NCBI GenBank assembly: GCA_031253835.1
Contig: JAIRVP010000039.1
Location: forward strand, 124,001-188,000
DNA from: Burkholderia sp.
GTDB lineage: Bacteria; Pseudomonadota; Gammaproteobacteria; Burkholderiales; Burkholderiaceae
Length of the DNA stretch: 64,000 bases
Reading direction: 5' to 3'
Position numbers and translations under genes: made by a program. Shown piece by piece: positions 1-64,000 of the stretch (position 1 is its first letter; each line of letters opens with the position of its first letter). The notes under the pieces were generated by a model. The model was given only the letters and a program-made list of their open reading frames with translations, did not search any database and was not told the DNA's origin.

Positions 1-545
1 GTGCGCAGCGCATAGGCGAAGCCACCGTACATGCCCGGCACTGCGAACCACGCGTTGCCGTCCTGCGCATCGAGTTCGAGCAGCGGTTCGAGTTCGGGCA
101 GGCGCAGCGCATCGACGCGCAGGTGCGCGATGCGGCCGAGGATCATCGCGTGGAAATGGCGCTGGATGGCGAGCAGCGTAGCGTCGGGCACGAAGCGCCG
201 AGGCTGCGGCACCAGCAACTCGACCAGATGCCGATGCCCGCGCTGCACGGCGATATCGACCGCGCGCTCGCGTTGTGCCGCGCGCAGCATCCGCGATGCG
301 CCGAGCCGCAGCAGTTCGGCAGCGACGTCCGTCGGTGCGCCGCCGTAAGCAGCCTGGTGCAGCGGCGCATAGAGCGACGTGCCGCCGAGCCGGGTCGCGT
401 TGACGAAGCCAGGCTGTCGCGCCACGAGGTCGAGCATCGTCGCCCATTCGCCGTTTCGTGCCGCGTCGGCCAACGCGTGCCGGCCGGCCACCTCCGCGTC
501 GCCGAGCACATCGGCGCCCGTGATGCCATCCCATACGATGCTCAA
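1..545 (-). CDS. Ankyrin-repeat protein, C-terminus cut by window edge
   Basis: The reading frame stays open from a TTG start to the first base of the window, so the C-terminus lies outside. The TTG is chosen because an AAGGAG ribosome-binding site stands 6 bases before it and no ATG or GTG fits better. The visible 181 residues contain ankyrin-like helix pairs: HALADAARNGEWATMLDLV, then APLHQAAYGG...AAELLRLGAS, then AVDIAVQRGHRHLVELLV. Ankyrin repeats mediate protein-protein contacts, and the partner is unknown. The gene follows the LuxR-type gene on the same strand after 42 bases, so the two may be co-transcribed. No signal peptide or membrane segment is visible, so a cytoplasmic protein is inferred. 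Confidence 0.75.
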   Translation of the reverse strand, partial: MSIVWDGITGADVLGDAEVAGRHALADAARNGEWATMLDLVARQPGFVNATRLGGTSLYAPLHQAAYGGAPTDVAAELLRLGASRMLRAAQRERAVDIAVQRGHRHLVELLVPQPRRFVPDATLLAIQRHFHAMILGRIAHLRVDALRLPELEPLLELDAQDGNAWFAVPGMYGGFAYALR

Positions 546-587
546 TCGGTTCTCCTTCGTGATTGCGTGTGCGTCACGGCAGCCCCG

Positions 588-1442
588 TCACGCATCGCTT
601 CTGCGCGCCGCCGACGACGCGTCGAGCGCATCATGATCGACCAGCAGGTTCAGCAACTGGCGCCGCGATTCGATGCCGAGCTTCGCGAACGCGCGCCGCG
701 CGTAGGTGTCGATCGACGACGGGCGAATGCCGAGTTCGTGCGCGATATCCTGCGTCTTCCGGCCGCGAATCAAGCGGACGCACACTTCCGACTCGCGCGA
801 CGTCAGCTTCTCGAACACGTCGTGCAGCCGCTGCGTGGCGGCACCTTCGCGTATCCGGGTAGCGCCGCCATCGGCCGGCCGGTCGCCGACGATACGCCGA
901 TGCGCGACGGCCAGCGGCAACACGATCAGCGCGACGTGCCGGACGACGCTCAGCTCCTTCAGCGAAAACGGCGGCAGCCGGCGCGCGCGGCACACCGACA
1001 GCGCATAGGTCAGCTCGTCCACGCGATACGTGACCACGCATTCGTCGTGAATGTCCTCGGTATCGTAGAACGCGCGCCGGATCTCGGGGTTCAGCCGCAG
1101 CGTCGACAACTGCAGCAGCTGCGTATCGCGTTCGCCGCGGATGCAGTCGAACGTCGTATCGATCTGCGCGAAATCGCGGTAATAGCGCGTCATCGTGCGC
1201 TCGATCTGGTCCGGATACGTGCCGTAGCTGCCGATCCAGCCGACGCGGCGCTCGAGCAGCGACTCGTCCTCGTAATCCAGATGAATGGAATCGCAATCGA
1301 CGATGCGCGTCAGGTTCTCGAACACGACCGCGACGAAATCCGGCGATCCGATCGCACCGGCCACGGCCGACAGCGCGTCGGACATGAACACGAGCTGGTT
1401 CAACTGGATATCGATCGTCGCGGCGGCGTCATGGTCGGTCAT
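588..1442 (-). CDS. LuxR-family transcriptional regulator
   Basis: A 284-residue regulator. The last 70 residues form a LuxR/FixJ-type helix-turn-helix: LTSRESEVCVRLIRG, then TQDIAHELGIRPSSIDTYARRAFAKLG. The first 200 residues are a GAF/PAS-like sensory region without a receiver-type phospho-acceptor motif, so it probably binds a ligand rather than being phosphorylated. The ATG at 1442 is used; a GTG three codons upstream is also possible, and neither has a clear ribosome-binding site. It is divergent from the PotF-like gene at 1720 across 277 bases, which suggests control of that uptake gene. This is inferred from position only. Confidence 0.85.
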   Translation of the reverse strand: MTDHDAAATIDIQLNQLVFMSDALSAVAGAIGSPDFVAVVFENLTRIVDCDSIHLDYEDESLLERRVGWIGSYGTYPDQIERTMTRYYRDFAQIDTTFDCIRGERDTQLLQLSTLRLNPEIRRAFYDTEDIHDECVVTYRVDELTYALSVCRARRLPPFSLKELSVVRHVALIVLPLAVAHRRIVGDRPADGGATRIREGAATQRLHDVFEKLTSRESEVCVRLIRGRKTQDIAHELGIRPSSIDTYARRAFAKLGIESRRQLLNLLVDHDALDASSAARRSDA

Positions 1443-1719
1443 ACGATGCACGGGGAATGGAGACGCCTACCGTTACCACGCCAAAAGTGCGTTGCCAATT
1501 CCCGCGCGCCGCGTTCCGGTACGCGCGGCCGCACGGCTGTACGGATTTCATGGACAGACATCCCGATGGCCGCCGAATAGAGTCACTCCCGATATCCGGC
1601 GAGGCCCGTCGTCGCATCCGTGGCTTAAAACGCGCTGCCGCGCGCCTCGCCGGCCGACCCGCGGCGCGCATGCGCCATGCAGTGCGAGTGCGCCGCCTTC
1701 GTTCCGAAAGGGAGTGACC

Positions 1720-2838
1720 ATGATCGTCCGCGTTTTTCGTCTCGCCTTCCCCGTTGCAATCGCGACCGTTGCGTGCTTCGCGCCGCTGTCGGTGTCGCCT
1801 GCCCGCGCGGCCGACACCGAACTGAACGTCTACAACTGGTCCGAGTACATTGCGAAAACGACGATCCCGGACTTCCAGAAACAGACGGGCATACACGTGC
1901 GCTACGACGTCTACGACAGCGACGACACGCTGCAGTCGAAGCTGCTGGCCGGCAGTTCCGGCTACGACATCGTCGTGCCGACGTCGAACTACATGGCCAG
2001 GCAGATCCAGGCCGGCGTGTACCAGAAGCTCGACAAGACGAAGCTGCCGAACCTCGCGAACCTCGATCCCGCGCTGATGAAGAAGATCGCCGAATCCGAC
2101 CCGGGCAACCAGTACGGCGTGCCGTGGGCCTACGGCACGGACGGCGTGGGCTACAACGTGCAGGCGGTCAAACAGGCACTCGGCGACAACGCGCCGCTCG
2201 ACAGCTGGGCACTGGTGTTCGACCCGGCCAACGTGTCGAAGCTGAAAAGCTGCGGCGTGTCGTTCCTCGATGCGCCGGACGACGTGTTCGCGGCCGCGTT
2301 CCAGTACCTCGGCAAGGACCCGAACAGCAAGAACCCGGCCGACTACCACACGGCGTTCGACATGCTGAAGAAGGTGCGCCCGTACATCACGCAGTTCAAC
2401 TCGTCGGGCTACAACAACGATCTCGCGAACAACGACGTCTGCGTCGTGCTCGGCTGGTCGGGCGACGTCAGCGTCGCGCGCCGAGAAGCGATCGCAGCGA
2501 AACGCGGCTACGAGATCCGCTACGCGAACCCGAAGGAAGGCGGCATCCTGTGGTTCGACGTGATGGCGATTCCGAAGGATGCGCCGCATCCGGAGGCCGC
2601 GCTGAAGTGGATCAACACCATGCAGGACCCGAAGATCAACGCGGACATCACCAACGAGATCTACTACCCGAGCGCGAACAAGGTAGCCCATCAGTACGTG
2701 ACGCCGGCCGTCGCGCACGATCCGAACGTGTACCTGTCCGCCGACGTGCTCGACAGGATGACGCTGTCGAAGCCGCGTTCGGCCGACATCGCGCGACTCG
2801 AGAACCGCCTGTGGCAGCAACTGAAAACCGGCAACTGA
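1720..2838 (+). CDS. PotF-like periplasmic polyamine-binding protein
   Basis: A 372-residue substrate-binding protein of a spermidine/putrescine ABC importer. A signal peptide covers residues 1-30, with cleavage expected after SPARA. PotF ligand-pocket signatures are visible: NVYNWSEY (W40, S41, Y43), VVPTSNYM, GWSGDVS and LWFDVM, matching the Trp/Asp residues that hold the diamine in E. coli PotF. GGGAG lies 6-7 bases before the ATG. No ATPase or permease genes accompany it, so it must work with a transporter encoded elsewhere or act as an orphan binding protein. A paralogue at 36588-37697 is about three-quarters identical by eye. Specificity for putrescine over other polyamines is inferred. 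Confidence 0.93.
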   Translation: MIVRVFRLAFPVAIATVACFAPLSVSPARAADTELNVYNWSEYIAKTTIPDFQKQTGIHVRYDVYDSDDTLQSKLLAGSSGYDIVVPTSNYMARQIQAGVYQKLDKTKLPNLANLDPALMKKIAESDPGNQYGVPWAYGTDGVGYNVQAVKQALGDNAPLDSWALVFDPANVSKLKSCGVSFLDAPDDVFAAAFQYLGKDPNSKNPADYHTAFDMLKKVRPYITQFNSSGYNNDLANNDVCVVLGWSGDVSVARREAIAAKRGYEIRYANPKEGGILWFDVMAIPKDAPHPEAALKWINTMQDPKINADITNEIYYPSANKVAHQYVTPAVAHDPNVYLSADVLDRMTLSKPRSADIARLENRLWQQLKTGN

Positions 2839-2915
2839 CCGCGCCGCCCTCAACTGTGAAATCATGCGAACCCGCCGTCGGCGCGTTCATTTCCATTCGA
2901 CGAAGGATGCCAGCC

Positions 2916-3287
2916 GTGCTCGACATTTCCACCCTCACCGACGCACTCGCCCCGAGCGGCGAACCCGTGCAGTACCGCGTGCCGCCCGCGAAGCTGATTG
3001 CCGGCGACCCGCTGCAGACCCTCACGCCCGGCTTCACGAGCCCGTGCGGCCGCTTCTCGACGGGCATCTGGGAGAGCACGCCCGGCCGCTGGCACGTCGC
3101 GTACACCGAAGCCGAATACTGCGAGATCCTGGAAGGCACGTCCGTGATCGCCGATCCGGAAGGCAACACGAGAACCGTACGCGCCGGCGATCGTTTCGTG
3201 ATTCCGCCGGGCTTTCGCGGCACGTGGGAAGTGGTCGAACGCACGCGGAAGATCTTCGTCGCGTACGACGAGCAGCCGCCTGAATAA
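2916..3287 (+). CDS. Small cupin protein (cupin_3/DUF861 type)
   Basis: A 123-residue single-domain cupin. The barrel core is visible as GIWESTPGRWHVAYTEAEYC, then EYCEILEGTSVI, then GDRFVIPPGFRGTWEV, the pattern of the DUF861/EutQ-like cupins. The GTG at 2916 is preferred because GAAGGA lies 8 bases before it; the in-frame ATG at 2907 overlaps that ribosome-binding site and is unlikely. The canonical metal-binding His/Glu set is only partly present, so catalysis is uncertain. It lies 77 bases after the PotF-like gene on the same strand, and such cupins often accompany polyamine or amine catabolism genes. Substrate unknown. Confidence 0.85.
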   Translation: MLDISTLTDALAPSGEPVQYRVPPAKLIAGDPLQTLTPGFTSPCGRFSTGIWESTPGRWHVAYTEAEYCEILEGTSVIADPEGNTRTVRAGDRFVIPPGFRGTWEVVERTRKIFVAYDEQPPE

Positions 3288-3295
3288 GCCGCGCC

Positions 3296-3330
3296 GCGAG
3301 CGGGCCGGGCGACGCATCCGGCCCGCTCGC
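3296..3330. terminator. Hairpin between convergent cupin and beta-lactamase genes
   Basis: A 13-bp perfect stem (GCGAGCGGGCCGG and its reverse complement) around a 9-base loop, centred between the two converging stop codons. There is no T-run on either side, so it may be a weak bidirectional terminator or a transcript-end stabiliser. Confidence 0.6.
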
Positions 3331-3337
3331 GAAAACG

Positions 3338-4507
3338 TTACCGCCCGTCGCCCAGCGACCCGAGAATCCCGTACGCGGTCTTCACGCGATCCTCGATCGG
3401 CACGTTGCCGTTCGCGAGCATCACGATCCCGATCCGCTTCGACGGCACGAAGGCGACATACGTACTGAAGCCGCCGGTCGAGCCGGTCTTGTTGATCCAC
3501 GTAGCAGGGTCCGGCGCCAGCGGCGGCTTGATCGTGCTGGCCGGTACCGCGTCGTACAGCATCTTCGGCGCGTTGCCCGCCAGCAGCGTCGGCAGCGCGA
3601 CCGGGTACGGATACTGTTCCCAGATCAGGTCCTGTGTCAGCGGCCCCGCGCGGAAATAGCCGGTGTGCGTGCGGTCGATCGCGCGCTGCAGGCGCGGCGC
3701 CGTCTGGATCATCCCCATGTTCGCCTGCACGAAGCGCAACAGGTCCGCGGCCGTGGTCCGCACGCCGTAGGCCGGCTGCCACAGCATGCCTTGCGTCATC
3801 CGGACCGGCTTGCCGTCCTTCGTATAGCCCTGCGCGTAGTCGGCCATGCGTGCGTCGGGCACATTGATGTACGTGTGCGTCATCCCGAGCGCGGGAAAGA
3901 GCCGCTGCTCCATCAGCGCCGCGAAATCCTGGTGCATCGCTTTCGCGGTGAGCCACCCGAGCATGCCGATCGCGACGTTCGAATACTTGCGGACCGTACC
4001 CGGCGCATACTCGGGCCGCCACGCGCCGAGATAGCGGATCAGGCCGGCGTCGTCGCGGATGCTGTCCGGCACCTGCAGCGGTGTCCCGCCGGGCGTATGC
4101 GTGCCGAGCTGGAGCAGCGTCACGACGCCGAACGGCTTGCCCTGCAGTTCGGGCAGATATTTGCCGGCCGGGTCCGCCAGCGACAGCTCACCGCCTTCCT
4201 GCGCATCCGACGCGAGCGTCGCCGTCAACGTCTTGCTGACCGAGCCGACCTCGAACAGCGTGTCGCCGGTGACGGGCTTGCCGGTCTGCTTCGACATCAC
4301 CCCGTAGTCGAACACATACGGCTTGCCGTCGGCGACGATGCCGATCGCCATGCCGGGAATCGCGTACTGCTTCATCAGCGGCGCGATGTGGCGGGTCACG
4401 GTGTCGTGGAGGTCGTCCTGCGCCGCGGCGGTCGCACGGCCGGCCGCGACGCTCGCGCACGCGGCGACGAGCAGCGTCGCGGCGAAGCGTGTCACGTTGA
4501 ATCGCAT
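3338..4507 (-). CDS. Class C (AmpC-type) beta-lactamase
   Basis: A 389-residue serine beta-lactamase, exported by a signal peptide (residues 1-28, ending near GRATAAA). All three class C signatures are visible: S89-V-S-K92 (nucleophile and general base), Y175-S-N177 and K340-T-G342. The HTPGGTPLQVPD segment is also typical of AmpC enzymes. Length fits the family. The start is set at MRFNVTRF because AAGGA lies 9 bases upstream and the signal peptide begins there; the frame is open further upstream but lacks signals. No ampR-type LysR gene is adjacent, so divergent AmpR control as in Enterobacteria is not apparent here. It could also act as a penicillin-binding esterase, but the intact motif set favours a lactamase. 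Confidence 0.92.
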   Translation of the reverse strand: MRFNVTRFAATLLVAACASVAAGRATAAAQDDLHDTVTRHIAPLMKQYAIPGMAIGIVADGKPYVFDYGVMSKQTGKPVTGDTLFEVGSVSKTLTATLASDAQEGGELSLADPAGKYLPELQGKPFGVVTLLQLGTHTPGGTPLQVPDSIRDDAGLIRYLGAWRPEYAPGTVRKYSNVAIGMLGWLTAKAMHQDFAALMEQRLFPALGMTHTYINVPDARMADYAQGYTKDGKPVRMTQGMLWQPAYGVRTTAADLLRFVQANMGMIQTAPRLQRAIDRTHTGYFRAGPLTQDLIWEQYPYPVALPTLLAGNAPKMLYDAVPASTIKPPLAPDPATWINKTGSTGGFSTYVAFVPSKRIGIVMLANGNVPIEDRVKTAYGILGSLGDGR

Positions 4508-4849
4508 GATTGCGGTTCCTTTGGTATCAGATGGTTGCGTGAGCAACAGGCCGGACCGCACCGCACGGTGATCGTGCCGGCCGGCCTGTCGAAGCAGGAC
4601 TATCCGCTGCCGGCCGGCCGCCAACAATCGACGATATGTTGCGCGAGCCTAAAGAAAATCTTATGAGATGCGCGAAGGGCCGGATTGCACCACCGCAATC
4701 GCGGGCTGCCGGCCGCGTGATGGCACTTCCGCGGGGTCGTCGGCGCGTTCGAGCAGGCGCAGCCGCGCGATTCGCTCGCCGGTTACCGCGTGCTCGCCGG
4801 CGCCGACAACGCGATGGTCCGAACGCGAACGGCGCGTGCCGCCCGCGCG
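4508..4849. other. Non-coding stretch upstream of the beta-lactamase gene
   Basis: About 340 bases between two genes of the same strand. The last 170 bases before the beta-lactamase start are locally A/T-richer (around 4625-4665) and probably hold its promoter. I see no conserved gene, long palindrome or RNA element. Confidence 0.5.
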
Positions 4850-5662
4850 TCACCCCGGCAGCCGGTCGAGAAACGCCAGCATCGCCGCGTTGAATCGCGC
4901 GGGCCGCTGCAGCGGCGCGAAATGGCTCACGCCGGGCAGGATCGTCAGCGTCGCGCCCGGAATCGCGTGCGCCAGGTACGCGGCATGCTCGGGCCGGATG
5001 AATTCGTCGTGCTCGCCCTGCACGATCGCCACCGGCACCGCGATCGCCGCGAGATCCTGCTCGCTGTAATCCGGTTGCGTGCGCATCATTTCGCTGACGG
5101 CCGCGACGAATGCGTCGAACTGGTCGGGGGTCGCGGACAGCTGCGCATAGTCCTTGCGGTGCCGCGCGAAACAGCGGTCGATCAGCGGGCCCGGCACCAT
5201 CTCCTTCGTGCCGCTCGGGTCCATGTTGCACGCGAAGAAGAACACGCCCGCCGCACGCGCCGGTGCGCGCGCCGCCAGCACGAGCGCGATGCACGCACCG
5301 TCGCTCCAGCCGACGAAGCGCGCGCGGTCGACGTGCAGCGCGTCGAGCACCGCGAGCACGTCCGACGCCATGCGTTCGTAGGAATAGGGTTGCGCGTCGC
5401 GCGTGCTGCGGCCGTGGCCGCGGCTGTCGATCAGGATCGCACGATAGCCGGCCGCGAGCAGCGCCGGCACCTGGTTGCCCCAGTTGCCGCCGTGGCCGAG
5501 GCCGCCGTGCAGCAGCACGACCGGCGGGCCATCGCCGAACGACGCGTGCCAGATGCGTGCGCCGTCGTGTTCCAGCCAGCCTTCCGCATCGGCCGGCGGC
5601 AGCGGCGTGCCGCCGTGGGCGTCGAAGCGGACGAGTGCGTCGTCGTCGAGTTCCGCATGCAT
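4850..5662 (-). CDS. Alpha/beta-fold hydrolase
   Basis: A 270-residue cytoplasmic alpha/beta hydrolase. Visible features in order are the oxyanion strand VVLLHGGLGHGGNW, the IDSRGHGRS turn, the nucleophile elbow VGWSDGA (Ser in GxSxG), an acidic EHDEFI segment and the catalytic histidine in GVSHFAPLQRP. Start chosen at MHAELDD, with AAGGA 10 bases upstream; the longer frame reads through a region without signals. It resembles esterase and 2-hydroxymuconate-semialdehyde-hydrolase-like members, but the substrate cannot be read from sequence. It lies alone between the beta-lactamase gene and a coiled-coil protein. Confidence 0.88.
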   Translation of the reverse strand: MHAELDDDALVRFDAHGGTPLPPADAEGWLEHDGARIWHASFGDGPPVVLLHGGLGHGGNWGNQVPALLAAGYRAILIDSRGHGRSTRDAQPYSYERMASDVLAVLDALHVDRARFVGWSDGACIALVLAARAPARAAGVFFFACNMDPSGTKEMVPGPLIDRCFARHRKDYAQLSATPDQFDAFVAAVSEMMRTQPDYSEQDLAAIAVPVAIVQGEHDEFIRPEHAAYLAHAIPGATLTILPGVSHFAPLQRPARFNAAMLAFLDRLPG

Positions 5663-5747
5663 CGTTCTGCCGTCCTTTCGAGGGAGACGAGCTTGCGATT
5701 GTAATGCGTGCACTGCCTGGCCGTGACGACGGTACAGCCCGAAGCCG

Positions 5748-6215
5748 TCAGGCCTGCGTCGACACCAGCCCGCCCGACGACGAGGTGCCCGACTTCTGGA
5801 GCGCCGCCGCGAGCTGCGAGATCGCCGTCGACAGCGCCGCCGAGATCGAGCTGGCTTCCGCGCTCAGCGTCTGCTGCTCGATGACCGCGGACGGGTCGTC
5901 CTTCGCGCGCCGGGCCGCGTCCGCCATCTGCCGTTCCAGCGTCGCGAGCTGCTTCTGCAGCCGCTCGACCAATGCCTTCAACTGGGTGACGGCCGGATCC
6001 TCCGCCGACGATGCGCCCGATGCGCCGAGCGTTTCGCCGGTGTCGCCGGCCGCCTGGGTGCCGGGGGTGTTGCTCGTGCCGGTTTTGCCGGTGCTGCCCG
6101 GGGCAGCCGTTGCGCTGTCGGCAGACGAGGTTGCGGCCGGGGTGGCCGATGGGTGTGCGGTCACGCTGCTGTCGGCCAGCGAGGCGCGCGCGGTCGTGGA
6201 GAAATCGATCTGCAT
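5748..6215 (-). CDS. Hypothetical coiled-coil protein with Ser/Ala/Thr-rich N-terminus
   Basis: A 155-residue protein of unknown function. Residues 1-75 are low-complexity (Ala, Ser, Thr, Gly, Pro) and probably disordered. Residues 80-110 form a heptad-like helix (LKALVERLQKQLATLERQM) predicted to be a coiled coil, followed by a second amphipathic helix and a Ser/Gly-rich tail. No signal peptide or membrane segment is apparent. Low-complexity ends around a central coiled coil are seen in secreted translocon or flagellar accessory proteins, but nothing nearby supports such a role. Confidence 0.7.
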   Translation of the reverse strand: MQIDFSTTARASLADSSVTAHPSATPAATSSADSATAAPGSTGKTGTSNTPGTQAAGDTGETLGASGASSAEDPAVTQLKALVERLQKQLATLERQMADAARRAKDDPSAVIEQQTLSAEASSISAALSTAISQLAAALQKSGTSSSGGLVSTQA

Positions 6216-6616
6216 CGTGTCGGTCCGTGGGTCGTAAACGAATCGTGACGGGGCGGAAAACGCCTTCCAACTCGTTTACGGCATTCGTCACACGAAACTT
6301 GAGTATCGGGGTCGGACGAATGCGCCGCAGATCGCGCCGTTTCGGTCGCGAAAGGGCCAGATTGGTGCCACGACGGCGCTGGTAAAATTGTCGATTCGCC
6401 GGCCGGAATCGCGCGTCGACTGCCTTCGGGTGCCCACGCGCAACATCGCCGGTTTCGACTCCCGCCCTGTCGGGCGCGGCATGCGACGCGTGCCGACGCC
6501 GCCATCGCGGCGCAGCGGGTCGCCTTTTCCGTCCGCCTTCGTGACCCGCTCGCCGGTTCGAGCGGCGAGCGCCGTGCGGCGCGCGCTTCATTCATCACGC
6601 ATTCGAGGAACACACG
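6216..6616. other. Non-coding stretch before the 44-residue peptide gene
   Basis: About 400 bases without a supportable gene. The region near 6380-6400 (GGTAAAATTG) is locally A/T-rich and could be a -10 element for the small gene downstream. No long inverted repeat stands out. Confidence 0.4.
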
Positions 6617-6751
6617 ATGGCCCGCATCGGCGCCTTCTGCATCACGACGTGGCTTGCCGCCGCGATTCTCTACTTCGGCCAGCACTCCGTCGCGATGATC
6701 GCGCTCAGCGGTGTCGTCGTGTTCGGCGGGTTCGATCTGCTGCGCCCGTAA
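6617..6751 (+). CDS. Small hydrophobic membrane peptide (44 residues)
   Basis: A short gene supported by GAGGA at 6604-6609 ahead of an ATG and by a coherent hydrophobic product. The 44 residues start MARIGAFCITTWLAAAILYF and contain two hydrophobic stretches (about residues 6-19 and 25-38) broken by GQHS, ending FDLLRP. It probably sits in the inner membrane as a hairpin. Function is unknown. It converges on the GH2 gene, whose stop lies 13 bases downstream on the other strand. Confidence 0.55.
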   Translation: MARIGAFCITTWLAAAILYFGQHSVAMIALSGVVVFGGFDLLRP

Positions 6752-6764
6752 CCCGTCACGCGCG

Positions 6765-9644
6765 TCAGCAGGCCGCGAACGTCGCCACTGCCGGAGCGAC
6801 CGCCAGCGCACGCTCGTTGAAGACGACCGGCACGCCGCCGAGCCCCAGCTTGCAATTCGGACGATCGAGCCGCCACCCGTCGATGCGCAACGCGACGCGC
6901 GACACCGGTGCGCCACGCGCATGCGGCAGGTCGATCGCGATCCGCCGCTTCGCACCCGGAACCAGGTTCAGGTAGTTGTCGCTGTAGAACGCGGGCAGCA
7001 CGCGCGTACCGGTCGACGGGTCGAATACCTGCAGGTGCGTCATCAGCGCGATGCCCGCCCCGACGTTCGCGACGTCGACCGTGATGCGCGTCGTCACGTC
7101 GTCGGCCTCGGACGCCGTCGCGCTGACGGCCACGGCCGCCGCCGGCATCGCGTCGAGCGACGTGTAGGTGGTGTCGCCGCCATCGCGCTGCCGCCAGTAG
7201 ACGTTCTCCGCGAGCGGATTGCCGCCCGCATCGGTCAGCGCGAGCACGACGATGCAGACGTCGGATTTCGCGGCGGCCATCGCCGCCTTCAGGTTCGCGA
7301 CCACGCGATACGACGCCTTCGCGACCCCGCCGACATCCGCGACGCTCCGGCTGCCCAGCGTGCCGTCCAGGTTGTACACGCGCATCTCGACGCGGCCCGT
7401 GACGGCCGCCGCCGTGTGGTTCGCGATCGTCACGTCCGACGTGTTCGCATCGAGGATCGCATTGACGCGCCGGCATCCGTGCTGAACCGCGAAGAACGAC
7501 GCATGCGCCTCGAGATCGTGGCTGTACATCTGCCACACGAAGCTCGGCTGCGCGGGGTTCGTCATCCACATGATCACGCCGGTGGCCGGCGACGTGATCT
7601 TCCCGGCCACGGGGCCGATCATCACGGCCGCATTCGCCTCGTAGATCGAGCGGATGCACTCGTAGTTCATCATCTGCGCCTTGCGCACGAAGTCGGCGAG
7701 ATTGCGGATCGCGCCGTAGCGCAATGCCGTCATCGCGATGTAGCCGGCGCCGCCCTGCTTGCCGACCTGAGCGTAGTACGCACCGTTGCCGTTCATGTCG
7801 CGGTCGGCCCAGAAGTCGTCCGGGCATTCGTACGAACCGGCCGGCAGCATCGCTTCGACGAATTCGAGCGTCGGGATCGAGTGCGAGCCGACTTCGTTGT
7901 GGAACGCGACCGGCGTCGTGCCGTAGCCGCGGCTGAACGCCGCCTGCGGCGACGCCCAGTTGTACGGGCCGCCTGACGAATAGCCGTTCACCGCGCCGGC
8001 GCCGGTGTCGCCCGCCGAACTCGTGAGGCACAGGCGTTGCGGGTCGAGCTCGGCGACGAGCGCGTCGAGCCCCTTGACGAGCGCCGGCGGCGGCGACCCT
8101 TCGTTGCCGCCGCACCAGAGCAGGATCGACGGACGATGACGGTTTCGCGCGATCACGTCGCGGATGTTGTCGAGATCGCGCGGCACGTTGGCGGCGCCCG
8201 AACCGTCGCCTTCGGTCGAGAAGAAGAAGTCCTGCCACACGAGGATCCCGTAGCGATCGCATGCGTCGAAGAAATCGTCGCTCGTGCTCTGCCCGTTCCA
8301 GTTGCGAATCAGGTTGAGGTTCGCGTCGCGATGCAGCCGCACCTGGTTGAACAGCCGTTCGCGCGGAATACGCTTCAACGCTTCGTCGAGCCCCCAGTTG
8401 CCGCCCATCACGAGGATCGGCAGGCCGTTGACGGTGATGCTCAACTGCGCGCCCATGCCGATGTCGCGCGCATACTCGATGCGGCGCAGGCCGACGTTCA
8501 ACGTGCGCTCGTCCGACAGCACGCGCCCGATCTTGATCCCCACGGTCACTGCGTAAAGATTCGGATCGCCATACCCGTTCGGCCACCACAGACGCGGCTG
8601 CCTGATCGACAGCGCCGCGATGTCCGCCGACGTGAGCGACACCTTCGTCGGCGTACCCGATGCGGGAATCGCGATGTCATGGCGGAACGTCGGGCCGTTG
8701 CCGATGCGGCCGACGAGCGTCGCGACGAGATCGGCGCCCGACCCGTTGTCCAGTTCGAGATCGAGCCGCAACTCGGCGCGCGACAGGTCGGCGGACAGCG
8801 TATGCGCGACATTCAGTGCCGCGATGCGCACCGCGCCGGTCGTGAACCACGAGACCGGCTGCCAGATGCCGAGATCGCGGTCGGGAATCGTCGGCAGCCA
8901 GTCCCAGCCGGCCGAGCAGAAGAAGGTCGGCCCGTTCTTCAGCGTGACGCCGGTCGGGCCGCCGTTGCGGCCGCCGCGCGTCACGCCGCTCTGGTAGCTC
9001 GGCAGCAGCGGCCCTTCGGAGAAATCCAGCTTGACGACGCGCACGGCGAGATTGGCCGCGCCCCCCGCCTGCGGCACCAGCCGCGTGATGTCGAATGCGC
9101 CGTGCTTGAACGCCCCTTCGAGCCGCCCGACGAGCGCGCCGTTCAGCCAGATCTCGGCGCAGTAGTTGACGCCGCCGAAGTTGAGCCACAGCCGCTGCCC
9201 CGGCCGCCGGGCCGGCGCCGCGAAGGTCGTGCGGTACCAGTAGTCGGTGTCCTTCAGCGTATCGGGAATGGTGTCGGTGACGATGCGGCCGTAGAACGGA
9301 TCGGGATACCTGCCGTTGACGATCATGCTGTTGAGCACGGTGCCGGGCACCGTCGCGGGCGCCATGCCCGCCATGCCGCCCGCGCCCGACAGTTGCGCAC
9401 CGCTCGCACCCGGCAGGCTGCTTGCCGGCGCGAACGTCCAGTTCTGCGCGAGGTCCTGCGCGGCCAGCAGGCCGTGCTCCGGGTCGGCCGGCACGGCGGG
9501 CGTGCCCGTCGCCGCGTCGTCGGCGCCGGGCATCCCCGACGACGCGGCCGGCGAATCGATGTCGCCATTGCAGCCCGCGAGCCAGCGCGTACCGACCAGC
9601 GCGGCGCCGTAGGACAGGAATTTGCGGCGTTGTTTCGATGTCAC
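6765..9644 (-). CDS. GH2-family exo-glycosidase lipoprotein (beta-mannosidase or exo-glucosaminidase type)
   Basis: A 959-residue glycoside hydrolase. The N-terminus combines a twin-arginine RRKFL signal (R6-R7) with a lipobox LAGC25, suggesting a Tat-exported lipoprotein. The order is jelly-roll (about 100-290), immunoglobulin-like domain, TIM barrel and C-terminal beta domains, as in GH2 beta-mannosidases and exo-beta-D-glucosaminidases. The probable acid/base is E515 in CGGNEGSP and the nucleophile E584 in FHNEVGS; the 69-residue spacing fits the family. It starts with GTG, with GGAGG 8 bases upstream. It follows the GH92 gene after 28 bases, implying co-transcription and joint action on a mannose-containing glycan. 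Whether it removes beta-mannose or beta-glucosamine is not resolved. Confidence 0.9.
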   Translation of the reverse strand: MTSKQRRKFLSYGAALVGTRWLAGCNGDIDSPAASSGMPGADDAATGTPAVPADPEHGLLAAQDLAQNWTFAPASSLPGASGAQLSGAGGMAGMAPATVPGTVLNSMIVNGRYPDPFYGRIVTDTIPDTLKDTDYWYRTTFAAPARRPGQRLWLNFGGVNYCAEIWLNGALVGRLEGAFKHGAFDITRLVPQAGGAANLAVRVVKLDFSEGPLLPSYQSGVTRGGRNGGPTGVTLKNGPTFFCSAGWDWLPTIPDRDLGIWQPVSWFTTGAVRIAALNVAHTLSADLSRAELRLDLELDNGSGADLVATLVGRIGNGPTFRHDIAIPASGTPTKVSLTSADIAALSIRQPRLWWPNGYGDPNLYAVTVGIKIGRVLSDERTLNVGLRRIEYARDIGMGAQLSITVNGLPILVMGGNWGLDEALKRIPRERLFNQVRLHRDANLNLIRNWNGQSTSDDFFDACDRYGILVWQDFFFSTEGDGSGAANVPRDLDNIRDVIARNRHRPSILLWCGGNEGSPPPALVKGLDALVAELDPQRLCLTSSAGDTGAGAVNGYSSGGPYNWASPQAAFSRGYGTTPVAFHNEVGSHSIPTLEFVEAMLPAGSYECPDDFWADRDMNGNGAYYAQVGKQGGAGYIAMTALRYGAIRNLADFVRKAQMMNYECIRSIYEANAAVMIGPVAGKITSPATGVIMWMTNPAQPSFVWQMYSHDLEAHASFFAVQHGCRRVNAILDANTSDVTIANHTAAAVTGRVEMRVYNLDGTLGSRSVADVGGVAKASYRVVANLKAAMAAAKSDVCIVVLALTDAGGNPLAENVYWRQRDGGDTTYTSLDAMPAAAVAVSATASEADDVTTRITVDVANVGAGIALMTHLQVFDPSTGTRVLPAFYSDNYLNLVPGAKRRIAIDLPHARGAPVSRVALRIDGWRLDRPNCKLGLGGVPVVFNERALAVAPAVATFAAC

Positions 9645-9672
9645 GTTGCGTTCCTCCCTGATCGTGTCGTCG

Positions 9673-12306
9673 TCAGTGCGCGCCGGCCGTCATGCGCGTG
9701 TAGTCCGCGTTCGGCCCGGACGGCGGCGTCAGGTTGTCGGCGGCCGCCCATTGCGTCGGCGTCGCGGACAGCGCGTACTTCATCGTCCCGCCGTTCGCGA
9801 TCGTGCCGAGCGGCAGCCACGAACCCGCATAGTCCGCGCCGTTGACCTTGAGCGACTGGATGTACGCGAACGACGGATGACCCGACGCGTCCATCGCGAC
9901 CTGCTTGTCGCTGTCGAGCCGCAGCGTCTTGCCGTTGCCGAGCCAGACGGTGATCCCGCTGAACTGCGGCGTGGACAACGCGAGCCCCGCTTCCGACGGA
10001 ACGACCGGGAACATGCCGAGCGCCGCCCACACGTACCAGCTCGACGTCGCGCCCATGTCGTCGTTGCCCGGCAGCCCGTCGCGTGCGGTCGTGAACGTTT
10101 TCGACATGATGATCGGCAGGATGTACTGCGCACCGCTCGGCTGGCCGGCCCAGTTGTATCCCCACGGCGACTGGAACGACGGCTCGTTGCCGATGTACAG
10201 GTGGGTGGACGATTCGCCGCCGTTCAGGTCGGCGGAACCCGGCACGGTCGAGAACGGCGTCGTGATCGCGAACAGGGCGTTCAGCCGCGTGACGGCCGCC
10301 TGCTTGCCGCCGATCGCGTCGATCAGCGCGGTCCAGTCCTGCGCGAAGGTCCAGAAGTAGTTCGGCTCCGTCGATTCATGAAACGCGCCCGGCACGAGCG
10401 TGCCCAGCGTACCGGGCGCCGATCCGGACGGCGGTGCGTTGCGCGCGGCGATCACCTTGTTCGTGTAGTCGAAGATGTTGCGCCACCATCCGGCCCGCGT
10501 GTACAGCGTGCCGATGTTGTCCGGCGTCACGCCGACCGACGGCGCGTTCAGCACGCTGGCCGGTAGCGCCTGCAGGAACGCGGCGGCCGAGCGGTCGCTC
10601 AGCACGCGTTCGATCGTCGCGGACGACGAATGGCCATCGTCGCTTTGCGACAGGTAGTGGGCCGTCAGGAAATTGGCGAGCCCCGCCGCGCTGGTTCGAT
10701 CGTTGCAGGCGCTCGACGGATCGAACACGGACTGCTTCGTCAGCCGCGCGGCCGACACCAGGTCGAAATCGGTCGCGCCGAACTTGTACGCGCCGGCAAT
10801 CACGTTCAATGCGTTGTCGCCGGCCATCGGCGTCGAGTCGTCGCTGCCGTCGACCCAGTGCGGGAAGGCGCCGCACTGCAATGCGTCGACGACGAGCGAC
10901 TGCATCATGTCGCTCGATTCCTTCGGGGCGAGCATCGCCAGCAGCTGCGCCTGCGACCGGTACGTGTCCCACAGCGAGAAGCCCGTGTAGTGATTGCCTG
11001 CGCCGCCCCGCGAACCGTCCGCGCGCCGGAATGCGTAGTCGCCGACCTTCGCCGTCGCGCGCGGCGGGATCGTGCCGGTCTGGTCGACCGACTTCGGATA
11101 GCTGCCGTCCGCGTTCCTGGGCTGGCGCATGCTGCGGAATTCGCCGTTCGCGTCGCTGTAGAGCGTCGGCGTGCCGAACACGCGATAGAGCGCGGTGTAG
11201 AACTTCGTGAGGTTCGCCTTCTGCGTCGCATCGAGCGACGACGGATTCGCGGCCTGGTCGATCTGGATCGTGTTGAGCCGGTCGTTCCACAAGCCGGACG
11301 CGTTGGTCCGCGCGTCGTCGAACGCGAGCTTGCCACCCTCGCCTTTCAGGTTGGCCCGCGCATTCCGGATGCTGACCGACGAGATCCCGACCTTCACGGT
11401 CACCGTCCTGTCAGCGTCGGTCAGGTCGAACTGCAGCGTCGCCGCGCCGTTGCTGGCCGTGTTCACCGACGACGTGCCGGCCTGCTTGCGCAGCGGCTTG
11501 TCGAAGGTCGCGTAGAAATACACGGGCGCATTCCATACCGTGCCGTACGGCGTGCAGAATGCCGGTGCCACGGCCTGCCCGCTCAGCGACTTGCCGTCGC
11601 TCGCGAGCGCCAGCGCGACGTTGTTCGCGGTGACCTTCGTACTGCCCGAATCGCTGTTGCCGTTCAGCTTCGCATCGATCGAGAAAAAGCCCTTGTCCTT
11701 GTTCGTGTACGTGAAGCGCGCGATGCCGGAGCGTGCGGTCGCGGTCAGCTCCGTCACGATGCCGTTCGCGAGGCGCACCTTGTAGTACCCCGGCTGGGCC
11801 GTTTCATCCGCATAGCTGTAGCCGATGCCGATCGGCCGGCCGCCCGATGCCACCGCCGTCGCCGCATCGGCCGGCAGCATCGCGACCGTGCCCTGCCCCG
11901 GGCAGCCGACGCCGCTCAGGTGCGTGACGCTGAAGAAGTCGATCGTGCCGCCCGAGCCGCCCGACGACAGGTAGCCGCCCGAGCCGTTGAAGTTGTAGCG
12001 CGGCGTGTTCGGCCCGAAGTTCACCATGCCGAACGGCACCATCGCGCCCGGGCTCACGTTGCCCGCATAGCCCGAATCCGCGTTGACCTGCGTGCCGATG
12101 AGCGGGTTGACGAACTGGGTCAGCTGCATGTCGGTGCGCCTGGGCGACGCCGGCTGGGACGGCCCCGAGGTCGTCGGCGGCACGGTCGACGGCATCTCGC
12201 CGGCATTATTGCTGGCCGTCGCGACACCGTTCACGTCGTCGCCGCCACACGCGGCAAGCGACGCACAGGTGAGTGCAGCGACGAGCAAGAATCGTGGATT
12301 TTTCAT
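9673..12306 (-). CDS. GH92 alpha-mannosidase lipoprotein
   Basis: An 877-residue GH92 enzyme, a calcium-dependent exo-alpha-mannosidase family that trims high-mannose glycans. The N-terminus MKNPRFLLVAALTCASLAAC is a lipoprotein signal with lipobox LAAC, followed by a 60-residue Ser/Thr/Pro linker. The N-terminal beta domain starts at FVNPLIGT, and the (alpha/alpha)6 catalytic domain carries the family hallmark GNDDMGATSSWYVW followed by ALGMFPVVP. Start set at the lipoprotein signal; upstream codons in frame lack it. It is the first gene of a pair with the GH2 enzyme. Surface attachment implies trimming of external glycans, such as host or fungal mannoglycans. That substrate is inferred. Confidence 0.93.
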   Translation of the reverse strand: MKNPRFLLVAALTCASLAACGGDDVNGVATASNNAGEMPSTVPPTTSGPSQPASPRRTDMQLTQFVNPLIGTQVNADSGYAGNVSPGAMVPFGMVNFGPNTPRYNFNGSGGYLSSGGSGGTIDFFSVTHLSGVGCPGQGTVAMLPADAATAVASGGRPIGIGYSYADETAQPGYYKVRLANGIVTELTATARSGIARFTYTNKDKGFFSIDAKLNGNSDSGSTKVTANNVALALASDGKSLSGQAVAPAFCTPYGTVWNAPVYFYATFDKPLRKQAGTSSVNTASNGAATLQFDLTDADRTVTVKVGISSVSIRNARANLKGEGGKLAFDDARTNASGLWNDRLNTIQIDQAANPSSLDATQKANLTKFYTALYRVFGTPTLYSDANGEFRSMRQPRNADGSYPKSVDQTGTIPPRATAKVGDYAFRRADGSRGGAGNHYTGFSLWDTYRSQAQLLAMLAPKESSDMMQSLVVDALQCGAFPHWVDGSDDSTPMAGDNALNVIAGAYKFGATDFDLVSAARLTKQSVFDPSSACNDRTSAAGLANFLTAHYLSQSDDGHSSSATIERVLSDRSAAAFLQALPASVLNAPSVGVTPDNIGTLYTRAGWWRNIFDYTNKVIAARNAPPSGSAPGTLGTLVPGAFHESTEPNYFWTFAQDWTALIDAIGGKQAAVTRLNALFAITTPFSTVPGSADLNGGESSTHLYIGNEPSFQSPWGYNWAGQPSGAQYILPIIMSKTFTTARDGLPGNDDMGATSSWYVWAALGMFPVVPSEAGLALSTPQFSGITVWLGNGKTLRLDSDKQVAMDASGHPSFAYIQSLKVNGADYAGSWLPLGTIANGGTMKYALSATPTQWAAADNLTPPSGPNADYTRMTAGAH

Positions 12307-12753
12307 TTTTTGATTAGTACCGTTAATTAAAACGATTAATCCGGCGTCGACGAGAGTCCGGCGCGCCGCCATGCTTGTGGCCTGGCGCAGCACATCGGCG
12401 CCACGCGACGCGACGCCGGATGGCCCCCCAGGCTGCGTCGCGCCGATTGCCACAGGCATGCACCCGGCGACGATCGTTGCTGACGCAACCGTCGCCCCCT
12501 CCTCCTGTTTCCGGGAATGTCACATGCTTCCCAGGGGCTTACAGTGCCGCAACGACTGTTTATTCACTACAGGAAGTTTCCCGAATTTTCAGTTTGTTTA
12601 ACTAAACAATCGGGCGTTAAGTGGCTTTGGGCACAAATTGCCACGCTTTGTTGCGTTGCAGCGGCCGCGCAGACGGGCGTGCAGCGACGGACGCCCGGCG
12701 AATCCGGGCGCCGCATGAACTGGCGGAGAGAAACGAACGGGAGCCCGCGCGCG
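12307..12753. other. Regulatory region upstream of the mannosidase pair
   Basis: About 450 bases between the GH92 start and the stop of the beta-propeller gene. The 20-40 bases before the GH92 start are unusually A/T-rich (12323-12340 reads TTAATTAAAACGATTAAT). A separate 16-bp palindrome is listed at 12594-12609. No gene is supportable. Confidence 0.5.
12594..12609. promoter_or_regulatory. Candidate operator palindrome
   Basis: TTGTTTA-AC-TAAACAA, a perfect 7-bp inverted repeat about 290 bases upstream of the GH92 gene in an A/T-rich pocket of otherwise G/C-rich DNA. The shape is that of a dimeric repressor site; TTTA/TAAA operators are known for ROK-type sugar regulators, but no such gene is in the window. 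Confidence 0.45.
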
Positions 12754-13941
12754 TCAGCGCGGCAGCGTCCGCAACGACGACGGCCCGCCCGTCAGCGCGA
12801 TCCGCTTGCCCGTATCGCGCAGCTTGCCGCCTTCCACCGCATACAGCGCAAGCTGCCGTTCGACGTTGAACTGCACGATCACGTGCCGGCTGTCGGCGGT
12901 AAACACGATGCCCTGCGCAGCCTCGCCACCGGGCAGCTCGCTCACCTTCACGGCCTGCCCGTCGCGGATCGCGAACAGCAGCACCTTGCCGAGCTTGTGG
13001 CGGCCCGGGTTGTCGGGCGTCAGGTTCGAGCCGTCCATCGCCTGCACGGCGATCCACTTTCCGTCCGGCGAGATCGCGACGCCTTCCGGCAGCGACGGCA
13101 CCGTCAGGTACTGGACCGTGCGGAACGGCACGCGCGACACGTCGATCAGCGCGACCGAATCGGCATCGCCCGCGAGCGTGCCCGTATACCCCGGCAGCCC
13201 CGCCAGCCCCACATTGCTGACGACGGCCCAGCGGTTGTCGCTCGACACGTCGATCGTGTAGGGTGCGACGCCCGTGCTCAGCCGCGTGCCGCTGTCGGTC
13301 ACCTTGCCGTCGTCGACGTTCAGCACCGCGACGCCCTGCTCGTCGCGCAGCGACACGAGCGCGTGCTTGCCGTCGTGCGTGAAGCTGATCCCGGCCAGCC
13401 GCTTCTTGCCGATCTTCAGGGTGCCGTCGAGCGTCACCTGCGTGCCGTCGATGCGCAGGATCGACACGCTGCCGTCGACATTGGCGACGAGCGCGAGCCG
13501 GCCCGAGCGGTCGATCGCGATCCCTTGCGGATGCGTGCCGAGCTCGATGCGCGTGATCGCGGGCGGCGCGGCGTCGAGCTTCACGACCTGCAGGAACGTG
13601 TCGAACACGAGCTGCTTCGCGGCCGTGTCGTAGCGCGTCGGCGCGCCGACGAGCGCGAGCTTCGCGTCCGGCGTGATCGCGACGGCCTGCGGCGGCCCCT
13701 GGATGCCGTTCTCGACGTCGACCTGCAGCGCGACCTTCGGCGGGAACGTACTCGCGTCGAGCAGCGTCAGCGTGTCGGCCGGCGGAGCAGGCAGATAGGT
13801 GTCGCGGCCCTCGACGCGCTGGTACTTGCCGTCGTTGCCGGACACGATCCAGTCGGCGGCGTGCACGGCAACGGCCGTCGTGGCGAGGGTCAGCACGGCG
13901 AGCAGGCGCGCGCTGCGCAGGCGGAAGGGATTCGAATGCAT
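12754..13941 (-). CDS. Periplasmic YncE-like beta-propeller protein
   Basis: A 395-residue exported protein. The signal peptide spans residues 1-29 (RSARLLAVLTLATTAVAVHAA). The rest is a repeated beta-propeller: blades recur as IAITPDAKLALV, IAIDRSGRLALVANVDGSVSIL, ISFTHDGKHALVSL, ISPDGKWIAVQAM and VFTADSRHVIVQF, the YncE/lactonase-like 40-residue repeat. Such proteins bind ligands or DNA or act as scaffolds, and no catalytic residues can be assigned. It lies 122 bases behind the M81 peptidase gene on the same strand and may be the last gene of the permease-aminotransferase-dehydrogenase operon. Confidence 0.85.
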   Translation of the reverse strand: MHSNPFRLRSARLLAVLTLATTAVAVHAADWIVSGNDGKYQRVEGRDTYLPAPPADTLTLLDASTFPPKVALQVDVENGIQGPPQAVAITPDAKLALVGAPTRYDTAAKQLVFDTFLQVVKLDAAPPAITRIELGTHPQGIAIDRSGRLALVANVDGSVSILRIDGTQVTLDGTLKIGKKRLAGISFTHDGKHALVSLRDEQGVAVLNVDDGKVTDSGTRLSTGVAPYTIDVSSDNRWAVVSNVGLAGLPGYTGTLAGDADSVALIDVSRVPFRTVQYLTVPSLPEGVAISPDGKWIAVQAMDGSNLTPDNPGRHKLGKVLLFAIRDGQAVKVSELPGGEAAQGIVFTADSRHVIVQFNVERQLALYAVEGGKLRDTGKRIALTGGPSSLRTLPR

Positions 13942-14063
13942 GGCGGTCGGTTCTCCGGATCGGTTGCGGACGCAATGGATGGCACGACCCTGCTGCTCGA
14001 CGGGTCGACGCCATCGCATGATGCCCGAAAGCGCGCGAATCCGGCGTCTCGCGCCGCGGTCCG

Positions 14064-15566
14064 TCACGCTGCCGATCGCGCGCCCGACGCCCACTGCGCG
14101 ACATCGTCGAGCGGATACACCGGCCGCGCGAGCCGCTCGTAGCGGAACAGCCCGTAGTCCGAGCCCGTCACGCCGCGGCTGTCGCATTCGACCAGCGCGG
14201 CCGCGATCGGCACGAACACCGGCCGGCAATACATCCGCGACTTCAGCAGCAGGAAGCGCGCGCGGCGCGGATCGACGCCGACGCTCTCGAACACGCCGAG
14301 ATCCCACGGCTCCTGCGTGCGCTCGGTGACGACGAGTATCGCCGCGCCGATGTCGAGCACGGCCGCACGGCCCATGTACGCGCGCTGCCCCGTGTACGTC
14401 GGCCCCGTTATCACGTATTCGCCGTCGGTGATCGCGCGCACGACGCCCGTCGCACGGAACGGCTCGCGCCGCACGCCGCCATGCGACGGCAGCCGGTTGC
14501 CGACCGGCACCGTGACCGTCGCGCCGACGCCCGCGGCGATCAGCGCAGCGACCGCTTCGGGATCGCACAACGGCCCGCTGACGATGCCGTCGAGCCCGTG
14601 CGCGAGCGCGGCTTCCAGCAGGTCCATCGTGTCGCACGGGCCGCCCGACATACAGTTGTCGCCGTGATCGAGCATCAGCACGGGACGATCCGCGCCGCGC
14701 GCGAGCGCCGCGGCCTGCGCGACCGATTCGGCCAGCGGCGCGCTGCGGTAGACGAACTCGTCACGCTCCTCCCAGATCTGTCGCGCGATGCGCTCGGCCA
14801 CCGCGTCGGCCGCGGCGCGGTCGCCGTCGGCCACCACCACGACGCTGATGCACGGCGCGGGAATGTCCGCGAGCGAGAAACCGGGCAGCACCGATACCGC
14901 CAGCATCCCGTCGGCTTCGGCCGCACGCGCGGCCGCCACCGCGCGCCGCATCGCGCCTTCCGCGCTCGCGCTGCGCAGCGTCGACGTCATCAGCGGCGGC
15001 TGCCGCCACGCGAGCACCGGCTGCGCTCGACCATGGAGCCGGTCGAACAGCACGCGCGCCGCATGCTCGCCGGTCTCGACCATATCGACGTGCGGATAGG
15101 TCTTGAAACTGACGATCACGTCCGCGTGATCGATCATCTTCTGCGTGACGTTTGCATGCAGGTCGAGCGCGACCGCGATCGGCGCATCGGGCAGCGCCGC
15201 GCGCACGCGCGCGAGCAGGTCGCCCTCGCCGTCCGCGCTTTGCTCGGCGACCATCGCGCCGTGCAGGTCGAGCATCACCGCATCGCAACCGGGCACGGCC
15301 GCGACGATCGCGTCGCAGATCGCCGCGTACGCGTCGGCCGCAACGGGCCCGCTCGGGTTCGCGGCCGCCGATACCGGCGTCACGATGTCGGCGCCTTCGC
15401 GTGCGGCCGCATCGATGAACGCGGCCATCGCCGTGCGCATCCCGTGGTTCGCGCGATACGCAGCGTCGCCCCAGTCGGGGCCGCTGCGGCCGAACGCGGC
15501 AAGCGGCGTCGGCACCGGCGAGAACGTGTTGGTCTCGTGGTTCATCCGGGCGATCAGGATCTTCAT
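14064..15566 (-). CDS. M81-family metallopeptidase (MlrC-like)
   Basis: A 500-residue protein of the M81/MlrC family (DUF1485 plus C-terminal MlrC domain). The N-terminal signature RMNHETNTFSP is diagnostic, and VMLDLHGAMV and LDHGDNCMSGGPCDT carry the probable metal ligands. MlrC of Sphingomonas degrades linear microcystin products; relatives next to amino-acid catabolism genes act on unknown small amides. Start at MKILIAR, with GGAGGG 9 bases upstream. No signal peptide, so cytoplasmic. It follows the aldehyde dehydrogenase gene after 129 bases within an operon headed by an amino-acid/polyamine permease, so cleavage of an imported amide-linked amine is plausible but unproven. Confidence 0.9.
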   Translation of the reverse strand: MKILIARMNHETNTFSPVPTPLAAFGRSGPDWGDAAYRANHGMRTAMAAFIDAAAREGADIVTPVSAAANPSGPVAADAYAAICDAIVAAVPGCDAVMLDLHGAMVAEQSADGEGDLLARVRAALPDAPIAVALDLHANVTQKMIDHADVIVSFKTYPHVDMVETGEHAARVLFDRLHGRAQPVLAWRQPPLMTSTLRSASAEGAMRRAVAAARAAEADGMLAVSVLPGFSLADIPAPCISVVVVADGDRAAADAVAERIARQIWEERDEFVYRSAPLAESVAQAAALARGADRPVLMLDHGDNCMSGGPCDTMDLLEAALAHGLDGIVSGPLCDPEAVAALIAAGVGATVTVPVGNRLPSHGGVRREPFRATGVVRAITDGEYVITGPTYTGQRAYMGRAAVLDIGAAILVVTERTQEPWDLGVFESVGVDPRRARFLLLKSRMYCRPVFVPIAAALVECDSRGVTGSDYGLFRYERLARPVYPLDDVAQWASGARSAA

Positions 15567-15695
15567 CGCGCGCAGCCCTCCGCGCGCCTGCCGTCGTTCA
15601 TCTGCGAAACCTGCATCGTCGACCTCCTCGCCATCGATCAAAAGGGGCGGCGTCCCGCAGGACGCCGCCGCCCGGTCAGCGCGCTCGCGCGCCGC

Positions 15696-17120
15696 TCAAG
15701 CGTACCCCGTCGTGCCCTTCGTCTCCAGATATTCGACGAGGCCGAACTCCGCATACTCGCGCCCGTTGCCCGAACGCTTGTAGCCGCCGAACGGCGCGGC
15801 CGGGTTCCACGCCGGGTAGTTGATGTGGACGTTGCCGACCCGCAGCCGTGCCGCGACGCGGCGCGCCCGCTCGAGATCCGTCGACTGCACGTAGGCCGCG
15901 AGCCCGTAGACCGAATCGTTCGCGAGCGCGACGGCTTCTTCTTCGGTCCGGTAGGTCATGATCGACAGCACCGGCCCGAAGATCTCCTCGGTCGCGATCG
16001 TCATGTCCGGCGTGACGTTCGAGAACACCGTCGGCCGCACGTAGAACCCGTCGCCGAGCCCTTCCGGCCGGCCGGGGCCGCCGGCGACGAGCGTCGCGCC
16101 TTCTTCGATCCCGAGCCGGATGAAGTGCTGGATGCGGTCGAACTGCGTGCGGCTGACGACCGGCCCGATGCCCGTTTCCGTCGAACGCGGATCGCCGACG
16201 ACGGTGCGTTCCGCTTCGCGGCGCGCCGCCTGTTCGGCCAGCGCCAGATGATCGGCGTGCACGAGCATGCGCGTCGGCGCATTGCACGACTGGCCGCTGT
16301 TGCTGAAGCAGCTGCGCGCGCCGCGCGTGACGGCATCCTCGATGTCGGCGTCGGGCAGGATCAGGTTCGGGCTCTTGCTGCCGAGCTCCTGGTGCACGCG
16401 CTTCACGGTATCGGCGGCCGCCTTCGCGACCTCGACACCGGCGCGCGTCGAGCCCGTGAACGACACCATGTCGACATCCGGGTGCCGCGACAGCGCGTCG
16501 CCCACTTCATGCCCGTAGCCGTGCACGAGGTTGAACACGCCGGGCGGCACGCCGGCCTCGTGCAGGATCTCCGCGAACAGGATCGCACTGAACGGCGCGA
16601 TCTCGCTCGGCTTGAGCACCATCGTGCAGCCGGCGGCGAGCGCCGGCGCGACCTTGCACACGATCTGGTTGATCGGCCAGTTCCATGGCGTGATCAGCGC
16701 GCACACGCCGATCGGCTCGTGCGACACCAGCAGCCCGTCGGTCTGCGTGCTGAAGCGGAACGACTGCAGCGCACGGATCGTCTGTTCGAGGTGCGCTGTG
16801 CCGACCGCCGCCTGCGCCGCGCGCGCAAACGCGATCGGCGCGCCCATTTCCTGGCTGATCGTCTGCGCGACCTCTTCGTAGCGGCGCTGGTAGATCTCGA
16901 GCACGCGCTTCAACAGCGCGACGCGCTCGTCCACGGACCCGCGCGAGTAGGTGTCGAAGGCCCGCTTCGCCGCGCCGACCGCGCGATCGACGTCGGCCGC
17001 GACGCCGATCCTGAGCTGCGCATACGGCCGCGCAGTGGCCGGATCGATCACGTCGATCGATCGTGCATCGGCCGGATCGAGCCACCGGCCGTCGAGATAG
17101 GACTGTTGTGACGTTCGCAT
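15696..17120 (-). CDS. NAD(P)-dependent aldehyde dehydrogenase
   Basis: A 474-residue aldehyde dehydrogenase superfamily enzyme. Visible are the cofactor motif TPWNWPINQ, the FTGSTRAG Rossmann turn, the catalytic glutamate in HQELGSKSPN and the catalytic cysteine in FSNSGQSCNAPTR. The C-terminal KRSGNGREYAEFGLVEYLETK is typical. It oxidises an aldehyde to the acid, probably the semialdehyde made by the aminotransferase encoded 30 bases upstream. Together with the permease gene this forms an import, transamination and oxidation route like that for putrescine or omega-amino acids. The exact substrate is not determined. Confidence 0.93.
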   Translation of the reverse strand: MRTSQQSYLDGRWLDPADARSIDVIDPATARPYAQLRIGVAADVDRAVGAAKRAFDTYSRGSVDERVALLKRVLEIYQRRYEEVAQTISQEMGAPIAFARAAQAAVGTAHLEQTIRALQSFRFSTQTDGLLVSHEPIGVCALITPWNWPINQIVCKVAPALAAGCTMVLKPSEIAPFSAILFAEILHEAGVPPGVFNLVHGYGHEVGDALSRHPDVDMVSFTGSTRAGVEVAKAAADTVKRVHQELGSKSPNLILPDADIEDAVTRGARSCFSNSGQSCNAPTRMLVHADHLALAEQAARREAERTVVGDPRSTETGIGPVVSRTQFDRIQHFIRLGIEEGATLVAGGPGRPEGLGDGFYVRPTVFSNVTPDMTIATEEIFGPVLSIMTYRTEEEAVALANDSVYGLAAYVQSTDLERARRVAARLRVGNVHINYPAWNPAAPFGGYKRSGNGREYAEFGLVEYLETKGTTGYA

Positions 17121-17150
17121 CGAATGCTCCTGAAATGAACGACGCCGCGC

Positions 17151-18548
17151 TCAGCGCGTCGCCCGCGCGTAGGTGTCGACGAGGATGTCGCGGATCTGCG
17201 CGACGAACCACACGATCTCGTCGCGCGACATCACGAGCGGCGGCGAGAACTGCACGATCGGCGTGCCTTCGTGATCGACGCCCGCACGGCACAGCAGCCC
17301 CGCGTCGAAGATCGCGGGCGCGAGCATCGTCGACACGAACGCCTGCGCGCTGATGCCGGCCGCCCAGCGGCGTGCGGCCTTGTCGGTCACGAGTTCGAGC
17401 GAGTAGTGGTAACCGTCGCCGCGCACGTCGCCGACGCACGGCAGTTCGAGCAGCCCGTCGAGCGTCTGGCGGAATACGCCTTCGTTGTCGCGGACGTTCG
17501 CGAGCACGCCCTCGCGCGCCATGATCTCGAGGTTCGCGAGCGCGGCCGTGCAGGCGACCGGATGGCCGCCATACGTCGCGCCGTGCAGGAACATCTGCTG
17601 CGGCCCGTCGAGCACCGTGTCGACGACCGCGTCGCTCGCGATCACGCCGCCGAGCGGGACATAACCCGACGCGATGCCCTTCGCGAACGTGATGATGTCC
17701 GGCTTCAGCCCGTAGCGCGCCGATCCGAAATATTCGCCGAGCCGGCCGAACCCGCAGATCACCTCGTCCGCGACGAGCAGCACGCCGTGCCGGTCGCAGA
17801 TGTCGCGCAGCCCGGCCGCGTAGCCGGCCGGCGGCGTCAGGCTGCCGCCCGCGTTCTGCAGCGGCTCGACGACGATCGCGGCGACCGTATCCGGCCCTTC
17901 CTGCACGATCAGCGATTCGATCTCGTCCAGCAGATGGCGCGTGAACTGCGCTTCCGTCTCGCCCACCGGGCGGCCGTAGCGCTTCGTGTTGCCCACGTGC
18001 CGCACGCCGGACATCAGCGGCTCGAAATGCTTGCGGAAGTTCGTCATCCCGTTCAGTGCGAGCGCGCCGAACGACGTGCCGTGATACGCGACGCGCCGCG
18101 CGATGAACTTGCGCCGCTGCGGCTCGCCGCGCGACTGGTGATACTGGCGCACCAGCTTGATCGCCGATTCGTTCGACTCCGAGCCGCTCGACGTGAAGAA
18201 CACGCGGTTCAGGCCCTCGGGCGCGAGCCCCGCGAGCGTGTGCGCGAGCCGGATCGCCGGTTCGTGGCCATAGCCCCAGTTGGTCGCGAACGGCAGCCGC
18301 ACCATCTGCTCGCGGATCGCATCGCCGATCTCCGCGCCGTGGCTGTAGCCGACCTGCACGCAGTACAGCCCGGCCAGCCCGTCGAAATAGCGCTTGCCGT
18401 TGCGATCGACGAGCCAGCAGCCTTCGCCGCGGTCGAACACGGTCAGCGCGTTCTCGCGGTACGCATCGGCATGCGTGAAGTGCATCAGCAGGTGGCGCTT
18501 GCCGAGCGCCTGCAGGTCCGCATCGAGATTGACGTCAACAGCGTTCAT
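17151..18548 (-). CDS. Class III aminotransferase (omega-amino acid/diamine type)
   Basis: A 465-residue PLP-dependent class III aminotransferase. Landmarks are FFTSSGSESNESAIKLVRQYH (phosphate cup), AYHGTSFGALALNG, the PLP-binding aspartate in DEVICGFGRLG and the Schiff-base lysine in ITFAKGIASGYVPLGG. NWGYGHEPA and the overall layout resemble polyamine:pyruvate and beta-alanine:pyruvate transaminases. Start at MNAVDVN, with GGAGG 8 bases before it; the frame continues upstream into the permease gene region without meaning. It is second in the operon, 50 bases behind the permease gene and 30 bases before the dehydrogenase gene. Substrate inferred from class and context only. Confidence 0.93.
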   Translation of the reverse strand: MNAVDVNLDADLQALGKRHLLMHFTHADAYRENALTVFDRGEGCWLVDRNGKRYFDGLAGLYCVQVGYSHGAEIGDAIREQMVRLPFATNWGYGHEPAIRLAHTLAGLAPEGLNRVFFTSSGSESNESAIKLVRQYHQSRGEPQRRKFIARRVAYHGTSFGALALNGMTNFRKHFEPLMSGVRHVGNTKRYGRPVGETEAQFTRHLLDEIESLIVQEGPDTVAAIVVEPLQNAGGSLTPPAGYAAGLRDICDRHGVLLVADEVICGFGRLGEYFGSARYGLKPDIITFAKGIASGYVPLGGVIASDAVVDTVLDGPQQMFLHGATYGGHPVACTAALANLEIMAREGVLANVRDNEGVFRQTLDGLLELPCVGDVRGDGYHYSLELVTDKAARRWAAGISAQAFVSTMLAPAIFDAGLLCRAGVDHEGTPIVQFSPPLVMSRDEIVWFVAQIRDILVDTYARATR

Positions 18549-18598
18549 GGGTCGTTCCTCCTTCAGGGTTTCAGAACCGGCACCGCGCGGCCGGTCAT

Positions 18599-19990
18599 TC
18601 AATTCATCGACAGTGTCGGCGCCGGGCGCGTGAAGCCGCGCGTCAGCCACACGAGCTGGCAAAGCCCGAGCACGAGCCAGCCGATGCCGACGTAGAACGT
18701 CTGGCGCGACAGCCCCGACCAGAGCCACACGTTCATCGCGAAACCGATCGCCGGCATCGCGCCGAACGTGATCCAGCCCGCCGCATGACGGTGCTCGGGC
18801 CGGGTCAGGTAGCTGCGCATCACGCACAGGTTCACGATCGCGAACGCGACGAGCGCACCGAAACTGATCATCGTCGACGCGAGATCGAGCGTGATGAACA
18901 GTGCGGACAGCGACACGACGCCGACCGCGAGCGTCGCGCGCACCGGCGTGCGCAGCCGCGCATGCAGGTGGCCGAACACGCATTCGGGCAACACGCGGTC
19001 GCGGCCCATCGCGAACAGCACGCGCGTCACGCTCGCCTGCCCGGCCATCGCACTCGCGAAGCAGCCGGCCACATATACGGCAACGAAGAACGCCGACAGC
19101 GTGCCGCCGCCAATGCGTTGCATCAGTTCGAGGCTGGCCGAATCGAGATCCTTGAACGCGTGCCAGTCGGGAAACACCACTTGCCCGACATACGCGATCA
19201 GCATGAACAGCAGGCCGCTCGCCAGCGTGCAGAGCAGGATCGCGCGCGGCACCGTGCGCCGCGGATCGCGCGTCTCCTCCGACAGCGTGGTGACCGCATC
19301 GAAGCCGAGGAACGACAGGCACAGGATCGCGGAGCCCGCGAAGATCGCGCGCGCATCGCCCGACGACGGCAACGCGACGGCCGTCGACAGCCCCTCGCCC
19401 GCCGCGACGTGCGCCGATGCGATGACGAAGATCGCGATGAACACGAGCTGGCTCGCGATCAGGATCAGGTTCACGCGATTGACGAGCCGGATGCCGACGA
19501 TGTTCAGCCCGGTGATCAGTACGATGCAGCCGACGATCCACACGCTGGCCGGCACCATCGGGAACAGCTGCTTCATGTAGATGCCGATCGCGAGGTAGCT
19601 GATCATCGGGATGAACAGGTAGTCCATCAGCAATGCCCAGCCGACCATGAAGCCGGCCGACGTGCCGAAGTTGCGGCTCGCGAACGTGTAGGCGGAACCG
19701 GCGCTCGGCATCAGCCGAGCCATGTGGCCGTAGCTGCGCGCGGTGAACAGCATCGCGACCAGCGTGACCGCATACGCGGCCGTCAGGTGCCCGTTCGTCT
19801 CGCTCGTGACGAGGCCGTAGGTCGTGAACACCGTCATCGGCAGCATGTACGCGAGGCCGAAGATCACCAGCGTCGAGAGGCCGAGCAGGTGCGGCTGGCG
19901 GCGTTCGTCCGGGTCGCTTCGATGCGCGGCCGCGCCGAAGTCATGCGTCGCGGCGACTGATGCGGTTCGACCGGGCCTGTCGTTGTCCAT
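18599..19990 (-). CDS. APC-family amino acid/polyamine permease
   Basis: A 463-residue inner-membrane carrier with about 12 hydrophobic segments starting at residue 36 (LLGLSTLVIFGLAYMLPMTV). The discontinuous TM1 and the AYTFASRNFGTSAGFMVGW motif after TM2 are typical of the amino acid-polyamine-organocation family, closest in style to PuuP/YeeF-type putrescine and amino-acid importers. LCLSFLGFDAVTTLSEETRDPRRTVPRAI is the TM6-TM7 region of the family. It is the first gene of the catabolic operon and divergent from the AraC-family gene at 20242 across 251 bases, which suggests that regulator responds to the imported substrate. Confidence 0.92.
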   Translation of the reverse strand: MDNDRPGRTASVAATHDFGAAAHRSDPDERRQPHLLGLSTLVIFGLAYMLPMTVFTTYGLVTSETNGHLTAAYAVTLVAMLFTARSYGHMARLMPSAGSAYTFASRNFGTSAGFMVGWALLMDYLFIPMISYLAIGIYMKQLFPMVPASVWIVGCIVLITGLNIVGIRLVNRVNLILIASQLVFIAIFVIASAHVAAGEGLSTAVALPSSGDARAIFAGSAILCLSFLGFDAVTTLSEETRDPRRTVPRAILLCTLASGLLFMLIAYVGQVVFPDWHAFKDLDSASLELMQRIGGGTLSAFFVAVYVAGCFASAMAGQASVTRVLFAMGRDRVLPECVFGHLHARLRTPVRATLAVGVVSLSALFITLDLASTMISFGALVAFAIVNLCVMRSYLTRPEHRHAAGWITFGAMPAIGFAMNVWLWSGLSRQTFYVGIGWLVLGLCQLVWLTRGFTRPAPTLSMN

Positions 19991-20241
19991 GCTGTCCTCA
20001 CGTGGGTGGCGTTCATGACTTCAACACGCGTGCGCCCGGCGCTGCCGGCGGGGCACGACTGGAAGAAAGTGTGGTGCGCCAAAAAATCGAGGACGAATGA
20101 GAAATGCGGACGTAATCGAGGGATATTTCCGGACACGATGTCGCGTACCGCACCGTCCGGCCCGGCATGCTGCTGTGCCGCACTGGCGTTTTGCGGACAT
20201 TCCGGCTATGGTCTACGCGCCCCCGTCACCGTATCGGCACC

Positions 20242-21336
20242 ATGGACAGCCGCTCCCAACGAAACCAGAGCCGGGCCGAGCGCAGCCTGCGCACGTCGCT
20301 CGGCCTCGCGCGCCCGGCCGGGCGCCAGGAAGATATTCCGGCCACCGTCCACGCGATCGCGGTCGCGCTGGACGAATGCCGCGTGCGGCACATCGACGGC
20401 GGCGCGCTGCTCGAAGGCACGGGGCTCGGCGCGGACGAAGTCGCGTCGCCGAACCTGCACGTGAATCGCGGCCAGGAACAGCGTTGCTTCCACAACCTGC
20501 TGCGCTGCAGCGGCGTAGCGTCGATCGGGCTGTCGATCGGTGCGCGGCTGCACGTGTCGACGCTCGGCCTTGCCGGCTACGCGATGCTGATCAGCGGCTC
20601 GGTGATGCAGGCGTTTCGCTGCATGGGGCAGTTTCCGCTGTTCATGGGGCTGTATTTCGACGTGCGGATCGATACGCACGCGGACGGCATGAGCGTGACC
20701 ATCAGCCGCTACAACGGCGAACCCGATCTCGAGGTATTCCAGGTCGACATGTGCCTGTCGAGCCTGCGGCTGATCGTGTCCGACCTCGTCGGCAAGCCGG
20801 TGTGGCCCGAACAGGTGCAGCTCGCGCGCCGCACGCCGCGCAATGCAGCCGACTACACACGCCACTTCAGTTGCCCCGTCGCGTTCAATGCGGCCGACAA
20901 CCGTCTCGTGTTCACGTCCGTGAACGGCACGGAAACGCCGCGTCTCGCGAACGAAGTCAGCTTCAATGCGCTGCACGGCCAGTGCGAAGTGCTCGAGCGG
21001 CAGTGGGCCGCATCGGTCGGCACGCGCTTCGCCGATCGCGCGAAGGAGCTGATGGCGCGCGACCTCGCGCGCTTCAAGTCGATGACGTCGCTCGCGAACG
21101 CGCTGCACCTGACGGAGCGCACGTTGCGCAGGCGGCTCGACAAGGACGGCATCACGTTCCAGTCGCTGCTCGACGCAGTGCGTCACGACGAAGCGGTGCG
21201 GATGCTCGACGACCACACGCTGACGGTCGCGGCGATCGCCGAGCGGCTCGGCTACAGCGAGCCGCGCAGCTTCCGTCACGCATATCGGCGCTGGACGGGA
21301 AAGACGCCGCGCGCCGACGCGGACGTCGACATATAA
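20242..21336 (+). CDS. AraC-family regulator (OruR-like)
   Basis: A 364-residue regulator. Residues 30-230 resemble the arabinose-operon-like ligand-binding half found in OruR/ArgR-type AraC proteins (ASIGLSIGARLHVSTLGLAGYAM). The C-terminal 100 residues carry the two helix-turn-helices: SMTSLANALHLTERTLRRRL, then LTVAAIAERLGYSEPRSFRHAYRRWTGKTP. Start at MDSRSQR, chosen because the upstream extension has no ribosome-binding site; this start also lacks a strong one. It is divergent from the permease-led operon, so it likely activates that operon when the amine or amino-acid substrate is present. That role is inferred. Confidence 0.9.
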   Translation: MDSRSQRNQSRAERSLRTSLGLARPAGRQEDIPATVHAIAVALDECRVRHIDGGALLEGTGLGADEVASPNLHVNRGQEQRCFHNLLRCSGVASIGLSIGARLHVSTLGLAGYAMLISGSVMQAFRCMGQFPLFMGLYFDVRIDTHADGMSVTISRYNGEPDLEVFQVDMCLSSLRLIVSDLVGKPVWPEQVQLARRTPRNAADYTRHFSCPVAFNAADNRLVFTSVNGTETPRLANEVSFNALHGQCEVLERQWAASVGTRFADRAKELMARDLARFKSMTSLANALHLTERTLRRRLDKDGITFQSLLDAVRHDEAVRMLDDHTLTVAAIAERLGYSEPRSFRHAYRRWTGKTPRADADVDI

Positions 21337-21859
21337 CGCCACATTCTCCTACTGGTTCGGAATTCGAATCATTTCCACGAAGACCATCGACATCATCGAA
21401 CTCGACGGCGCCGCACGATCACGTGCCGCGCCCACGGTAGACGCGCTCATTCGATTCCTCTATACTCGCCTCAACTTCATCACAAAACGCATGATCTCGT
21501 GCGCAACGTGATGTCATTTCGCACTTTGTTGCGCATGCATCCGTTTCGCCACGTCAAAGGGGCCACCGGCCCCAGCGGTCGGCTTCAAGCTGCCCGCATC
21601 CATGCCGTCTTCGCAGGACGGTGCCCTGCTCGAACGCGCCTCTCCGTTACGGCGCCGCCGGGCTGAACCTGACAATCAGACGAACGCAGCATCGCGTTCA
21701 CCCGACCGCCAGCCGCACATCGGTGCAGCCGGCAGCACTGTTTCCGTCAGTTCAATCGCGGCCATGCCGGGATCACGAACTTCCATCGCGACGCCATCCG
21801 GCGTCATCGCGGCGCGTGCCTGCGCGCGTGCCGCACCGGGATTGAGGAGGCGTATCTTC
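21337..21859. other. Regulatory region upstream of the osmoprotectant importer
   Basis: About 520 bases without a gene. It contains a plausible promoter (21438-21466) and a separated inverted repeat, TGCGCAAC at 21500-21507 and GTTGCGCA at 21538-21545, 30 bases apart, which could be an operator or a leader hairpin of the ABC operon. The 300 bases nearest the first gene show nothing further. Confidence 0.45.
21438..21466 (+). promoter_or_regulatory. Candidate sigma70 promoter for the ABC importer operon
   Basis: TAGACG at 21438-21443 (-35), a 17-base spacer and TATACT at 21461-21466 (-10), in an A/T-richer stretch about 390 bases before the first gene. The -35 match is modest and no experimental support is available. 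Confidence 0.4.
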
Positions 21860-22576
21860 ATGACTCGACGCACTGTCCAGCTGGTGGGCAGCCTGGTAGC
21901 AATCATCGCAGTCGGATGGGCATTGGCGCGCGGCATCGGCGCCGATACGTTCCGCCAGCGCGCGGACGATCTCGGGTACTACGCGGGCCAGCACATGCTG
22001 CTGGTCGTCTACTCGATGACGCTCGCGATCGTCGTGGGCGTACCGGCCGGCGTCCTGCTGAGCCGGCCGCGATTCCAGCACCAGGCCGAGCGCTTCATGC
22101 AGGTCTTCAACATCGGCAACACGATCCCGTCGCTCGCGGTGCTGGCCATCGCGCTCGGCATCTTCGGCATCGGCGACGTGCCCGCGATCGTCGCGCTGTT
22201 CCTCGCGTCGCTGCTGCCGATCACGCGCAATGCCTATGAAGGGATGAAGAACGTGCCGGCCGCGCTGCGCGAAGCGGCGAAGGGCATCGGCATGACCGGA
22301 TGGCAATCGCTGGTCCGCGTCGAATTGCCCGATGCGCTGCCGATCATCGTCGGCGGCGTGCGCACCGCGCTCGCGATCAACGTGGGAACGGCGCCGCTCG
22401 CGTACCTGATCGGCGCGGACAGCCTCGGCTCGCTGATCTTCCCCGGCATCTACCTCGACAACCAGCCGCTGCTGCTGCTCGGCGCATCGCTCACCGCGAT
22501 CCTCGCGCTCGTGCTGGACGGCATCGTCGCGGCAGGCAGCCGCCAGTGGCTCGCACGCCACGGAGGTGCGGCATGA
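21860..22576 (+). CDS. Osmoprotectant ABC importer permease 1 (OpuCB/OsmW-like)
   Basis: A 238-residue inner-membrane permease of the quaternary-amine ABC importer family. It has about six hydrophobic segments and the EAA loop EAAKGIGMTGWQSLVRVELPDALP, which contacts the ATPase. Start at MTRRTVQ, with GGAGG 9 bases upstream. It opens a four-gene operon: its stop overlaps the next start by 4 bases. The operon encodes two different permeases, a binding protein and a CBS-domain ATPase, the full OpuC/OsmU-type set for glycine betaine, choline or carnitine. Confidence 0.93.
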   Translation: MTRRTVQLVGSLVAIIAVGWALARGIGADTFRQRADDLGYYAGQHMLLVVYSMTLAIVVGVPAGVLLSRPRFQHQAERFMQVFNIGNTIPSLAVLAIALGIFGIGDVPAIVALFLASLLPITRNAYEGMKNVPAALREAAKGIGMTGWQSLVRVELPDALPIIVGGVRTALAINVGTAPLAYLIGADSLGSLIFPGIYLDNQPLLLLGASLTAILALVLDGIVAAGSRQWLARHGGAA

Positions 22577-23478
22577 TGCGCCCCTTTCGATCGCTTGCAC
22601 GCCTGTGCGCCGCCGTGGCGTTGTGCGCCGCGGCCGGCACGCCGGCATTCGCCGCGAAGCTCGTGCTCGGCGCGAAGAACTTCACCGAGCAGTACGTGCT
22701 GGCGGAAATCACGTCGCAATACCTGCGCTCGCGCGGCTACGACGTGGAAGTCCGCGCGGGGCTCGGCAGCACGCTCACGCGCAGCGCGCTGGAGAACGGC
22801 CAGTTCGACCTGATGTGGGATTACACGGGCACCGCCGCGCTCGTCTACAACAAGATCCAGGACAAGCTCTCGCCCGAGGAAATGTACCGGCGCGTCAAGG
22901 CGCTCGACGTGCCGCGCGGGCTCGTGTGGCTCGACGCGTCGCCGCTCAACGACACCTACGCGATCGGCCTGCCGAGCCAGCTCGCGCAGGCCACCGGCAT
23001 CCGGACGGTGTCGCAGCTCGCCGAGCACCTGAAGGCCGATCCGGCCGCGAAGCACTACGTGTTCGGCATGGATGCGGAGTTCGCGAACCGCCCCGACGGG
23101 CTGAAGCCGCTGCTCGCCGCGTACGGCATGCAGTTCAGCCGCGCGCAGCTGAAGCAGATGGATCCGGGGCTCGTCTACACGGCGCTGCACAACAACCAGC
23201 TGAAGATCGGGCTCGTGTACACGACCGACGGCCGCGTGAAGGGCTTCGGCATCGTGCCGCTCGAGGACGACAGGCATTTCTTCCCGCCGTACAACGCGAC
23301 GCCCGTGGTGCGCAAGGACACGCTCGACCGCAATCCGAAACTCGCGACGCAGCTCAACGCGCTGTCCGCCGCGCTCGACAACGAAGGGATGCAGGCGATG
23401 GCCAAGGCCGTCGACCTCGACGGCAAATCGCCGCGCGACGTCGCCGACGCGTTCCTGCGCACCCACCCGCTACCTTGA
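22573..23478 (+). CDS. Osmoprotectant-binding protein (OpuCC/OsmF-like)
   Basis: A 301-residue periplasmic binding protein with a signal peptide (residues 1-27, ending GTPAFA). The mature start KLVLGAKNFTEQYVLAEI is the signature of quaternary-ammonium-binding OpuC/OsmF proteins, and GLGSTLTRSALENGQFDLMWDYTGT follows as in that family. Ligands are glycine betaine, choline, carnitine or related compounds. The ATG at 22573 overlaps the upstream stop codon (ATGA), implying translational coupling; a second ATG follows immediately. Confidence 0.93.
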   Translation: MMRPFRSLARLCAAVALCAAAGTPAFAAKLVLGAKNFTEQYVLAEITSQYLRSRGYDVEVRAGLGSTLTRSALENGQFDLMWDYTGTAALVYNKIQDKLSPEEMYRRVKALDVPRGLVWLDASPLNDTYAIGLPSQLAQATGIRTVSQLAEHLKADPAAKHYVFGMDAEFANRPDGLKPLLAAYGMQFSRAQLKQMDPGLVYTALHNNQLKIGLVYTTDGRVKGFGIVPLEDDRHFFPPYNATPVVRKDTLDRNPKLATQLNALSAALDNEGMQAMAKAVDLDGKSPRDVADAFLRTHPLP

Positions 23479-23488
23479 AGGAGACCCG

Positions 23489-24138
23489 ATGAGCGTATTC
23501 GACTATCTCGCTTCGAGCTGGCCCGAGCTGCTGCAGCTCACGCTGCAGCACGTATGGCTCGTCGCGATCGCCGTGGGCTGCGCGATCGTCGCGGGCGTAC
23601 CGCTCGGCATCCTCATCAATCGCCACGACTGGCTCGCCGGGCCGCTGCTCGGCATTGCCACGATCGTGCTCACGCTGCCGTCCATCGCGCTGTTCGGCCT
23701 GATGATCCCGTTCTTCTCGCGCTTCGGCCAGGGCATCGGCGCCGCGCCCGCGATCACGGCCGTGTTCCTCTATTCGCTGCTGCCGATCATGCGCAACACG
23801 TACCTCGCATTGCACAACGTCGATGCGGGGATCAAGGAAGCCGGCACCGGCATCGGCATGACCGCGTGGCAGCGCCTGCGCCTCGTCGACCTGCCGCTCG
23901 CGGTGCCCGTGATTCTCGCGGGCGTGCGCACCGCGGTCGTGATGAACATCGGCGTGATGACGATCGCCGCCGTGGTCGGCGCAGGCGGGCTCGGCACGCT
24001 GATCCTGCGCGCCATCGGGCAGAGCAGCATGATGAAACTGCTGGTCGGCGCGGTGCTCGTGAGCCTGCTCGCGATCGTCGCCGACCGGCTGCTGCAGATG
24101 CTGCAGCGGGCATTGACACCGAAGGGAGTGCAGAAGAC

Positions 24139-24142
<4 letters not shown>
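23489..24142 (+). CDS. Osmoprotectant ABC importer permease 2 (OpuCD/OsmY-like)
   Basis: A 217-residue inner-membrane permease, paralogous to the first permease of the operon. It has about five to six hydrophobic segments and the coupling loop EAGTGIGMTAWQRLRLVDLPLAVP. LTLPSIALFGLMIPFF is conserved in this permease family. AAGGAGA lies just upstream of the ATG. Its stop codon overlaps the ATPase start (ATGA). With the first permease it probably forms a heterodimeric membrane channel. Confidence 0.93.
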
Positions 24143-25314
<1,172 letters not shown>

Positions 25315-25453
25315 TACATCGCCCCCGGGCGGGCCGGTGCGCCATTGCACCGGCCAACCGGATCGACACCGCGCGCCATTGCGAAAACGTGCGATTCCGT
25401 TCGATCACCCAACGGCGCTCAAGCGGCCTGCAACGCGGATTGCACTTCCGTCA

Positions 25454-25843
25454 TCAGGATGTCTTGCACACGTAATTCATGACCAGCATCTGAATGGAGT
25501 CGCGCTCGACATAGCGGTAGTCGTCCGAATCTTCGCGCGAAACATGGATTTGCCCCGGCTGTATCCCGGTCATGCTCGTCTTGCCCATCGCCCACGACTT
25601 GTTGTCACAGCCGAACAACCAGTCGGAAACGATGCTTCTCACCGGAAACGGCGCCGAGTACCGGCGCGGCTCGGCATAGACGACCTTGACCGTCACCCAC
25701 GAATTGCGCGGGCCGCGGTAGACGGAAGCGGGGTCGACATACAGCTCGACAGCCGGACCGGAGCCCAGCGTGACCCAGTTCTCGGCCCACGCGCCGTGGG
25801 CGGCGAGCGCCATCAATCCCCCCGCGATCCAGCTTCCTTTCAT
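25454..25843 (-). CDS. Secreted surface-adhesin-E-like protein
   Basis: A 129-residue exported protein. Signal peptide at residues 1-20 (MALAAHGAWA end). The mature part has the adhesin-E-like pattern: ENWVTLGSG, then ELYVDPASVYR, then WVTVKVVYAEPR, ending with CDNKSW and VMNYVC, whose two cysteines may form a disulfide. The family was named after a Haemophilus surface adhesin but is widespread in Burkholderiales with unclear roles, so adhesion is not established. GGAAC lies just before the ATG. A very long antisense open frame over the next gene is a composition artefact. Confidence 0.8.
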   Translation of the reverse strand: MKGSWIAGGLMALAAHGAWAENWVTLGSGPAVELYVDPASVYRGPRNSWVTVKVVYAEPRRYSAPFPVRSIVSDWLFGCDNKSWAMGKTSMTGIQPGQIHVSREDSDDYRYVERDSIQMLVMNYVCKTS

Positions 25844-26119
25844 GGTCGTTCCTTGAATCCCGTCCGGTGAATTCCGGTGGCGTGATTCTACGTTCTGCGC
25901 CGACGCGACAGGCGCGCCTCGACCATTCCGACACCCGGAAGGAATCGCGAATCGAATGGAATCGACTCGCGTAGAATGCCCGCAACCATCCACCCGAGCG
26001 GGCCGCCCTTCCATTCCACTCGCATCGGCACAACACCAGCGAGAGCCGTGGCATCCGCCGACGTCGCCGCCCCGATCGGGCGCGCACGACCGCGACGATC
26101 GTCGACCGACGAAGCATTC

Positions 26120-28555
26120 ATGAGCAAACCGATCCTGTACCTCCTCGCCGGCAACGGCAGCGCCGCCGACTGGTGGGACGATGCGCTGCCCCACTTCCGG
26201 CACTACCGGCCGGTGCCGCTGGAACTGCCGGGCTTCGGCGATCATCCCGCGCCGCCGTGCGAGGATCTCGCCGCGTATGCGCAAGCGCTGCTGGACGCCA
26301 CCGAACCGGGCCACGCGATCATGGCGGTCGGCGTGAACGCGCTGCTGGTGCTGCACGCGTTGCAGCGGCGCCCCGGCCACTTCGGCCGCAGCGTGCTGCT
26401 CGCGCCGGTCGGCGCGTTCCTGTGGGAACGGCGCCTGCCGAAACTGATGGCGCCGAAGCCGCTGCGCAAGACGATCCACTGGCTGCTCGCGCACCATCCG
26501 ACGCTGTTCGCCCGCAAGTTCTCGAACCGGACCTGGACACCCGCGCAATACCGCCGCATGGGCGCCGGCTATGCGCGCTGCCGCGCGTTCCTGCCGCACT
26601 GGGATCTCGTGCGCGCCGATACCGCGCTGCCGCTGCTCGAGTGGGTCACCGATCGCATCGAGCTCGTGTGGGGCGACCAGGACGCCGTGCTCGGCGTGCG
26701 CCAGGCCGCCGCGTGGTCGGCGATCCTCGCGCGCGCCGACCTGACCGTCACGCTGCAGCCCGGCTGGGGACACTATCCGTGGATCGACGCACCGGCGGCA
26801 TTCGCGCAGTGGCTCGAAGCCGGCGACACGGGTTTCGTCGCGCACACGAAAGGCGGGCGGCTGGCGCTGGCCACGATGGCCGGACTCCCCGTGCCACCCG
26901 CGTTGTCGCTGACCCGCGCCGACGATCCGCGCCTGCCGGGCTGGCTCGCGAGCCAGCCCGGCGCCGAATGGGCAGTCCGCTCGTCGAGTCACGGCGAAGA
27001 CCAGGCCGACGCGGCGAATGCCGGCCTGCACACGACGTTCCTGCGCGTGCCGGCATCGCACGCCGCCGCGCGCGTGGCCGAGCTGCTCGACGGCGGCCTC
27101 GAGGAAGCGGTCGTGCAGCGCTTCGTCACGCCCGTGCTGTCCGGCATCGCGTTCGTGCGCCATCTCGCGGTCGAAGTCGAGTGGGTGGAAGGCCACCTCG
27201 AATCGCTCGCCGACGGGCAGGCGAGCCCGCAGCGCGCGATCCTGTCGCGGCTCGGCGAACCGTGGCAGCGTGGCACGTTCGCGACTGCGCACGGCCTGAC
27301 CGCGCAGCAGCTGTGGGCGTTCCTGCAACGCGTGCTGCGCGCGTTCCATTACGTGCCCGGCGATGTCGAATGGGCGTGGGACGGCACCCAGCTTTGGCTC
27401 TTGCAGTACCGCCCGATCAGCAGCTACGGCTGGCACCGGCACCTGACCTCGGCCAACATCGCCGAGATCCTGCCGCCGCAGCCGAGCCGGCTGGTCGAGT
27501 ACGCGCAACGGCGCGCGGCCGGCAGCATCCCGGCCATCATGGCGCGCTGGGATGCGCGCGTGCTGCGCGACAACGAGCCGTTCACCGCGCTGTACGGCGG
27601 CGCGTCGTACATCAACAACGACCTGTTCCTCGCGCGTCTCGCGGACTGGGGCGTATCGGCCGCGAACTACAGCGGCGAGATCGGCGGCGCGACGCCGCCG
27701 CTGCGCTGGCGTCCGCTGCGCCTGCTGCGCGCGCTGCCGGTGTTCTGGCGCATGCTGCGCGTCGCGCGCGGGCACCTGCCCACGCTCGCGCACGGCCTGC
27801 AGCGCTTCGACCAGGAACTCGCGACGCTCGTCGAACAGCGCGCCGACGGCCGGCAACTGGCCGACTGGTTCACGCGCTTCTACGTGTTCGTCGTGCAGGG
27901 CAACCTGTGCATCGCGTCGTCGCTGGCCAGCAGCGGCGGCGCACTGTGGGGGCGCCCGCCGACCGCGTATGGCCAGCTCGACGACAGCCCGCACCGCCTG
28001 CCATGGGAAACCGATCCGGGCACCGCGCGGCCCCCGGCCACCGACCTGCCGCTGCAGCCCTTCCCCGCCTGGCCGCTGCCGGTCCGCGTGCTGCACGCGC
28101 TCGGCGCACCCGGCATGCGCGGCTGGTATCTGCAGGTACGCGAGTGGTATCGCGACAACCTGATGCGCGTGTTCTTCCGCCTGCATCATGCAATGCCGGC
28201 CGCCGACCGCGACACCTGGTTCGCGCCGCATCCCGAGCGCCGCGAACGCAACGGCAGCTTCTGGCAGGACGGCAGCGAAGGCACCGACGAGGCAGCCGGC
28301 TTCATGATCTATCCGGGCCGCACGCAGGGCGTGCTCGGCCGCGACATCCTGCTCGAAGATTCGCTCGACCCCGGCCGGCACGCGCAGTACCAGGCCGCCC
28401 GCGCGGTGATCGCCCGCATGGGCGGCCGGCTGTCGCACGGCGCGACGCTGCTGCGCGAGCTGCGCAAGCCGTCGGCCGTGCTGCCGCGCGTCGACGCGGC
28501 GTGGATCGGGCGCAAGGTGCGGCTCAGCGACGGCCAGCTGACGCTGGTCGAATGA
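26120..28555 (+). CDS. Fusion of alpha/beta-hydrolase-like domain with PEP-synthase/RPH-like phosphotransferase
   Basis: An 811-residue cytoplasmic protein of unusual layout. Residues 1-240 fold like an alpha/beta hydrolase (LYLLAGNGSAADWW, ELPGFGDHP, VWGDQDAVL, GWGHYPWIDAP), but the nucleophile elbow reads VGVNAL with N73 where the serine should be, so this half is probably non-catalytic. Residues 290-470 match the PPDK/PEP-synthase ATP-grasp domain (AVRSSSHGED, VVQRFVTPVLSG, GDVEWAWDG...LLQYRPI). The C-terminus carries the swivelling phosphohistidine motif GGRLSHGATLLREL with H773. Rifampicin phosphotransferases and PEP synthases share these two modules. Phosphorylation of an unknown compound is inferred. 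Start at MSKPIL; the ribosome-binding site is weak. Confidence 0.85.
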   Translation: MSKPILYLLAGNGSAADWWDDALPHFRHYRPVPLELPGFGDHPAPPCEDLAAYAQALLDATEPGHAIMAVGVNALLVLHALQRRPGHFGRSVLLAPVGAFLWERRLPKLMAPKPLRKTIHWLLAHHPTLFARKFSNRTWTPAQYRRMGAGYARCRAFLPHWDLVRADTALPLLEWVTDRIELVWGDQDAVLGVRQAAAWSAILARADLTVTLQPGWGHYPWIDAPAAFAQWLEAGDTGFVAHTKGGRLALATMAGLPVPPALSLTRADDPRLPGWLASQPGAEWAVRSSSHGEDQADAANAGLHTTFLRVPASHAAARVAELLDGGLEEAVVQRFVTPVLSGIAFVRHLAVEVEWVEGHLESLADGQASPQRAILSRLGEPWQRGTFATAHGLTAQQLWAFLQRVLRAFHYVPGDVEWAWDGTQLWLLQYRPISSYGWHRHLTSANIAEILPPQPSRLVEYAQRRAAGSIPAIMARWDARVLRDNEPFTALYGGASYINNDLFLARLADWGVSAANYSGEIGGATPPLRWRPLRLLRALPVFWRMLRVARGHLPTLAHGLQRFDQELATLVEQRADGRQLADWFTRFYVFVVQGNLCIASSLASSGGALWGRPPTAYGQLDDSPHRLPWETDPGTARPPATDLPLQPFPAWPLPVRVLHALGAPGMRGWYLQVREWYRDNLMRVFFRLHHAMPAADRDTWFAPHPERRERNGSFWQDGSEGTDEAAGFMIYPGRTQGVLGRDILLEDSLDPGRHAQYQAARAVIARMGGRLSHGATLLRELRKPSAVLPRVDAAWIGRKVRLSDGQLTLVE

Positions 28556-28625
28556 GTGTCCGGCAGCGTGTTGAAGGGGCTCGCGCGGATCGCTACACTG
28601 GTCCGGCGAATCCCGGAGACCCCAC

Positions 28626-29393
28626 ATGAAAGACACGCTTGCCGGACTGTCGGCGGACCTCGAGCGGCTGCTCAAGCTGCGCAGCATCCCGTTCGGGATG
28701 AAGCTGTTCGAACGGCGCGAGGACATGGAAGCCGTCCCGCGCATTCGCCGCCCGAAGGCGATCCATTCGCTGGACCAGATCGTCGGGCAGACGGCGCGGC
28801 TCGGCTTCACGGTCGGCATCACGGCCGACGACCTCGTCGGCGCGCAATGCCGGTCGGTCGTCGGGCTCGGTCACGCGAAGGATGCCGAGTGGGCGTCCGG
28901 CCAGCAGATGGCGGGCGTCTGGTATGCGACGCAGGAAGATTCGCGCGCGCACCAGGCCGCGATGCACTGCGTGGCGGACGGCAAGTACGACGCGCTCGTC
29001 GTGTCGCCGCTCGCGGCCGGCCGCATCGAGCCCGACATCGCGCTGTTCTACGCGACGCCCGGCGCGATGATGTACTTCATCAACGGCCTGCAATGGTCGG
29101 GGTACAAGCGCTTCGACTGGAGCGTGGTCGGCGAATCGGCCTGCGCGGATTCGTGGGGCCGCGCACTGTCGACCGGGCAGCCGAGCCTGTCGATTCCGTG
29201 CTACGCGGAACGCCGCTACGGCGGCGTGCTCGACGACGAGATGCTGATGGCGCTGGCGCCCGATGCGCTGGAACAGGCCATTACCGGGATGGAGGCGCTG
29301 TCGCGCAACGGGCTGCGCTATCCGTTCGCGCAGTACGGCATCCAGCAGGACGTGCGCGCGGGCATGGAAGTCAGTTACCCGAAGACGACGTGA
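28626..29393 (+). CDS. DUF169-family protein
   Basis: A 255-residue DUF169 protein. Typical family segments are LRSIPFGMKLFERREDM near the N-terminus, RPKAIHSLDQIVGQTARLG and GAQCRSVVGL. DUF169 proteins have no settled function; some are found near metal or corrinoid enzymes. GGAGA lies 6 bases before the ATG. It follows the fusion-phosphotransferase gene after 70 bases on the same strand, so the two may be co-transcribed, which would make the pair a functional hint. No signal peptide. Confidence 0.87.
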   Translation: MKDTLAGLSADLERLLKLRSIPFGMKLFERREDMEAVPRIRRPKAIHSLDQIVGQTARLGFTVGITADDLVGAQCRSVVGLGHAKDAEWASGQQMAGVWYATQEDSRAHQAAMHCVADGKYDALVVSPLAAGRIEPDIALFYATPGAMMYFINGLQWSGYKRFDWSVVGESACADSWGRALSTGQPSLSIPCYAERRYGGVLDDEMLMALAPDALEQAITGMEALSRNGLRYPFAQYGIQQDVRAGMEVSYPKTT

Positions 29394-29444
29394 CGTCGCG
29401 CGTCGCGGTTGCCACGTGGCCGACTAGGACGACGAGGCCCGCCA

Positions 29445-29819
29445 TCAGCGCAGCGGCGTGCGGACTTTGCCGTCGACCTTCAACGTGCGCCGGTCGCGCG
29501 CGGCCTCGTATTCGACCGTCTGCGCAGGCGTGACGGCGCCGTACGAGCGGCCGTTCACGTAGACGCTGCCGTCGCGCAGTTCGATCCGGTCGCCGTTGAC
29601 CGTCGCGGCGGCGTGGTCGCCCTGCAGCACCGCGCCCGAACACCCGGCGGTGGAAAAACTGCGGACCGACGTGCCCGGCATCGCCGCGATCCCGCCCCCG
29701 TCCGCCGCATGCGCGGCGCTGCAGGGCGGCGCATCCAGGTCGCCGGCAGCATGCAGCGACTCCGCACTGATGCCGCACCCGGCCAGCAACGCAATCGTCA
29801 TCGGCAACAGCCTGTTCAT
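29445..29819 (-). CDS. Putative small lipoprotein
   Basis: A 124-residue protein of unknown function. The N-terminus MNRLLPMTIALLAGC ends in a lipobox (LAGC15), so it is probably a lipoprotein, although the signal is short. Two further Cys pairs are possible (PPCSAAH, STAGCSG). The middle part reads VNGDRIELRDGSVYVNGRSYG, a repeated beta-hairpin-like motif, and the C-terminus ends LKVDGKVRTPLR. The longer open frame upstream is ignored because it would bury the signal sequence. It is divergent from the MarR-GNAT gene. Confidence 0.65.
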   Translation of the reverse strand: MNRLLPMTIALLAGCGISAESLHAAGDLDAPPCSAAHAADGGGIAAMPGTSVRSFSTAGCSGAVLQGDHAAATVNGDRIELRDGSVYVNGRSYGAVTPAQTVEYEAARDRRTLKVDGKVRTPLR

Positions 29820-29955
29820 GGTGGTCTCCGTGGTCCGCGGACCGGGATCGATGACCGGGCAACGCCCCCGCTCGCCCGATACGCGCAGTATGCGTCCACC
29901 TGACGGCGCGCCGCCATCCGCGCCACTACCACTCCCGCTCGCCGGCAAATTCGCC

Positions 29956-29983
29956 TTGACAAGTTGCGATGCGCAACTATTAT
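29956..29983 (+). promoter_or_regulatory. Sigma70 promoter of the MarR-GNAT gene
   Basis: TTGACA at 29956-29961 (perfect -35), a 16-base spacer and TATTAT at 29978-29983 (-10, five of six). The start of transcription is expected near 29990, about 27 bases before the ATG. The first operator lies inside the spacer. Confidence 0.75.
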
Positions 29984-30000
29984 CGATTGCGATACGCAAC
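29963..30000. promoter_or_regulatory. Two tandem MarR-type operators
   Basis: GTTGCGATGCGCAAC at 29963-29977 is a perfect 6-bp inverted repeat around ATG. ATTGCGATACGCAAC at 29986-30000 is the same site with one arm mismatch. Centres are 23 bp apart, about two helical turns. The first sits between -35 and -10 and the second covers the transcription start, the layout of simple MarR autorepression. Confidence 0.75.
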
Positions 30001-30016
30001 CATTCCGGGGCAAACC

Positions 30017-30997
30017 ATGGACCTCATCGACGCGCCCGCGAAGCCTCGCGACGCGACCATCCTCGAATTGCGCGACTTCTCCCGCAAACTGGTGCGCGAG
30101 CTCGGCTTCATGCGCGCGACGCTCGCCGACAGCGACTGGGCACCGTCGGCCGTTCACGCGATCCTCGAGATCGGGATGGCACCGGGCATCAACGCGAAGG
30201 ATCTGGGCAACATCCTGCGGCTCGACAAGTCGAACACGAGCCGCCAACTCGCGCGGCTCGAGGCGGCCGGCGTCGTGGAGCGGCGCGTGTCGAGCGAGGA
30301 TGCGCGTGCGATCGAGCTGTACCTGACCGCCGAAGGAAAAAAGCTCCAGAAAAGAATCGACACGTTCGCGACCGACCAGGTGTCGAATGCGCTGCGTCGG
30401 ATGATTCCGGCCGACCAGCAGGCGCTGCTGCGTTCGCTCGCGCTGTACGCCGATGCGCTCGCACAGGACAACGCCGCCAAGGCGCCCGCCGCGACGCTCG
30501 ACGCGCCGCCGATTCGCGAGGGCTACCAGCCGGGCTGCATCGGCGACATCGCGAGCCTGCATGCACGCTTCTATTCGGAGCACTGGGGGTTCGGCGCCTT
30601 TTTCGAAAAGCGGGTGGCGACCGAGCTGGCCGCGTTCGCAGGCGCGCTGCCGGCGGACGGCAAGGCATTGTGGCTCTGCCAGGAAGACGGGCGGACGCTC
30701 GCGTCGCTCGCGATCGACGGCGACCCGGCGACCGGCGTCGCGCACCTGCGCTGGTTCATCGTGAACGATGCGTTGCGCGGGTCGGGCATCGGGCGCCAGA
30801 TGATGACGCTGGCGATGCGCTTCGTCGACGCGCACCGGTTTCGCGAGACCTACCTGTGGACGTTCAAGGGACTGGATTCCGCGCGTCACCTGTACGAGTC
30901 GTTCGGCTTTGCGCTGACCGACGCGTCCGCTGGCACGCACTGGGGAACCGAAGTGGTCGAACAGCGTTTCAGCCGGCCGGGGCCGGCGGGCAGTTGA
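30017..30997 (+). CDS. MarR-family regulator fused to GNAT acetyltransferase
   Basis: A 326-residue bifunctional protein. Residues 15-150 are a winged helix MarR domain (GINAKDLGNILRLDKSNTSRQLARLEAAGVVERR, the recognition helix and wing). Residues 165-320 are a GNAT N-acetyltransferase with the acetyl-CoA loop LRGSGIGRQMM and the C-terminal SARHLYESFGF motif. Such fusions are common in proteobacteria; the acetylated substrate is usually unknown. Start at MDLIDAP, 17 bases after the second operator. The two operators overlapping its promoter indicate autoregulation. It may also act on the divergent lipoprotein gene. Confidence 0.92.
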   Translation: MDLIDAPAKPRDATILELRDFSRKLVRELGFMRATLADSDWAPSAVHAILEIGMAPGINAKDLGNILRLDKSNTSRQLARLEAAGVVERRVSSEDARAIELYLTAEGKKLQKRIDTFATDQVSNALRRMIPADQQALLRSLALYADALAQDNAAKAPAATLDAPPIREGYQPGCIGDIASLHARFYSEHWGFGAFFEKRVATELAAFAGALPADGKALWLCQEDGRTLASLAIDGDPATGVAHLRWFIVNDALRGSGIGRQMMTLAMRFVDAHRFRETYLWTFKGLDSARHLYESFGFALTDASAGTHWGTEVVEQRFSRPGPAGS

Positions 30998-31049
30998 GGT
31001 TCAACAACCTCCTGTCGATCCAAAGGGCGTAACAACGCTCACCGCAAAA

Positions 31050-31298
31050 ATGACGCTGCCCATGCTCGAACGTCTCGCGGCCCTCGCGCTCTGCGCGGTC
31101 GTCATCGCGCCTGCCGCCGTGGCCGCGCAACCCGATGCCGCTACCGGCATCGAACCGGTGATCGTTCGGAATCCGAAGTCCGGCCGGGCGGCCCGTGTCG
31201 CACCACCCGCCGCACGCATTCGCCCGAGCACGCGCTACCCGCTGACGGCCGCGCCCGCGTGCTGCCGCACCGCCGCAATGTGGTTGGCCGCCACATAG
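31050..31298 (+). CDS. Possible small secreted peptide
   Basis: An 82-residue open frame. It begins MTLPMLERLAALALCAVVIAPAAVAAQPDAA, a convincing signal peptide with AVA-A cleavage, followed by a basic, proline-rich stretch. Its last 64 bases overlap the 3' end of the flavoprotein gene on the opposite strand, and the C-terminal residues look like out-of-frame sequence. There is no clear ribosome-binding site. It may be a real short exported peptide or a chance frame. Confidence 0.35.
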   Translation: MTLPMLERLAALALCAVVIAPAAVAAQPDAATGIEPVIVRNPKSGRAARVAPPAARIRPSTRYPLTAAPACCRTAAMWLAAT

Positions 31299-32974
31299 CC
31301 GAACGTCATCGCGGGCCCGATCGTCGAGCCGGGGCCCGGATAGGTCTTGCCCATCACGGCCGCCGACGTGTTGCCGAGCGCGTACAGCCCGTCGATCGCC
31401 GAGCCGTCGGGCCGCAGCACGCGCGCATCCGCGTCGGTGCGCAGCCCGCCCTTCGTGCCGATTTCGCCCGGGTCGATCCGCAGCGCGTAGAACGGCGCGC
31501 GCTCGATCGGCCCGAGGCACGGGTTCGGCTTCGACGACGGATCGCCGTAGTAGCGGTCGAACACGTTGCCACCCTTGCCGAATTCCGTATCGATGCCCGT
31601 GGCCGCATGGCCGTTCATCCGTGCGACGGTCTGCGCGAGCCCGTCGGCGTCCACGCCGATCTTCGCGGCCAGTTCGGCCAGCGTGTCCGCGCGATAGATC
31701 ACCGAGTCGAGCCAGCCGGCCGGAATCCGGCTGTCCGGCTGCACGCTGCCGGGCAGCAGCACGCCGCACGGGTAGCGCTTGCGATACTCGGCATCGAAGA
31801 TCAGCCATGCGGGCACGCAGGCCTGCGTTTTCGCGTGATCCGCGATCATCGCGTGGATCACGTCCGGGTACGGCGCGGATTCGTTGACGAAGCGCCACCC
31901 GAGCCCGTTGACCATCACGCAGCGCGGCGCCGAGCGCTCGACGAACAACCCGCGCTGCTTCTCCTCGCCCGGCACGCGCACCGTCGGCACGCCCCAGACG
32001 AAATCCATCAGCGCGACGCCGGCGCCGAGCGCGAGCCCCGCGCGAATGCCGTCGCCGGTATTGATCGGCGGCGCCGCGCTCCACTCGGCACGCGTCGGCT
32101 TCGGCAGGTACTGCTCGCGCATCGCCTGGTTCGCCTCGAACCCGCCGCATGCGAGCACCACGCCGTGCGTCGCGCGGATGCCGACCGTGCGCCCGTTGCG
32201 CTCGACGACCACGCCGTTTACGCGCGCGCCGTCGGACTGCAGCGCACGCATCGGCGTGTCGAGCCACAGCGCGATGCCGCGCTGCGCCAGCGCCGCGCGC
32301 AGGCTGGCGACCAGCGCATTGCCGAGCGTGAGGCGCCGGTCGCGCGCGGTGCGGCGGCGCCAGCGGACATCGGCGGCATAGCGCAGCATCAGGCGCGCGG
32401 TGAGCCGCAACCAGCCACGCTCCTTCGTGACGATCGTGTGCGCTTCGATCTGCGTCATCGCGATGCGGCCGGCGATCAGCGTCGCAGGCGACGGCGCGCG
32501 CAGCGTGTCGAAATGCGTGCCGAGGCGTGCGGCGTCGAACGCCGCCGGCTCCATCGTCCGGTAGCCGGGCTTGCCGCCAATCCGATCGGGATAGTAGTCG
32601 GGATAGCGCGGCACCGCGTGAAAGCGCGTCTGCGCATGCTGCGCGAGATACGCGACCATCTTCGGGCCGTTCTCGAGATACGCATCGATGCGCGGCCGGT
32701 CGAAATCCTCGCCGACGACCTCGCGCAGGTACGCAATCGCTTCGGCATACGAATCGTTTCCGCCGAGCGCCGCGATCTGGTCGTTGCACGGAATCCAGAT
32801 GCCGCCGCCCGAGACGGCCGTCGTCCCGCCATAGACGGGGCTTTTCTCGACGACCAGGACCGACAGGCCCTGATCGTGCGCGCGCAGCGCCGCCGTCATC
32901 GCGCCCGCGCCGGAGCCGACCACCACCACGTCGTAGGCGGCGTCGCCGGCGCAATCGTGTCGATCGTCTTGCAT
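31235..32974 (-). CDS. FAD-dependent 3-ketosteroid dehydrogenase-like oxidoreductase (KstD type)
   Basis: A 579-residue flavoprotein of the succinate dehydrogenase/fumarate reductase superfamily. The FAD-binding motif VVVVGSGAGAMTAALRA lies at residues 16-32, EKSPVYGGTTAVSGGGIW follows, and the C-terminal LYALGNTSAAVMG with YPGPGSTIGPAM matches the KstD segment that carries the catalytic Tyr/Gly pair. KstD enzymes introduce the 1,2-double bond in ring A of 3-ketosteroids. The ATG at 32974 has GAGG 9 bases upstream. It lies 16 bases behind the Rieske oxygenase gene. Steroid specificity is inferred from motif and pairing; other enones or 3-oxo substrates remain possible. Confidence 0.88.
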   Translation of the reverse strand: MQDDRHDCAGDAAYDVVVVGSGAGAMTAALRAHDQGLSVLVVEKSPVYGGTTAVSGGGIWIPCNDQIAALGGNDSYAEAIAYLREVVGEDFDRPRIDAYLENGPKMVAYLAQHAQTRFHAVPRYPDYYPDRIGGKPGYRTMEPAAFDAARLGTHFDTLRAPSPATLIAGRIAMTQIEAHTIVTKERGWLRLTARLMLRYAADVRWRRRTARDRRLTLGNALVASLRAALAQRGIALWLDTPMRALQSDGARVNGVVVERNGRTVGIRATHGVVLACGGFEANQAMREQYLPKPTRAEWSAAPPINTGDGIRAGLALGAGVALMDFVWGVPTVRVPGEEKQRGLFVERSAPRCVMVNGLGWRFVNESAPYPDVIHAMIADHAKTQACVPAWLIFDAEYRKRYPCGVLLPGSVQPDSRIPAGWLDSVIYRADTLAELAAKIGVDADGLAQTVARMNGHAATGIDTEFGKGGNVFDRYYGDPSSKPNPCLGPIERAPFYALRIDPGEIGTKGGLRTDADARVLRPDGSAIDGLYALGNTSAAVMGKTYPGPGSTIGPAMTFGYVAANHIAAVRQHAGAAVSG

Positions 32975-32990
32975 GATGGCCACCCTCGCG

Positions 32991-34115
32991 TCAGATCGTG
33001 GACAGGCGGCTCGCCGCGTCGGCCGGCACGTCGGCCAGCTGGCGCCAGCATGCGTCCTCGCCGCGGTACTCGTGCACCTCGACGCGCGCATGCTGCGCAG
33101 GCAGCGCGGCGACGTCGGTGTAGAACTGCCTGTACCACTCGCGCAGCCGGTAGATGGGCCCGTCGCCTTCGCACAGCAGCGGATTGTCGACGCGCGTCTT
33201 GTGATCCCAGATCGCGACATCCTCGCGGAACGCCGACTGCGCGGCCAGCACGTAGCCGTCGACCATCGCGCGGCTCTGCTCGTCCGACAGCGCGGGATCC
33301 TTCTGGACCATCACGCCGAAGCGCAGCTCGAAGCTGTTCGTGTCGATCGGCACGTGGCTGTTGAGCAGGATCGAGTTGACCGGCTGCCCCTGCGCCTCCC
33401 CCGTCATCAGCGTCACGTGGTATGCGGGGCCGAAGTACGCGGAATCCGCGGTCAGCCGCCCGCTTCCCGCCAGCCGCGAGCTGGCGCCGCGCAACTTCTG
33501 GTAGGCCACCGGCCCCGCGAACGTATTGCAGAAGTAGTCGATCGGCGCGCCGTGCACGGGGCCGAAGTGCACCATGTCCGACTGGTTGTCGATCAGTTCG
33601 CGGCAGTTCGTGTCGATCACCCACTTGACGATGGCCCAGTCGCTCCAGGCATCGGAGTAGCACGCGTCGATCCGCGGAATCGCGACCGACGGATCGGGTG
33701 CGTTGCCTTCCGGATCGTTCCACACGAACAGCAGGTGGTTCTGCTCCATCACCGGCCACGACTTGATGCGCGCCTTCGGCGGAATGCGCGACGCATACGG
33801 AATCGCCGCGCAGGTGCCGTCGCCGGCCCACGACCAGCCGTGAAACGGGCACACGAGCGTATCGCCTTCGACCTGCCCGCGCCCGAGGTCGGCGCCCATG
33901 TGCGGGCAGTAGCCGTCGAGGATGTGCAGGTGCCCGTCGTCGCCCTGGAACACCGCGACGCGCGTGCCGAAGATCGACAGGCCGTGTGCGCGGCCGTCGC
34001 GGTACTCGTCGGCCAGCCCCAGGCAATGCCAGCCGCGTGCATAGCGCGCGTCGATGGGCGCGGCGTGAATCCGGTGAATGGGGCGCTGGGTCGCCAGCAC
34101 GGTGGTATCGGCCAT
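32991..34115 (-). CDS. Rieske non-heme iron oxygenase, KshA-like
   Basis: A 374-residue ring-hydroxylating oxygenase alpha subunit. The Rieske [2Fe-2S] ligands are C70-P-H72 and C89-P-F-H92. The mononuclear iron site is D176-N-Q-S-D180-M-V-H183-F-G-P-V-H188, with the electron-bridging Asp180. The length and this motif fit the 3-ketosteroid 9-alpha-hydroxylase KshA group, which acts with KstD to open ring B. Its reductase (KshB) is not encoded nearby. GGAGGA lies 8 bases before the ATG. It is the first gene of a two-gene operon with the KstD-like gene and is divergent from a TetR gene. Confidence 0.9.
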   Translation of the reverse strand: MADTTVLATQRPIHRIHAAPIDARYARGWHCLGLADEYRDGRAHGLSIFGTRVAVFQGDDGHLHILDGYCPHMGADLGRGQVEGDTLVCPFHGWSWAGDGTCAAIPYASRIPPKARIKSWPVMEQNHLLFVWNDPEGNAPDPSVAIPRIDACYSDAWSDWAIVKWVIDTNCRELIDNQSDMVHFGPVHGAPIDYFCNTFAGPVAYQKLRGASSRLAGSGRLTADSAYFGPAYHVTLMTGEAQGQPVNSILLNSHVPIDTNSFELRFGVMVQKDPALSDEQSRAMVDGYVLAAQSAFREDVAIWDHKTRVDNPLLCEGDGPIYRLREWYRQFYTDVAALPAQHARVEVHEYRGEDACWRQLADVPADAASRLSTI

Positions 34116-34229
34116 GGATCGTCTCCTCCAGTCAAAATTGGGCGCCAACCGCCACCTGCGTGGCCGGACCGTGCCCGCGAACGCGCCGGCCGGAGCATCC
34201 GGCCGTCACGCTATGTCACAAAATATCTT

Positions 34230-34254
34230 ATTTGTGCCGCATAATGGCACAAAT
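34230..34254. promoter_or_regulatory. TetR-type operator in the divergent region
   Basis: A perfect 9-bp inverted repeat, ATTTGTGCC and GGCACAAAT around a 7-base centre, midway between the Rieske oxygenase start (34115) and the TetR start (34350). An outer pair TGTCACA (34214-34220) and TGTGACA (34263-34269) flanks it symmetrically to within a few bases. The placement fits repression of both divergent units. Confidence 0.7.
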
Positions 34255-34349
34255 TCGATTTCTGTGACAACGTGTGCGAAAATTCCGCACCGCCGGATTC
34301 GGTCGGCGGATCGGCACACGCCGCGCGGCGCGCGGCATCGAGGAAAGGT

Positions 34350-34988
34350 ATGGATCGGCAACTGCGCTGGGGCGACGCCAGCAGGATGGACAGCGTCAAT
34401 GACGGGCGAAACGCGATCCTGCGCGCGGCGCTCGACGCGATGATCGAACACGGGATCGACGGCCTGTCGATCGACGACGTCGCGCGGCGCGCCAACATTT
34501 CGCGACGCACGCTGTACCGGTATTTCGGCACGAAGAAGGAACTGATCCAGGGTGTGATCAGTGTCCAGAACGCCGAGTTCTTCGACGAGATGCAACGCGC
34601 GCTCGCCGGCTTCGAGCACGATTTCGAAGCCTACTGCGAGGAGAGCGTGTGCTTCGCGGTGCGCTACCGCGATCGCCATCACGGCGGCTTTCACCACAAC
34701 TACCTGGCCACGAGCCTGTCGACCGACGTGTTCGGCTTCATCGTCGAGAACATCGCGCCGATGTGGCAGCGCGTGCTGGACAAGCCTTACCGCGCGTACG
34801 TCGCCGCGCACGGCGCGTCGGCGCCCGCGCTCGACGACATCATCGCGCTGGTCAGCCGCATCGGTCTCGCGTACTGCCTGGTTCCGGCGGACGAGCCCGC
34901 GATGCGCGCGCAGATGCGGATTCTGTGGCCGGCGCGCGCCGCACCGGCCGGCAAGCCGGTTGCGGTCAAAAGGAAGGCAGCGCAGTAA
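34350..34988 (+). CDS. TetR-family transcriptional regulator
   Basis: A 212-residue TetR/AcrR regulator. The N-terminal HTH is evident: AILRAALDAMIEHGIDGLSIDDVARRANISRRTLYRYFGTKKELIQGVI. The C-terminal ligand domain is diverged and contains FHHNYLATSLSTDVFGFIVENIAPMW. An AGGAAAGG element lies immediately before the ATG at 34350; an internal ATG at residue 13 is an alternative. It is divergent from the oxygenase-dehydrogenase pair, with a 25-bp palindrome between, so it probably represses that pair until a steroid-like or aromatic effector binds. Confidence 0.92.
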   Translation: MDRQLRWGDASRMDSVNDGRNAILRAALDAMIEHGIDGLSIDDVARRANISRRTLYRYFGTKKELIQGVISVQNAEFFDEMQRALAGFEHDFEAYCEESVCFAVRYRDRHHGGFHHNYLATSLSTDVFGFIVENIAPMWQRVLDKPYRAYVAAHGASAPALDDIIALVSRIGLAYCLVPADEPAMRAQMRILWPARAAPAGKPVAVKRKAAQ

Positions 34989-35052
34989 GCAATGCCGGTC
35001 GCACGTTGCGTCCGGAATCCGGATAATGTTTGCCCCGCCCATTCACCAGACT

Positions 35053-35754
35053 ATGGATCACCTCATGACCCTCGGTGTCTCCGTGACCGGCCGCACGCTG
35101 GATCGCGCCGAATTGATGCAACTCGTCGAGGGCTCGCCGGCGCCCCTTCATCTGGAGGACTGCGACCTCGAAGGCGCGGACCTGTCGCGCCTGGATTTGC
35201 GCGGCGCGCGCTTCGAGCGATGCGCGCTCGCGGAAGCGTCGTTCGTCGGCGCCACGCTCGCGCACACGTCGTGGATCCGCTGCCGCGCCCGCCAGGCCGA
35301 TTTTGCGTCGTGCGACCTCGAGGACGCCGCGTTCCAGTCATGCGATCTCAACAATACGAGCTGGCGGCGCAGCAAGCTCGGCTCGGTCCGGTACAACGAA
35401 TGCCGGCTGACCGGCGCGGATTTTGAGGAATGCAAATCGCTTGGCCTCGAATTCGCGAACACGCTGCTGGTCGGCGCGAGCCTCCGGCGCTTTTCGTTCC
35501 GGAAGACCCGGCTCGTCGCACTCGATTTCTCGGACGCCGACCTCGCCGGCGCGGATTTCCGCGACGCCGTGTTCGAAGGCGGCAGCCTGCGCAATGCACA
35601 CCTGAACGACGCCCGGTTCGAGGGCGCCGACCTGCGCGACGTCGATCTGGGCGCCATGCCCAAGCTGCTCGCATCCGGCGTGCTGCGCGGGGCGATCGTC
35701 TCCTACGATCAGGCGGCCATGATGATCGAGAACTTCGGGATCCGGGTCGCGTAA
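35053..35754 (+). CDS. Qnr-like pentapeptide-repeat protein
   Basis: A 233-residue right-handed beta-helix protein built of A(D/N)LxX pentapeptides, for example CDLEGADLSRLDLRGARF, ASFVGATL, ADLAGADFRDAVFEGG and ARFEGADLRDVDL. The C-terminus (YDQAAMMIENFGIRVA) resembles the dimerisation end of Qnr proteins (YQASLLMERLGI...). Qnr proteins mimic DNA and shield gyrase from quinolones, but many pentapeptide proteins have other partners. In-frame ATGs at 35026, 35053 and 35065 are possible and none has a strong ribosome-binding site. It lies 64 bases behind the TetR gene. Confidence 0.82.
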   Translation: MDHLMTLGVSVTGRTLDRAELMQLVEGSPAPLHLEDCDLEGADLSRLDLRGARFERCALAEASFVGATLAHTSWIRCRARQADFASCDLEDAAFQSCDLNNTSWRRSKLGSVRYNECRLTGADFEECKSLGLEFANTLLVGASLRRFSFRKTRLVALDFSDADLAGADFRDAVFEGGSLRNAHLNDARFEGADLRDVDLGAMPKLLASGVLRGAIVSYDQAAMMIENFGIRVA

Positions 35755-35790
35755 CGGGCCGGCCCGCACGCGCCCGGCTCGGCGGCGCAC

Positions 35791-35822
35791 GACGGCGCGA
35801 GCCGCTGCGCCGTCTATTATTC
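35791..35822 (+). terminator. Intrinsic terminator after the pentapeptide-repeat gene
   Basis: An 8-bp G/C stem (GACGGCGC and GCGCCGTC) with an 8-base loop, followed by TATTATTCT. It lies 37 bases after the stop codon. Confidence 0.7.
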
Positions 35823-36587
35823 TCATCACTCCGGCGGCAGGCCGGCCGCCGGATACGCCCTCGCACGCACGCTACGGGACCGGCCGAACCCTCACATCGG
35901 CGTGCAAATCACTAGGGAAAATCCGGAGACATCCTTACAGCGATTTCCCTGATGATTCACAGGAGCGCCATGTTTCGGCGGTTTCGCTGAATGCCAGGCT
36001 TTCAGTCCGTGCGATGCAGTCGATGCCGCCAGGCGGCAAAGGCGAGGATCGCGGCCCGGAACGGCAGCCGTGGGCGAATCGTCAGGTGTTCAATACTTTC
36101 AACAACCCGGTCGAGAGTAATCGTGAGAATCCGTGGCCCGCTGGTGCGGTGGAGACGAGGCGATGCGCGCAGTTTGCGCGCCGCGATCGCGTCCCCCGGC
36201 GACAGCGACGACAGGCGAAGCCGTCGCCTGCCCCTGTCGATCTACACCATCCTGTCCCGCCGTTCCGTTCGCCGTCACAACGCCGTCGCCGCCCGCGCGT
36301 CCGTCGCGATCCGTACCGACGACGTCGCGTCGCTGCTGCCTTAGCGCGCCACGCCCTTTCCCCGTGTCCGTTCGTCCTGCGCGCCGTGTCGCCTGACCAG
36401 TGACGGGATCGGCTCGCGCTGCGTTTGCATGCCGTCCACGCGCAACTTAAAACGGACTCCTGATTTCACTGCACCGCCCGTGCTCGCCGACAGCACCGGT
36501 CATGCACGCCTGTTCCATCCGATGAACCGTCGCGCGACGACCCGCATAGCGCGGCTCGACACGCGCACCGCCAGGGAAGACTTCGTC
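35823..36587. other. Long non-coding or degenerate stretch before the second PotF gene
   Basis: About 760 bases with no convincing gene. Visible items are an imperfect hairpin (AGGGAAAATC at 35914-35923 and GATTTCCCT at 35942-35950); an AGGAG ribosome-binding site at 35961-35965 in front of a six-codon frame (ATG at 35970, peptide MFRRFR); and an overlapping 117-codon frame starting at 35991 that is arginine-rich and without family resemblance. It could be a leader or a remnant gene. Confidence 0.4.
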
Positions 36588-37697
36588 ATGCGAATCCGCA
36601 CGCTTCGCCGCGCCATTGCAACCGCCGCCATCCTGTCGATGGCCGCCGTCACCGTCACGACCGCCCACGCCGCCGGTGAACTGAACATCTACAACTGGTC
36701 CGACTACATCGCGCCGGACACGATCCCGACCTTCCAGAAGCAGACGGGCCTGCACGTCCGCTACGACAACTACGACAGCGACGACACGCTGCAGGCGAAA
36801 CTGCTGTCGGGCAATTCCGGCTACGACATCGTCGTGCCGACGTCGAACTACATGGCCAAGCAGATCCAGGCGAACGTGTACCAGACGCTCGACAAGTCGA
36901 AGCTGCCGAACCTGTCGAACCTCGATCCGCTGCTGATGAAGATGGTCGCCGACGCCGATCCGGGCAACCAGTACGGCGTGCCGTGGGCCTACGGCACCGA
37001 CGGCATCGGCTACAACGTGCAGGCCGTGAAGAAGGCGCTCGGCGACAAGGCGCCGGTCGACAGCTGGGCGCTCGTGTTCGATCCCGCCAACATGGCGAAG
37101 CTGAAAAGTTGCGGCGTGTCGTTCCTCGACCAGGCCGTCGACGTGTTCGCCGCGACGCTGCAGTACATGGGCAAGGACCCGAACAGCACGAACCCGGCCG
37201 ACTACCGCGCCGCGTACGAGGTGCTGAAGAAAGTGCGCCCGTACATCACGCAGTTCAATTCGTCGGGCTACATCAACGACCTCGCGAACAACGACCTGTG
37301 CGTGTCGTTCGGCTATTCGGGCGACGTCGGCATCGCGCACCGCCGCGCGGCCGAAGCGAAACGGCCGTACGAGATCCGCTTCGCGAATCCGAAGGAAGGC
37401 GGCCTGCTGTGGTTCGACATGATGGTGATCCCGAAGGACGCGCCGAACCGCGACGCCGCGCTGAAGTGGATCAACTACCTGCAGGACCCGAAGGTCAACG
37501 CGGGCATCACCAACGCGGTGTTCTACCCGACCGCGAACAAGGCCGCGCGCCAGTACGTGAAGCCGGCCATCGCGCGCGATCCGTCGGTGTATCCGGCCGA
37601 CGAGGTGCTGAGCAAGATGACGCTGCTCAAGCCGATGCCGCCGGAGATCCGCCGGTTGCAGAACCGGCTGTGGGCGCAGCTGAAGACGGGGCGTTGA
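36588..37697 (+). CDS. PotF-like periplasmic polyamine-binding protein, second copy
   Basis: A 369-residue paralogue of the protein at 1720-2838. The signal peptide covers residues 1-27 (ending TTAHA). NIYNWSDY, VVPTSNYM and LWFDMM are conserved, but the pocket tryptophan of GWSGDVS is a tyrosine here (GYSGDVG), which suggests a changed ligand preference. GGGAAG lies upstream of the ATG. As with the first copy, no ATPase or permease gene is adjacent. The two genes are direct repeats of about 1 kb on the same strand, 35 kb apart. Confidence 0.93.
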   Translation: MRIRTLRRAIATAAILSMAAVTVTTAHAAGELNIYNWSDYIAPDTIPTFQKQTGLHVRYDNYDSDDTLQAKLLSGNSGYDIVVPTSNYMAKQIQANVYQTLDKSKLPNLSNLDPLLMKMVADADPGNQYGVPWAYGTDGIGYNVQAVKKALGDKAPVDSWALVFDPANMAKLKSCGVSFLDQAVDVFAATLQYMGKDPNSTNPADYRAAYEVLKKVRPYITQFNSSGYINDLANNDLCVSFGYSGDVGIAHRRAAEAKRPYEIRFANPKEGGLLWFDMMVIPKDAPNRDAALKWINYLQDPKVNAGITNAVFYPTANKAARQYVKPAIARDPSVYPADEVLSKMTLLKPMPPEIRRLQNRLWAQLKTGR

Positions 37698-37836
37698 GCG
37701 GCGACTTATCCGAACGGGCCGTCGTCGGGGCGCTCGCCACGGCTCGCGCACATGCGGATGACGCATTCGTTCCGCGGGTGGCCGAGCCGGCCGCGACACG
37801 CAATCGCCCCGACGCCGTCGCGGCCGCCCGCGCGAC

Positions 37837-38394
37837 CTATCGCGGCGCCTGCGTGCACGCCGCCGCACACGCGTCGTTCACGAACCGGATCACGTCGTCG
37901 AGCGACGACGTGCATACGGCATCGGCCGCCAGCGCATGAAACGCGCCGTCCGGCCCGAAGCAGACGAGCGGCTTGCGCCAGCGTTGCGCCAGCGCGATTT
38001 CCTGGGCCGTGCCGTGCCCGCCCGGCAACGCGACGATCAGGTCGCTGCTCAGCACGTTCACGTGGTTGCGGTTGATCGTGTGCGGATCGGCATCCGGTTC
38101 GCGGCGCGGCAGCGGCGTGAGGATCGGGATGTCGACGAACGGATGCGGATAGCCGTCGAGCGGCACGAAGCCCGCGACCGGATCGGCCTGCGTCGGCAGG
38201 ATGCCGATCGATCGGCCGGCGCGCCCCGGCACGCCGGCGAACGCGCGCGCGACGGCCAGCATCACGCCCTGCCCGCCGCCCGTCAGCAGGTCGAAGCCGG
38301 CCTGGGCGAGCCATGCGCCGAGCGGTTCCGAAAACGCGAGCCACGGCTCCTTGCCCGAGCCCATCACGCCGATCGTCCTGTTCTTCCGTTGCAT
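37837..38394 (-). CDS. LOG-family protein (Rossmann-fold phosphoribohydrolase-like)
   Basis: A 185-residue protein of the LOG/TIGR00725 superfamily. Motifs are IGVMGSGKEP at the N-terminus, LTGGGQGVMLAVARAF and the diagnostic ALPGGHGTAQEI (PGGxGTxxE), which binds nucleotide phosphoribosyl groups. Plant and bacterial LOG enzymes release cytokinin bases from their ribotides, but the shorter TIGR00725 branch also includes molybdenum-cofactor-carrier-like proteins, so the reaction is uncertain. Its start lies 44 bases behind the MFS gene on the same strand. Cytoplasmic. Confidence 0.87.
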   Translation of the reverse strand: MQRKNRTIGVMGSGKEPWLAFSEPLGAWLAQAGFDLLTGGGQGVMLAVARAFAGVPGRAGRSIGILPTQADPVAGFVPLDGYPHPFVDIPILTPLPRREPDADPHTINRNHVNVLSSDLIVALPGGHGTAQEIALAQRWRKPLVCFGPDGAFHALAADAVCTSSLDDVIRFVNDACAAACTQAPR

Positions 38395-38438
38395 CGTGGT
38401 TTCCGGTGAAATCGTCGCGGTGCGCGCGAGCGCCACGC

Positions 38439-39686
38439 TCATTCGAGTTCGACGCCCTTGAGCTCGGGGATCAGAAACAGCGTCGCGACCATGTCGAGCA
38501 CGTAGAGGCCGGCGAGCAGCGCGATGGCCGTCTGGAACGAGTAGTGCGCGGCGAGCGCGCCGACCGCGACCGGGCCGAAGCCGCCGACCGCGCGGCCGAT
38601 ATTCCACAGCACGTTCTGCGCGGTGGCGCGCGCGGCCGTCGGATAGCCTTCCGACATCAGCGTGCCGTAGCCGCCGACCATCCCGTTGACGAACATGCCC
38701 ATCAGCGCGCCGGCCCACAGCATCGCGGCCGGGTCCGTCAGCCGCGCATACGCGATGACCGTGACGACCGACCCGAGCTGGTACAGCAGGAACGTCGGCT
38801 TGCGCCCGATGCGGTCGGCCAGTTGCCCGAACACCCACACGCCGATCATCATCCCGACGACGGTCGCCGCCGTCCACAGCCCCGACTTCGTCAGCGAGAA
38901 GCCCATCTGCTTCGACAGGAAGGTCGGCAGCCAGATCATGATCCCGTAGTAGCCGAAGTTCTGGACCGAACAGAGGATCACGATGCCGAGGCTCGTGCGC
39001 GCGGTGCGGCCGTCGGCGACGAGCATCCGGAACGCGTTGGACTTCGGCTGCGTCGCGCGCTGCACGAACGCCTCCGGCTCGTGCAGCTTGTTGCGCATCG
39101 CCCATGCGAGCAGCGCGGGCAGCACGCCGACCAGGAACATGCCGCGCCAGCCGATGTGGAGCAGCAGGAGCGGCGTCAGCAGCGCGGCCAGCAGCACGCC
39201 GGCCTGCCAGCCGAGCGCGACGTAGCACGACACGCGGGCGCGCTTGCTCGCCGGCCACGCTTCCGCCGCGAGCGCCATGCCGATCCCGAACTCGCCGCCC
39301 AGCCCGATGCCCGCGATGGTCCGGTAGGCCAGCAGATCCCAGAAGCCGCGCGCCAATGCGCACAGGCCGGTGAAGATCGCGAACAGCAGGATCGTCCAGG
39401 TCAGCACGCGCACGCGCCCGTAGCGGTCGCTCAGTGCACCGAACAGGATGCCGCCCGCGACCGCGCCGATCAGCGTCCACGTGACGAGCGCGCCGCCCTG
39501 CCCGGGCGTCAGCTGCAGCGCCGCCGCGATCGCCGGCAGCATGAAGCCGAGGATCAGCAGGTCGAAGCCGTCCATCGCATAGCCGATCGCCGACCCGGCC
39601 AGCGCTTTCCACGCGTACGACCCGACCTGCTCCACGCGCGGGGCCGGCGGGCCGCCGAGCGCCGAAGATTTCATGTTTGCTGTCAT
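38439..39686 (-). CDS. MFS transporter (aromatic acid:H+ symporter type)
   Basis: A 415-residue major facilitator with 12 predicted hydrophobic segments. The AAHS-like signature DGFDLLILGFMLPAI lies in TM1, and the loop motif GALSDRYGRVRVL follows TM2, repeated as GQLADRIGRKPTF in the second half. These features suit uptake of an aromatic or other organic acid by proton symport. AGGACACC lies just before the ATG. The downstream LOG gene is on the same strand. The substrate cannot be told from sequence, and no catabolic genes adjoin it. Confidence 0.9.
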   Translation of the reverse strand: MTANMKSSALGGPPAPRVEQVGSYAWKALAGSAIGYAMDGFDLLILGFMLPAIAAALQLTPGQGGALVTWTLIGAVAGGILFGALSDRYGRVRVLTWTILLFAIFTGLCALARGFWDLLAYRTIAGIGLGGEFGIGMALAAEAWPASKRARVSCYVALGWQAGVLLAALLTPLLLLHIGWRGMFLVGVLPALLAWAMRNKLHEPEAFVQRATQPKSNAFRMLVADGRTARTSLGIVILCSVQNFGYYGIMIWLPTFLSKQMGFSLTKSGLWTAATVVGMMIGVWVFGQLADRIGRKPTFLLYQLGSVVTVIAYARLTDPAAMLWAGALMGMFVNGMVGGYGTLMSEGYPTAARATAQNVLWNIGRAVGGFGPVAVGALAAHYSFQTAIALLAGLYVLDMVATLFLIPELKGVELE

Positions 39687-39955
39687 GGTGTCCTGCCACG
39701 TTTGTCCGGCGACATTCTAAGGCCTCTGTGCCCGCGAACGACGGGCGCGGGCGCGCATCGGCGCCGCTGCCGGAACGGCAAGCGGGACATGACGGGCAAT
39801 GAACGGGAAAACGTCGATCCGGTGTCGGCGGCAAGGCCGGCGACGTCGCGGCCAGGCCGGACACCGGATGAAAGACTGCGGACGGACGGAGTGTTACCGG
39901 CGGGCCCGCCGGCGCGAACCGGACGGCGCCGCGCGACCTTGTGGCGCGGCCTGTT

Positions 39956-40285
39956 TCAGCCCTGGTCGTCGCCGGGCCACCAGGCCTTGGCCTCGCGGTC
40001 GACGGCGAGCGTGTCGAGATCCTTGCCTTCGAGCCATTTCGGCCGCGGGCCGCGACCCGACCACGAGCGGCCGGTCGTCGGATCGTAGTACTTGGCAGGC
40101 GCCTTGCGTTTTCGCTGGACGATGTAGCCGAGCGCGCTCAGCACTTCCTGCTGCGAAATTCCCAACAGCTCGACCTGTTCCTTGAATGCCGCGAGCGCGG
40201 CCTGCTTCTCCTTCTGCTTCGCATCCGACAGCTTGATGTTCAGGTCCCGAAGTTGTGCTTCGAGTTCCTGCAGGGCCTGGGTCAT
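39956..40285 (-). CDS. H-NS-family nucleoid protein
   Basis: A 109-residue H-NS-like xenogeneic silencer. Residues 1-45 form the coiled-coil oligomerisation region (LQELEAQLRDLNIKLSDAKQKEKQAALAAF). The C-terminus has the DNA-binding signature PAKYYDPTTG, then RSWSGRGPRPKWL, followed by a short acidic tail. GAGG lies 8 bases before the ATG. Upstream DNA is A/T-rich, with TTTTTGCAAAAA at 40308-40319, possibly a self-binding site. It is on the same strand as the retron reverse transcriptase, 324 bases downstream of it. Confidence 0.93.
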   Translation of the reverse strand: MTQALQELEAQLRDLNIKLSDAKQKEKQAALAAFKEQVELLGISQQEVLSALGYIVQRKRKAPAKYYDPTTGRSWSGRGPRPKWLEGKDLDTLAVDREAKAWWPGDDQG

Positions 40286-40609
40286 GTATTCATCCTCTTT
40301 GGGCATGTTTTTGCAAAAAACTCCGATGGCCGAACCTACCACGAAGTTCCGCCGATCGGTGCTGTCAAATATCTGAATCGTTTGCCCGAGCCGGCATGGT
40401 TGCGCGATGCGCACTAAACGACGTCGTGCGTCATTGACGGGCAGGACCGGGCCGGCGACGCACGGCACATCGCGCACTAACAGGCATGGCGAACGGCTGC
40501 GGCAAGTCAGGCGCCGCCCCTGGCACGGGCGCGGCATGGCGCGAATGATAGCAGTGCGCGACATCGTGTTGCAGAAGTCGCGCGGCGGAATCGATGCAAA
40601 GCGGGCGGC
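40286..40609. other. Spacer between the retron reverse transcriptase and the H-NS gene
   Basis: About 320 bases. The end near the H-NS gene contains the 12-bp palindrome TTTTTGCAAAAA (40308-40319) and probably its promoter. The rest shows no gene. No terminator hairpin with a T-run follows the reverse transcriptase stop. Confidence 0.45.
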
Positions 40610-41959
40610 TTACCGCCCTGCGGCGTGGGTATCCCATGCGATCCGGTCGAACAGCGTACGCAGCTTCGCGCCGCGTGCCGCATTCAGCGCGGCGGCATGT
40701 GCGACGCGTCCGGCGAGATGCGCGCGGAAATCGGGATGCGCGTCCCGGTTCTGCGAGGCCGGGCCGTGCCGGATGCAGTTGGTCAGGATGGCCTTCAGGA
40801 GATCGAACTCATCGCGCGCCAGGTTCGGGTGGCGATTGACGACCACGCCGGCCAGCTGCTGGCGCGACCCGCGCCGCATCACGCGCGTCTTGCGCAGCTG
40901 CAGCGCGAAGCCCTCCTCGAGCGCGAGCGCGGCAACCCTGATCTGCAGCCGCTCGACGTTGCGCGCCAGCGCGCCGCCGCCCGAGAACGCGAGATCGTCC
41001 GCATAGCGCGTGTAGGTCGCATCGAGCGAACGCGCGAGCGCGGCGAGCCGCATGTCGAAGCGGAACGCGCACAGGTTCGCGAGCGCCGGCGACGTCGGCG
41101 CGCCCTGCGGCAGATGCCGTTCGCGATAGCGCTGGCGGCCGATCCAGTCGAACCGGTCGCGCAGGTCCGCCGCGAGCAGCCGTGCCGACGGCACGCGGTT
41201 CGTGCACAGCCCGGTGAGCGTGCGCGCGACTTCGGCCGGATACCCGAGCGTGGCAAACAGCGCATGGACGCGTGCGGCGCGCACCGACACGAAGAAATCC
41301 GCGAGATCGAAGCGGACGACGACATCGCGATCGGCATGCGGCGCCGCGAACGACACGATCCCGTGGCCCTTGCGAAAACCGTGCACCGCGCCGTGCGGCG
41401 CGATGCGATCGAGCAGCCCGTGCAGGACGCGGCGCTGCGCTTCGCGCAGCCTGCCCTTCGGGATCTCGACCAGCCGGCACCCGCCGCTGCGCTTGTCGAC
41501 CGCGACGTACGTGTAGTGATGCAGCGGCGCGGCGCTGCTGCGCGCGTCGACGCGCCAGTGATCGGACAGCCAGTCGAGCTCCGGCACGCTCACGCCGAGC
41601 CAGCCGGCGAGATCGCCGGGCGTCGCCCACTGCGGCACGTCGCAGCCGGCGAGCGGTGCCGGCAACGGTCGCTGGACCGGCAGCCGCCGCACGACGCGGA
41701 TCACGGCCGGCCGAGGGTCGCCGTACCACGCACGCACGAATCCGGGCGCGTCGGCCACGACGGCTGCAAGCGCGTCGATGGCGGTGTCGGCCCAGTGCGC
41801 ACCGAAGCGCGCGAGCGATGCATCCGCGACTTCATGTGCCCAGACCGGCGCGTCGCCGAGCACGGCCGCCATCCGTGCGACGACGCCGTCGCGCTCGGGC
41901 GATCCGGCAAGCATCGCCTCGGCAATCGTGCGGGTGGTGTCGCGCAGGGATGAGTACAT
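40610..41959 (-). CDS. Retron-type reverse transcriptase
   Basis: A 449-residue RNA-directed DNA polymerase. Residues 1-145 are an N-terminal extension. The polymerase core follows: CRLVEIPKGRLREAQRRVL, HGFRKGHGIVSFAAPH (in the place of the retron NAxxH motif, FAAPH204-208), VRFDLADFF, LPQGAPTSPALANL (283-296) and TRYADDLAFSG with catalytic Y319-A-D-D322. The thumb contains LAGVVVN, where many retrons have VTGLVVN, and LLKAILTNCIRHGP. Myxobacterial retron enzymes such as the Mx162 one are also about 480 residues long with an extended N-terminus. Start at 41959; a longer frame from 42070 would run through the predicted RNA. It primes from the retron RNA and makes branched msDNA. Confidence 0.9.
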   Translation of the reverse strand: MYSSLRDTTRTIAEAMLAGSPERDGVVARMAAVLGDAPVWAHEVADASLARFGAHWADTAIDALAAVVADAPGFVRAWYGDPRPAVIRVVRRLPVQRPLPAPLAGCDVPQWATPGDLAGWLGVSVPELDWLSDHWRVDARSSAAPLHHYTYVAVDKRSGGCRLVEIPKGRLREAQRRVLHGLLDRIAPHGAVHGFRKGHGIVSFAAPHADRDVVVRFDLADFFVSVRAARVHALFATLGYPAEVARTLTGLCTNRVPSARLLAADLRDRFDWIGRQRYRERHLPQGAPTSPALANLCAFRFDMRLAALARSLDATYTRYADDLAFSGGGALARNVERLQIRVAALALEEGFALQLRKTRVMRRGSRQQLAGVVVNRHPNLARDEFDLLKAILTNCIRHGPASQNRDAHPDFRAHLAGRVAHAAALNAARGAKLRTLFDRIAWDTHAAGR

Positions 41960-41971
41960 GGCCAGGAATGG

Positions 41972-42137
41972 GCGGGACGATGAGTCAACGTGGCTGGTGC
42001 TGCGAGGGGATACGTTGCGCAACGCGAAACCGGGCCCCTTGCGACGCATCGGTGTGTCGATCCGATCCACGGGGTAGCCCCGTGGTCCTGGAACTTCGGC
42101 TGCCAGTTCCGGGTGTGTGCTTGACCCACCGGCCCGC
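41972..42137 (-). ncRNA. Predicted retron msr-msd RNA
   Basis: A 166-nt structured element directly upstream of the reverse transcriptase. The a1 arm, GCGGGCCGGTGGGTCAA (42137-42121), pairs with the a2 arm, TTGACTCATCGTCCCGC (41988-41972), at 16 of 17 positions counting two G-U pairs. An AGC at 42121-42119 ends a1, so the presumed 2'-5' branch guanosine is 42120, placed as in Eco1 (Ec86). Two msr hairpins follow: GGAACT/AGTTCC (42110-42090) and an 8-bp perfect stem CCACGGGG/CCCCGTGG with loop CTA (42085-42067). The remaining part before a2 includes a weaker stem (AGGGG/CCCCT) enclosing CGTTGCGCAACG and is the probable msd. The exact msd ends cannot be read from sequence alone. Confidence 0.75.
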
Positions 42138-42143
42138 GTCGCG

Positions 42144-42173
42144 ACTGTAATCGGCGCGCACGCCGGGTGTCAA
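42144..42173 (-). promoter_or_regulatory. Promoter of the retron RNA
   Basis: TTGACA at 42173-42168 (perfect -35), an 18-base spacer and TACAGT at 42149-42144 (-10, four of six). Initiation 6-7 bases further falls at 42137, exactly the first base of the a1 arm, which supports both calls. Confidence 0.65.
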
Positions 42174-42248
42174 ATCAGGCGGGACGGCGTGCGATGCGCA
42201 GCGGGCCGCGCGTGTCGACGGCCCGTGCTTTGCACCGCGTTGCTGCGC

Positions 42249-42821
42249 TTACACGCCCCGCGCGAACAGCGCGCTGTACGCGATCGGCGCGACGCCGATC
42301 CCTGCCATGCCGCTCAGCATCGTCGCCCAGGTCGCGTCGGCCACGCTGACCGGAAACGACCGCACGCGATTGGCGAGCAGCCAGAAGGTCCGCGTCATGC
42401 CGTCGCTCATCGCGACCTCGTACCCGCTTCCCGCCGGCCAGTAGCCGACCGGCGGCAGCGGCACCGGCGCCTCGCGGCCGCCCCGGAACGCGGCGGCGGC
42501 CATCGCGAACTTGCTGTCGAGCGGCATGGCCCGGCGCGGTACGCAGTCCTGCGAATCCTGTTTCGGGAACGCCGGGCTCGTTTCGAGCCAGCGGCGATAG
42601 AACGCCTCGGCGTCGAGATGGACGACGAAACGCTCCACCCCGCCCGGCTCGGCCGCCAGATAGCAGTCGACCTGGCCGGGCACCGGCACGCGCCAGATCG
42701 CGCGCTTCGCGCTCTGGTCGACCAGTTCGCACGCCGTCGGCCGGAGCGAGATGGTTGAAGCGGCTCCGGACTCGCGCAAGTCGCGCGCGCGGTCGAGTCC
42801 GTTACGAAGACGTGTCAGCAT
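42249..42821 (-). CDS. Putative fertility-inhibition-like protein next to the retron
   Basis: A 190-residue protein without a signal peptide. AGGAG lies 7 bases before the ATG. The middle and C-terminal part (VDCYLAAEP, LDAEAFYRRWL, VAMSDGMTRTFWLLANRVRSFPVSV) recalls the plasmid fertility-inhibition (FiwA-like) family, whose members contain DGRHRTxWLRxHG...lPV-like segments; this is a weak, by-eye match. Its stop lies 112 bases before the retron a1 arm on the same strand. It may be the retron's partner or an unrelated neighbour. If the family match holds, an anti-conjugation role would fit a defence locus. Confidence 0.6.
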   Translation of the reverse strand: MLTRLRNGLDRARDLRESGAASTISLRPTACELVDQSAKRAIWRVPVPGQVDCYLAAEPGGVERFVVHLDAEAFYRRWLETSPAFPKQDSQDCVPRRAMPLDSKFAMAAAAFRGGREAPVPLPPVGYWPAGSGYEVAMSDGMTRTFWLLANRVRSFPVSVADATWATMLSGMAGIGVAPIAYSALFARGV

Positions 42822-43017
42822 GGGCCCTCTCCTGCTCTCTCGATTTGTTCGAATGAGTCAGGGCACGTGGCGCGATCGGCGCCGTCGCAGCCGGATCGCC
42901 CGGTGCCCCGACGCTCCCGGCTGGACCGGGAACCCGCGCAGTGTATCGCCTTTCGATGCCGGGACGATGACCGCGACCGTTGCGGCGCAGCATGCCGGCC
43001 GGGCCGGACCGTCGCGG

Positions 43018-44001
43018 TCAGCGGCCGAGCAGACGCCCCAGCCGCATCATCGTGACGTTCACGCCGAGATGGCGCATCGACGGCTGCACGATCACGCAGT
43101 TGTCATACGGCGTGACGATCGCGTCGTCGCCGTCGCGCGCGATCTCGGTGCCGGCTTGCTCGATCACCTCGAGCCCCGTGAACGGCTGCGAGAACCGGAA
43201 ATCCATCGAACGTGCGACGACCGGCGCCGTGATCTCGATGAACGTCTGCCGCACCGGCGCGGCTTGCGTGAGGAACGTCGCGACGTCGTCGCGTGCGACG
43301 ACGCCTGCATGCAGCAGGAAGCGCGCGGCGCTGTCGAGCGCGACGTCGCGCGCGCTCGCGGCGAAGTGCTGGCCCGTCTCGATCAGCAGCGCATTCTTCG
43401 CGCTCGCCGGATCGCCGAAGCCGCCGTAGTCGCGCAGCCGCGTGCCGTTCGCGTGGCCGCGATCGACGATCACGTGCTCGGGCGTGCCGATCGCCGCCGC
43501 CAGCGCGATCGCCTTGTCGAGCGGCCCCGTCATCATCAGCGGCGCCGATGCTTCGTGCATCGAATGAATGTCGAGCAGCAGGTCGACCGTATCGAGCAGC
43601 GGCCGCATCGCGCGCGCACGGGCCAGCTCGCGGCTGTCGCGCGCGCCGTCGAGCGCGGCCGGCGTCCACACGCGGTTCATGTCCTCGTCGAGATAGCGCG
43701 TCGCGTCGGCGTTCGCCGCGCTGAAGTGTTCGTACGCGCCGACGTTGCCGAAGCCGAGCGACAGCCGGCCCGCGACCGGTCGCAGGCCGGTGGCCAGCAG
43801 CGTGTCCACCGCGATCGCGCCGCTGACTTCGTTGCCGTGCGTGAGCGCGAGGATCATCACGTGCTTGCCGGGCTTGCCGCTGTCGAACGTATGCAGGTAG
43901 TCGATCCCCGTATTGCCCGCCCGCCAGCGCGCGATGTCGGGAAACGCCACTTCGATCGGATAGGCCGGCAACGCGGCGCGGATGGCTTCAAGCGTAGTCA
44001 T
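43018..44001 (-). CDS. Succinylglutamate desuccinylase/aspartoacylase-family deacylase
   Basis: A 327-residue zinc-dependent carboxypeptidase-like deacylase (M14 superfamily, AstE/AspA type). Zinc ligands are visible as H and E in ALTHGNEVSG and a histidine in DLLLDIHSMHE. The C-terminal barrel includes FTGLEVIEQAGTEIARDGDDAIVTPYDN. Such enzymes remove an acyl group from an N-acyl amino acid or a related amide. It lies 81 bases downstream of an MHS-family transporter gene on the same strand, so the two may import and deacylate one compound. No ribosome-binding site is obvious. Specific substrate unknown. Confidence 0.9.
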   Translation of the reverse strand: MTTLEAIRAALPAYPIEVAFPDIARWRAGNTGIDYLHTFDSGKPGKHVMILALTHGNEVSGAIAVDTLLATGLRPVAGRLSLGFGNVGAYEHFSAANADATRYLDEDMNRVWTPAALDGARDSRELARARAMRPLLDTVDLLLDIHSMHEASAPLMMTGPLDKAIALAAAIGTPEHVIVDRGHANGTRLRDYGGFGDPASAKNALLIETGQHFAASARDVALDSAARFLLHAGVVARDDVATFLTQAAPVRQTFIEITAPVVARSMDFRFSQPFTGLEVIEQAGTEIARDGDDAIVTPYDNCVIVQPSMRHLGVNVTMMRLGRLLGR

Positions 44002-44082
44002 GTCGGAAGAATTCGTCAGGGTTCGGGAAAGGCGCAGCCGGCGCGTGCCGGCTGTGCCCGAATCGGGTTCGTGCGAGGCCGG

Positions 44083-45411
44083 TCACGCCTCGGTCGCGCG
44101 CGTCGACGGCGCGGAACCGGTGGCCGCACCGCGCATCCGGCGGCCGAGCGAGATCACCGACGTGATGCCGAGCACGGCCGTCGCCATCACGTAGAAGCTC
44201 GGCGCCAGCTTGTTGTGCGTCGCGTCGATCAGCCAGGTGACGATCAGCGGCGCGAAGCCGCCGAACAGCGTCACCGAGAAGTTGTACGACAGCGCGAGGC
44301 CCGTGCCGCGCGTGCTGGTCGGGAAGATGTCGGCGAGCAGCGCCGGCAGCGGCGCGAGGCTCACCGCGATCAGCAGCCCGACGAGCGCCTGCACCGCGAG
44401 CAGCGTTTCGACGGTCGGATAGCGGTTCAGGATCACGAACAGCGGCCACGTCGTCACGCCGACCAGGATCAGCGCGACCAGCATCACGCGGATGCGGCCG
44501 AAGCGGTCCGACAGGTGCCCGACGACCGGCGCCGCGACCATCAGCATCGCGCCCGTGACGACCGCGCCGAGATACGACGACGTGGCCGGGATGTGCAGCT
44601 GCTTCACCGCGTACGTCGGCATGTACAGCTTGTGCACGTAGTTGAAGGCCGTGGCCGTCGCGACGACGCCCGCGCCGAGCAGCATGTTCGCGCGATCGCG
44701 GACGAACACGTCGCGCAGCGGCGACTTCGCACGCCCTTGCTCGCCGAGCCGGCGGAAATCGGCCGGTTCGTCGATGTTGCGGCGGATGTACAGGCCGACC
44801 GGGCCGATCAGCAGCCCGACCGAGAACGCGACGCGCCAGCCCCATGCGTGCAGCTGGTCGGCCGTCAGCAGCAGGCTCAGCAGCGCGGACACACCGGCCG
44901 CGAGCACCGTCGCGAGCCCCTGCGTCGACATCTGCCAGCTCGCGAAGAAGCCGCGCCGCTTCGCGTCGGCCTGCTCGACCATGAACGCGGTCGCCGCGCC
45001 GAATTCGCCGCCGGTCGAGAAGCCCTGCAGCATCCGCGCGACGATGATCACGAGCGGCGACGCGATGCCGATCTGCGCATACGTCGGCGCGAACGCGATC
45101 ATCGCGGTGCCGACCATCATCAGCCCGATCGACACCGTGAGCGATGCCTTGCGGCCCGCGCGGTCCGCGTAGCTGCCGAGCACGATCGAGCCGAGCGGAC
45201 GCGTGACGAACGAGATGCCGAACGTGCCGACCGACAGCAGCAGCGAGGTCGCCGCGTCGTGCGTCGGGAAAAACAGCTGGCCGATCACTATCGCGAAGTA
45301 ACCGTAGATCAGCAGATCGTAGAACTCCAGCGCGTTGCCGATGCTCGCGGCGCAGATCTCGCGCCACGGATTGTGCGGCGCCGGCGTCGCGGCTTGCGTA
45401 TTGCGGGTCAT
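44083..45411 (-). CDS. MFS transporter, metabolite:H+ symporter (MHS) type
   Basis: A 442-residue inner-membrane carrier with 12 predicted segments. The N-terminal IGNALEFYDLLIYGYFA and the TM2-3 loop RPLGSIVLGSYADRAGRKASL are hallmarks of the MHS family (citrate, dicarboxylate, proline/betaine carriers). RMLQGFSTGGEFGAATAF follows TM4. Start at MTRNTQA, with GGAG 7 bases upstream; the longer frame has no signals. It precedes the deacylase gene on the same strand and lies downstream of a LysR gene also on this strand. Confidence 0.9.
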   Translation of the reverse strand: MTRNTQAATPAPHNPWREICAASIGNALEFYDLLIYGYFAIVIGQLFFPTHDAATSLLLSVGTFGISFVTRPLGSIVLGSYADRAGRKASLTVSIGLMMVGTAMIAFAPTYAQIGIASPLVIIVARMLQGFSTGGEFGAATAFMVEQADAKRRGFFASWQMSTQGLATVLAAGVSALLSLLLTADQLHAWGWRVAFSVGLLIGPVGLYIRRNIDEPADFRRLGEQGRAKSPLRDVFVRDRANMLLGAGVVATATAFNYVHKLYMPTYAVKQLHIPATSSYLGAVVTGAMLMVAAPVVGHLSDRFGRIRVMLVALILVGVTTWPLFVILNRYPTVETLLAVQALVGLLIAVSLAPLPALLADIFPTSTRGTGLALSYNFSVTLFGGFAPLIVTWLIDATHNKLAPSFYVMATAVLGITSVISLGRRMRGAATGSAPSTRATEA

Positions 45412-45595
45412 GCCTGTGCTCCTCCGGGAATGCTGGCCGTCAGGATTTTGAAAGACGGCGCGCGGCGGTTGCCGGCGGCCGTTCGGGCCAGTCAAGCGCG
45501 GAGTGTAGGCAACGCCGTGCGTGCGTTCGTGCCGTTTCGGCACGCAGGCGTGCTGATCGGCGCAACGCATGCGCCGCCCGCTTCGGGCAGCCGGC

Positions 45596-46513
45596 TCAGG
45601 CGGGCGGTGCGCCGTCGTCGTCGCGGGACGGCGCGGTGCGCCAGATCGCGTCGAGCACCGGGTGCGGTTCGTTCCGGCGCCGGTACAGCGCGATGTCGAA
45701 GCCGATCTGCCAGTCGGCGCCGCCGACGATCGCGAGATCGCCGCGCCGGACGTCGTCCGCGACGAGCCGCTGCGGCAGCCATGCGAGGCCGAGCCCGCGC
45801 CGCGCCATCGCGAGGATCGCTTCGTAGGAGTCGGCCTGGTACACGGGCCGCAGCGTCGGGCGGTTCGGCATTTCGGCGAGATGGCGCGCGAGCACCGCGC
45901 GCAGCGTCAGCGTGCGCGCGAACGCGAGCCACGGCACCGGCGCCTGCCCGGCCGGCAGCCGGTAGCGCGCGCTGCCGCGCGCATCGAGCGCGCTGACGGG
46001 CACCAGCACCTCGCGCGCGACGGACAGCCAGTCGAAGCGGTCGCGATCGATCAGCAGCCGCGTGTGCGGGCTCGAATAGACGATCAGCATGTCGGCTTCG
46101 CCGGCCGTGAGCTGCAGGATCGCTTCCTCCGCGCTGCCGGTCGACACGGTCGCCGTGAAAAAGCCTGCGCGCGCAACCGTCTCGTCGTACCAGTCGGGGA
46201 AGAAGGTGGCCGACAGCGTGCGGCCGGTCGCGATCCGCAGGTTGTTCTCCAGCACCGGCGACGCTTCCTGCAGCTGCGTGCGCGCGCCGTGCAGGATGTC
46301 GAGCGCGTTCGATGCGGCGTCCAGGAAGACGGTGCCGGCCGCCGTCAGTTCGAGCGGCTTCGTGCGTGCGATCAGTCGCGCGCCGACCCACTCCTCGAGC
46401 GAGCGGATGCGGCGGCCGAACGCCGGATGCGTGACGAAGCGGTTTTCCGCGGCGCGCGTGAAGCTGCGCGTGCGTGCGAGTTCGACGAAATCTTCGAGCC
46501 ATTTCAGTTGCAT
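45596..46513 (-). CDS. LysR-family transcriptional regulator
   Basis: A 305-residue LysR regulator. Its N-terminal winged helix reads WLEDFVELARTRSFTRAAENRFVTHPAFGRRIRSLEEWVGARLIAR, the family signature though with unusual histidine/proline in the recognition turn. The effector domain has MARRGLGLAWLPQRLV near the C-terminus. It is upstream of and collinear with the MHS transporter and deacylase genes (184 bases apart), so it may regulate them, although LysR genes are more often divergent. Start at MQLKWLED. Confidence 0.9.
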   Translation of the reverse strand: MQLKWLEDFVELARTRSFTRAAENRFVTHPAFGRRIRSLEEWVGARLIARTKPLELTAAGTVFLDAASNALDILHGARTQLQEASPVLENNLRIATGRTLSATFFPDWYDETVARAGFFTATVSTGSAEEAILQLTAGEADMLIVYSSPHTRLLIDRDRFDWLSVAREVLVPVSALDARGSARYRLPAGQAPVPWLAFARTLTLRAVLARHLAEMPNRPTLRPVYQADSYEAILAMARRGLGLAWLPQRLVADDVRRGDLAIVGGADWQIGFDIALYRRRNEPHPVLDAIWRTAPSRDDDGAPPA

Positions 46514-46575
46514 GGCCTGGCTCCTGGGTGGGCGGTGGCGTGCTGTGCGGTGCGAGCCTTGGGCGGCACCCGATC

Positions 46576-47541
46576 CTACGGCGCCTGCGGTGCGTCGCGC
46601 AGCACGGTGCGTAACGCGGTATCGAACGGCGTCGCGTAATCGATCCCGAGCGCGCGCACGCGCGATGCGTCCAGGTGGCAATCGTACGGGCGCGGCGTCG
46701 CGTCGGTCGGCTGGTCGATCGGTGTCAGCGACGCATCGACGCCGAGCGCGGCTGCGATTCGCTGCGCGATGTCGTGCTTCGTCATCGGCTCCTCGCCCGA
46801 CCAGTGACGAATGCCCGTGACGGATTCGCCCGCGAGATGGCGCAGCGTCAGGTCGCGGATGACCTGCGCGACGTCCGGCGTGTAGGTCGGATAGCGGATC
46901 GCCCACGCGTCCATGCCGACCGCGCTGGCGCCCGGGCGCGCGGACGCGGCAACGGCCGGTACGAGACTCGTGACCGCCGATTCGCTCCAGTCGGCGACCG
47001 GCCCGAAGAGCAACGGCAGGCGCAGCACGCAGGAGCGCGCAGATGCGGCGAGAAGTGCCGCCTCGCCCTCCAGCTTGGTGCGGCCGTAGATGTTCAGCGG
47101 GTTCGGTGTCGCGTCTTCACGGTACGGGGCGGCCTTGCCGTCGAAGACGTAGTCGGTCGAGATGCCGAGCGTCCATGCGCCGTATCGGGCGGCCAGCGCG
47201 CCGACGCGGGCCGGCGCGTCGACGTTGATCGCACGGGCGGCGGCCGGGTCGCGTTCGCAGACGTCCGGGCGGCGTTCGGCGGCGCAGACGATGACGGCGG
47301 CCGGTTGGTGCGTCGCGAATGCTTGCTCGAGAGCCGGCTGGTCGAGGACGTCCAGCAGCGCGAGGTTTTCCGGTGGCAATGACAGAAGTCTCGCGCCGGC
47401 GCTTTGCGGGTTCCGGATCGTTGCAAGCAGCGTCAGCGAAGATTCAAGGGCCAGCGATGCGGCAACCGCGCGGCCGAGCAGGCCGGAGGCGCCGATGAGG
47501 AGGACAGTTTTGCGTTCGGTCGACGGAGTGGGGCTTGGCAT
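46576..47541 (-). CDS. RmlD-like sugar-nucleotide-binding reductase
   Basis: A 321-residue NAD(P)-binding protein of the extended short-chain dehydrogenase family, RmlD/MAT2B branch. Motifs are VLLIGASGLLGRAVA (nucleotide loop), CAAERRPDVCERD, STDYVFDGKAAPY (catalytic Thr/Ser region) and the Tyr-Lys pair in NIYGRTKLEGE. RmlD reduces dTDP-4-keto-rhamnose; MAT2B-like relatives only bind NADP. No other dTDP-rhamnose genes are close, so the biochemical role is open. Start at MPSPTPST, though the ribosome-binding site is weak. It precedes the LysR gene on the same strand with 62 bases between. Confidence 0.86.
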   Translation of the reverse strand: MPSPTPSTERKTVLLIGASGLLGRAVAASLALESSLTLLATIRNPQSAGARLLSLPPENLALLDVLDQPALEQAFATHQPAAVIVCAAERRPDVCERDPAAARAINVDAPARVGALAARYGAWTLGISTDYVFDGKAAPYREDATPNPLNIYGRTKLEGEAALLAASARSCVLRLPLLFGPVADWSESAVTSLVPAVAASARPGASAVGMDAWAIRYPTYTPDVAQVIRDLTLRHLAGESVTGIRHWSGEEPMTKHDIAQRIAAALGVDASLTPIDQPTDATPRPYDCHLDASRVRALGIDYATPFDTALRTVLRDAPQAP

Positions 47542-47811
47542 GTGCGGCGATTCGGGTGACGTGGGGGAGCGCGAGGTCGCGATCCACGTTCGAATGTCCG
47601 GCTCGACGTTCGAACGATGAACGTGCGGAGGATAGCCGAGTTTGGCACCGGACACATCTGCGCGACCGACACGAAGCGTTGCGGCCGAAGCGCATCAGGT
47701 CCGCCATGCCAGCCGGCTCCGCATGCCGCGCATGCGTCGATCCTCCAAAGCACGGCGCGGTACACATCCGTGCACCGCGCCAGTCACCCCGGACGAACAC
47801 TTCGCCGCGCG

Positions 47812-48225
47812 TTACTTCCGATCGAACGAATACCGCCCCGGCCCGGTCAGCGCGAGCAACAGCAACCCGCCGATGATGCTCACGTTCTTGTAGAAGTTGA
47901 TCATCGCCATGTACTGCTCCATCCCCTGCAGCGCCCAGTAACGATGGCCGATCAACGCGGTTGCAAGCGTATAGGTGGCGAACACCAGCGCGAGCGGACG
48001 CGTATAGAAACCGATCGCGATCAGCGCGCCGCCGGCCAGCTCGACCGCCACCGCGATCGCGGCCGCCAGTTCGGGCGCCGGGTTCCCCGTCGACGCCATG
48101 TACGCGACCGTGCCCGAGAAGCCGTTCAGCTTCTGCCAGCCGAACAGCACGAACAGGATCATCATCAGCACGCGAGCCGCCAGCAGCAGCTCGTCCTTCT
48201 TCGACTCCAGCGAAACGTAACGCAT
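47812..48225 (-). CDS. DoxX-family membrane protein
   Basis: A 137-residue inner-membrane protein with four hydrophobic segments. The family signature FVLFGWQKLNGFSGTVAYM appears after TM1, and VELAGGALIAIGFYTRPLAL spans TM2-TM3. AAGGGTG precedes the ATG by about 10 bases. DoxX proteins are linked to quinone or thiol redox functions, but the role of single-gene DoxX members is not established. It stands alone, with 270 bases to the reductase gene and 418 bases of non-coding DNA upstream. Confidence 0.9.
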   Translation of the reverse strand: MRYVSLESKKDELLLAARVLMMILFVLFGWQKLNGFSGTVAYMASTGNPAPELAAAIAVAVELAGGALIAIGFYTRPLALVFATYTLATALIGHRYWALQGMEQYMAMINFYKNVSIIGGLLLLALTGPGRYSFDRK

Positions 48226-48643
48226 AGCAATCACCCTTGAATTGACGGTTTGATGCGGCCGCTGCCGATGCACGCCTGAACGACGCACGTGGCCGGCAAC
48301 GGACCACGCCTCGCTCGATCGGATCGCTGGCCGATACCGCGGCCAGTTGCCGAAGAATCCGTCCGGTCGCGCCGTTCGCGGCGCGCTTCGAATCGGTTCT
48401 GGCGAAGCACGGGTGCAGTCTACTGTCTCACCGGAAATCATCAATCCGTCAAAACATGATTCGCCGTCTCAATTTAGTGGACAATCGGGCGCAAGAAGGG
48501 CTTTGTGACGCGTCACGACGTGCAGAACGGCACGGCAGGCCGTGATGCCGGACCGCGCACGCGGCCCGAACGCAGCGCCCGCTTCATGTCCTCCACGACG
48601 AGGCCGGCGCGCCGTCGGCACTCTCGACGCGCCGCACCGGCTG
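48226..48643. other. Non-coding stretch upstream of the DoxX gene
   Basis: About 420 bases. The segment 48425-48480 is A/T-rich (CATCAATCCGTCAAAACATG) and probably holds the DoxX promoter on the minus strand; an exact -35/-10 pair cannot be fixed. The part near 48500-48640 looks like the untranslated tail of the DapA-like gene. No gene is supportable. Confidence 0.4.
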
Positions 48644-49588
48644 TTACGCCGCGATCCGCCGGCGGAAATGCTCGGTTCCCGCGACGATCTTGTCGAGCAC
48701 CGCGTCGAGCGCCCAGAATCGTTCCCGCACGTCGTAGTCGATCGCACGGCACCTGATCGACCCGAACGTGCCGATCCGCTGATGGTAAATCTTCGCGAGT
48801 GCCGGATAGCCGAGGGCCTCCGATACCGCCGACACGACCAGGAACGTCGACAGTTCATCGGCCAGCGCCGGATGCGTGTCGCCTTGCGTGCGCAACCACC
48901 GGTAGAGATCCGGGTGGAAATTGGTGAACACGCCGTTGAAGCCGGCGGACCCGGCCTTCATCGCGTCCCACGCAATCGCGGCGTTCGCGTTCAGGATCTT
49001 CAGCGGCGATCCCTCGGCAAGCGCAACGCGCCGCTTCACCGTGTCGAGATCGCAGCTCACGTCCTTGAGCATCACGAACCGGCCCGTGTCGATGCATACG
49101 CGCAGTTCGTCATCCGAAAGAAGCCGCCGGTAGGGGGCCGGGCATTCATACAGGCCGAGCGGGAGATCCGACGGCAGACGCCCGAGCAGCCGGTCCAGGT
49201 GATCGAGCAACGCGGCAGTGCCCTTGCGCTGCGGATCGAGGCGGTTGGTCACGAGCACGACGCCCTGCGCGCCCGATTCGGCCGCCGCGCACAGCTCGGC
49301 GGCCTGCGCGTCGAGATCGTCGCTGATGTGCCCGGACGCGACGACCGGCACGCGCCCGGCCACCCGATCGACCACGAAGCGCGCGAGTTCCGCGCGTTCG
49401 GCCAGGCTCAGGAACTGCATCTCGCTCGATTGCGCGACCGCGAACAACGCATCGGAACCGTGCGCCAGATACCATTCGATGAGCCGCTCGAGCCCGGCGT
49501 AGTCGATCGCGCCGGCGTCGTCGAACGGCGTCAGCATCACCGGGACGATCCCCTCGATGGTCACGTTCGATTGCTGCGGGTGTTGCAT
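48644..49588 (-). CDS. DapA/NAL-family aldolase or lyase
   Basis: A 314-residue dihydrodipicolinate-synthase-family TIM barrel. The Schiff-base lysine is K175 in VMLKDVS and the catalytic tyrosine Y147 in GLYECPAPY; their spacing of 28 residues equals that of DapA. The usual GTTGE segment is replaced by AQSSE, so it is unlikely to be the lysine-biosynthetic enzyme. Family members split or condense pyruvate with aldehydes, including keto-deoxy sugar acids and N-acetylneuraminate. AGGAG lies 6 bases before the ATG. It is the last gene of the ribokinase-MFS-aldolase operon, which points to sugar or sugar-acid catabolism. Confidence 0.9.
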   Translation of the reverse strand: MQHPQQSNVTIEGIVPVMLTPFDDAGAIDYAGLERLIEWYLAHGSDALFAVAQSSEMQFLSLAERAELARFVVDRVAGRVPVVASGHISDDLDAQAAELCAAAESGAQGVVLVTNRLDPQRKGTAALLDHLDRLLGRLPSDLPLGLYECPAPYRRLLSDDELRVCIDTGRFVMLKDVSCDLDTVKRRVALAEGSPLKILNANAAIAWDAMKAGSAGFNGVFTNFHPDLYRWLRTQGDTHPALADELSTFLVVSAVSEALGYPALAKIYHQRIGTFGSIRCRAIDYDVRERFWALDAVLDKIVAGTEHFRRRIAA

Positions 49589-49632
49589 CTGTTTCTCCTT
49601 GCTTCAGTGAATGCGGGGAGCAGACCGCGGGC

Positions 49633-50952
49633 TCACGCCGGCAACGGTCCGGGCGCGGCGTTCGCGGCCTGCTCGGGAATCGGCTTGCGCACCAGCAGCA
49701 GATAGGCCATCGCACCGGCGAACGCGATCGCCGCGGCCGTCAGCAGCGCCGGCACGAACGACCACTTCTGCGCAATGAGGCCCGTCAGGATCGGCGCAAG
49801 CGCGCCGCCGATGAAGCCGCCGAAATTCTGGATCGCACCGAGCGACGCGATACGGCTCGGCGGCGCGGCCGCCGTCGCGAGCGCCCACGAGCAGGCCGAC
49901 GCCGCGTTCGCGAGAAAGATCACGACCGAAATGCAGGCGAGCGCAACCGTGTTGCTCTGCACGAGCGCGGCCGGGATCGTGAAGGCGACCATCCCGAGCA
50001 TCGCGACCACCACGGCATTGCGCCGGCTCACGACCGGCGAACGGCTGCGGCGCGTGACCAGATCCGACAGCCAGCCGGCGACCAGCGACCCGACGAACCC
50101 GCACAGGAACGGCACCGACGCGGCGAATCCGGTACGGATCAGGCTCATGTGCCGCTCCATCGTCAGGTAGCCGGGCAGCCAGGTCAGGTAGACCCAGTTC
50201 AGGTACACGGAGCCGAAGAAGCCGATCAGCATCCCCCAGGTCGTGCCGTGCGAGAACAGGCTGCGCCATTCGGCGAAGGTCAGTCTGGGTGCCACGGCCA
50301 CGCTTTGCGCGTCGGCATCGAGATAGCTGCGCTCGGCGGCGGACAGTTGCGCGCGCACCGGGTCGCGATACAGCGCGAACCACACGACCGCGACGACGAG
50401 ACCGAGCGCCCCCGTCGCGATGAACGCCCAGCGCCAGTCGAACGATGCGACGAGAATCGACAGCAGCAGCGGCGCGAGCGCGGTGCCGAGCGGCGACGCG
50501 GCGTTGAAAATGCCGGTCGGCGTGCCGCGCGCGCGCAGCGGAAACCAGTTGCTCACCACACGCGCGGCCGACGGGAACTGCGGCGCCTCGCCGATGCCGA
50601 GCACGATGCGCGCGACGATGAACCAGCCGAAGGTCGACACGATGCCGCCCGCCGCCTGCGCGAACGACCAGACGATCAACCCGATGCCGAGCAGCCGGCG
50701 CGGGCCGATGCGGTCGACGAGCCCGCCGACCGGAAACTGGCACAGCGCATAGCTCCACGAGAACGCGGACAGCAGCAGCCCCATCTGCGAGAGCGACAGG
50801 CCGAGATCGCCGCGGATCGCCGAACTCGCGACGGCCAGCGTGCCGCGATCGAGGTAGTTGACGATCCCGCTCGCCATCAACAGCGCGAGCGCGATGCGTT
50901 GGCCGCGCCGGATGCGTGGCGGCGCGGGCGGAACAGGCTGGTTTTCGTTCAT
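49633..50952 (-). CDS. MFS transporter, ACS (organic anion/sugar acid) type
   Basis: A 439-residue major facilitator with 12 predicted segments. NYLDRGTLAVASSAIRGDLGLS near TM1 and FPVGGLVDRIGPRRLLGIGL after TM2 are typical of anion:cation symporters that take up sugar acids such as glucarate or galactonate. Start at MNENQPV, with GGAG 9 bases before it, rather than the METTDM start five codons upstream. It lies between the ribokinase gene (60 bases upstream) and the aldolase gene (44 bases downstream), so it is probably the operon's importer. Confidence 0.92.
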   Translation of the reverse strand: MNENQPVPPAPPRIRRGQRIALALLMASGIVNYLDRGTLAVASSAIRGDLGLSLSQMGLLLSAFSWSYALCQFPVGGLVDRIGPRRLLGIGLIVWSFAQAAGGIVSTFGWFIVARIVLGIGEAPQFPSAARVVSNWFPLRARGTPTGIFNAASPLGTALAPLLLSILVASFDWRWAFIATGALGLVVAVVWFALYRDPVRAQLSAAERSYLDADAQSVAVAPRLTFAEWRSLFSHGTTWGMLIGFFGSVYLNWVYLTWLPGYLTMERHMSLIRTGFAASVPFLCGFVGSLVAGWLSDLVTRRSRSPVVSRRNAVVVAMLGMVAFTIPAALVQSNTVALACISVVIFLANAASACSWALATAAAPPSRIASLGAIQNFGGFIGGALAPILTGLIAQKWSFVPALLTAAAIAFAGAMAYLLLVRKPIPEQAANAAPGPLPA

Positions 50953-51012
50953 GTCGGTTGTCTCCATGTCACTGGTATCGGCCGGTTCCGGCCGTTCCGT
51001 CGTGTGCGGAAT

Positions 51013-51939
51013 TCAGGTATCCATACGTACGACTTCGTCGCGCGTCGGGATCGAGGTCTGTGCGCCGGGGCGCGTGACGCTGATCGCGGCCGCACGCTGG
51101 CCGAAGCCGACCGCGTCGTCCATCGACGCGCCGCCGGCGCGGGCGGCCGCGAACCCGCCGACGAACGTGTCGCCGGCCGCGGTCGTATCGACGGCCGTCA
51201 CGGTCATCGCCCGATGGCGGCCGTTCCCGGCGCTGCCGCGCCAGCAGACGCCACGCGCGCCGAGCGTGACCAGCACGTTGCCGACGCCCTTCGCGCACAG
51301 CGCATCGGCGGCGCGCACGGCTGACTCGTCGTCGCCGACGGCGATGCCGGTCAGCGACTCGACTTCGGTTTCGTTGACGACGAGGTAGTCGACCCGCGCC
51401 AGCAACGCGTCGAACAGCGGCTGCGCGGGCGCCGGATTGAGCAGCACCGGCGTGTGATGCGCACTGGCGCAGGCAATCGCGCGCGCGACGGTGGCAACCG
51501 GCACTTCGAGCTGGCACACGAGCAGCGCCGCTCCCGCGATCGCTTCGCGCGCCGCGTCGATCCGGTCGGCATCGAGGCACGCATTCGCACCGGGCACGAC
51601 GACGATGCTGTTCGCGCCGCCGTCGTCGACCGTGATCGTCGCCACGCCGGTTGCCGTGCCGCCGATCCGATGCAGATGCGCGACGTCGATGCGCTCCGCC
51701 GCCAGCGCGCCATGCAGGCGCGCCCCGAACGCGTCGTCGCCGACGCAGCCGATCATCGCGACCGACGCGCCCAGGCGCGCGGCCGCGACCGCCTGGTTCG
51801 CGCCCTTGCCGCCGTGAACGGTCTGGAAGGCCGTGCCGAGCAGCGTTTCGCCCGGCACCGGCAGGCGCGGCGCGCGCGTGACGAGGTCGATGTTGACGCT
51901 GCCGACGACAGCGATACGCGGTGAAGGGCTGTCGCTCAT
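51013..51939 (-). CDS. rbsK: Ribokinase-family (PfkB) carbohydrate kinase
   Basis: A 308-residue PfkB kinase, best matching ribokinase. The substrate motif GGKGANQAVAAARLG and the second PfkB signature DTTAAGDTFVGGF with the catalytic aspartate are present; NPAPAQPLFDALL and VNETEVE are also ribokinase-like. It phosphorylates ribose or a similar sugar with ATP. There is no Shine-Dalgarno sequence, and the LacI-type operator ends 5 bases before the ATG, so the messenger may be nearly leaderless. First gene of a three-gene operon with an MFS carrier and a DapA-like aldolase, which makes a substrate other than free ribose possible. Confidence 0.88.
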   Translation of the reverse strand: MSDSPSPRIAVVGSVNIDLVTRAPRLPVPGETLLGTAFQTVHGGKGANQAVAAARLGASVAMIGCVGDDAFGARLHGALAAERIDVAHLHRIGGTATGVATITVDDGGANSIVVVPGANACLDADRIDAAREAIAGAALLVCQLEVPVATVARAIACASAHHTPVLLNPAPAQPLFDALLARVDYLVVNETEVESLTGIAVGDDESAVRAADALCAKGVGNVLVTLGARGVCWRGSAGNGRHRAMTVTAVDTTAAGDTFVGGFAAARAGGASMDDAVGFGQRAAAISVTRPGAQTSIPTRDEVVRMDT

Positions 51940-51944
51940 GCTTG

Positions 51945-51962
51945 AATGTAACCGCTTACATT
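51945..51962. promoter_or_regulatory. LacI-type operator of the ribokinase operon
   Basis: AATGTAA-CCGC-TTACATT, a perfect 7-bp inverted repeat 5 bases before the ribokinase ATG. Such A/T-flanked CG-centred palindromes are characteristic of LacI-family sites. TTGTCG 17 bases away could be the -35 with the operator covering the -10. Confidence 0.75.
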
Positions 51963-52058
51963 TGAGGCCGACAAAATGGCCGGACGGGCCGTCGTCTCTG
52001 AAAATTTCGCGATGCGGGTGAAATCCATGTCTGACATAATACGAAGCAGCGGGAAGAT

Positions 52059-52070
52059 AGCGCTTACATT
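52059..52070. promoter_or_regulatory. LacI-type operator half-site before the LacI gene
   Basis: AGCGCTTACATT repeats one arm and centre of the ribokinase operator (CCGCTTACATT), with a degenerate opposite arm (AAGATAG). It lies 111 bases before the LacI gene and may serve as an auxiliary or autoregulatory site, with looping to the main operator 105 bp away. Confidence 0.5.
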
Positions 52071-52180
52071 CTCACAGGATCGAATCGGGATGCAAGCGGG
52101 ACCACCATGAATCGAGGGTAAACAATGACGCGACTGGCAACGCACGGCGCAGGCACGCCCACCCCGCCGGGAGACCGCCG

Positions 52181-53266
52181 ATGAGCACGCCCCCGCCGCG
52201 CGGCGGCGCATCGCGGGCGCGCCGCGGCAGCGGCCGCTCGGTGCTCGGCGATGTCGCGAAACTGGCCGGTGTATCGACCGCGACCGTCTCGCGCGTGTAC
52301 AACGATCCCGGCAAGGTGTCGGCCGACGTGCAGCAGCGCGTGCGCGACGCGGCGCGCGCGCTGAACTGGATTCCGAACGCGGCCGGCCGCGCGCTCGCGT
52401 CCACGCGCACGCACATCACCGGCGCGATCATTCCGACGCTCGACGACCAGGTGTTCGCGTCGCAGGTCGCGGGCATGCAGACGGTCATGGCCGAGCACGG
52501 CATCACGCTGTTCCTCGGCTGCTCGAACTACGATCCCGCGCAGGCGCTGGCGCAGGTGCGCGCGATGCTGTCGCGCGGCGTGGAAGCCGTGTCGCTGGTC
52601 GGCGAGGCGTACCCGCCGGAGCTGTTCGAACTCCTTGCGATGCATCGCGTGCCGTACGTCGTCACGTATGCGTATCGCGACGACAGCCCGCACTGCTGCA
52701 TCGGCTTCGACAACCGCGCGGCGTTCGCCCGGCTCACCGCGCACCTGCTCGACCTCGGCCACCGCGATTTCGCGATCATCATGCAGCCGTCGGCGGACAA
52801 CGACCGCGTGCAAGCCCGCCTGCGCGGCATTCACGACACGCTGGCCGCGCACGGGCTCGCGGTGCGCCCCGTGCACCAGCACGAAGGCGCGGCCACGATC
52901 GCGTTCGGGCGCGCGAGCCTGCGCGCGATCGCGGACAGCGATGCGGCGACGCGGCCGACGGCCGTGATCTGCGGCAACGATGCACTCGCGCTCGGTGCGT
53001 TGCTCGAAGCGCAGGCGCTTGGCATCGACGTGCCCGCGCAATTGTCGATCACCGGGTTCGACGACATCGCGCTCGCGCGCGAGATCCAGCCGCCGCTGAC
53101 GACGATGTGGGTCGATACCGACGCGATCGGGCGCCAGGCCGCGCGCGCGTTGCTCGACGCGCTCGAGAACGGCGCAACGGGGCCCGGCCATGCCGTCCTG
53201 CCCGAGTTGCGCACGCGGGCATCGGCCGCGCCGCCGGCGCAGGTGCGCGCAGCGCGCAAGACATGA
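52181..53266 (+). CDS. LacI-family transcriptional regulator
   Basis: A 361-residue LacI/GalR regulator. After a 20-residue basic tail the HTH reads VLGDVAKLAGVSTATVSRVYNDPGKVSADVQQRV, followed by the hinge helix LNWIPNAAGRALASTRT. The C-terminal periplasmic-binding-protein-like domain contains CGNDALALGALLEAQALG and SITGFDDIALAREIQPPLTTM. GGGAG lies 7 bases before the ATG. It is divergent from the ribokinase-MFS-aldolase operon and its likely operator stands before the ribokinase gene. The inducer is presumably the sugar handled by that operon. Confidence 0.94.
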   Translation: MSTPPPRGGASRARRGSGRSVLGDVAKLAGVSTATVSRVYNDPGKVSADVQQRVRDAARALNWIPNAAGRALASTRTHITGAIIPTLDDQVFASQVAGMQTVMAEHGITLFLGCSNYDPAQALAQVRAMLSRGVEAVSLVGEAYPPELFELLAMHRVPYVVTYAYRDDSPHCCIGFDNRAAFARLTAHLLDLGHRDFAIIMQPSADNDRVQARLRGIHDTLAAHGLAVRPVHQHEGAATIAFGRASLRAIADSDAATRPTAVICGNDALALGALLEAQALGIDVPAQLSITGFDDIALAREIQPPLTTMWVDTDAIGRQAARALLDALENGATGPGHAVLPELRTRASAAPPAQVRAARKT

Positions 53267-53291
53267 AGAGGCCGCAGGCGGCGGCGCCCGC

Positions 53292-54314
53292 TTACTGCAT
53301 CACGTCGACCGGCAGCGTCTTGTCGAGATTGTCGTGCCACGCGGTGATCGTCTTCGGCACGGCTTTCTTCCACGCCGGTACGTTCGAGTAATAGCGCATC
53401 CGGACGTTGTTCTTTGCATCGAACACGAGCAGCCCGATCCACAGATCGGTGCCGCGACGCATCACGATCGCCGCGTTCGTCGTCGCGATGCCGCGCACCC
53501 AGTACGATTTCACATCCGCACTCAGCCCGTCGAGATCCTTCTCGTCGCTGCTGACGTTGATCGTGGACACCAGCGTGTCGTAGTCCGTGCCGAGCAACTT
53601 GTGCGCGACCGCGTTCTGCCGCGCGTCGGTCAGCACCTTGAGACTCACGAGATCCGCCGCCGGTTGCGCATGGGACCGCGCCGCCGTGACGTAATCGCCT
53701 GCATAGACGACGCCCGATCCAGCCTCGCAGTCCCCGCCCTGCTGCACGATGTGGATGCGCTCGCCCTTTCGCGAGAAATCGAGCCGGCAGGACCCCTTGC
53801 GGTAGGTCGCGCTGTCTCCATGCAACACGATATCGCCGTCGAGTCCGCCTGTATTCGCGCCGTTGACGCCACTCAGTTCGAAATGCAGGCGCGGCACGGT
53901 GCCGGTGAACGCCACCCCACCGCCCAGCGACGGGTTGTCGCTTTGCAAGTACCACGTCTGCTGCCAGCGATCGGCAGCCAGCGGCGCACCGTTCAGGCTC
54001 GCCATCCGTTCGCGGTAGCGGTCGCCGAGACACGACGCGTCGCTGCCGCACTGGTCGCGCTGCTTGAGCCACTTCAGTTGCGCGGCCTTCAGCGCGGCCG
54101 TATCGCCGCCCTTCGCGAGCGCCTTCTTCCACGCGGCCGACAGGTCGCCGTCGAGCTTCGACAGCGCGGGATCCGCGCAGATCGTCTTCTCGGTCGGCGA
54201 AGCGGCCTTCGCGCAGTCGAAGCCGGCCGCGTGCGCGGCAACCGGCAGCAGCGTCAGCAGCGCGGCCGCCGCCGCGGATGACAGGTGCGTGCGCCGCGTG
54301 TCGGATGCGGACAT
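53292..54314 (-). CDS. Periplasmic protein with LprI-type lysozyme-inhibitor domain
   Basis: A 340-residue exported protein. The signal peptide (residues 1-30) ends LPVAAHA. The next 80 residues are an LprI/DUF1311 domain with four cysteines: FDCAKAASPTEKTICADPALSKLDGDLSAAW and QRDQCGSDASC. LprI-type domains inhibit lysozyme in Mycobacterium, but this is not shown for all members. The C-terminal 200 residues are a beta-rich region with no family I recognise. The start is placed at MSASDTR; an upstream ATG (54356) extends it by 14 residues, and neither has a good ribosome-binding site. It converges on the LacI gene. Confidence 0.82.
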   Translation of the reverse strand: MSASDTRRTHLSSAAAAALLTLLPVAAHAAGFDCAKAASPTEKTICADPALSKLDGDLSAAWKKALAKGGDTAALKAAQLKWLKQRDQCGSDASCLGDRYRERMASLNGAPLAADRWQQTWYLQSDNPSLGGGVAFTGTVPRLHFELSGVNGANTGGLDGDIVLHGDSATYRKGSCRLDFSRKGERIHIVQQGGDCEAGSGVVYAGDYVTAARSHAQPAADLVSLKVLTDARQNAVAHKLLGTDYDTLVSTINVSSDEKDLDGLSADVKSYWVRGIATTNAAIVMRRGTDLWIGLLVFDAKNNVRMRYYSNVPAWKKAVPKTITAWHDNLDKTLPVDVMQ

Positions 54315-54486
54315 CGCGGCGTATTCGCGCGTATTCGATCGGTTCTGGAGGGTCATCGGCTTGATCGTCGCTGGGTCGCGCGCCCGTAGATGCTACCGGC
54401 ACGCGACATTCGAGGTAAAAACGCCCGGACCGGCATGCGGCGCATGCCGTCGTTCGCCGAAGCGTAACCCGAATGCGTGACGCCAA

Positions 54487-55515
54487 TCAATCGACGTTCG
54501 ATGTCATGGCAACCGTCTCGGCAGCCACGCTGCACTGCACGATTCCGTCGCGCAATACGGCTTCCGTCGCACGATCGAAGATCCCGATGAACACCATCGC
54601 ACCCTCCCCTTCGCGCGGCGCCAGCCCTTCGTCCTCCATCGACGAGAACCGGATGCGCCGCGCGGCGACCTGGCAAACGCGCGTGGCGACGGCACCTTCC
54701 GCGTCGGCCACGCGCACGATGCCTTTCGCACGCAGGACCGTGCGCGGCAACGCCTTCAGCCATGCACGCAGCCGCGCCTTGTCGAGCACGCCCGGCACGG
54801 CGACGGTGACGCTCGCGAACACCGGCATCGCGTCATGACCGATCGGCTGGCGACAGCGCGCAAAATCACCCTGCATCGCGCGCTGATCGGACGCCGCCGT
54901 GTCGAACAGCAACGCGAGCGGAATCTCGCCGTCCCGCGCCGCGACGACGATATCGGTCGGCGCACACGCACGCACGTCGTCGAGCACCGCATCGCGCCGC
55001 TCCGGCGCGACGCGGTCGAGCTTGGTCACGACGATCGCGCCCGCGCCGTCGAGCTGGCGCTGCGCCATCGCGCCGACGAGCGGATCGGCCAGCGTGTCGC
55101 GCCACGCGAGCGCGTCGGCGACGACGAGCACCGACGTCAGCCGGAACGCACCGTTCAGCAGCCCGATCTGCGCGATCTTCGCGGGATCGGCCACGCCGCT
55201 CGCTTCGACGAGCAGCAACTCGGGCCGCACGTCGCGCGTCGCGACACGCGTCAGCGCATCGACGAGCGCGCCGCCGATCGTGCAGCAGATGCAGCCGTTG
55301 TCGAGCTCGATCACGTCGTCGCCGCGCGCGCGTATGAGCCGCGCGTCGATGTTCACCGCGCCGAAATCGTTGACGAGCACCGCGATGCGCCGGCCGTGCG
55401 GCGCCTGCAGGATCGCGTTGACGAGCGTCGTCTTGCCCGCGCCGAGATAGCCGCCGATCACCGCGAGGTCGATCGGTGCAGGCGCGGTCGCGGTGACGGC
55501 AGCGCGCGCGCTCAT
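54487..55515 (-). CDS. CobW/COG0523-family GTPase metallochaperone
   Basis: A 342-residue G3E GTPase. P-loop GGYLGAGKTT (21-30), the metal motif C75-I-C77-C78 in LDNGCICCTI, VEASGVADPAKI (Walker B region) and the NKxD-like VTKLD are visible. The C-terminal CobW domain follows. COG0523 proteins deliver zinc or other metals to partner enzymes. Its start overlaps the stop of the amidohydrolase gene by 4 bases (ATGA), so translation is coupled. The amidohydrolase is the obvious candidate client. No Zur-box-like palindrome was found. Confidence 0.92.
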   Translation of the reverse strand: MSARAAVTATAPAPIDLAVIGGYLGAGKTTLVNAILQAPHGRRIAVLVNDFGAVNIDARLIRARGDDVIELDNGCICCTIGGALVDALTRVATRDVRPELLLVEASGVADPAKIAQIGLLNGAFRLTSVLVVADALAWRDTLADPLVGAMAQRQLDGAGAIVVTKLDRVAPERRDAVLDDVRACAPTDIVVAARDGEIPLALLFDTAASDQRAMQGDFARCRQPIGHDAMPVFASVTVAVPGVLDKARLRAWLKALPRTVLRAKGIVRVADAEGAVATRVCQVAARRIRFSSMEDEGLAPREGEGAMVFIGIFDRATEAVLRDGIVQCSVAAETVAMTSNVD

Positions 55516-57179
55516 CGCGGCGACCGGAACACGCGCCCGCCGAGCACGGTGCCCCACACGGCGAGTTCTTTCAGCCGCGCGGGCGAGCAGACCGACGGAT
55601 CGTCGTCGAGCACCGCGAAATCCGCATACTTGCCGATCTCGATGCTGCCGACGAGATGATCCATCCGCAACGTATACGCCGCGCCGAGCGTGATCGCATG
55701 CAGCGCGTCGTCCACCGACAAGCGCTCGCCTTCGCCGAGCACGCGCCCGGACGCCGTCTCGCGCTGCACCGCGCACCATGCGGTAAACAACGGATTCAGC
55801 GGCGTGATCGGGGCATCCGAATGCAGCGCGAACGGAATGCCGAGCCGCCGCGCGGAGCCGGCCGCGTCCATCCGGTTCGCGCGATCGGGGCCGATCGTCT
55901 GGCTGTAGTGCGCATCTCCCCAGTAGTACAGATGATTCGCGAAGAAGTTCACGCACATCCCGAGCGCGCGAACGCGCTGGAGCTGCGCGGCGTCCGCCAT
56001 CTGGCAATGCTGCAGCGTATGGCGATGATCGGGGCGCGGATGACGCGCGAGCAGCGTCGTCATCGCATCGAGCACGACGTCGGTCGCTTCGTCGCCATTG
56101 GTGTGCACATGCAGCTGCAGCCCCGCGCGATGGAACGGCTCGAACACGTCGACGAGTTGCGCGGGCGGAATCAGCCACAGCCCGTTCGGCTGCCCGCCCG
56201 CGTAGCCGGGCCAGCGCACGCGCGCGGTGAAGCCCTGGATCGAACCGTCGACGATGAACTTCACCGGGCCGAAATGCAGCTTGTCGGTGTTGCGCTCGAT
56301 CTCCGCGAGCACGCTGTCGGCCGAGCGCGCCGGATTGCGCTGCGGCGCGAACGCCGGCACGATCCGCACCGGGTAGCCGGGATCGGCCGTCACCGCGTGC
56401 AGCGTGCGATTGCCGTCGGCCGACAGGTCGTTGACGAGATCGGTGGCCGTCGTCACGCCCGCGAGTTGCGCGACGCGCCCGAAATTCCAGACCGCGTGCG
56501 GCTTCTCGCTCGCGGAAATCGCCAGCTTGCCGCCGATCGTCTGATACACCGGCAGCATCGCCGCGAACTCCTGCAGCTCGCCGGTCGGGCGGCCGTCGGC
56601 GTCGCGCGACACGCCGTCGATGTCGGTGTCCTCGTCGATGCCCGCACGCGCCAGCATCGCGCCGTTCACGTTCATCAGGTGCACGCTCGCATGCAGGATC
56701 GCGATCGGCCGCTGCGCCGACACGCGGTCGAGCTCCCGCACCGTCAGCCGCGCGGTGCCGAAGAAGATCGGATCGAAGCCCCATGCGAGCAGCGGCCCGT
56801 CGTCGGTCATCGCGCGCTCGGCGTCGGCGAGCCGGTCGAGCACCGCATCGAGCGAGCGCAGGCCCGGCCACAGCGTGCCGTCGGGGCCGCGGCGGTCGTA
56901 GTAGCCGACATACACCGCATCCCACATCGCGCCTTCCATCAGGTGGCAATGCCCTTCGACGAGCCCCGGCATCAGCACCTTGTCGCGCAGCGTGTCGTCG
57001 GCCGTGCATGCGCCGAACCGCGCTTGCCACGCGGCCGCATCGGCGGCGTCGCCGACCGCGAGGATGCGGCCGTCGCGCACGGCGACGTGCGTGGCCGACG
57101 GCTGCGCCGGGTTCATCGTCAGGATGCGGCGCGCGGCGAAGACCGTCACGGGTACGGCCGGGGTGGCGGATGCTGGCAT
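55512..57179 (-). CDS. Amidohydrolase (YtcJ-type, amidohydrolase_3)
   Basis: A 555-residue metal-dependent amidohydrolase. The metal-site strand LMPGLVEGHCHLMEGAMW resembles the HxH motif, while LHVHTNGDEATD, HTLQHCQM and ALHSDAPITPLNP supply later histidines and the catalytic aspartate. YtcJ-type members hydrolyse N-acyl or cyclic amides, for example in D-amino-acid or drug metabolism. It lies 20 bases behind the SSS-symporter gene and overlaps the CobW gene. The trio suggests uptake of an amide followed by hydrolysis by a metal-loaded enzyme. Natural substrate unknown. Confidence 0.9.
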   Translation of the reverse strand: MPASATPAVPVTVFAARRILTMNPAQPSATHVAVRDGRILAVGDAADAAAWQARFGACTADDTLRDKVLMPGLVEGHCHLMEGAMWDAVYVGYYDRRGPDGTLWPGLRSLDAVLDRLADAERAMTDDGPLLAWGFDPIFFGTARLTVRELDRVSAQRPIAILHASVHLMNVNGAMLARAGIDEDTDIDGVSRDADGRPTGELQEFAAMLPVYQTIGGKLAISASEKPHAVWNFGRVAQLAGVTTATDLVNDLSADGNRTLHAVTADPGYPVRIVPAFAPQRNPARSADSVLAEIERNTDKLHFGPVKFIVDGSIQGFTARVRWPGYAGGQPNGLWLIPPAQLVDVFEPFHRAGLQLHVHTNGDEATDVVLDAMTTLLARHPRPDHRHTLQHCQMADAAQLQRVRALGMCVNFFANHLYYWGDAHYSQTIGPDRANRMDAAGSARRLGIPFALHSDAPITPLNPLFTAWCAVQRETASGRVLGEGERLSVDDALHAITLGAAYTLRMDHLVGSIEIGKYADFAVLDDDPSVCSPARLKELAVWGTVLGGRVFRSPR

Positions 57180-57199
57180 GGGGGCGGTTCTCCTTTGCG

Positions 57200-58594
57200 T
57201 CAGGATACGGCGTATTGCTTGACGGGACGTCCGTGCAGCATCGCATGCACGGCCGCGACGACGAGTACGTTGACGACGAGGCACACGAGGCCGAGATTGA
57301 TGCCGGCGAAGTCGACATGGAACACGTAGAAGATCATCGCGAGCACCTGGCCGCAGATCATCCCGGCACCCACCGCGACGGGCCGCACCTGGCGCCGCGC
57401 GAGCAGGATCAGCACACCGGGCAGGAACTGCGTGACGCCGTAGTACGTGGTGTTGATCAGCGTGAGCATCAGGTTCGGCGTGAGCAGCGTGGTCGCGATC
57501 GACAGCAGCAGGTAGCCGACGATCACGTATTTCGCCGCGCGCTTCTGGCGCGACTCGGGCAGGTTCGGCATCAGGTTGCGCGTGACGATCGGCCCGATCG
57601 CGAGGCAGATGCCGGCCAGCACGAGCAGCCCCGACAGCGCGGCGCCGGCCGCGACGAGCCCGATCAGCCAGCCGGGCAGCAGGTGCGTGACCGCGGCGAA
57701 GAACGCGTCGTTCGGCGACGCGAGTGTCAGGTTCGCGGTGATCGCGTAGTACGACGCGATCACGAGGAACGGATACATCAGCATGTACAGCGGCATCACG
57801 ACCTGCGTGCGCCGGATCGCGTTCGGCCCGCGCGCGGTGAAGAAATTCTGCGCGGCGAACGGCATCAGGTAGAAGCCGAGCGACTGGAACAGCATCGTGC
57901 TCATCGAGAAGCGCAACTGCGCTCCGCTCATCGTGTTGCTGACCTGCCGGCTCGCGGCGTCGAACACCGGATGCACGCCGCCGACCTGCCATGCGACGGC
58001 GACGCCCGTCACGACGATCGCGACCAGCATCAGGATGTCCTTCAGGATGGCGATGTACGCCGACGCGCGCACGCCGGAGATCGCGATGTAAGTGAACGCG
58101 AGCGCCGCGCACACAAGGATCAGGTACAGCGGCTCGACATGCCAGCCGAGCCCCTTGAGCGCCGCGACGAGCCCCGTGAACTGCAGTTGCCCCCACGGGA
58201 TCAGGAACAGGATCGATGCGCACGCAACCACGAGCTCGAGCCCGCGGCTGCGGTAGTGGCCCTTGAACAGGTCGGGCAGCGTGATCGCGTTGTGGCGCTT
58301 GCCGGCCTCCCAGATCTTCGGGCCGATGAAATAGCCGATCGGGTAGGCCAGCAGGATATAGCCGAGGAACCACACGCCGTAGGTCGGCCCTTTCGCGTAG
58401 ATGCCGCCGGGGAAGCCGACCATCGTGCCGATGCTGTAGATCTCGCCGGCGGTCAGGAAGAACACGAGCGCCGTGCCGAACTGGCGCGACGCGACGAAGA
58501 AGTCATGCACGCTCTGCTGGCCGCGGCCGCGGCCGGATCGAACGGCGAGATAGAGCGACAGCGCGATCAGCGCGGCGAAGACGACCGTTGACAT
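57200..58594 (-). CDS. Sodium:solute symporter (SSS family)
   Basis: A 464-residue inner-membrane protein with about 13 hydrophobic segments. The start VVFAALIALSLYLAVRSGRG is TM1; VASRQFGTALVFFLTAGEIYSIGTMVGFPGGIYAKGPTYG is the SSS sodium-binding region, and KRHNAITLPDLFKGHYRSR is typical. It imports a small solute with sodium; relatives carry pantothenate, proline or amides. GAGG lies 5 bases before the ATG. It follows a 65-residue DUF3311 gene after 83 bases and precedes the amidohydrolase gene. DUF3311 partners recur beside SSS symporters. Confidence 0.92.
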   Translation of the reverse strand: MSTVVFAALIALSLYLAVRSGRGRGQQSVHDFFVASRQFGTALVFFLTAGEIYSIGTMVGFPGGIYAKGPTYGVWFLGYILLAYPIGYFIGPKIWEAGKRHNAITLPDLFKGHYRSRGLELVVACASILFLIPWGQLQFTGLVAALKGLGWHVEPLYLILVCAALAFTYIAISGVRASAYIAILKDILMLVAIVVTGVAVAWQVGGVHPVFDAASRQVSNTMSGAQLRFSMSTMLFQSLGFYLMPFAAQNFFTARGPNAIRRTQVVMPLYMLMYPFLVIASYYAITANLTLASPNDAFFAAVTHLLPGWLIGLVAAGAALSGLLVLAGICLAIGPIVTRNLMPNLPESRQKRAAKYVIVGYLLLSIATTLLTPNLMLTLINTTYYGVTQFLPGVLILLARRQVRPVAVGAGMICGQVLAMIFYVFHVDFAGINLGLVCLVVNVLVVAAVHAMLHGRPVKQYAVS

Positions 58595-58677
58595 GCGCAC
58601 CTCTGCGAAGGGACGGAAAGCGTGGGGTTCGCCGGAAAGCGCGTGCGGCCGGCGGTCCGCAGGGGAGCGACGTCGCG

Positions 58678-58875
58678 CTACGCGGCGGCGCCCGCACGGC
58701 GATCGAACAGCATCCAGCACGCGAACAGACAGCCGGACGTCAGCACGAACCACGCGAAGATCCACATGAACACGAACGGCACGCCCAGCACGTAGCGGTC
58801 CTGCGCGGCCACCCAGGGCAGCACGCCCAGCACGCCGAGATACGGAATACCGATGCCGATCAGGACCCTGAGCAT
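58678..58875 (-). CDS. DUF3311-family small membrane protein
   Basis: A 65-residue protein with two hydrophobic helices: LRVLIGIGIPYLGVLGVLP, and VPFVFMWIFAWFVLTSGCLFACWMLFD. Its short length, the YVLGVPFVFMW loop and its position ahead of an SSS symporter gene fit DUF3311, thought to be an accessory subunit of such carriers. GGAGA lies 5 bases before the ATG at 58875. It is the first gene of a four-gene operon: DUF3311, symporter, amidohydrolase, CobW. Confidence 0.87.
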   Translation of the reverse strand: MLRVLIGIGIPYLGVLGVLPWVAAQDRYVLGVPFVFMWIFAWFVLTSGCLFACWMLFDRRAGAAA

Positions 58876-59116
58876 GCGTGTCTCCTCGAAAGCGGGTTCG
58901 TATGGAATGACCGTGCACGGATAGAGGCAAGCGGCGCCTGCGCGACATCCGGCAGCGAATCCAGTATTCGAAGACAAAAAGGCGCGGGATAGTGCCAGAC
59001 GCGGGCAATCGCTTGGGCCAGTGACGAACGGCCCGGGCGCAGCGGGAGGAATCGTGTGGAAGCCGCGACGGCAATCCGTCGCGGGCGGTGCGTGCCGGCG
59101 ATCGCGCGAACGGCTG

Positions 59117-60238
59117 TCAGCCGTCGACCGGCGCCAGCTCGTAACTCGTGCTCCGGCCTCCGGACGACGAACGGCGCAGCACGCCGTGCTCGACGAGTTC
59201 GGTGATGTCGCGCAGCGCGGTGTCCTGCGAGCACTTCGCGAGGGCCGCCCACTTGGTCGTCGTCAGCTTCCCCTCGAAACCGTCGAGCAGTCGATTCATC
59301 ACCTTGACCTGGCGTGCGTTCATCGCGAAGCCCGCACAGCGCTGCCAGAAGCGCGCCTTGATCAACACCGCGTCGAGCGTCGCGTGCGCGTGATCGATGG
59401 CCCTGCCCAGCGCATCCAGGAACCACGCAAGCCATTCCGTGACGTCGAGCGAGCCGCGCTGCGTGCGCTCCAGCACGTCGTAGTACGCGTTGCGCTCGCG
59501 CTGGATCTGCGCCGACAGGCTGTAGAAGCGCTGCGGACTCCGGTCGGCGCGTGCCAGCACCAGATCGCCGAGCGCCCGCGCGATCCGGCCGTTGCCGTCG
59601 TCGAACGGGTGGAGCGTGACGAACCACAGATGGGCCAGGCCGGCCCGGATCAGCAACGGCTCGGCCGGTTCGGCATTGAGCCACGCGAGCAAGCGTGCGA
59701 TCTCGTGCGTCAGGCGCGCGGCCGGCGGCGCCTCGACATGCACGCGCTGCCGGCCGATCGGCCCGGACACCACCTGCATCGGCCCGCTTGCATCCGTCCG
59801 CCATCCGCCGACCGTGATGCGCGACAACCCCGAATAGCCGGTCGGGAACAGCGCCGCATGCCACCCGAACAGGCGGGCGTCGGTGACCGGCGCCGCCGCA
59901 TGGGTCGTCGCATCCAGCACCATGTCGACGACGCCCTCGACGTGACGGTCGACCGGCGCCAGTGCGCCGATGTCGACCCCGAGCCGGCGCGCGATCGACG
60001 AGCGGATCGAAGCGACGTTCAGCGTTTCGCCCTCGATCGCGCTGGTCTTGACGACGTCCTCCGTCAGCGCGGCCAGGCTGGCCTCGTCGCGCAGCGCGAG
60101 GCCGACATCGGCCAGCCGCCCGGCCAGCATGCCTTGCGCACGGCTGACGTCGGCCAGCGACGTGGCGAGTGCCGGGAGGTCGAAGCGCCACGCCGGCCAG
60201 TCGGCCGACTCCCAGATGAATGTGTAATCTCCGCTCAT
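59117..60238 (-). CDS. DUF4172-Fic family protein with C-terminal winged helix
   Basis: A 373-residue Fic AMPylator-like protein. Residues 1-80 are the DUF4172 domain (FIWESADWPAWRFD) and include the inhibitory motif T65-S-A-I-E69-G70 ([S/T]xxxE[G/N]), which blocks ATP binding in class II enzymes. The Fic motif is H210-P-F-D-D-G-N-G-R218, complete and presumably active. Residues 300-373 form a winged helix (KLTTTKWAALAKCSQDTALRDITELVEHGVLRR). Fic proteins transfer AMP from ATP to target hydroxyls. Two matching palindromes at its start and upstream suggest autoregulation by the C-terminal domain. Target unknown. Confidence 0.92.
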   Translation of the reverse strand: MSGDYTFIWESADWPAWRFDLPALATSLADVSRAQGMLAGRLADVGLALRDEASLAALTEDVVKTSAIEGETLNVASIRSSIARRLGVDIGALAPVDRHVEGVVDMVLDATTHAAAPVTDARLFGWHAALFPTGYSGLSRITVGGWRTDASGPMQVVSGPIGRQRVHVEAPPAARLTHEIARLLAWLNAEPAEPLLIRAGLAHLWFVTLHPFDDGNGRIARALGDLVLARADRSPQRFYSLSAQIQRERNAYYDVLERTQRGSLDVTEWLAWFLDALGRAIDHAHATLDAVLIKARFWQRCAGFAMNARQVKVMNRLLDGFEGKLTTTKWAALAKCSQDTALRDITELVEHGVLRRSSSGGRSTSYELAPVDG

Positions 60239-60251
60239 GATGCGGAGATTA
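60225..60251. promoter_or_regulatory. Fic operator palindrome 1, over the start codon
   Basis: TAATCTCCGC and its perfect reverse complement GCGGAGATTA around TCATGAT. The centre contains the Fic start codon. It shares its CTCCGC core with palindrome 2, so the same protein probably binds both. Confidence 0.7.
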
Positions 60252-60276
60252 TCCCACCGATTCGCCGCATGATTCA

Positions 60277-60305
60277 TTATTCTCCGCAAATTATGCGGAG
60301 AATAA
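60277..60305. promoter_or_regulatory. Fic operator palindrome 2, upstream
   Basis: A 12-bp arm TTATTCTCCGCA and its exact reverse complement around a 5-base centre (AATTA). It lies 38 bases upstream of the Fic ATG, at or near the expected promoter, and 52-53 bp centre to centre from palindrome 1, about five helical turns. Confidence 0.75.
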
Positions 60306-60332
60306 GCGCGCGATTCACCGCACGCCGGCCGG

Positions 60333-61250
60333 CTAGCGCGTCCGGCCCGCGCCGCGCTTGCCCGGCGGCGGCGCGTCGCCGAGCCGCTCGGCAAGAAACC
60401 CGATGAACGTGCGCAGCGTGACGAACCCTTCCCGATGCTGCGGAAACACCGCATTGAGCGTGATCGGCGGCGGCACGTACGCGTCGAGCACCGGCACGAG
60501 CGCGCCGCCGTCGAGCGCCGCGCCGACGATGAAGTGCGGCAGCAGCGCGATGCCGAGCCCCGCGATCGCCGCGTCGCGCACCACTTCGCCGTTGTTCGCG
60601 ACGAGCGGCCCCTGCACGTCGAACATGCGCAACGTGCCGTCGACGCGGAATTCCCAGCCGACGCGCCGCTCGCGCCCGTACAGCAGGCACGTGTGACCCG
60701 CGAGGTCGGCCGGTGTCTGCGGCGTGCCCTGCCGCTTCAGGTACGCGGGGCTCGCGCACGCGATCATCCGCCACGCGCCGAGCGGGCGCGCGATCAGTGT
60801 CGAATCCTCGAGCGAGCCGATCCGCAGCACGAGATCGAAGCCTTCGCCGATCAGGTCGACGCGCCGGTCGGTCAGGTCGAGGTTCAGCCGCACGGCCGGG
60901 TGCGCGGACAGGAATTCCGCGATCAGCGGCGACACGTGCGTGATCCCGAACGACAGCGGCGCGCTGATCTTCAGCGAACCGTGCAGCTCGGTGCTGCGCA
61001 CCGACATCGCCTGCTCGGCGTCGGCGATCTCCGCGAGGATCCGCTGCGCACGCGCATAAAACTCCTGCCCCGATTCGGTCACCGCGAGATTGCGCGTGTT
61101 GCGGTGCAGAAGCCGCACGCCGAGCGACGCCTCCAGCGCCATCGTGCGCCGGCTGACGAACTGCTTGGACAGCATCAGCTGGTCGGCCGCCGCCGTGAAG
61201 CTGCCCGCATCGACGGTCGCGACGAAGATCCTCAGGTCGTTGATTTCCAT
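60333..61250 (-). CDS. LysR-family transcriptional regulator
   Basis: A 305-residue LysR regulator. The HTH is ATVDAGSFTAAADQLMLSKQFVSRRTMALEASLGVRLLHR, and LHGSLKISAPLSFGITHVSPLIAEFL begins the effector domain, a pattern common in regulators of pirin, quinone or drug-response genes. GGAG lies 8 bases before the ATG at 61250; an upstream GTG is less likely. It is divergent from the pirin gene, with 127 bases between, so regulation of pirin and wrbA is likely. Its stop lies 94 bases upstream of the Fic start, and palindrome 2 lies between. Confidence 0.92.
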   Translation of the reverse strand: MEINDLRIFVATVDAGSFTAAADQLMLSKQFVSRRTMALEASLGVRLLHRNTRNLAVTESGQEFYARAQRILAEIADAEQAMSVRSTELHGSLKISAPLSFGITHVSPLIAEFLSAHPAVRLNLDLTDRRVDLIGEGFDLVLRIGSLEDSTLIARPLGAWRMIACASPAYLKRQGTPQTPADLAGHTCLLYGRERRVGWEFRVDGTLRMFDVQGPLVANNGEVVRDAAIAGLGIALLPHFIVGAALDGGALVPVLDAYVPPPITLNAVFPQHREGFVTLRTFIGFLAERLGDAPPPGKRGAGRTR

Positions 61251-61274
61251 ATTGTCCACTCCATAGCGACAGTC

Positions 61275-61302
61275 ATTATCTCTACAGCCATTTATTTGTC
61301 AA
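61275..61302 (-). promoter_or_regulatory. Promoter of the LysR gene
   Basis: TTGACA at 61302-61297 (perfect -35), a 16-base spacer and GATAAT at 61280-61275 (-10, five of six). The transcription start is expected near 61268, about 18 bases before the LysR ATG. Confidence 0.7.
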
Positions 61303-61377
61303 ATCGATTGACCTAAGATTCATCTCAACGAACGGCCGGGCCCACTTCCGAGGTCCGGCGACTTCAAGGAAAAAATC

Positions 61378-62103
<726 letters not shown>

Positions 62104-62120
62104 CGCCCGTTCGGGAAACC

Positions 62121-62147
62121 GGGCCCCGCTGAACGCGGGGCCCTTTT
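62121..62147 (+). terminator. Intrinsic terminator between pirin and wrbA
   Basis: A 9-bp perfect stem (GGGCCCCGC and GCGGGGCCC) with loop TGAAC followed by TTTT. It lies 17 bases after the pirin stop and 18 bases before the wrbA start, so it may only partly stop transcription and lower wrbA expression. Confidence 0.8.
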
Positions 62148-62164
62148 AATCGGAGATTCGCAAC

Positions 62165-62767
62165 ATGGCCAAGGTTCTGGTTCTTTACTACTCGTCCTAC
62201 GGGCACGTCGAAACGATGGCGCAGCACATCGCGGAAGGCGCGCAATCGGTGCCCGGCGTCGAGGTCACGCTCAAGCGCGTGCCGGAAACGATCCCCGTCG
62301 ACCAGGCCCGCGCGATCGGCGTGAAGGTCGACCAGGCCGCGCCGGTCGCCACGGTGGACGAACTCGCCGACTACGATGCGATCATCTTCGGTACGCCGAC
62401 CCGCTTCGGCAACATGGCCGGCCAGATGCGCACGTTCCTCGACCAGACCGGCGGCCTGTGGATGAAGGGTTCGCTCGTCGGCAAGATCGGCAGCGTGTTC
62501 GCGTCGACCGGCACGCAGCACGGCGGCCAGGAAACGACGATCACGTCGTTCCACACGACGCTGCTGCACCACGGGATGGTGATCGTGGGCGTGCCGTATG
62601 CGTGCAGCGGGCTCGTCAACATGAGCGAGATCACCGGCGGCACGCCGTACGGCGCGACGACGCTCGCGGGCGCGGACGGCAGCCGCCAGCCGAGCGCGAA
62701 CGAGCTCGACATCGCGCGCTACCAGGGCAAGCACGTCGCGGAAATCGCGAGCAAGCTCGCGTCGTAA
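62165..62767 (+). CDS. wrbA: NAD(P)H:quinone oxidoreductase WrbA
   Basis: A 200-residue flavodoxin-like quinone reductase. The FMN phosphate loop is [37 protein letters not shown] is the family signature, and [27 protein letters not shown] forms the second FMN contact. WrbA reduces quinones by two electrons, limiting redox cycling. GGAG lies 10 bases before the ATG. It follows the pirin gene across a terminator hairpin; both fit a response to quinone-like or oxidative compounds controlled by the divergent LysR. Confidence 0.95.
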
Positions 62768-62805
62768 CGCGGCGGCCTCGCGCCCCCGCTTTCCCGCACA
62801 CGCAC

Positions 62806-62834
62806 GAACGGCGCCGGTTCAACCGGCGCCGTTC
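62806..62834. terminator. Long hairpin between convergent wrbA and DUF4148 genes
   Basis: A 13-bp perfect stem (GAACGGCGCCGGT and its reverse complement) around a 3-base loop, between the two stop codons. There is no U-run on either side. Probably a shared 3'-end element. Confidence 0.65.
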
Positions 62835-62857
62835 GTCCTGTGCAAGGCTTTCAGCCG

Positions 62858-63163
62858 TTACTGGCCCGAAGCCGGTGCGGCCGGCGCCGCCTTCGTCGCG
62901 GGCGCCTTCTGCACGGCGTTCTGCGGATAGTTGCTCTGGTCGTTGGTCAACCGGTAGCCGCTGCCGGTGCCGATCGCCTTCAGGTCCGACGCGTGCCGCG
63001 CGCGGGCTGCCTTGCGCGCCGCTTTCTTCTGCGCCTTGTCGAGCTGCTTCTGCGTCGGCGCGGACGCCGGATCCTGCGCGTATGCCGCCGGCACGGCGGT
63101 CAACAACAGACCGAACGACGCCGTTACTGCTACTGCCACCGAAACCACGCGAGACTGCTTCAT
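62858..63163 (-). CDS. DUF4148-family exported protein
   Basis: A 101-residue protein of the Burkholderiales-specific DUF4148 family. The signal peptide is residues 1-26 (AVAVTASFGLLLTAVPAAYA). The mature part is charged (LDKAQKKAARKAARARH), then DLKAIGTGSGYRLTNDQSNYPQN, the recognisable family core, and an Ala/Pro/Lys-rich tail. AAGGAG lies 8 bases before the ATG. Function unknown; the family is abundant in Burkholderia genomes and likely periplasmic. Confidence 0.92.
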   Translation of the reverse strand: MKQSRVVSVAVAVTASFGLLLTAVPAAYAQDPASAPTQKQLDKAQKKAARKAARARHASDLKAIGTGSGYRLTNDQSNYPQNAVQKAPATKAAPAAPASGQ

Positions 63164-63393
63164 GGCCGGATCTCCTTGTCGATTGTTGATTGTGGGTCGG
63201 ACACCTGCGCGCACGCGACGGCTTGCGACAACGGCGCCGATGCAACGTTAGCCGATCACTGCGCAAATGTCCGTGTGCGTTCCTGAATTCTCCTGATAAC
63301 GGCCACGATACATGCGCGCCGTGTACGCCGTCTTTTCGGCAAATCGTCCGCGCCATCAGGGAAACCGATACCCCCGCGCCGGCCGGCGCCCGC

Positions 63394-64000
63394 TCAGATC
63401 CAGCGCGACAGCATCGGCAGCAGGACCGGCACGACGAATGCGGTCAGCACGCCGTTCAGCCCCATCCCGAGCCCCGCGAACGCGCCGGCCTCCTCGCTGA
63501 CCTGGAACGCGCGCGCGGTGCCGATCCCGTGCGACGCGACGCCGAGCGCGAAGCCGCGCACGGCCGGCTCGTCGACCCGCAGCAGATTGAGGATCCCGCG
63601 CGCGCACACCGCGCCGAAGATCCCGGTCGAGATCACGAGCACGGCCGTGAGCGACGGAATGCCGCCGATCTCGGCGGCCACCGCCATCGCGATCGGCGTC
63701 GTCGCCGATTTCGGCGCGAGCGACGCGATCGTCTGGTGCGACGCACCAAACAGCGCGGCGATGCCGACCGCCGACACGATCGCGGTCAGCGAACCCGCGA
63801 GCAGGCCGACGAGCAGCGGCAGCGCGGTGCGCCGCAGCTTCGACCACTGGCGATACAGCGGCAGCGCGAGCGCGACGGTCGCGGGGCCGAGCAGGAAGTG
63901 GACGAACTGCGCGCCTTCGAAATACGTCGGATACGGCGTATGCGTGATCGTCAGCAGACCGACGATCAGCGCGACCGCGATCAGCACCGGATTCGCGAGC
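63394..64000 (-). CDS. LrgB/CidB-family membrane protein, N-terminus cut by window edge
   Basis: At least 201 residues; the frame is open to the end of the window, so the true start lies outside. About six hydrophobic segments remain. The conserved LrgB core is present: LAPKSATTPIAMAVAAEIGGIPSL, then GFALGVASHGIGTARAFQVSEEAGAFAGLGMGLNG. LrgB and LrgA control murein hydrolase release or metabolite (pyruvate/glycolate) transport in other bacteria; plant and bacterial relatives move glycolate. The partner LrgA gene is expected just beyond the window and cannot be checked. Confidence 0.92.
   Translation of the reverse strand, partial: LANPVLIAVALIVGLLTITHTPYPTYFEGAQFVHFLLGPATVALALPLYRQWSKLRRTALPLLVGLLAGSLTAIVSAVGIAALFGASHQTIASLAPKSATTPIAMAVAAEIGGIPSLTAVLVISTGIFGAVCARGILNLLRVDEPAVRGFALGVASHGIGTARAFQVSEEAGAFAGLGMGLNGVLTAFVVPVLLPMLSRWI

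What the first reader, a model, noticed from the sequence alone, without database searches (positions are those of the whole stretch)
41972..42173. Complete retron RNA signature upstream of the reverse transcriptase
Minus strand: two 17-nt arms (42137-42121 and 41988-41972) pair at 16 positions (14 Watson-Crick, 2 G-U). The AGC with the presumed branch guanosine ends the a1 arm, as in Eco1. Two clean hairpins follow (42110-42090 and 42085-42067), and a TTGACA/TACAGT promoter places the transcript start on the first base of a1. Independent elements agree in position and order, so this is a strong msr-msd prediction. It would make a chromosomal Burkholderia retron with a short msd.
Basis: partly seen in the sequence, partly recalled or inferred. 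Interest (0 to 1): 0.92.

Follow-up and report, generated by a model that had tools for sequence, protein, structure and literature searches.

The report
Retron RNA without a linked effector
Just upstream of a reverse transcriptase gene in this Burkholderia genome lies what is very probably a real retron RNA, the template for a small branched DNA, and the same RNA-enzyme pair occurs in distant bacterial groups without the partner toxin gene that most known retrons have.

Summary
The finding holds. The two 17-nt arms pair at 16 positions as stated; hairpins and promoter are there. A model of 30 Burkholderiaceae sequences has 42 pairs, 98.2% of cells paired. It finds the RNA beside the RT in 61 of 69 RT loci outside that family at E<=3e-4, labelled as seven phyla (mostly metagenome-assembled genomes). 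There all 16 arm pairs show double compensatory changes, and the presumed branch G is kept in 61 of 61. Of 65 Burkholderia genomes 43 have the RNA, each time just upstream of this RT, never without it. Rfam has no match. The RT hits PADLOC's untyped RT_other/RT_outgroup models best, has altered NAXXH and VTG motifs and a confidently folded N-terminal helical domain without a solved relative. No partner gene recurs in the loci examined; no family member showed among the phage and viral matches seen. Most likely a stand-alone two-part retron making a ~60-65 nt msDNA. msDNA synthesis and function are inferred, not shown.

The parts
42144..42173 (-). promoter: -35 TTGACA 42173-42168, 18-nt spacer, -10 TACAGT 42149-42144; start expected near 42137
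   Evidence: pattern kept in 77 of 77 loci
42121..42137 (-). arm a1 (5' arm of the closing stem)
42120..42120 (-). presumed branch guanosine (AAGC context)
   Evidence: G in 30 of 30 (A2) and 61 of 61 (A4); branching itself inferred
42090..42110 (-). msr hairpin 1
   Evidence: covaries in distant loci (helix 3, 88.1% of cells paired)
42067..42085 (-). msr hairpin 2, CGGGGnnACCCCG type
   Evidence: 99.0% of cells paired in distant loci (helix 4)
42002..42042 (-). msd stem-loop (outer stem 42042-42035 with 42009-42002; inner stem 42029-42024 with 42020-42015)
   Evidence: helices 4 and 5; helices 5-7
41991..42053 (-). probable template of the RT-DNA (about 63 nt; both ends inferred, the start by recalled analogy with Eco1)
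   Evidence: inference
41972..41988 (-). arm a2 (3' arm of the closing stem), ends 12 nt before the RT start codon
40610..41959 (-). reverse transcriptase, 449 aa plus stop, YADD intact
41720..41959 (-). N-terminal helical domain of the RT (residues 1-80, five helices), no solved relative found

Best explanation
A retron: the 166-nt RNA is transcribed from its own promoter together with the RT gene; a1 and a2 pair; the RT binds the msr hairpins, primes on the 2'-OH of G42120 and copies the msd up to the foot of the msr, giving a branched msDNA of about 60-65 nt with one long hairpin. It is a two-part retron: RNA and RT are kept together over great distances while no neighbouring gene is, so the working unit is probably the RT-msDNA particle itself, with the small N-terminal helical domain of the RT, or a host protein encoded elsewhere, as the output. 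Shown here: RNA structure, conservation, co-occurrence with the RT, retron-type RT fold, no recurrent linked partner in the loci examined. Inferred: branching, msDNA, its ends, and function (anti-phage sensing is my first guess). The confidence given is for the retron identity; the first two rivals concern function only and are compatible with it.
For: Exact arms, hairpins, promoter. Covariation over 30 and 61 sequences. RNA beside the RT in 61 of 69 distant loci, and in 43 of 44 Burkholderia genomes with a substantial family RT, in 0 of the other 21; the one exception has an RT matching only from residue 110. Loci of other retron-type RTs (L046-L048, L158-L160) gave no match at E<=1, and loci of genomes without this RT none at E<=0.05. 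RT: PADLOC RT_other 5e-146; nearest solved folds are retron Ec86, Eco2, Eco7, AF2 mean pLDDT 92.4. dN/dS 0.15-0.21 for ten Burkholderia pairs, 0.31 and 0.36 for two more distant ones. Of 20 neighbouring ORFs at 13 loci, 15 hit Pfam, mostly unrelated metabolic, regulatory or transport families; in an all-against-all of 83 loci the widest recurring ORF family was in 6 loci.
Against: No msDNA, transcript or phenotype data. NAXXH and VTG, typical of retron RTs, are altered. Mestre et al. 2020, the main retron survey, was not held, so what it says about this RT group is unknown to me. ORFs were called mechanically, so a small or fast-changing partner gene could be missed; 5 of the 20 neighbours had no Pfam match and one, 635 nt from L054's RT on the other strand, resembles a T6SS lipase effector. 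Single-sequence folding is only weakly better than shuffles. Of the 8 distant loci below threshold, 6 have upstream DNA and only weak matches there, of a strength that reverse-strand echoes also reach.
Confidence: 0.85

Rival explanations
1. A retron of the usual tripartite kind whose toxic effector is encoded elsewhere in the genome; the RT-msDNA holds it inactive until phage infection.
For: Retrons typically comprise RT, RNA and a toxic effector (PMC12548924, abstract start seen). No gene next to this one recurs in the loci examined, so an unlinked partner is possible.
Against: An unlinked partner would have to travel with the retron over great distances; known effectors sit beside or are fused to the RT (recalled). 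No co-occurrence screen was run.
Confidence: 0.25
2. A household retron: msDNA serves the host (gene regulation, DNA repair, replicon upkeep) rather than phage defence.
For: Same site (PFIN-family gene, H-NS-family gene, MFS gene) in many Burkholderia; no family member among the phage matches shown or the best 80 of 382 viral-contig matches; ordinary neighbours; purifying selection.
Against: The RNA is absent from 22 of 65 Burkholderia genomes, so the element is dispensable; the msd has no second match in the genome beyond ~20-nt scraps, which speaks against a simple antisense role.
Confidence: 0.3
3. A DRT-type system: the RNA is an RT partner, copied without 2'-5' branching (as in DRT2 or DRT9).
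For: DRT2 and DRT9 are solved in complex with a non-coding RNA (entry titles); the RT lacks literal NAXXH and VTG.
Against: The order closing stem / invariant G / msr hairpins / msd stem is retron-like; all 18 retron chains listed rank above DRT2 and DRT9 in the fold comparison; the 25 best PADLOC models shown are retron types.
Confidence: 0.06
4. The element is a structured leader that regulates RT translation, not a template.
For: a2 ends 12 nt before the start codon, and the RT frame is open through the element in many species.
Against: The msd stem lies between the arms and covaries as strongly as they do; the G after a1 never varies in 91 sequences.
Confidence: 0.03

Closest known systems
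Retron type XIII / Mx162 and Mx65 (Myxococcus)
   Same: Long RT with N-terminal extension; Mx65 also lacks the N of NAXXH and has a GAGC branch site (PMC6868368, passages seen); nearest group in a small tree.
   Different: Separate group (SH-aLRT 82); PADLOC scores RT_other/RT_outgroup far above RT_XIII; model R1 does not find an RNA at those loci. The names Mx162 and Mx65 for L160 and L159 rest on recalled sequence and length.
Retron-Eco1 (Ec86)
   Same: AGC right after a1 and msr-msd-RT order (recalled for Eco1), retron RT fold (TM 0.80-0.83 by target length).
   Different: Eco1 has a linked effector and canonical motifs (recalled); here none was found linked.
PADLOC RT_other / RT_outgroup
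   Same: The five family members scanned (window, L059, L079, L105, L116) hit these two models best.
   Different: The models carry no type; whether PADLOC's or Mestre's RNA models cover this group could not be checked here.
Retron-Bth1
   Same: Described as lacking an apparent effector gene (PMC12548924, section 10 seen).
   Different: A single element on an extrachromosomal assembly, its RT interrupted by a group II intron; relation to this family not tested.

Membership tests
Retron | msr-msd RNA beside the RT, closed by inverted repeats a1/a2 | tested here: met
Retron | conserved guanosine at the inner end of a1 | tested here: met
   G in 30 of 30 and 61 of 61 sequences
Retron | retron-type RT with YADD active site | tested here: met
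   YADD 57 of 57; best fold matches are retron RTs
Retron | region X motif NAXXH (14 of 16 verified RTs, PMC6868368, passages seen) | tested here: not met
   N in only 2 of 57 (F 36, Y 8); H in 57 of 57. Two verified retrons, Ec48 and Mx65, also lack the N, so the motif is typical, not defining.
Retron | VTG at the start of region Y (14 of 16 verified RTs, PMC6868368, passages seen) | tested here: not met
   mostly LAG: V in 10, T in 9, G in 56 of 57 at the three positions. Vc81 and Ec48 also depart from VTG, so typical, not defining.
Retron | 2'-5' branched msDNA | not testable with these tools
   needs nucleic acid from cells
Tripartite defence retron (types I-XIII) | linked or fused effector | tested here: not met
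   no widely recurring neighbour in 83 loci, unrelated neighbours at 13 loci, no Pfam domain above its cut-off in the window RT besides RVT_1. The N-terminal domain could still be an effector of unknown kind.
Retron type XIII | RT groups with RT_XIII | tested here: not met
   RT_other 485.6 bits against RT_XIII 305.9; separate group, SH-aLRT 82, quick tree with long outgroup branches
DRT2/DRT9 | closest RT class by fold | tested here: not met
   ranks 21 and 28, behind the 18 retron chains listed

The most novel reading that the evidence does not exclude
An old retron class that is complete with two parts, RNA and RT: no separate effector, spread over up to seven phyla yet not seen on any virus in the matches examined, in which the msDNA governs an unknown five-helix domain at the RT's own N-terminus or a general host function. 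It would make the natural role of effector-less retrons testable.
Probability: 0.4. Interest if true: 0.85.

Novelty: new variant of a known kind. Interest (0 to 1): 0.63.

Why it matters
It gives the untyped RT_other/RT_outgroup enzymes a well-supported RNA template, with a covariance model that can find it, and points to a retron lineage kept over great distances without the linked toxin that most studied retrons have. That makes the question of what an effector-less retron does directly testable, and adds compact RNA-RT pairs from several phyla as candidate DNA-writing tools.

Tried and rejected
Rfam: none at gathering score; three matches at E 3.3-5.6 on the 351-base stretch, taken as chance. 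The Burkholderia sRNA ncS35, also 166 nt (PMC5760752, passages seen), is a different RNA: two of its printed primers are absent from the window. PMC4603805 (passages seen) does not use the word retron (count 0 in the listing); its supplements were not readable. Literature: ten searches listed no paper that I recognised as describing this RNA; Mestre 2020 is not held, so 'unpublished' is not claimed.

Errors of mine: the RT query and the H-NS query were translated out of frame; I use only positions from them and redid the RT placing. The first alignment mixed strands and is void. dN/dS is on ungapped sequences; the two highest values (L031 0.36, L037 0.31) may be inflated by indels.

Rows dropped or missed: of 69 distant loci 8 missed the 3e-4 threshold: L072 and L100 have no upstream DNA; L070, L079, L120, L127 and L128 match weakly at the expected place (E 0.002-0.05) and L124 at 0.22; reverse-strand echoes of the RNA reach similar or better E-values (best 0.0004), so these six are suggestive by position only. 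Of the 61, 60 end between 35 nt inside and 156 nt before the extrapolated RT start; L111 ends inside it, its RT match beginning only at residue 107 or 108. A2 used 30 of 52 distinct sequences after removing those 95% or more alike. A5 used 57 rows with near-complete RTs, so its N-terminal conservation leans towards such RTs. Neighbour Pfam scans covered 20 ORFs at 13 of the 18 loci listed (11 of the 13 outside Burkholderiaceae, of 69). Viral contigs: best 80 of 382 seen. Pair counts on A4 lean towards the model's structure because the rows were fitted to it; A2 was not so fitted. A window match at 60196-60337 (E 0.014) was taken as chance.

Full report
Observation. Arms 42137-42121 and 41988-41972 give 14 Watson-Crick and 2 G-U pairs out of 17. 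The only sigma-70-like site in 40400-43000 ends at 42144, which points to a start near 42137. Folding the single sequence is weak proof (z -1.98), so I turned to relatives.

The enzyme. The minus-strand ORF 41959-40610 (449 aa) is a reverse transcriptase (Pfam RVT_1). Its best PADLOC models are RT_other (5.2e-146) and RT_outgroup, then RT_XIII. Its AF2 model (pLDDT 92.4) is closest to retron Ec86 (TM 0.80-0.83 by target length) and other retron RTs, ahead of group II, DRT2, DGR and DRT9 enzymes. In 57 near-complete relatives YADD is invariant; at the NAXXH place N is in 2 of 57 (F 36, Y 8) and H in 57 of 57; at the VTG place V is in 10, T in 9 and G in 56 of 57, LAG being commonest.

The RNA in Burkholderiaceae. 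From 30 sequences less than 95% alike, RNAalifold on a plain MAFFT alignment found the closing stem, two msr hairpins and a two-part msd stem without being given them. Of 1256 cells 98.2% pair; 14 of 42 pairs have double changes against 5.8 in shuffles; sliding the partners by 1-3 columns drops pairing to 39-46%. In 65 Burkholderia genomes the RNA is in 43. These are 43 of the 44 genomes with a substantial family RT (my count of the rows, whose own tally of 48 includes weak matches to other RTs). The 44th (G048) has an RT matching only from residue 110; a 45th (G058) keeps only RT fragments and no RNA. The RNA was found in none of the 20 others.

The RNA elsewhere. A genome scan gave 80 loci, the best of 570. 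Among the 69 outside Burkholderiaceae the model finds the RNA beside the RT in 61 at E<=3e-4, labelled Planctomycetota 19, Acidobacteriota 13, Pseudomonadota 12, Actinomycetota 7, Verrucomicrobiota 5, Myxococcota 2, Thermodesulfobacteriota 1, unlabelled 2. Most are metagenome-assembled genomes, so single labels can err. Two of the eight misses have no upstream DNA; the other six show weak matches at the expected place. All 16 a1/a2 pairs have double changes, 95.5% of cells pair against 70.0% in shuffles, and the G after a1 is 61 of 61. These rows were fitted to the model, so the count leans its way; the slid controls reach 38-47%. RNAalifold on the same rows draws 38 pairs, 34 with double changes.

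Place among retrons. One Myxococcus genome holds four such RTs: one of this family (L157, the same place as L079) and three that hit RT_XIII best; two of these I recognise from memory as Mx162 and Mx65. In a quick 33-row tree the 28 family RTs form one group (SH-aLRT 82, modest; the two outgroup rows are long) beside those three. Model R1 finds no RNA at those three loci, nor at three other retron-type RT loci of Burkholderia (L046-L048), at E<=1. Rfam has no match.

Surroundings. In many Burkholderia the order is PFIN-family gene, RNA, RT, H-NS-family gene, MFS gene. In some relatives the site differs: G035 and G032 have about 8 kb between the H-NS-family gene and the RT, and on B. pyrrocinia pBPJTT the RT lies between an SDR oxidoreductase and a D-Ala-D-Ala carboxypeptidase gene. 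Across 83 loci no neighbouring ORF family recurs in more than 6. Twenty neighbours at 13 loci, 11 of them outside Burkholderiaceae, gave 15 with Pfam matches, such as TetR, CobW, zinc dehydrogenase, ABC transporter, M28 peptidase, FtsX and AMP-binding, plus one T6SS lipase-like gene 635 nt away on the opposite strand. INPHARED phages: 18 records match, none over 80% of the RT, at most 34.5% identity in the ten rows shown. Viral contigs: the best 80 of 382 reach at most 37%, and none aligns from before residue 88. Of 72,556 plasmid records 5 match by megablast and 3 hold most of the stretch, all Burkholderia replicons of 0.88-1.26 Mb. dN/dS for ten pairs (L002-L028) is 0.15-0.21.

The N-terminal domain. 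Residues 1-80 fold with confidence into five helices (fragment model pLDDT 92.5). Foldseek finds nothing at E<=0.001, sequence profiles nothing convincing in the PDB (best E 0.03), and no Pfam family matches more than 2 of 36 members. It has no convincing second copy in the genome (next E 0.01).

How it probably works. Transcription starts at a1; the arms pair; the RT holds the msr hairpins and copies the msd from the G after a1. By recalled analogy with Eco1 (two unpaired bases before a2) the template starts at 41991 and ends near 42053, giving about 63 nt. The msd has no second full match in the genome, so antisense regulation of one target is unlikely. Because only RNA and RT are seen kept together, I take the RT-msDNA particle as the whole unit, with the N-terminal domain or a host protein as output; phage sensing is my first guess but nothing here tests it.

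Verdict. The wider result is a two-part retron family, spread over up to seven phyla, in an RT group that PADLOC leaves untyped. Ten paper searches listed no description of this RNA that I recognised, but the main survey was not held, so I rate it a new variant of a known kind, not a new kind.

Noticed in passing
L157-L160 (one Myxococcus qinghaiensis genome): Four retron-type RTs in one genome: this family, two that look like Mx65 and Mx162 (recalled), and a third RT_XIII-type RT with a long N-terminal extension (L158).
   Followed up: partly
L168 / L045 (G058): Decayed copy at the usual site: two RT fragments between the H-NS-family and AspA-like genes, no RNA and no PFIN-family gene found. 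The same genome has a type II-A-like retron RT elsewhere (L047).
   Followed up: partly
42249-42821 (minus): Gene of the plasmid fertility inhibition (PFIN) family just upstream of the retron, kept in many but not all Burkholderia loci.
   Followed up: no
41960-42169 (minus): The RT reading frame stays open upstream through the whole RNA; a 519-codon open frame recurs in 29 of the 44 Burkholderia rows (my count) and, by its length, ends at the TGA inside the -35 box.
   Followed up: no
G017:C1 (six places): Six similar RT genes in one Burkholderia genome, weak matches to this RT; perhaps group II introns.
   Followed up: no
L153, L155, L156: Family members outside the genus whose RT match is partial or split while the RNA still scores 132-154 bits.
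   Followed up: no
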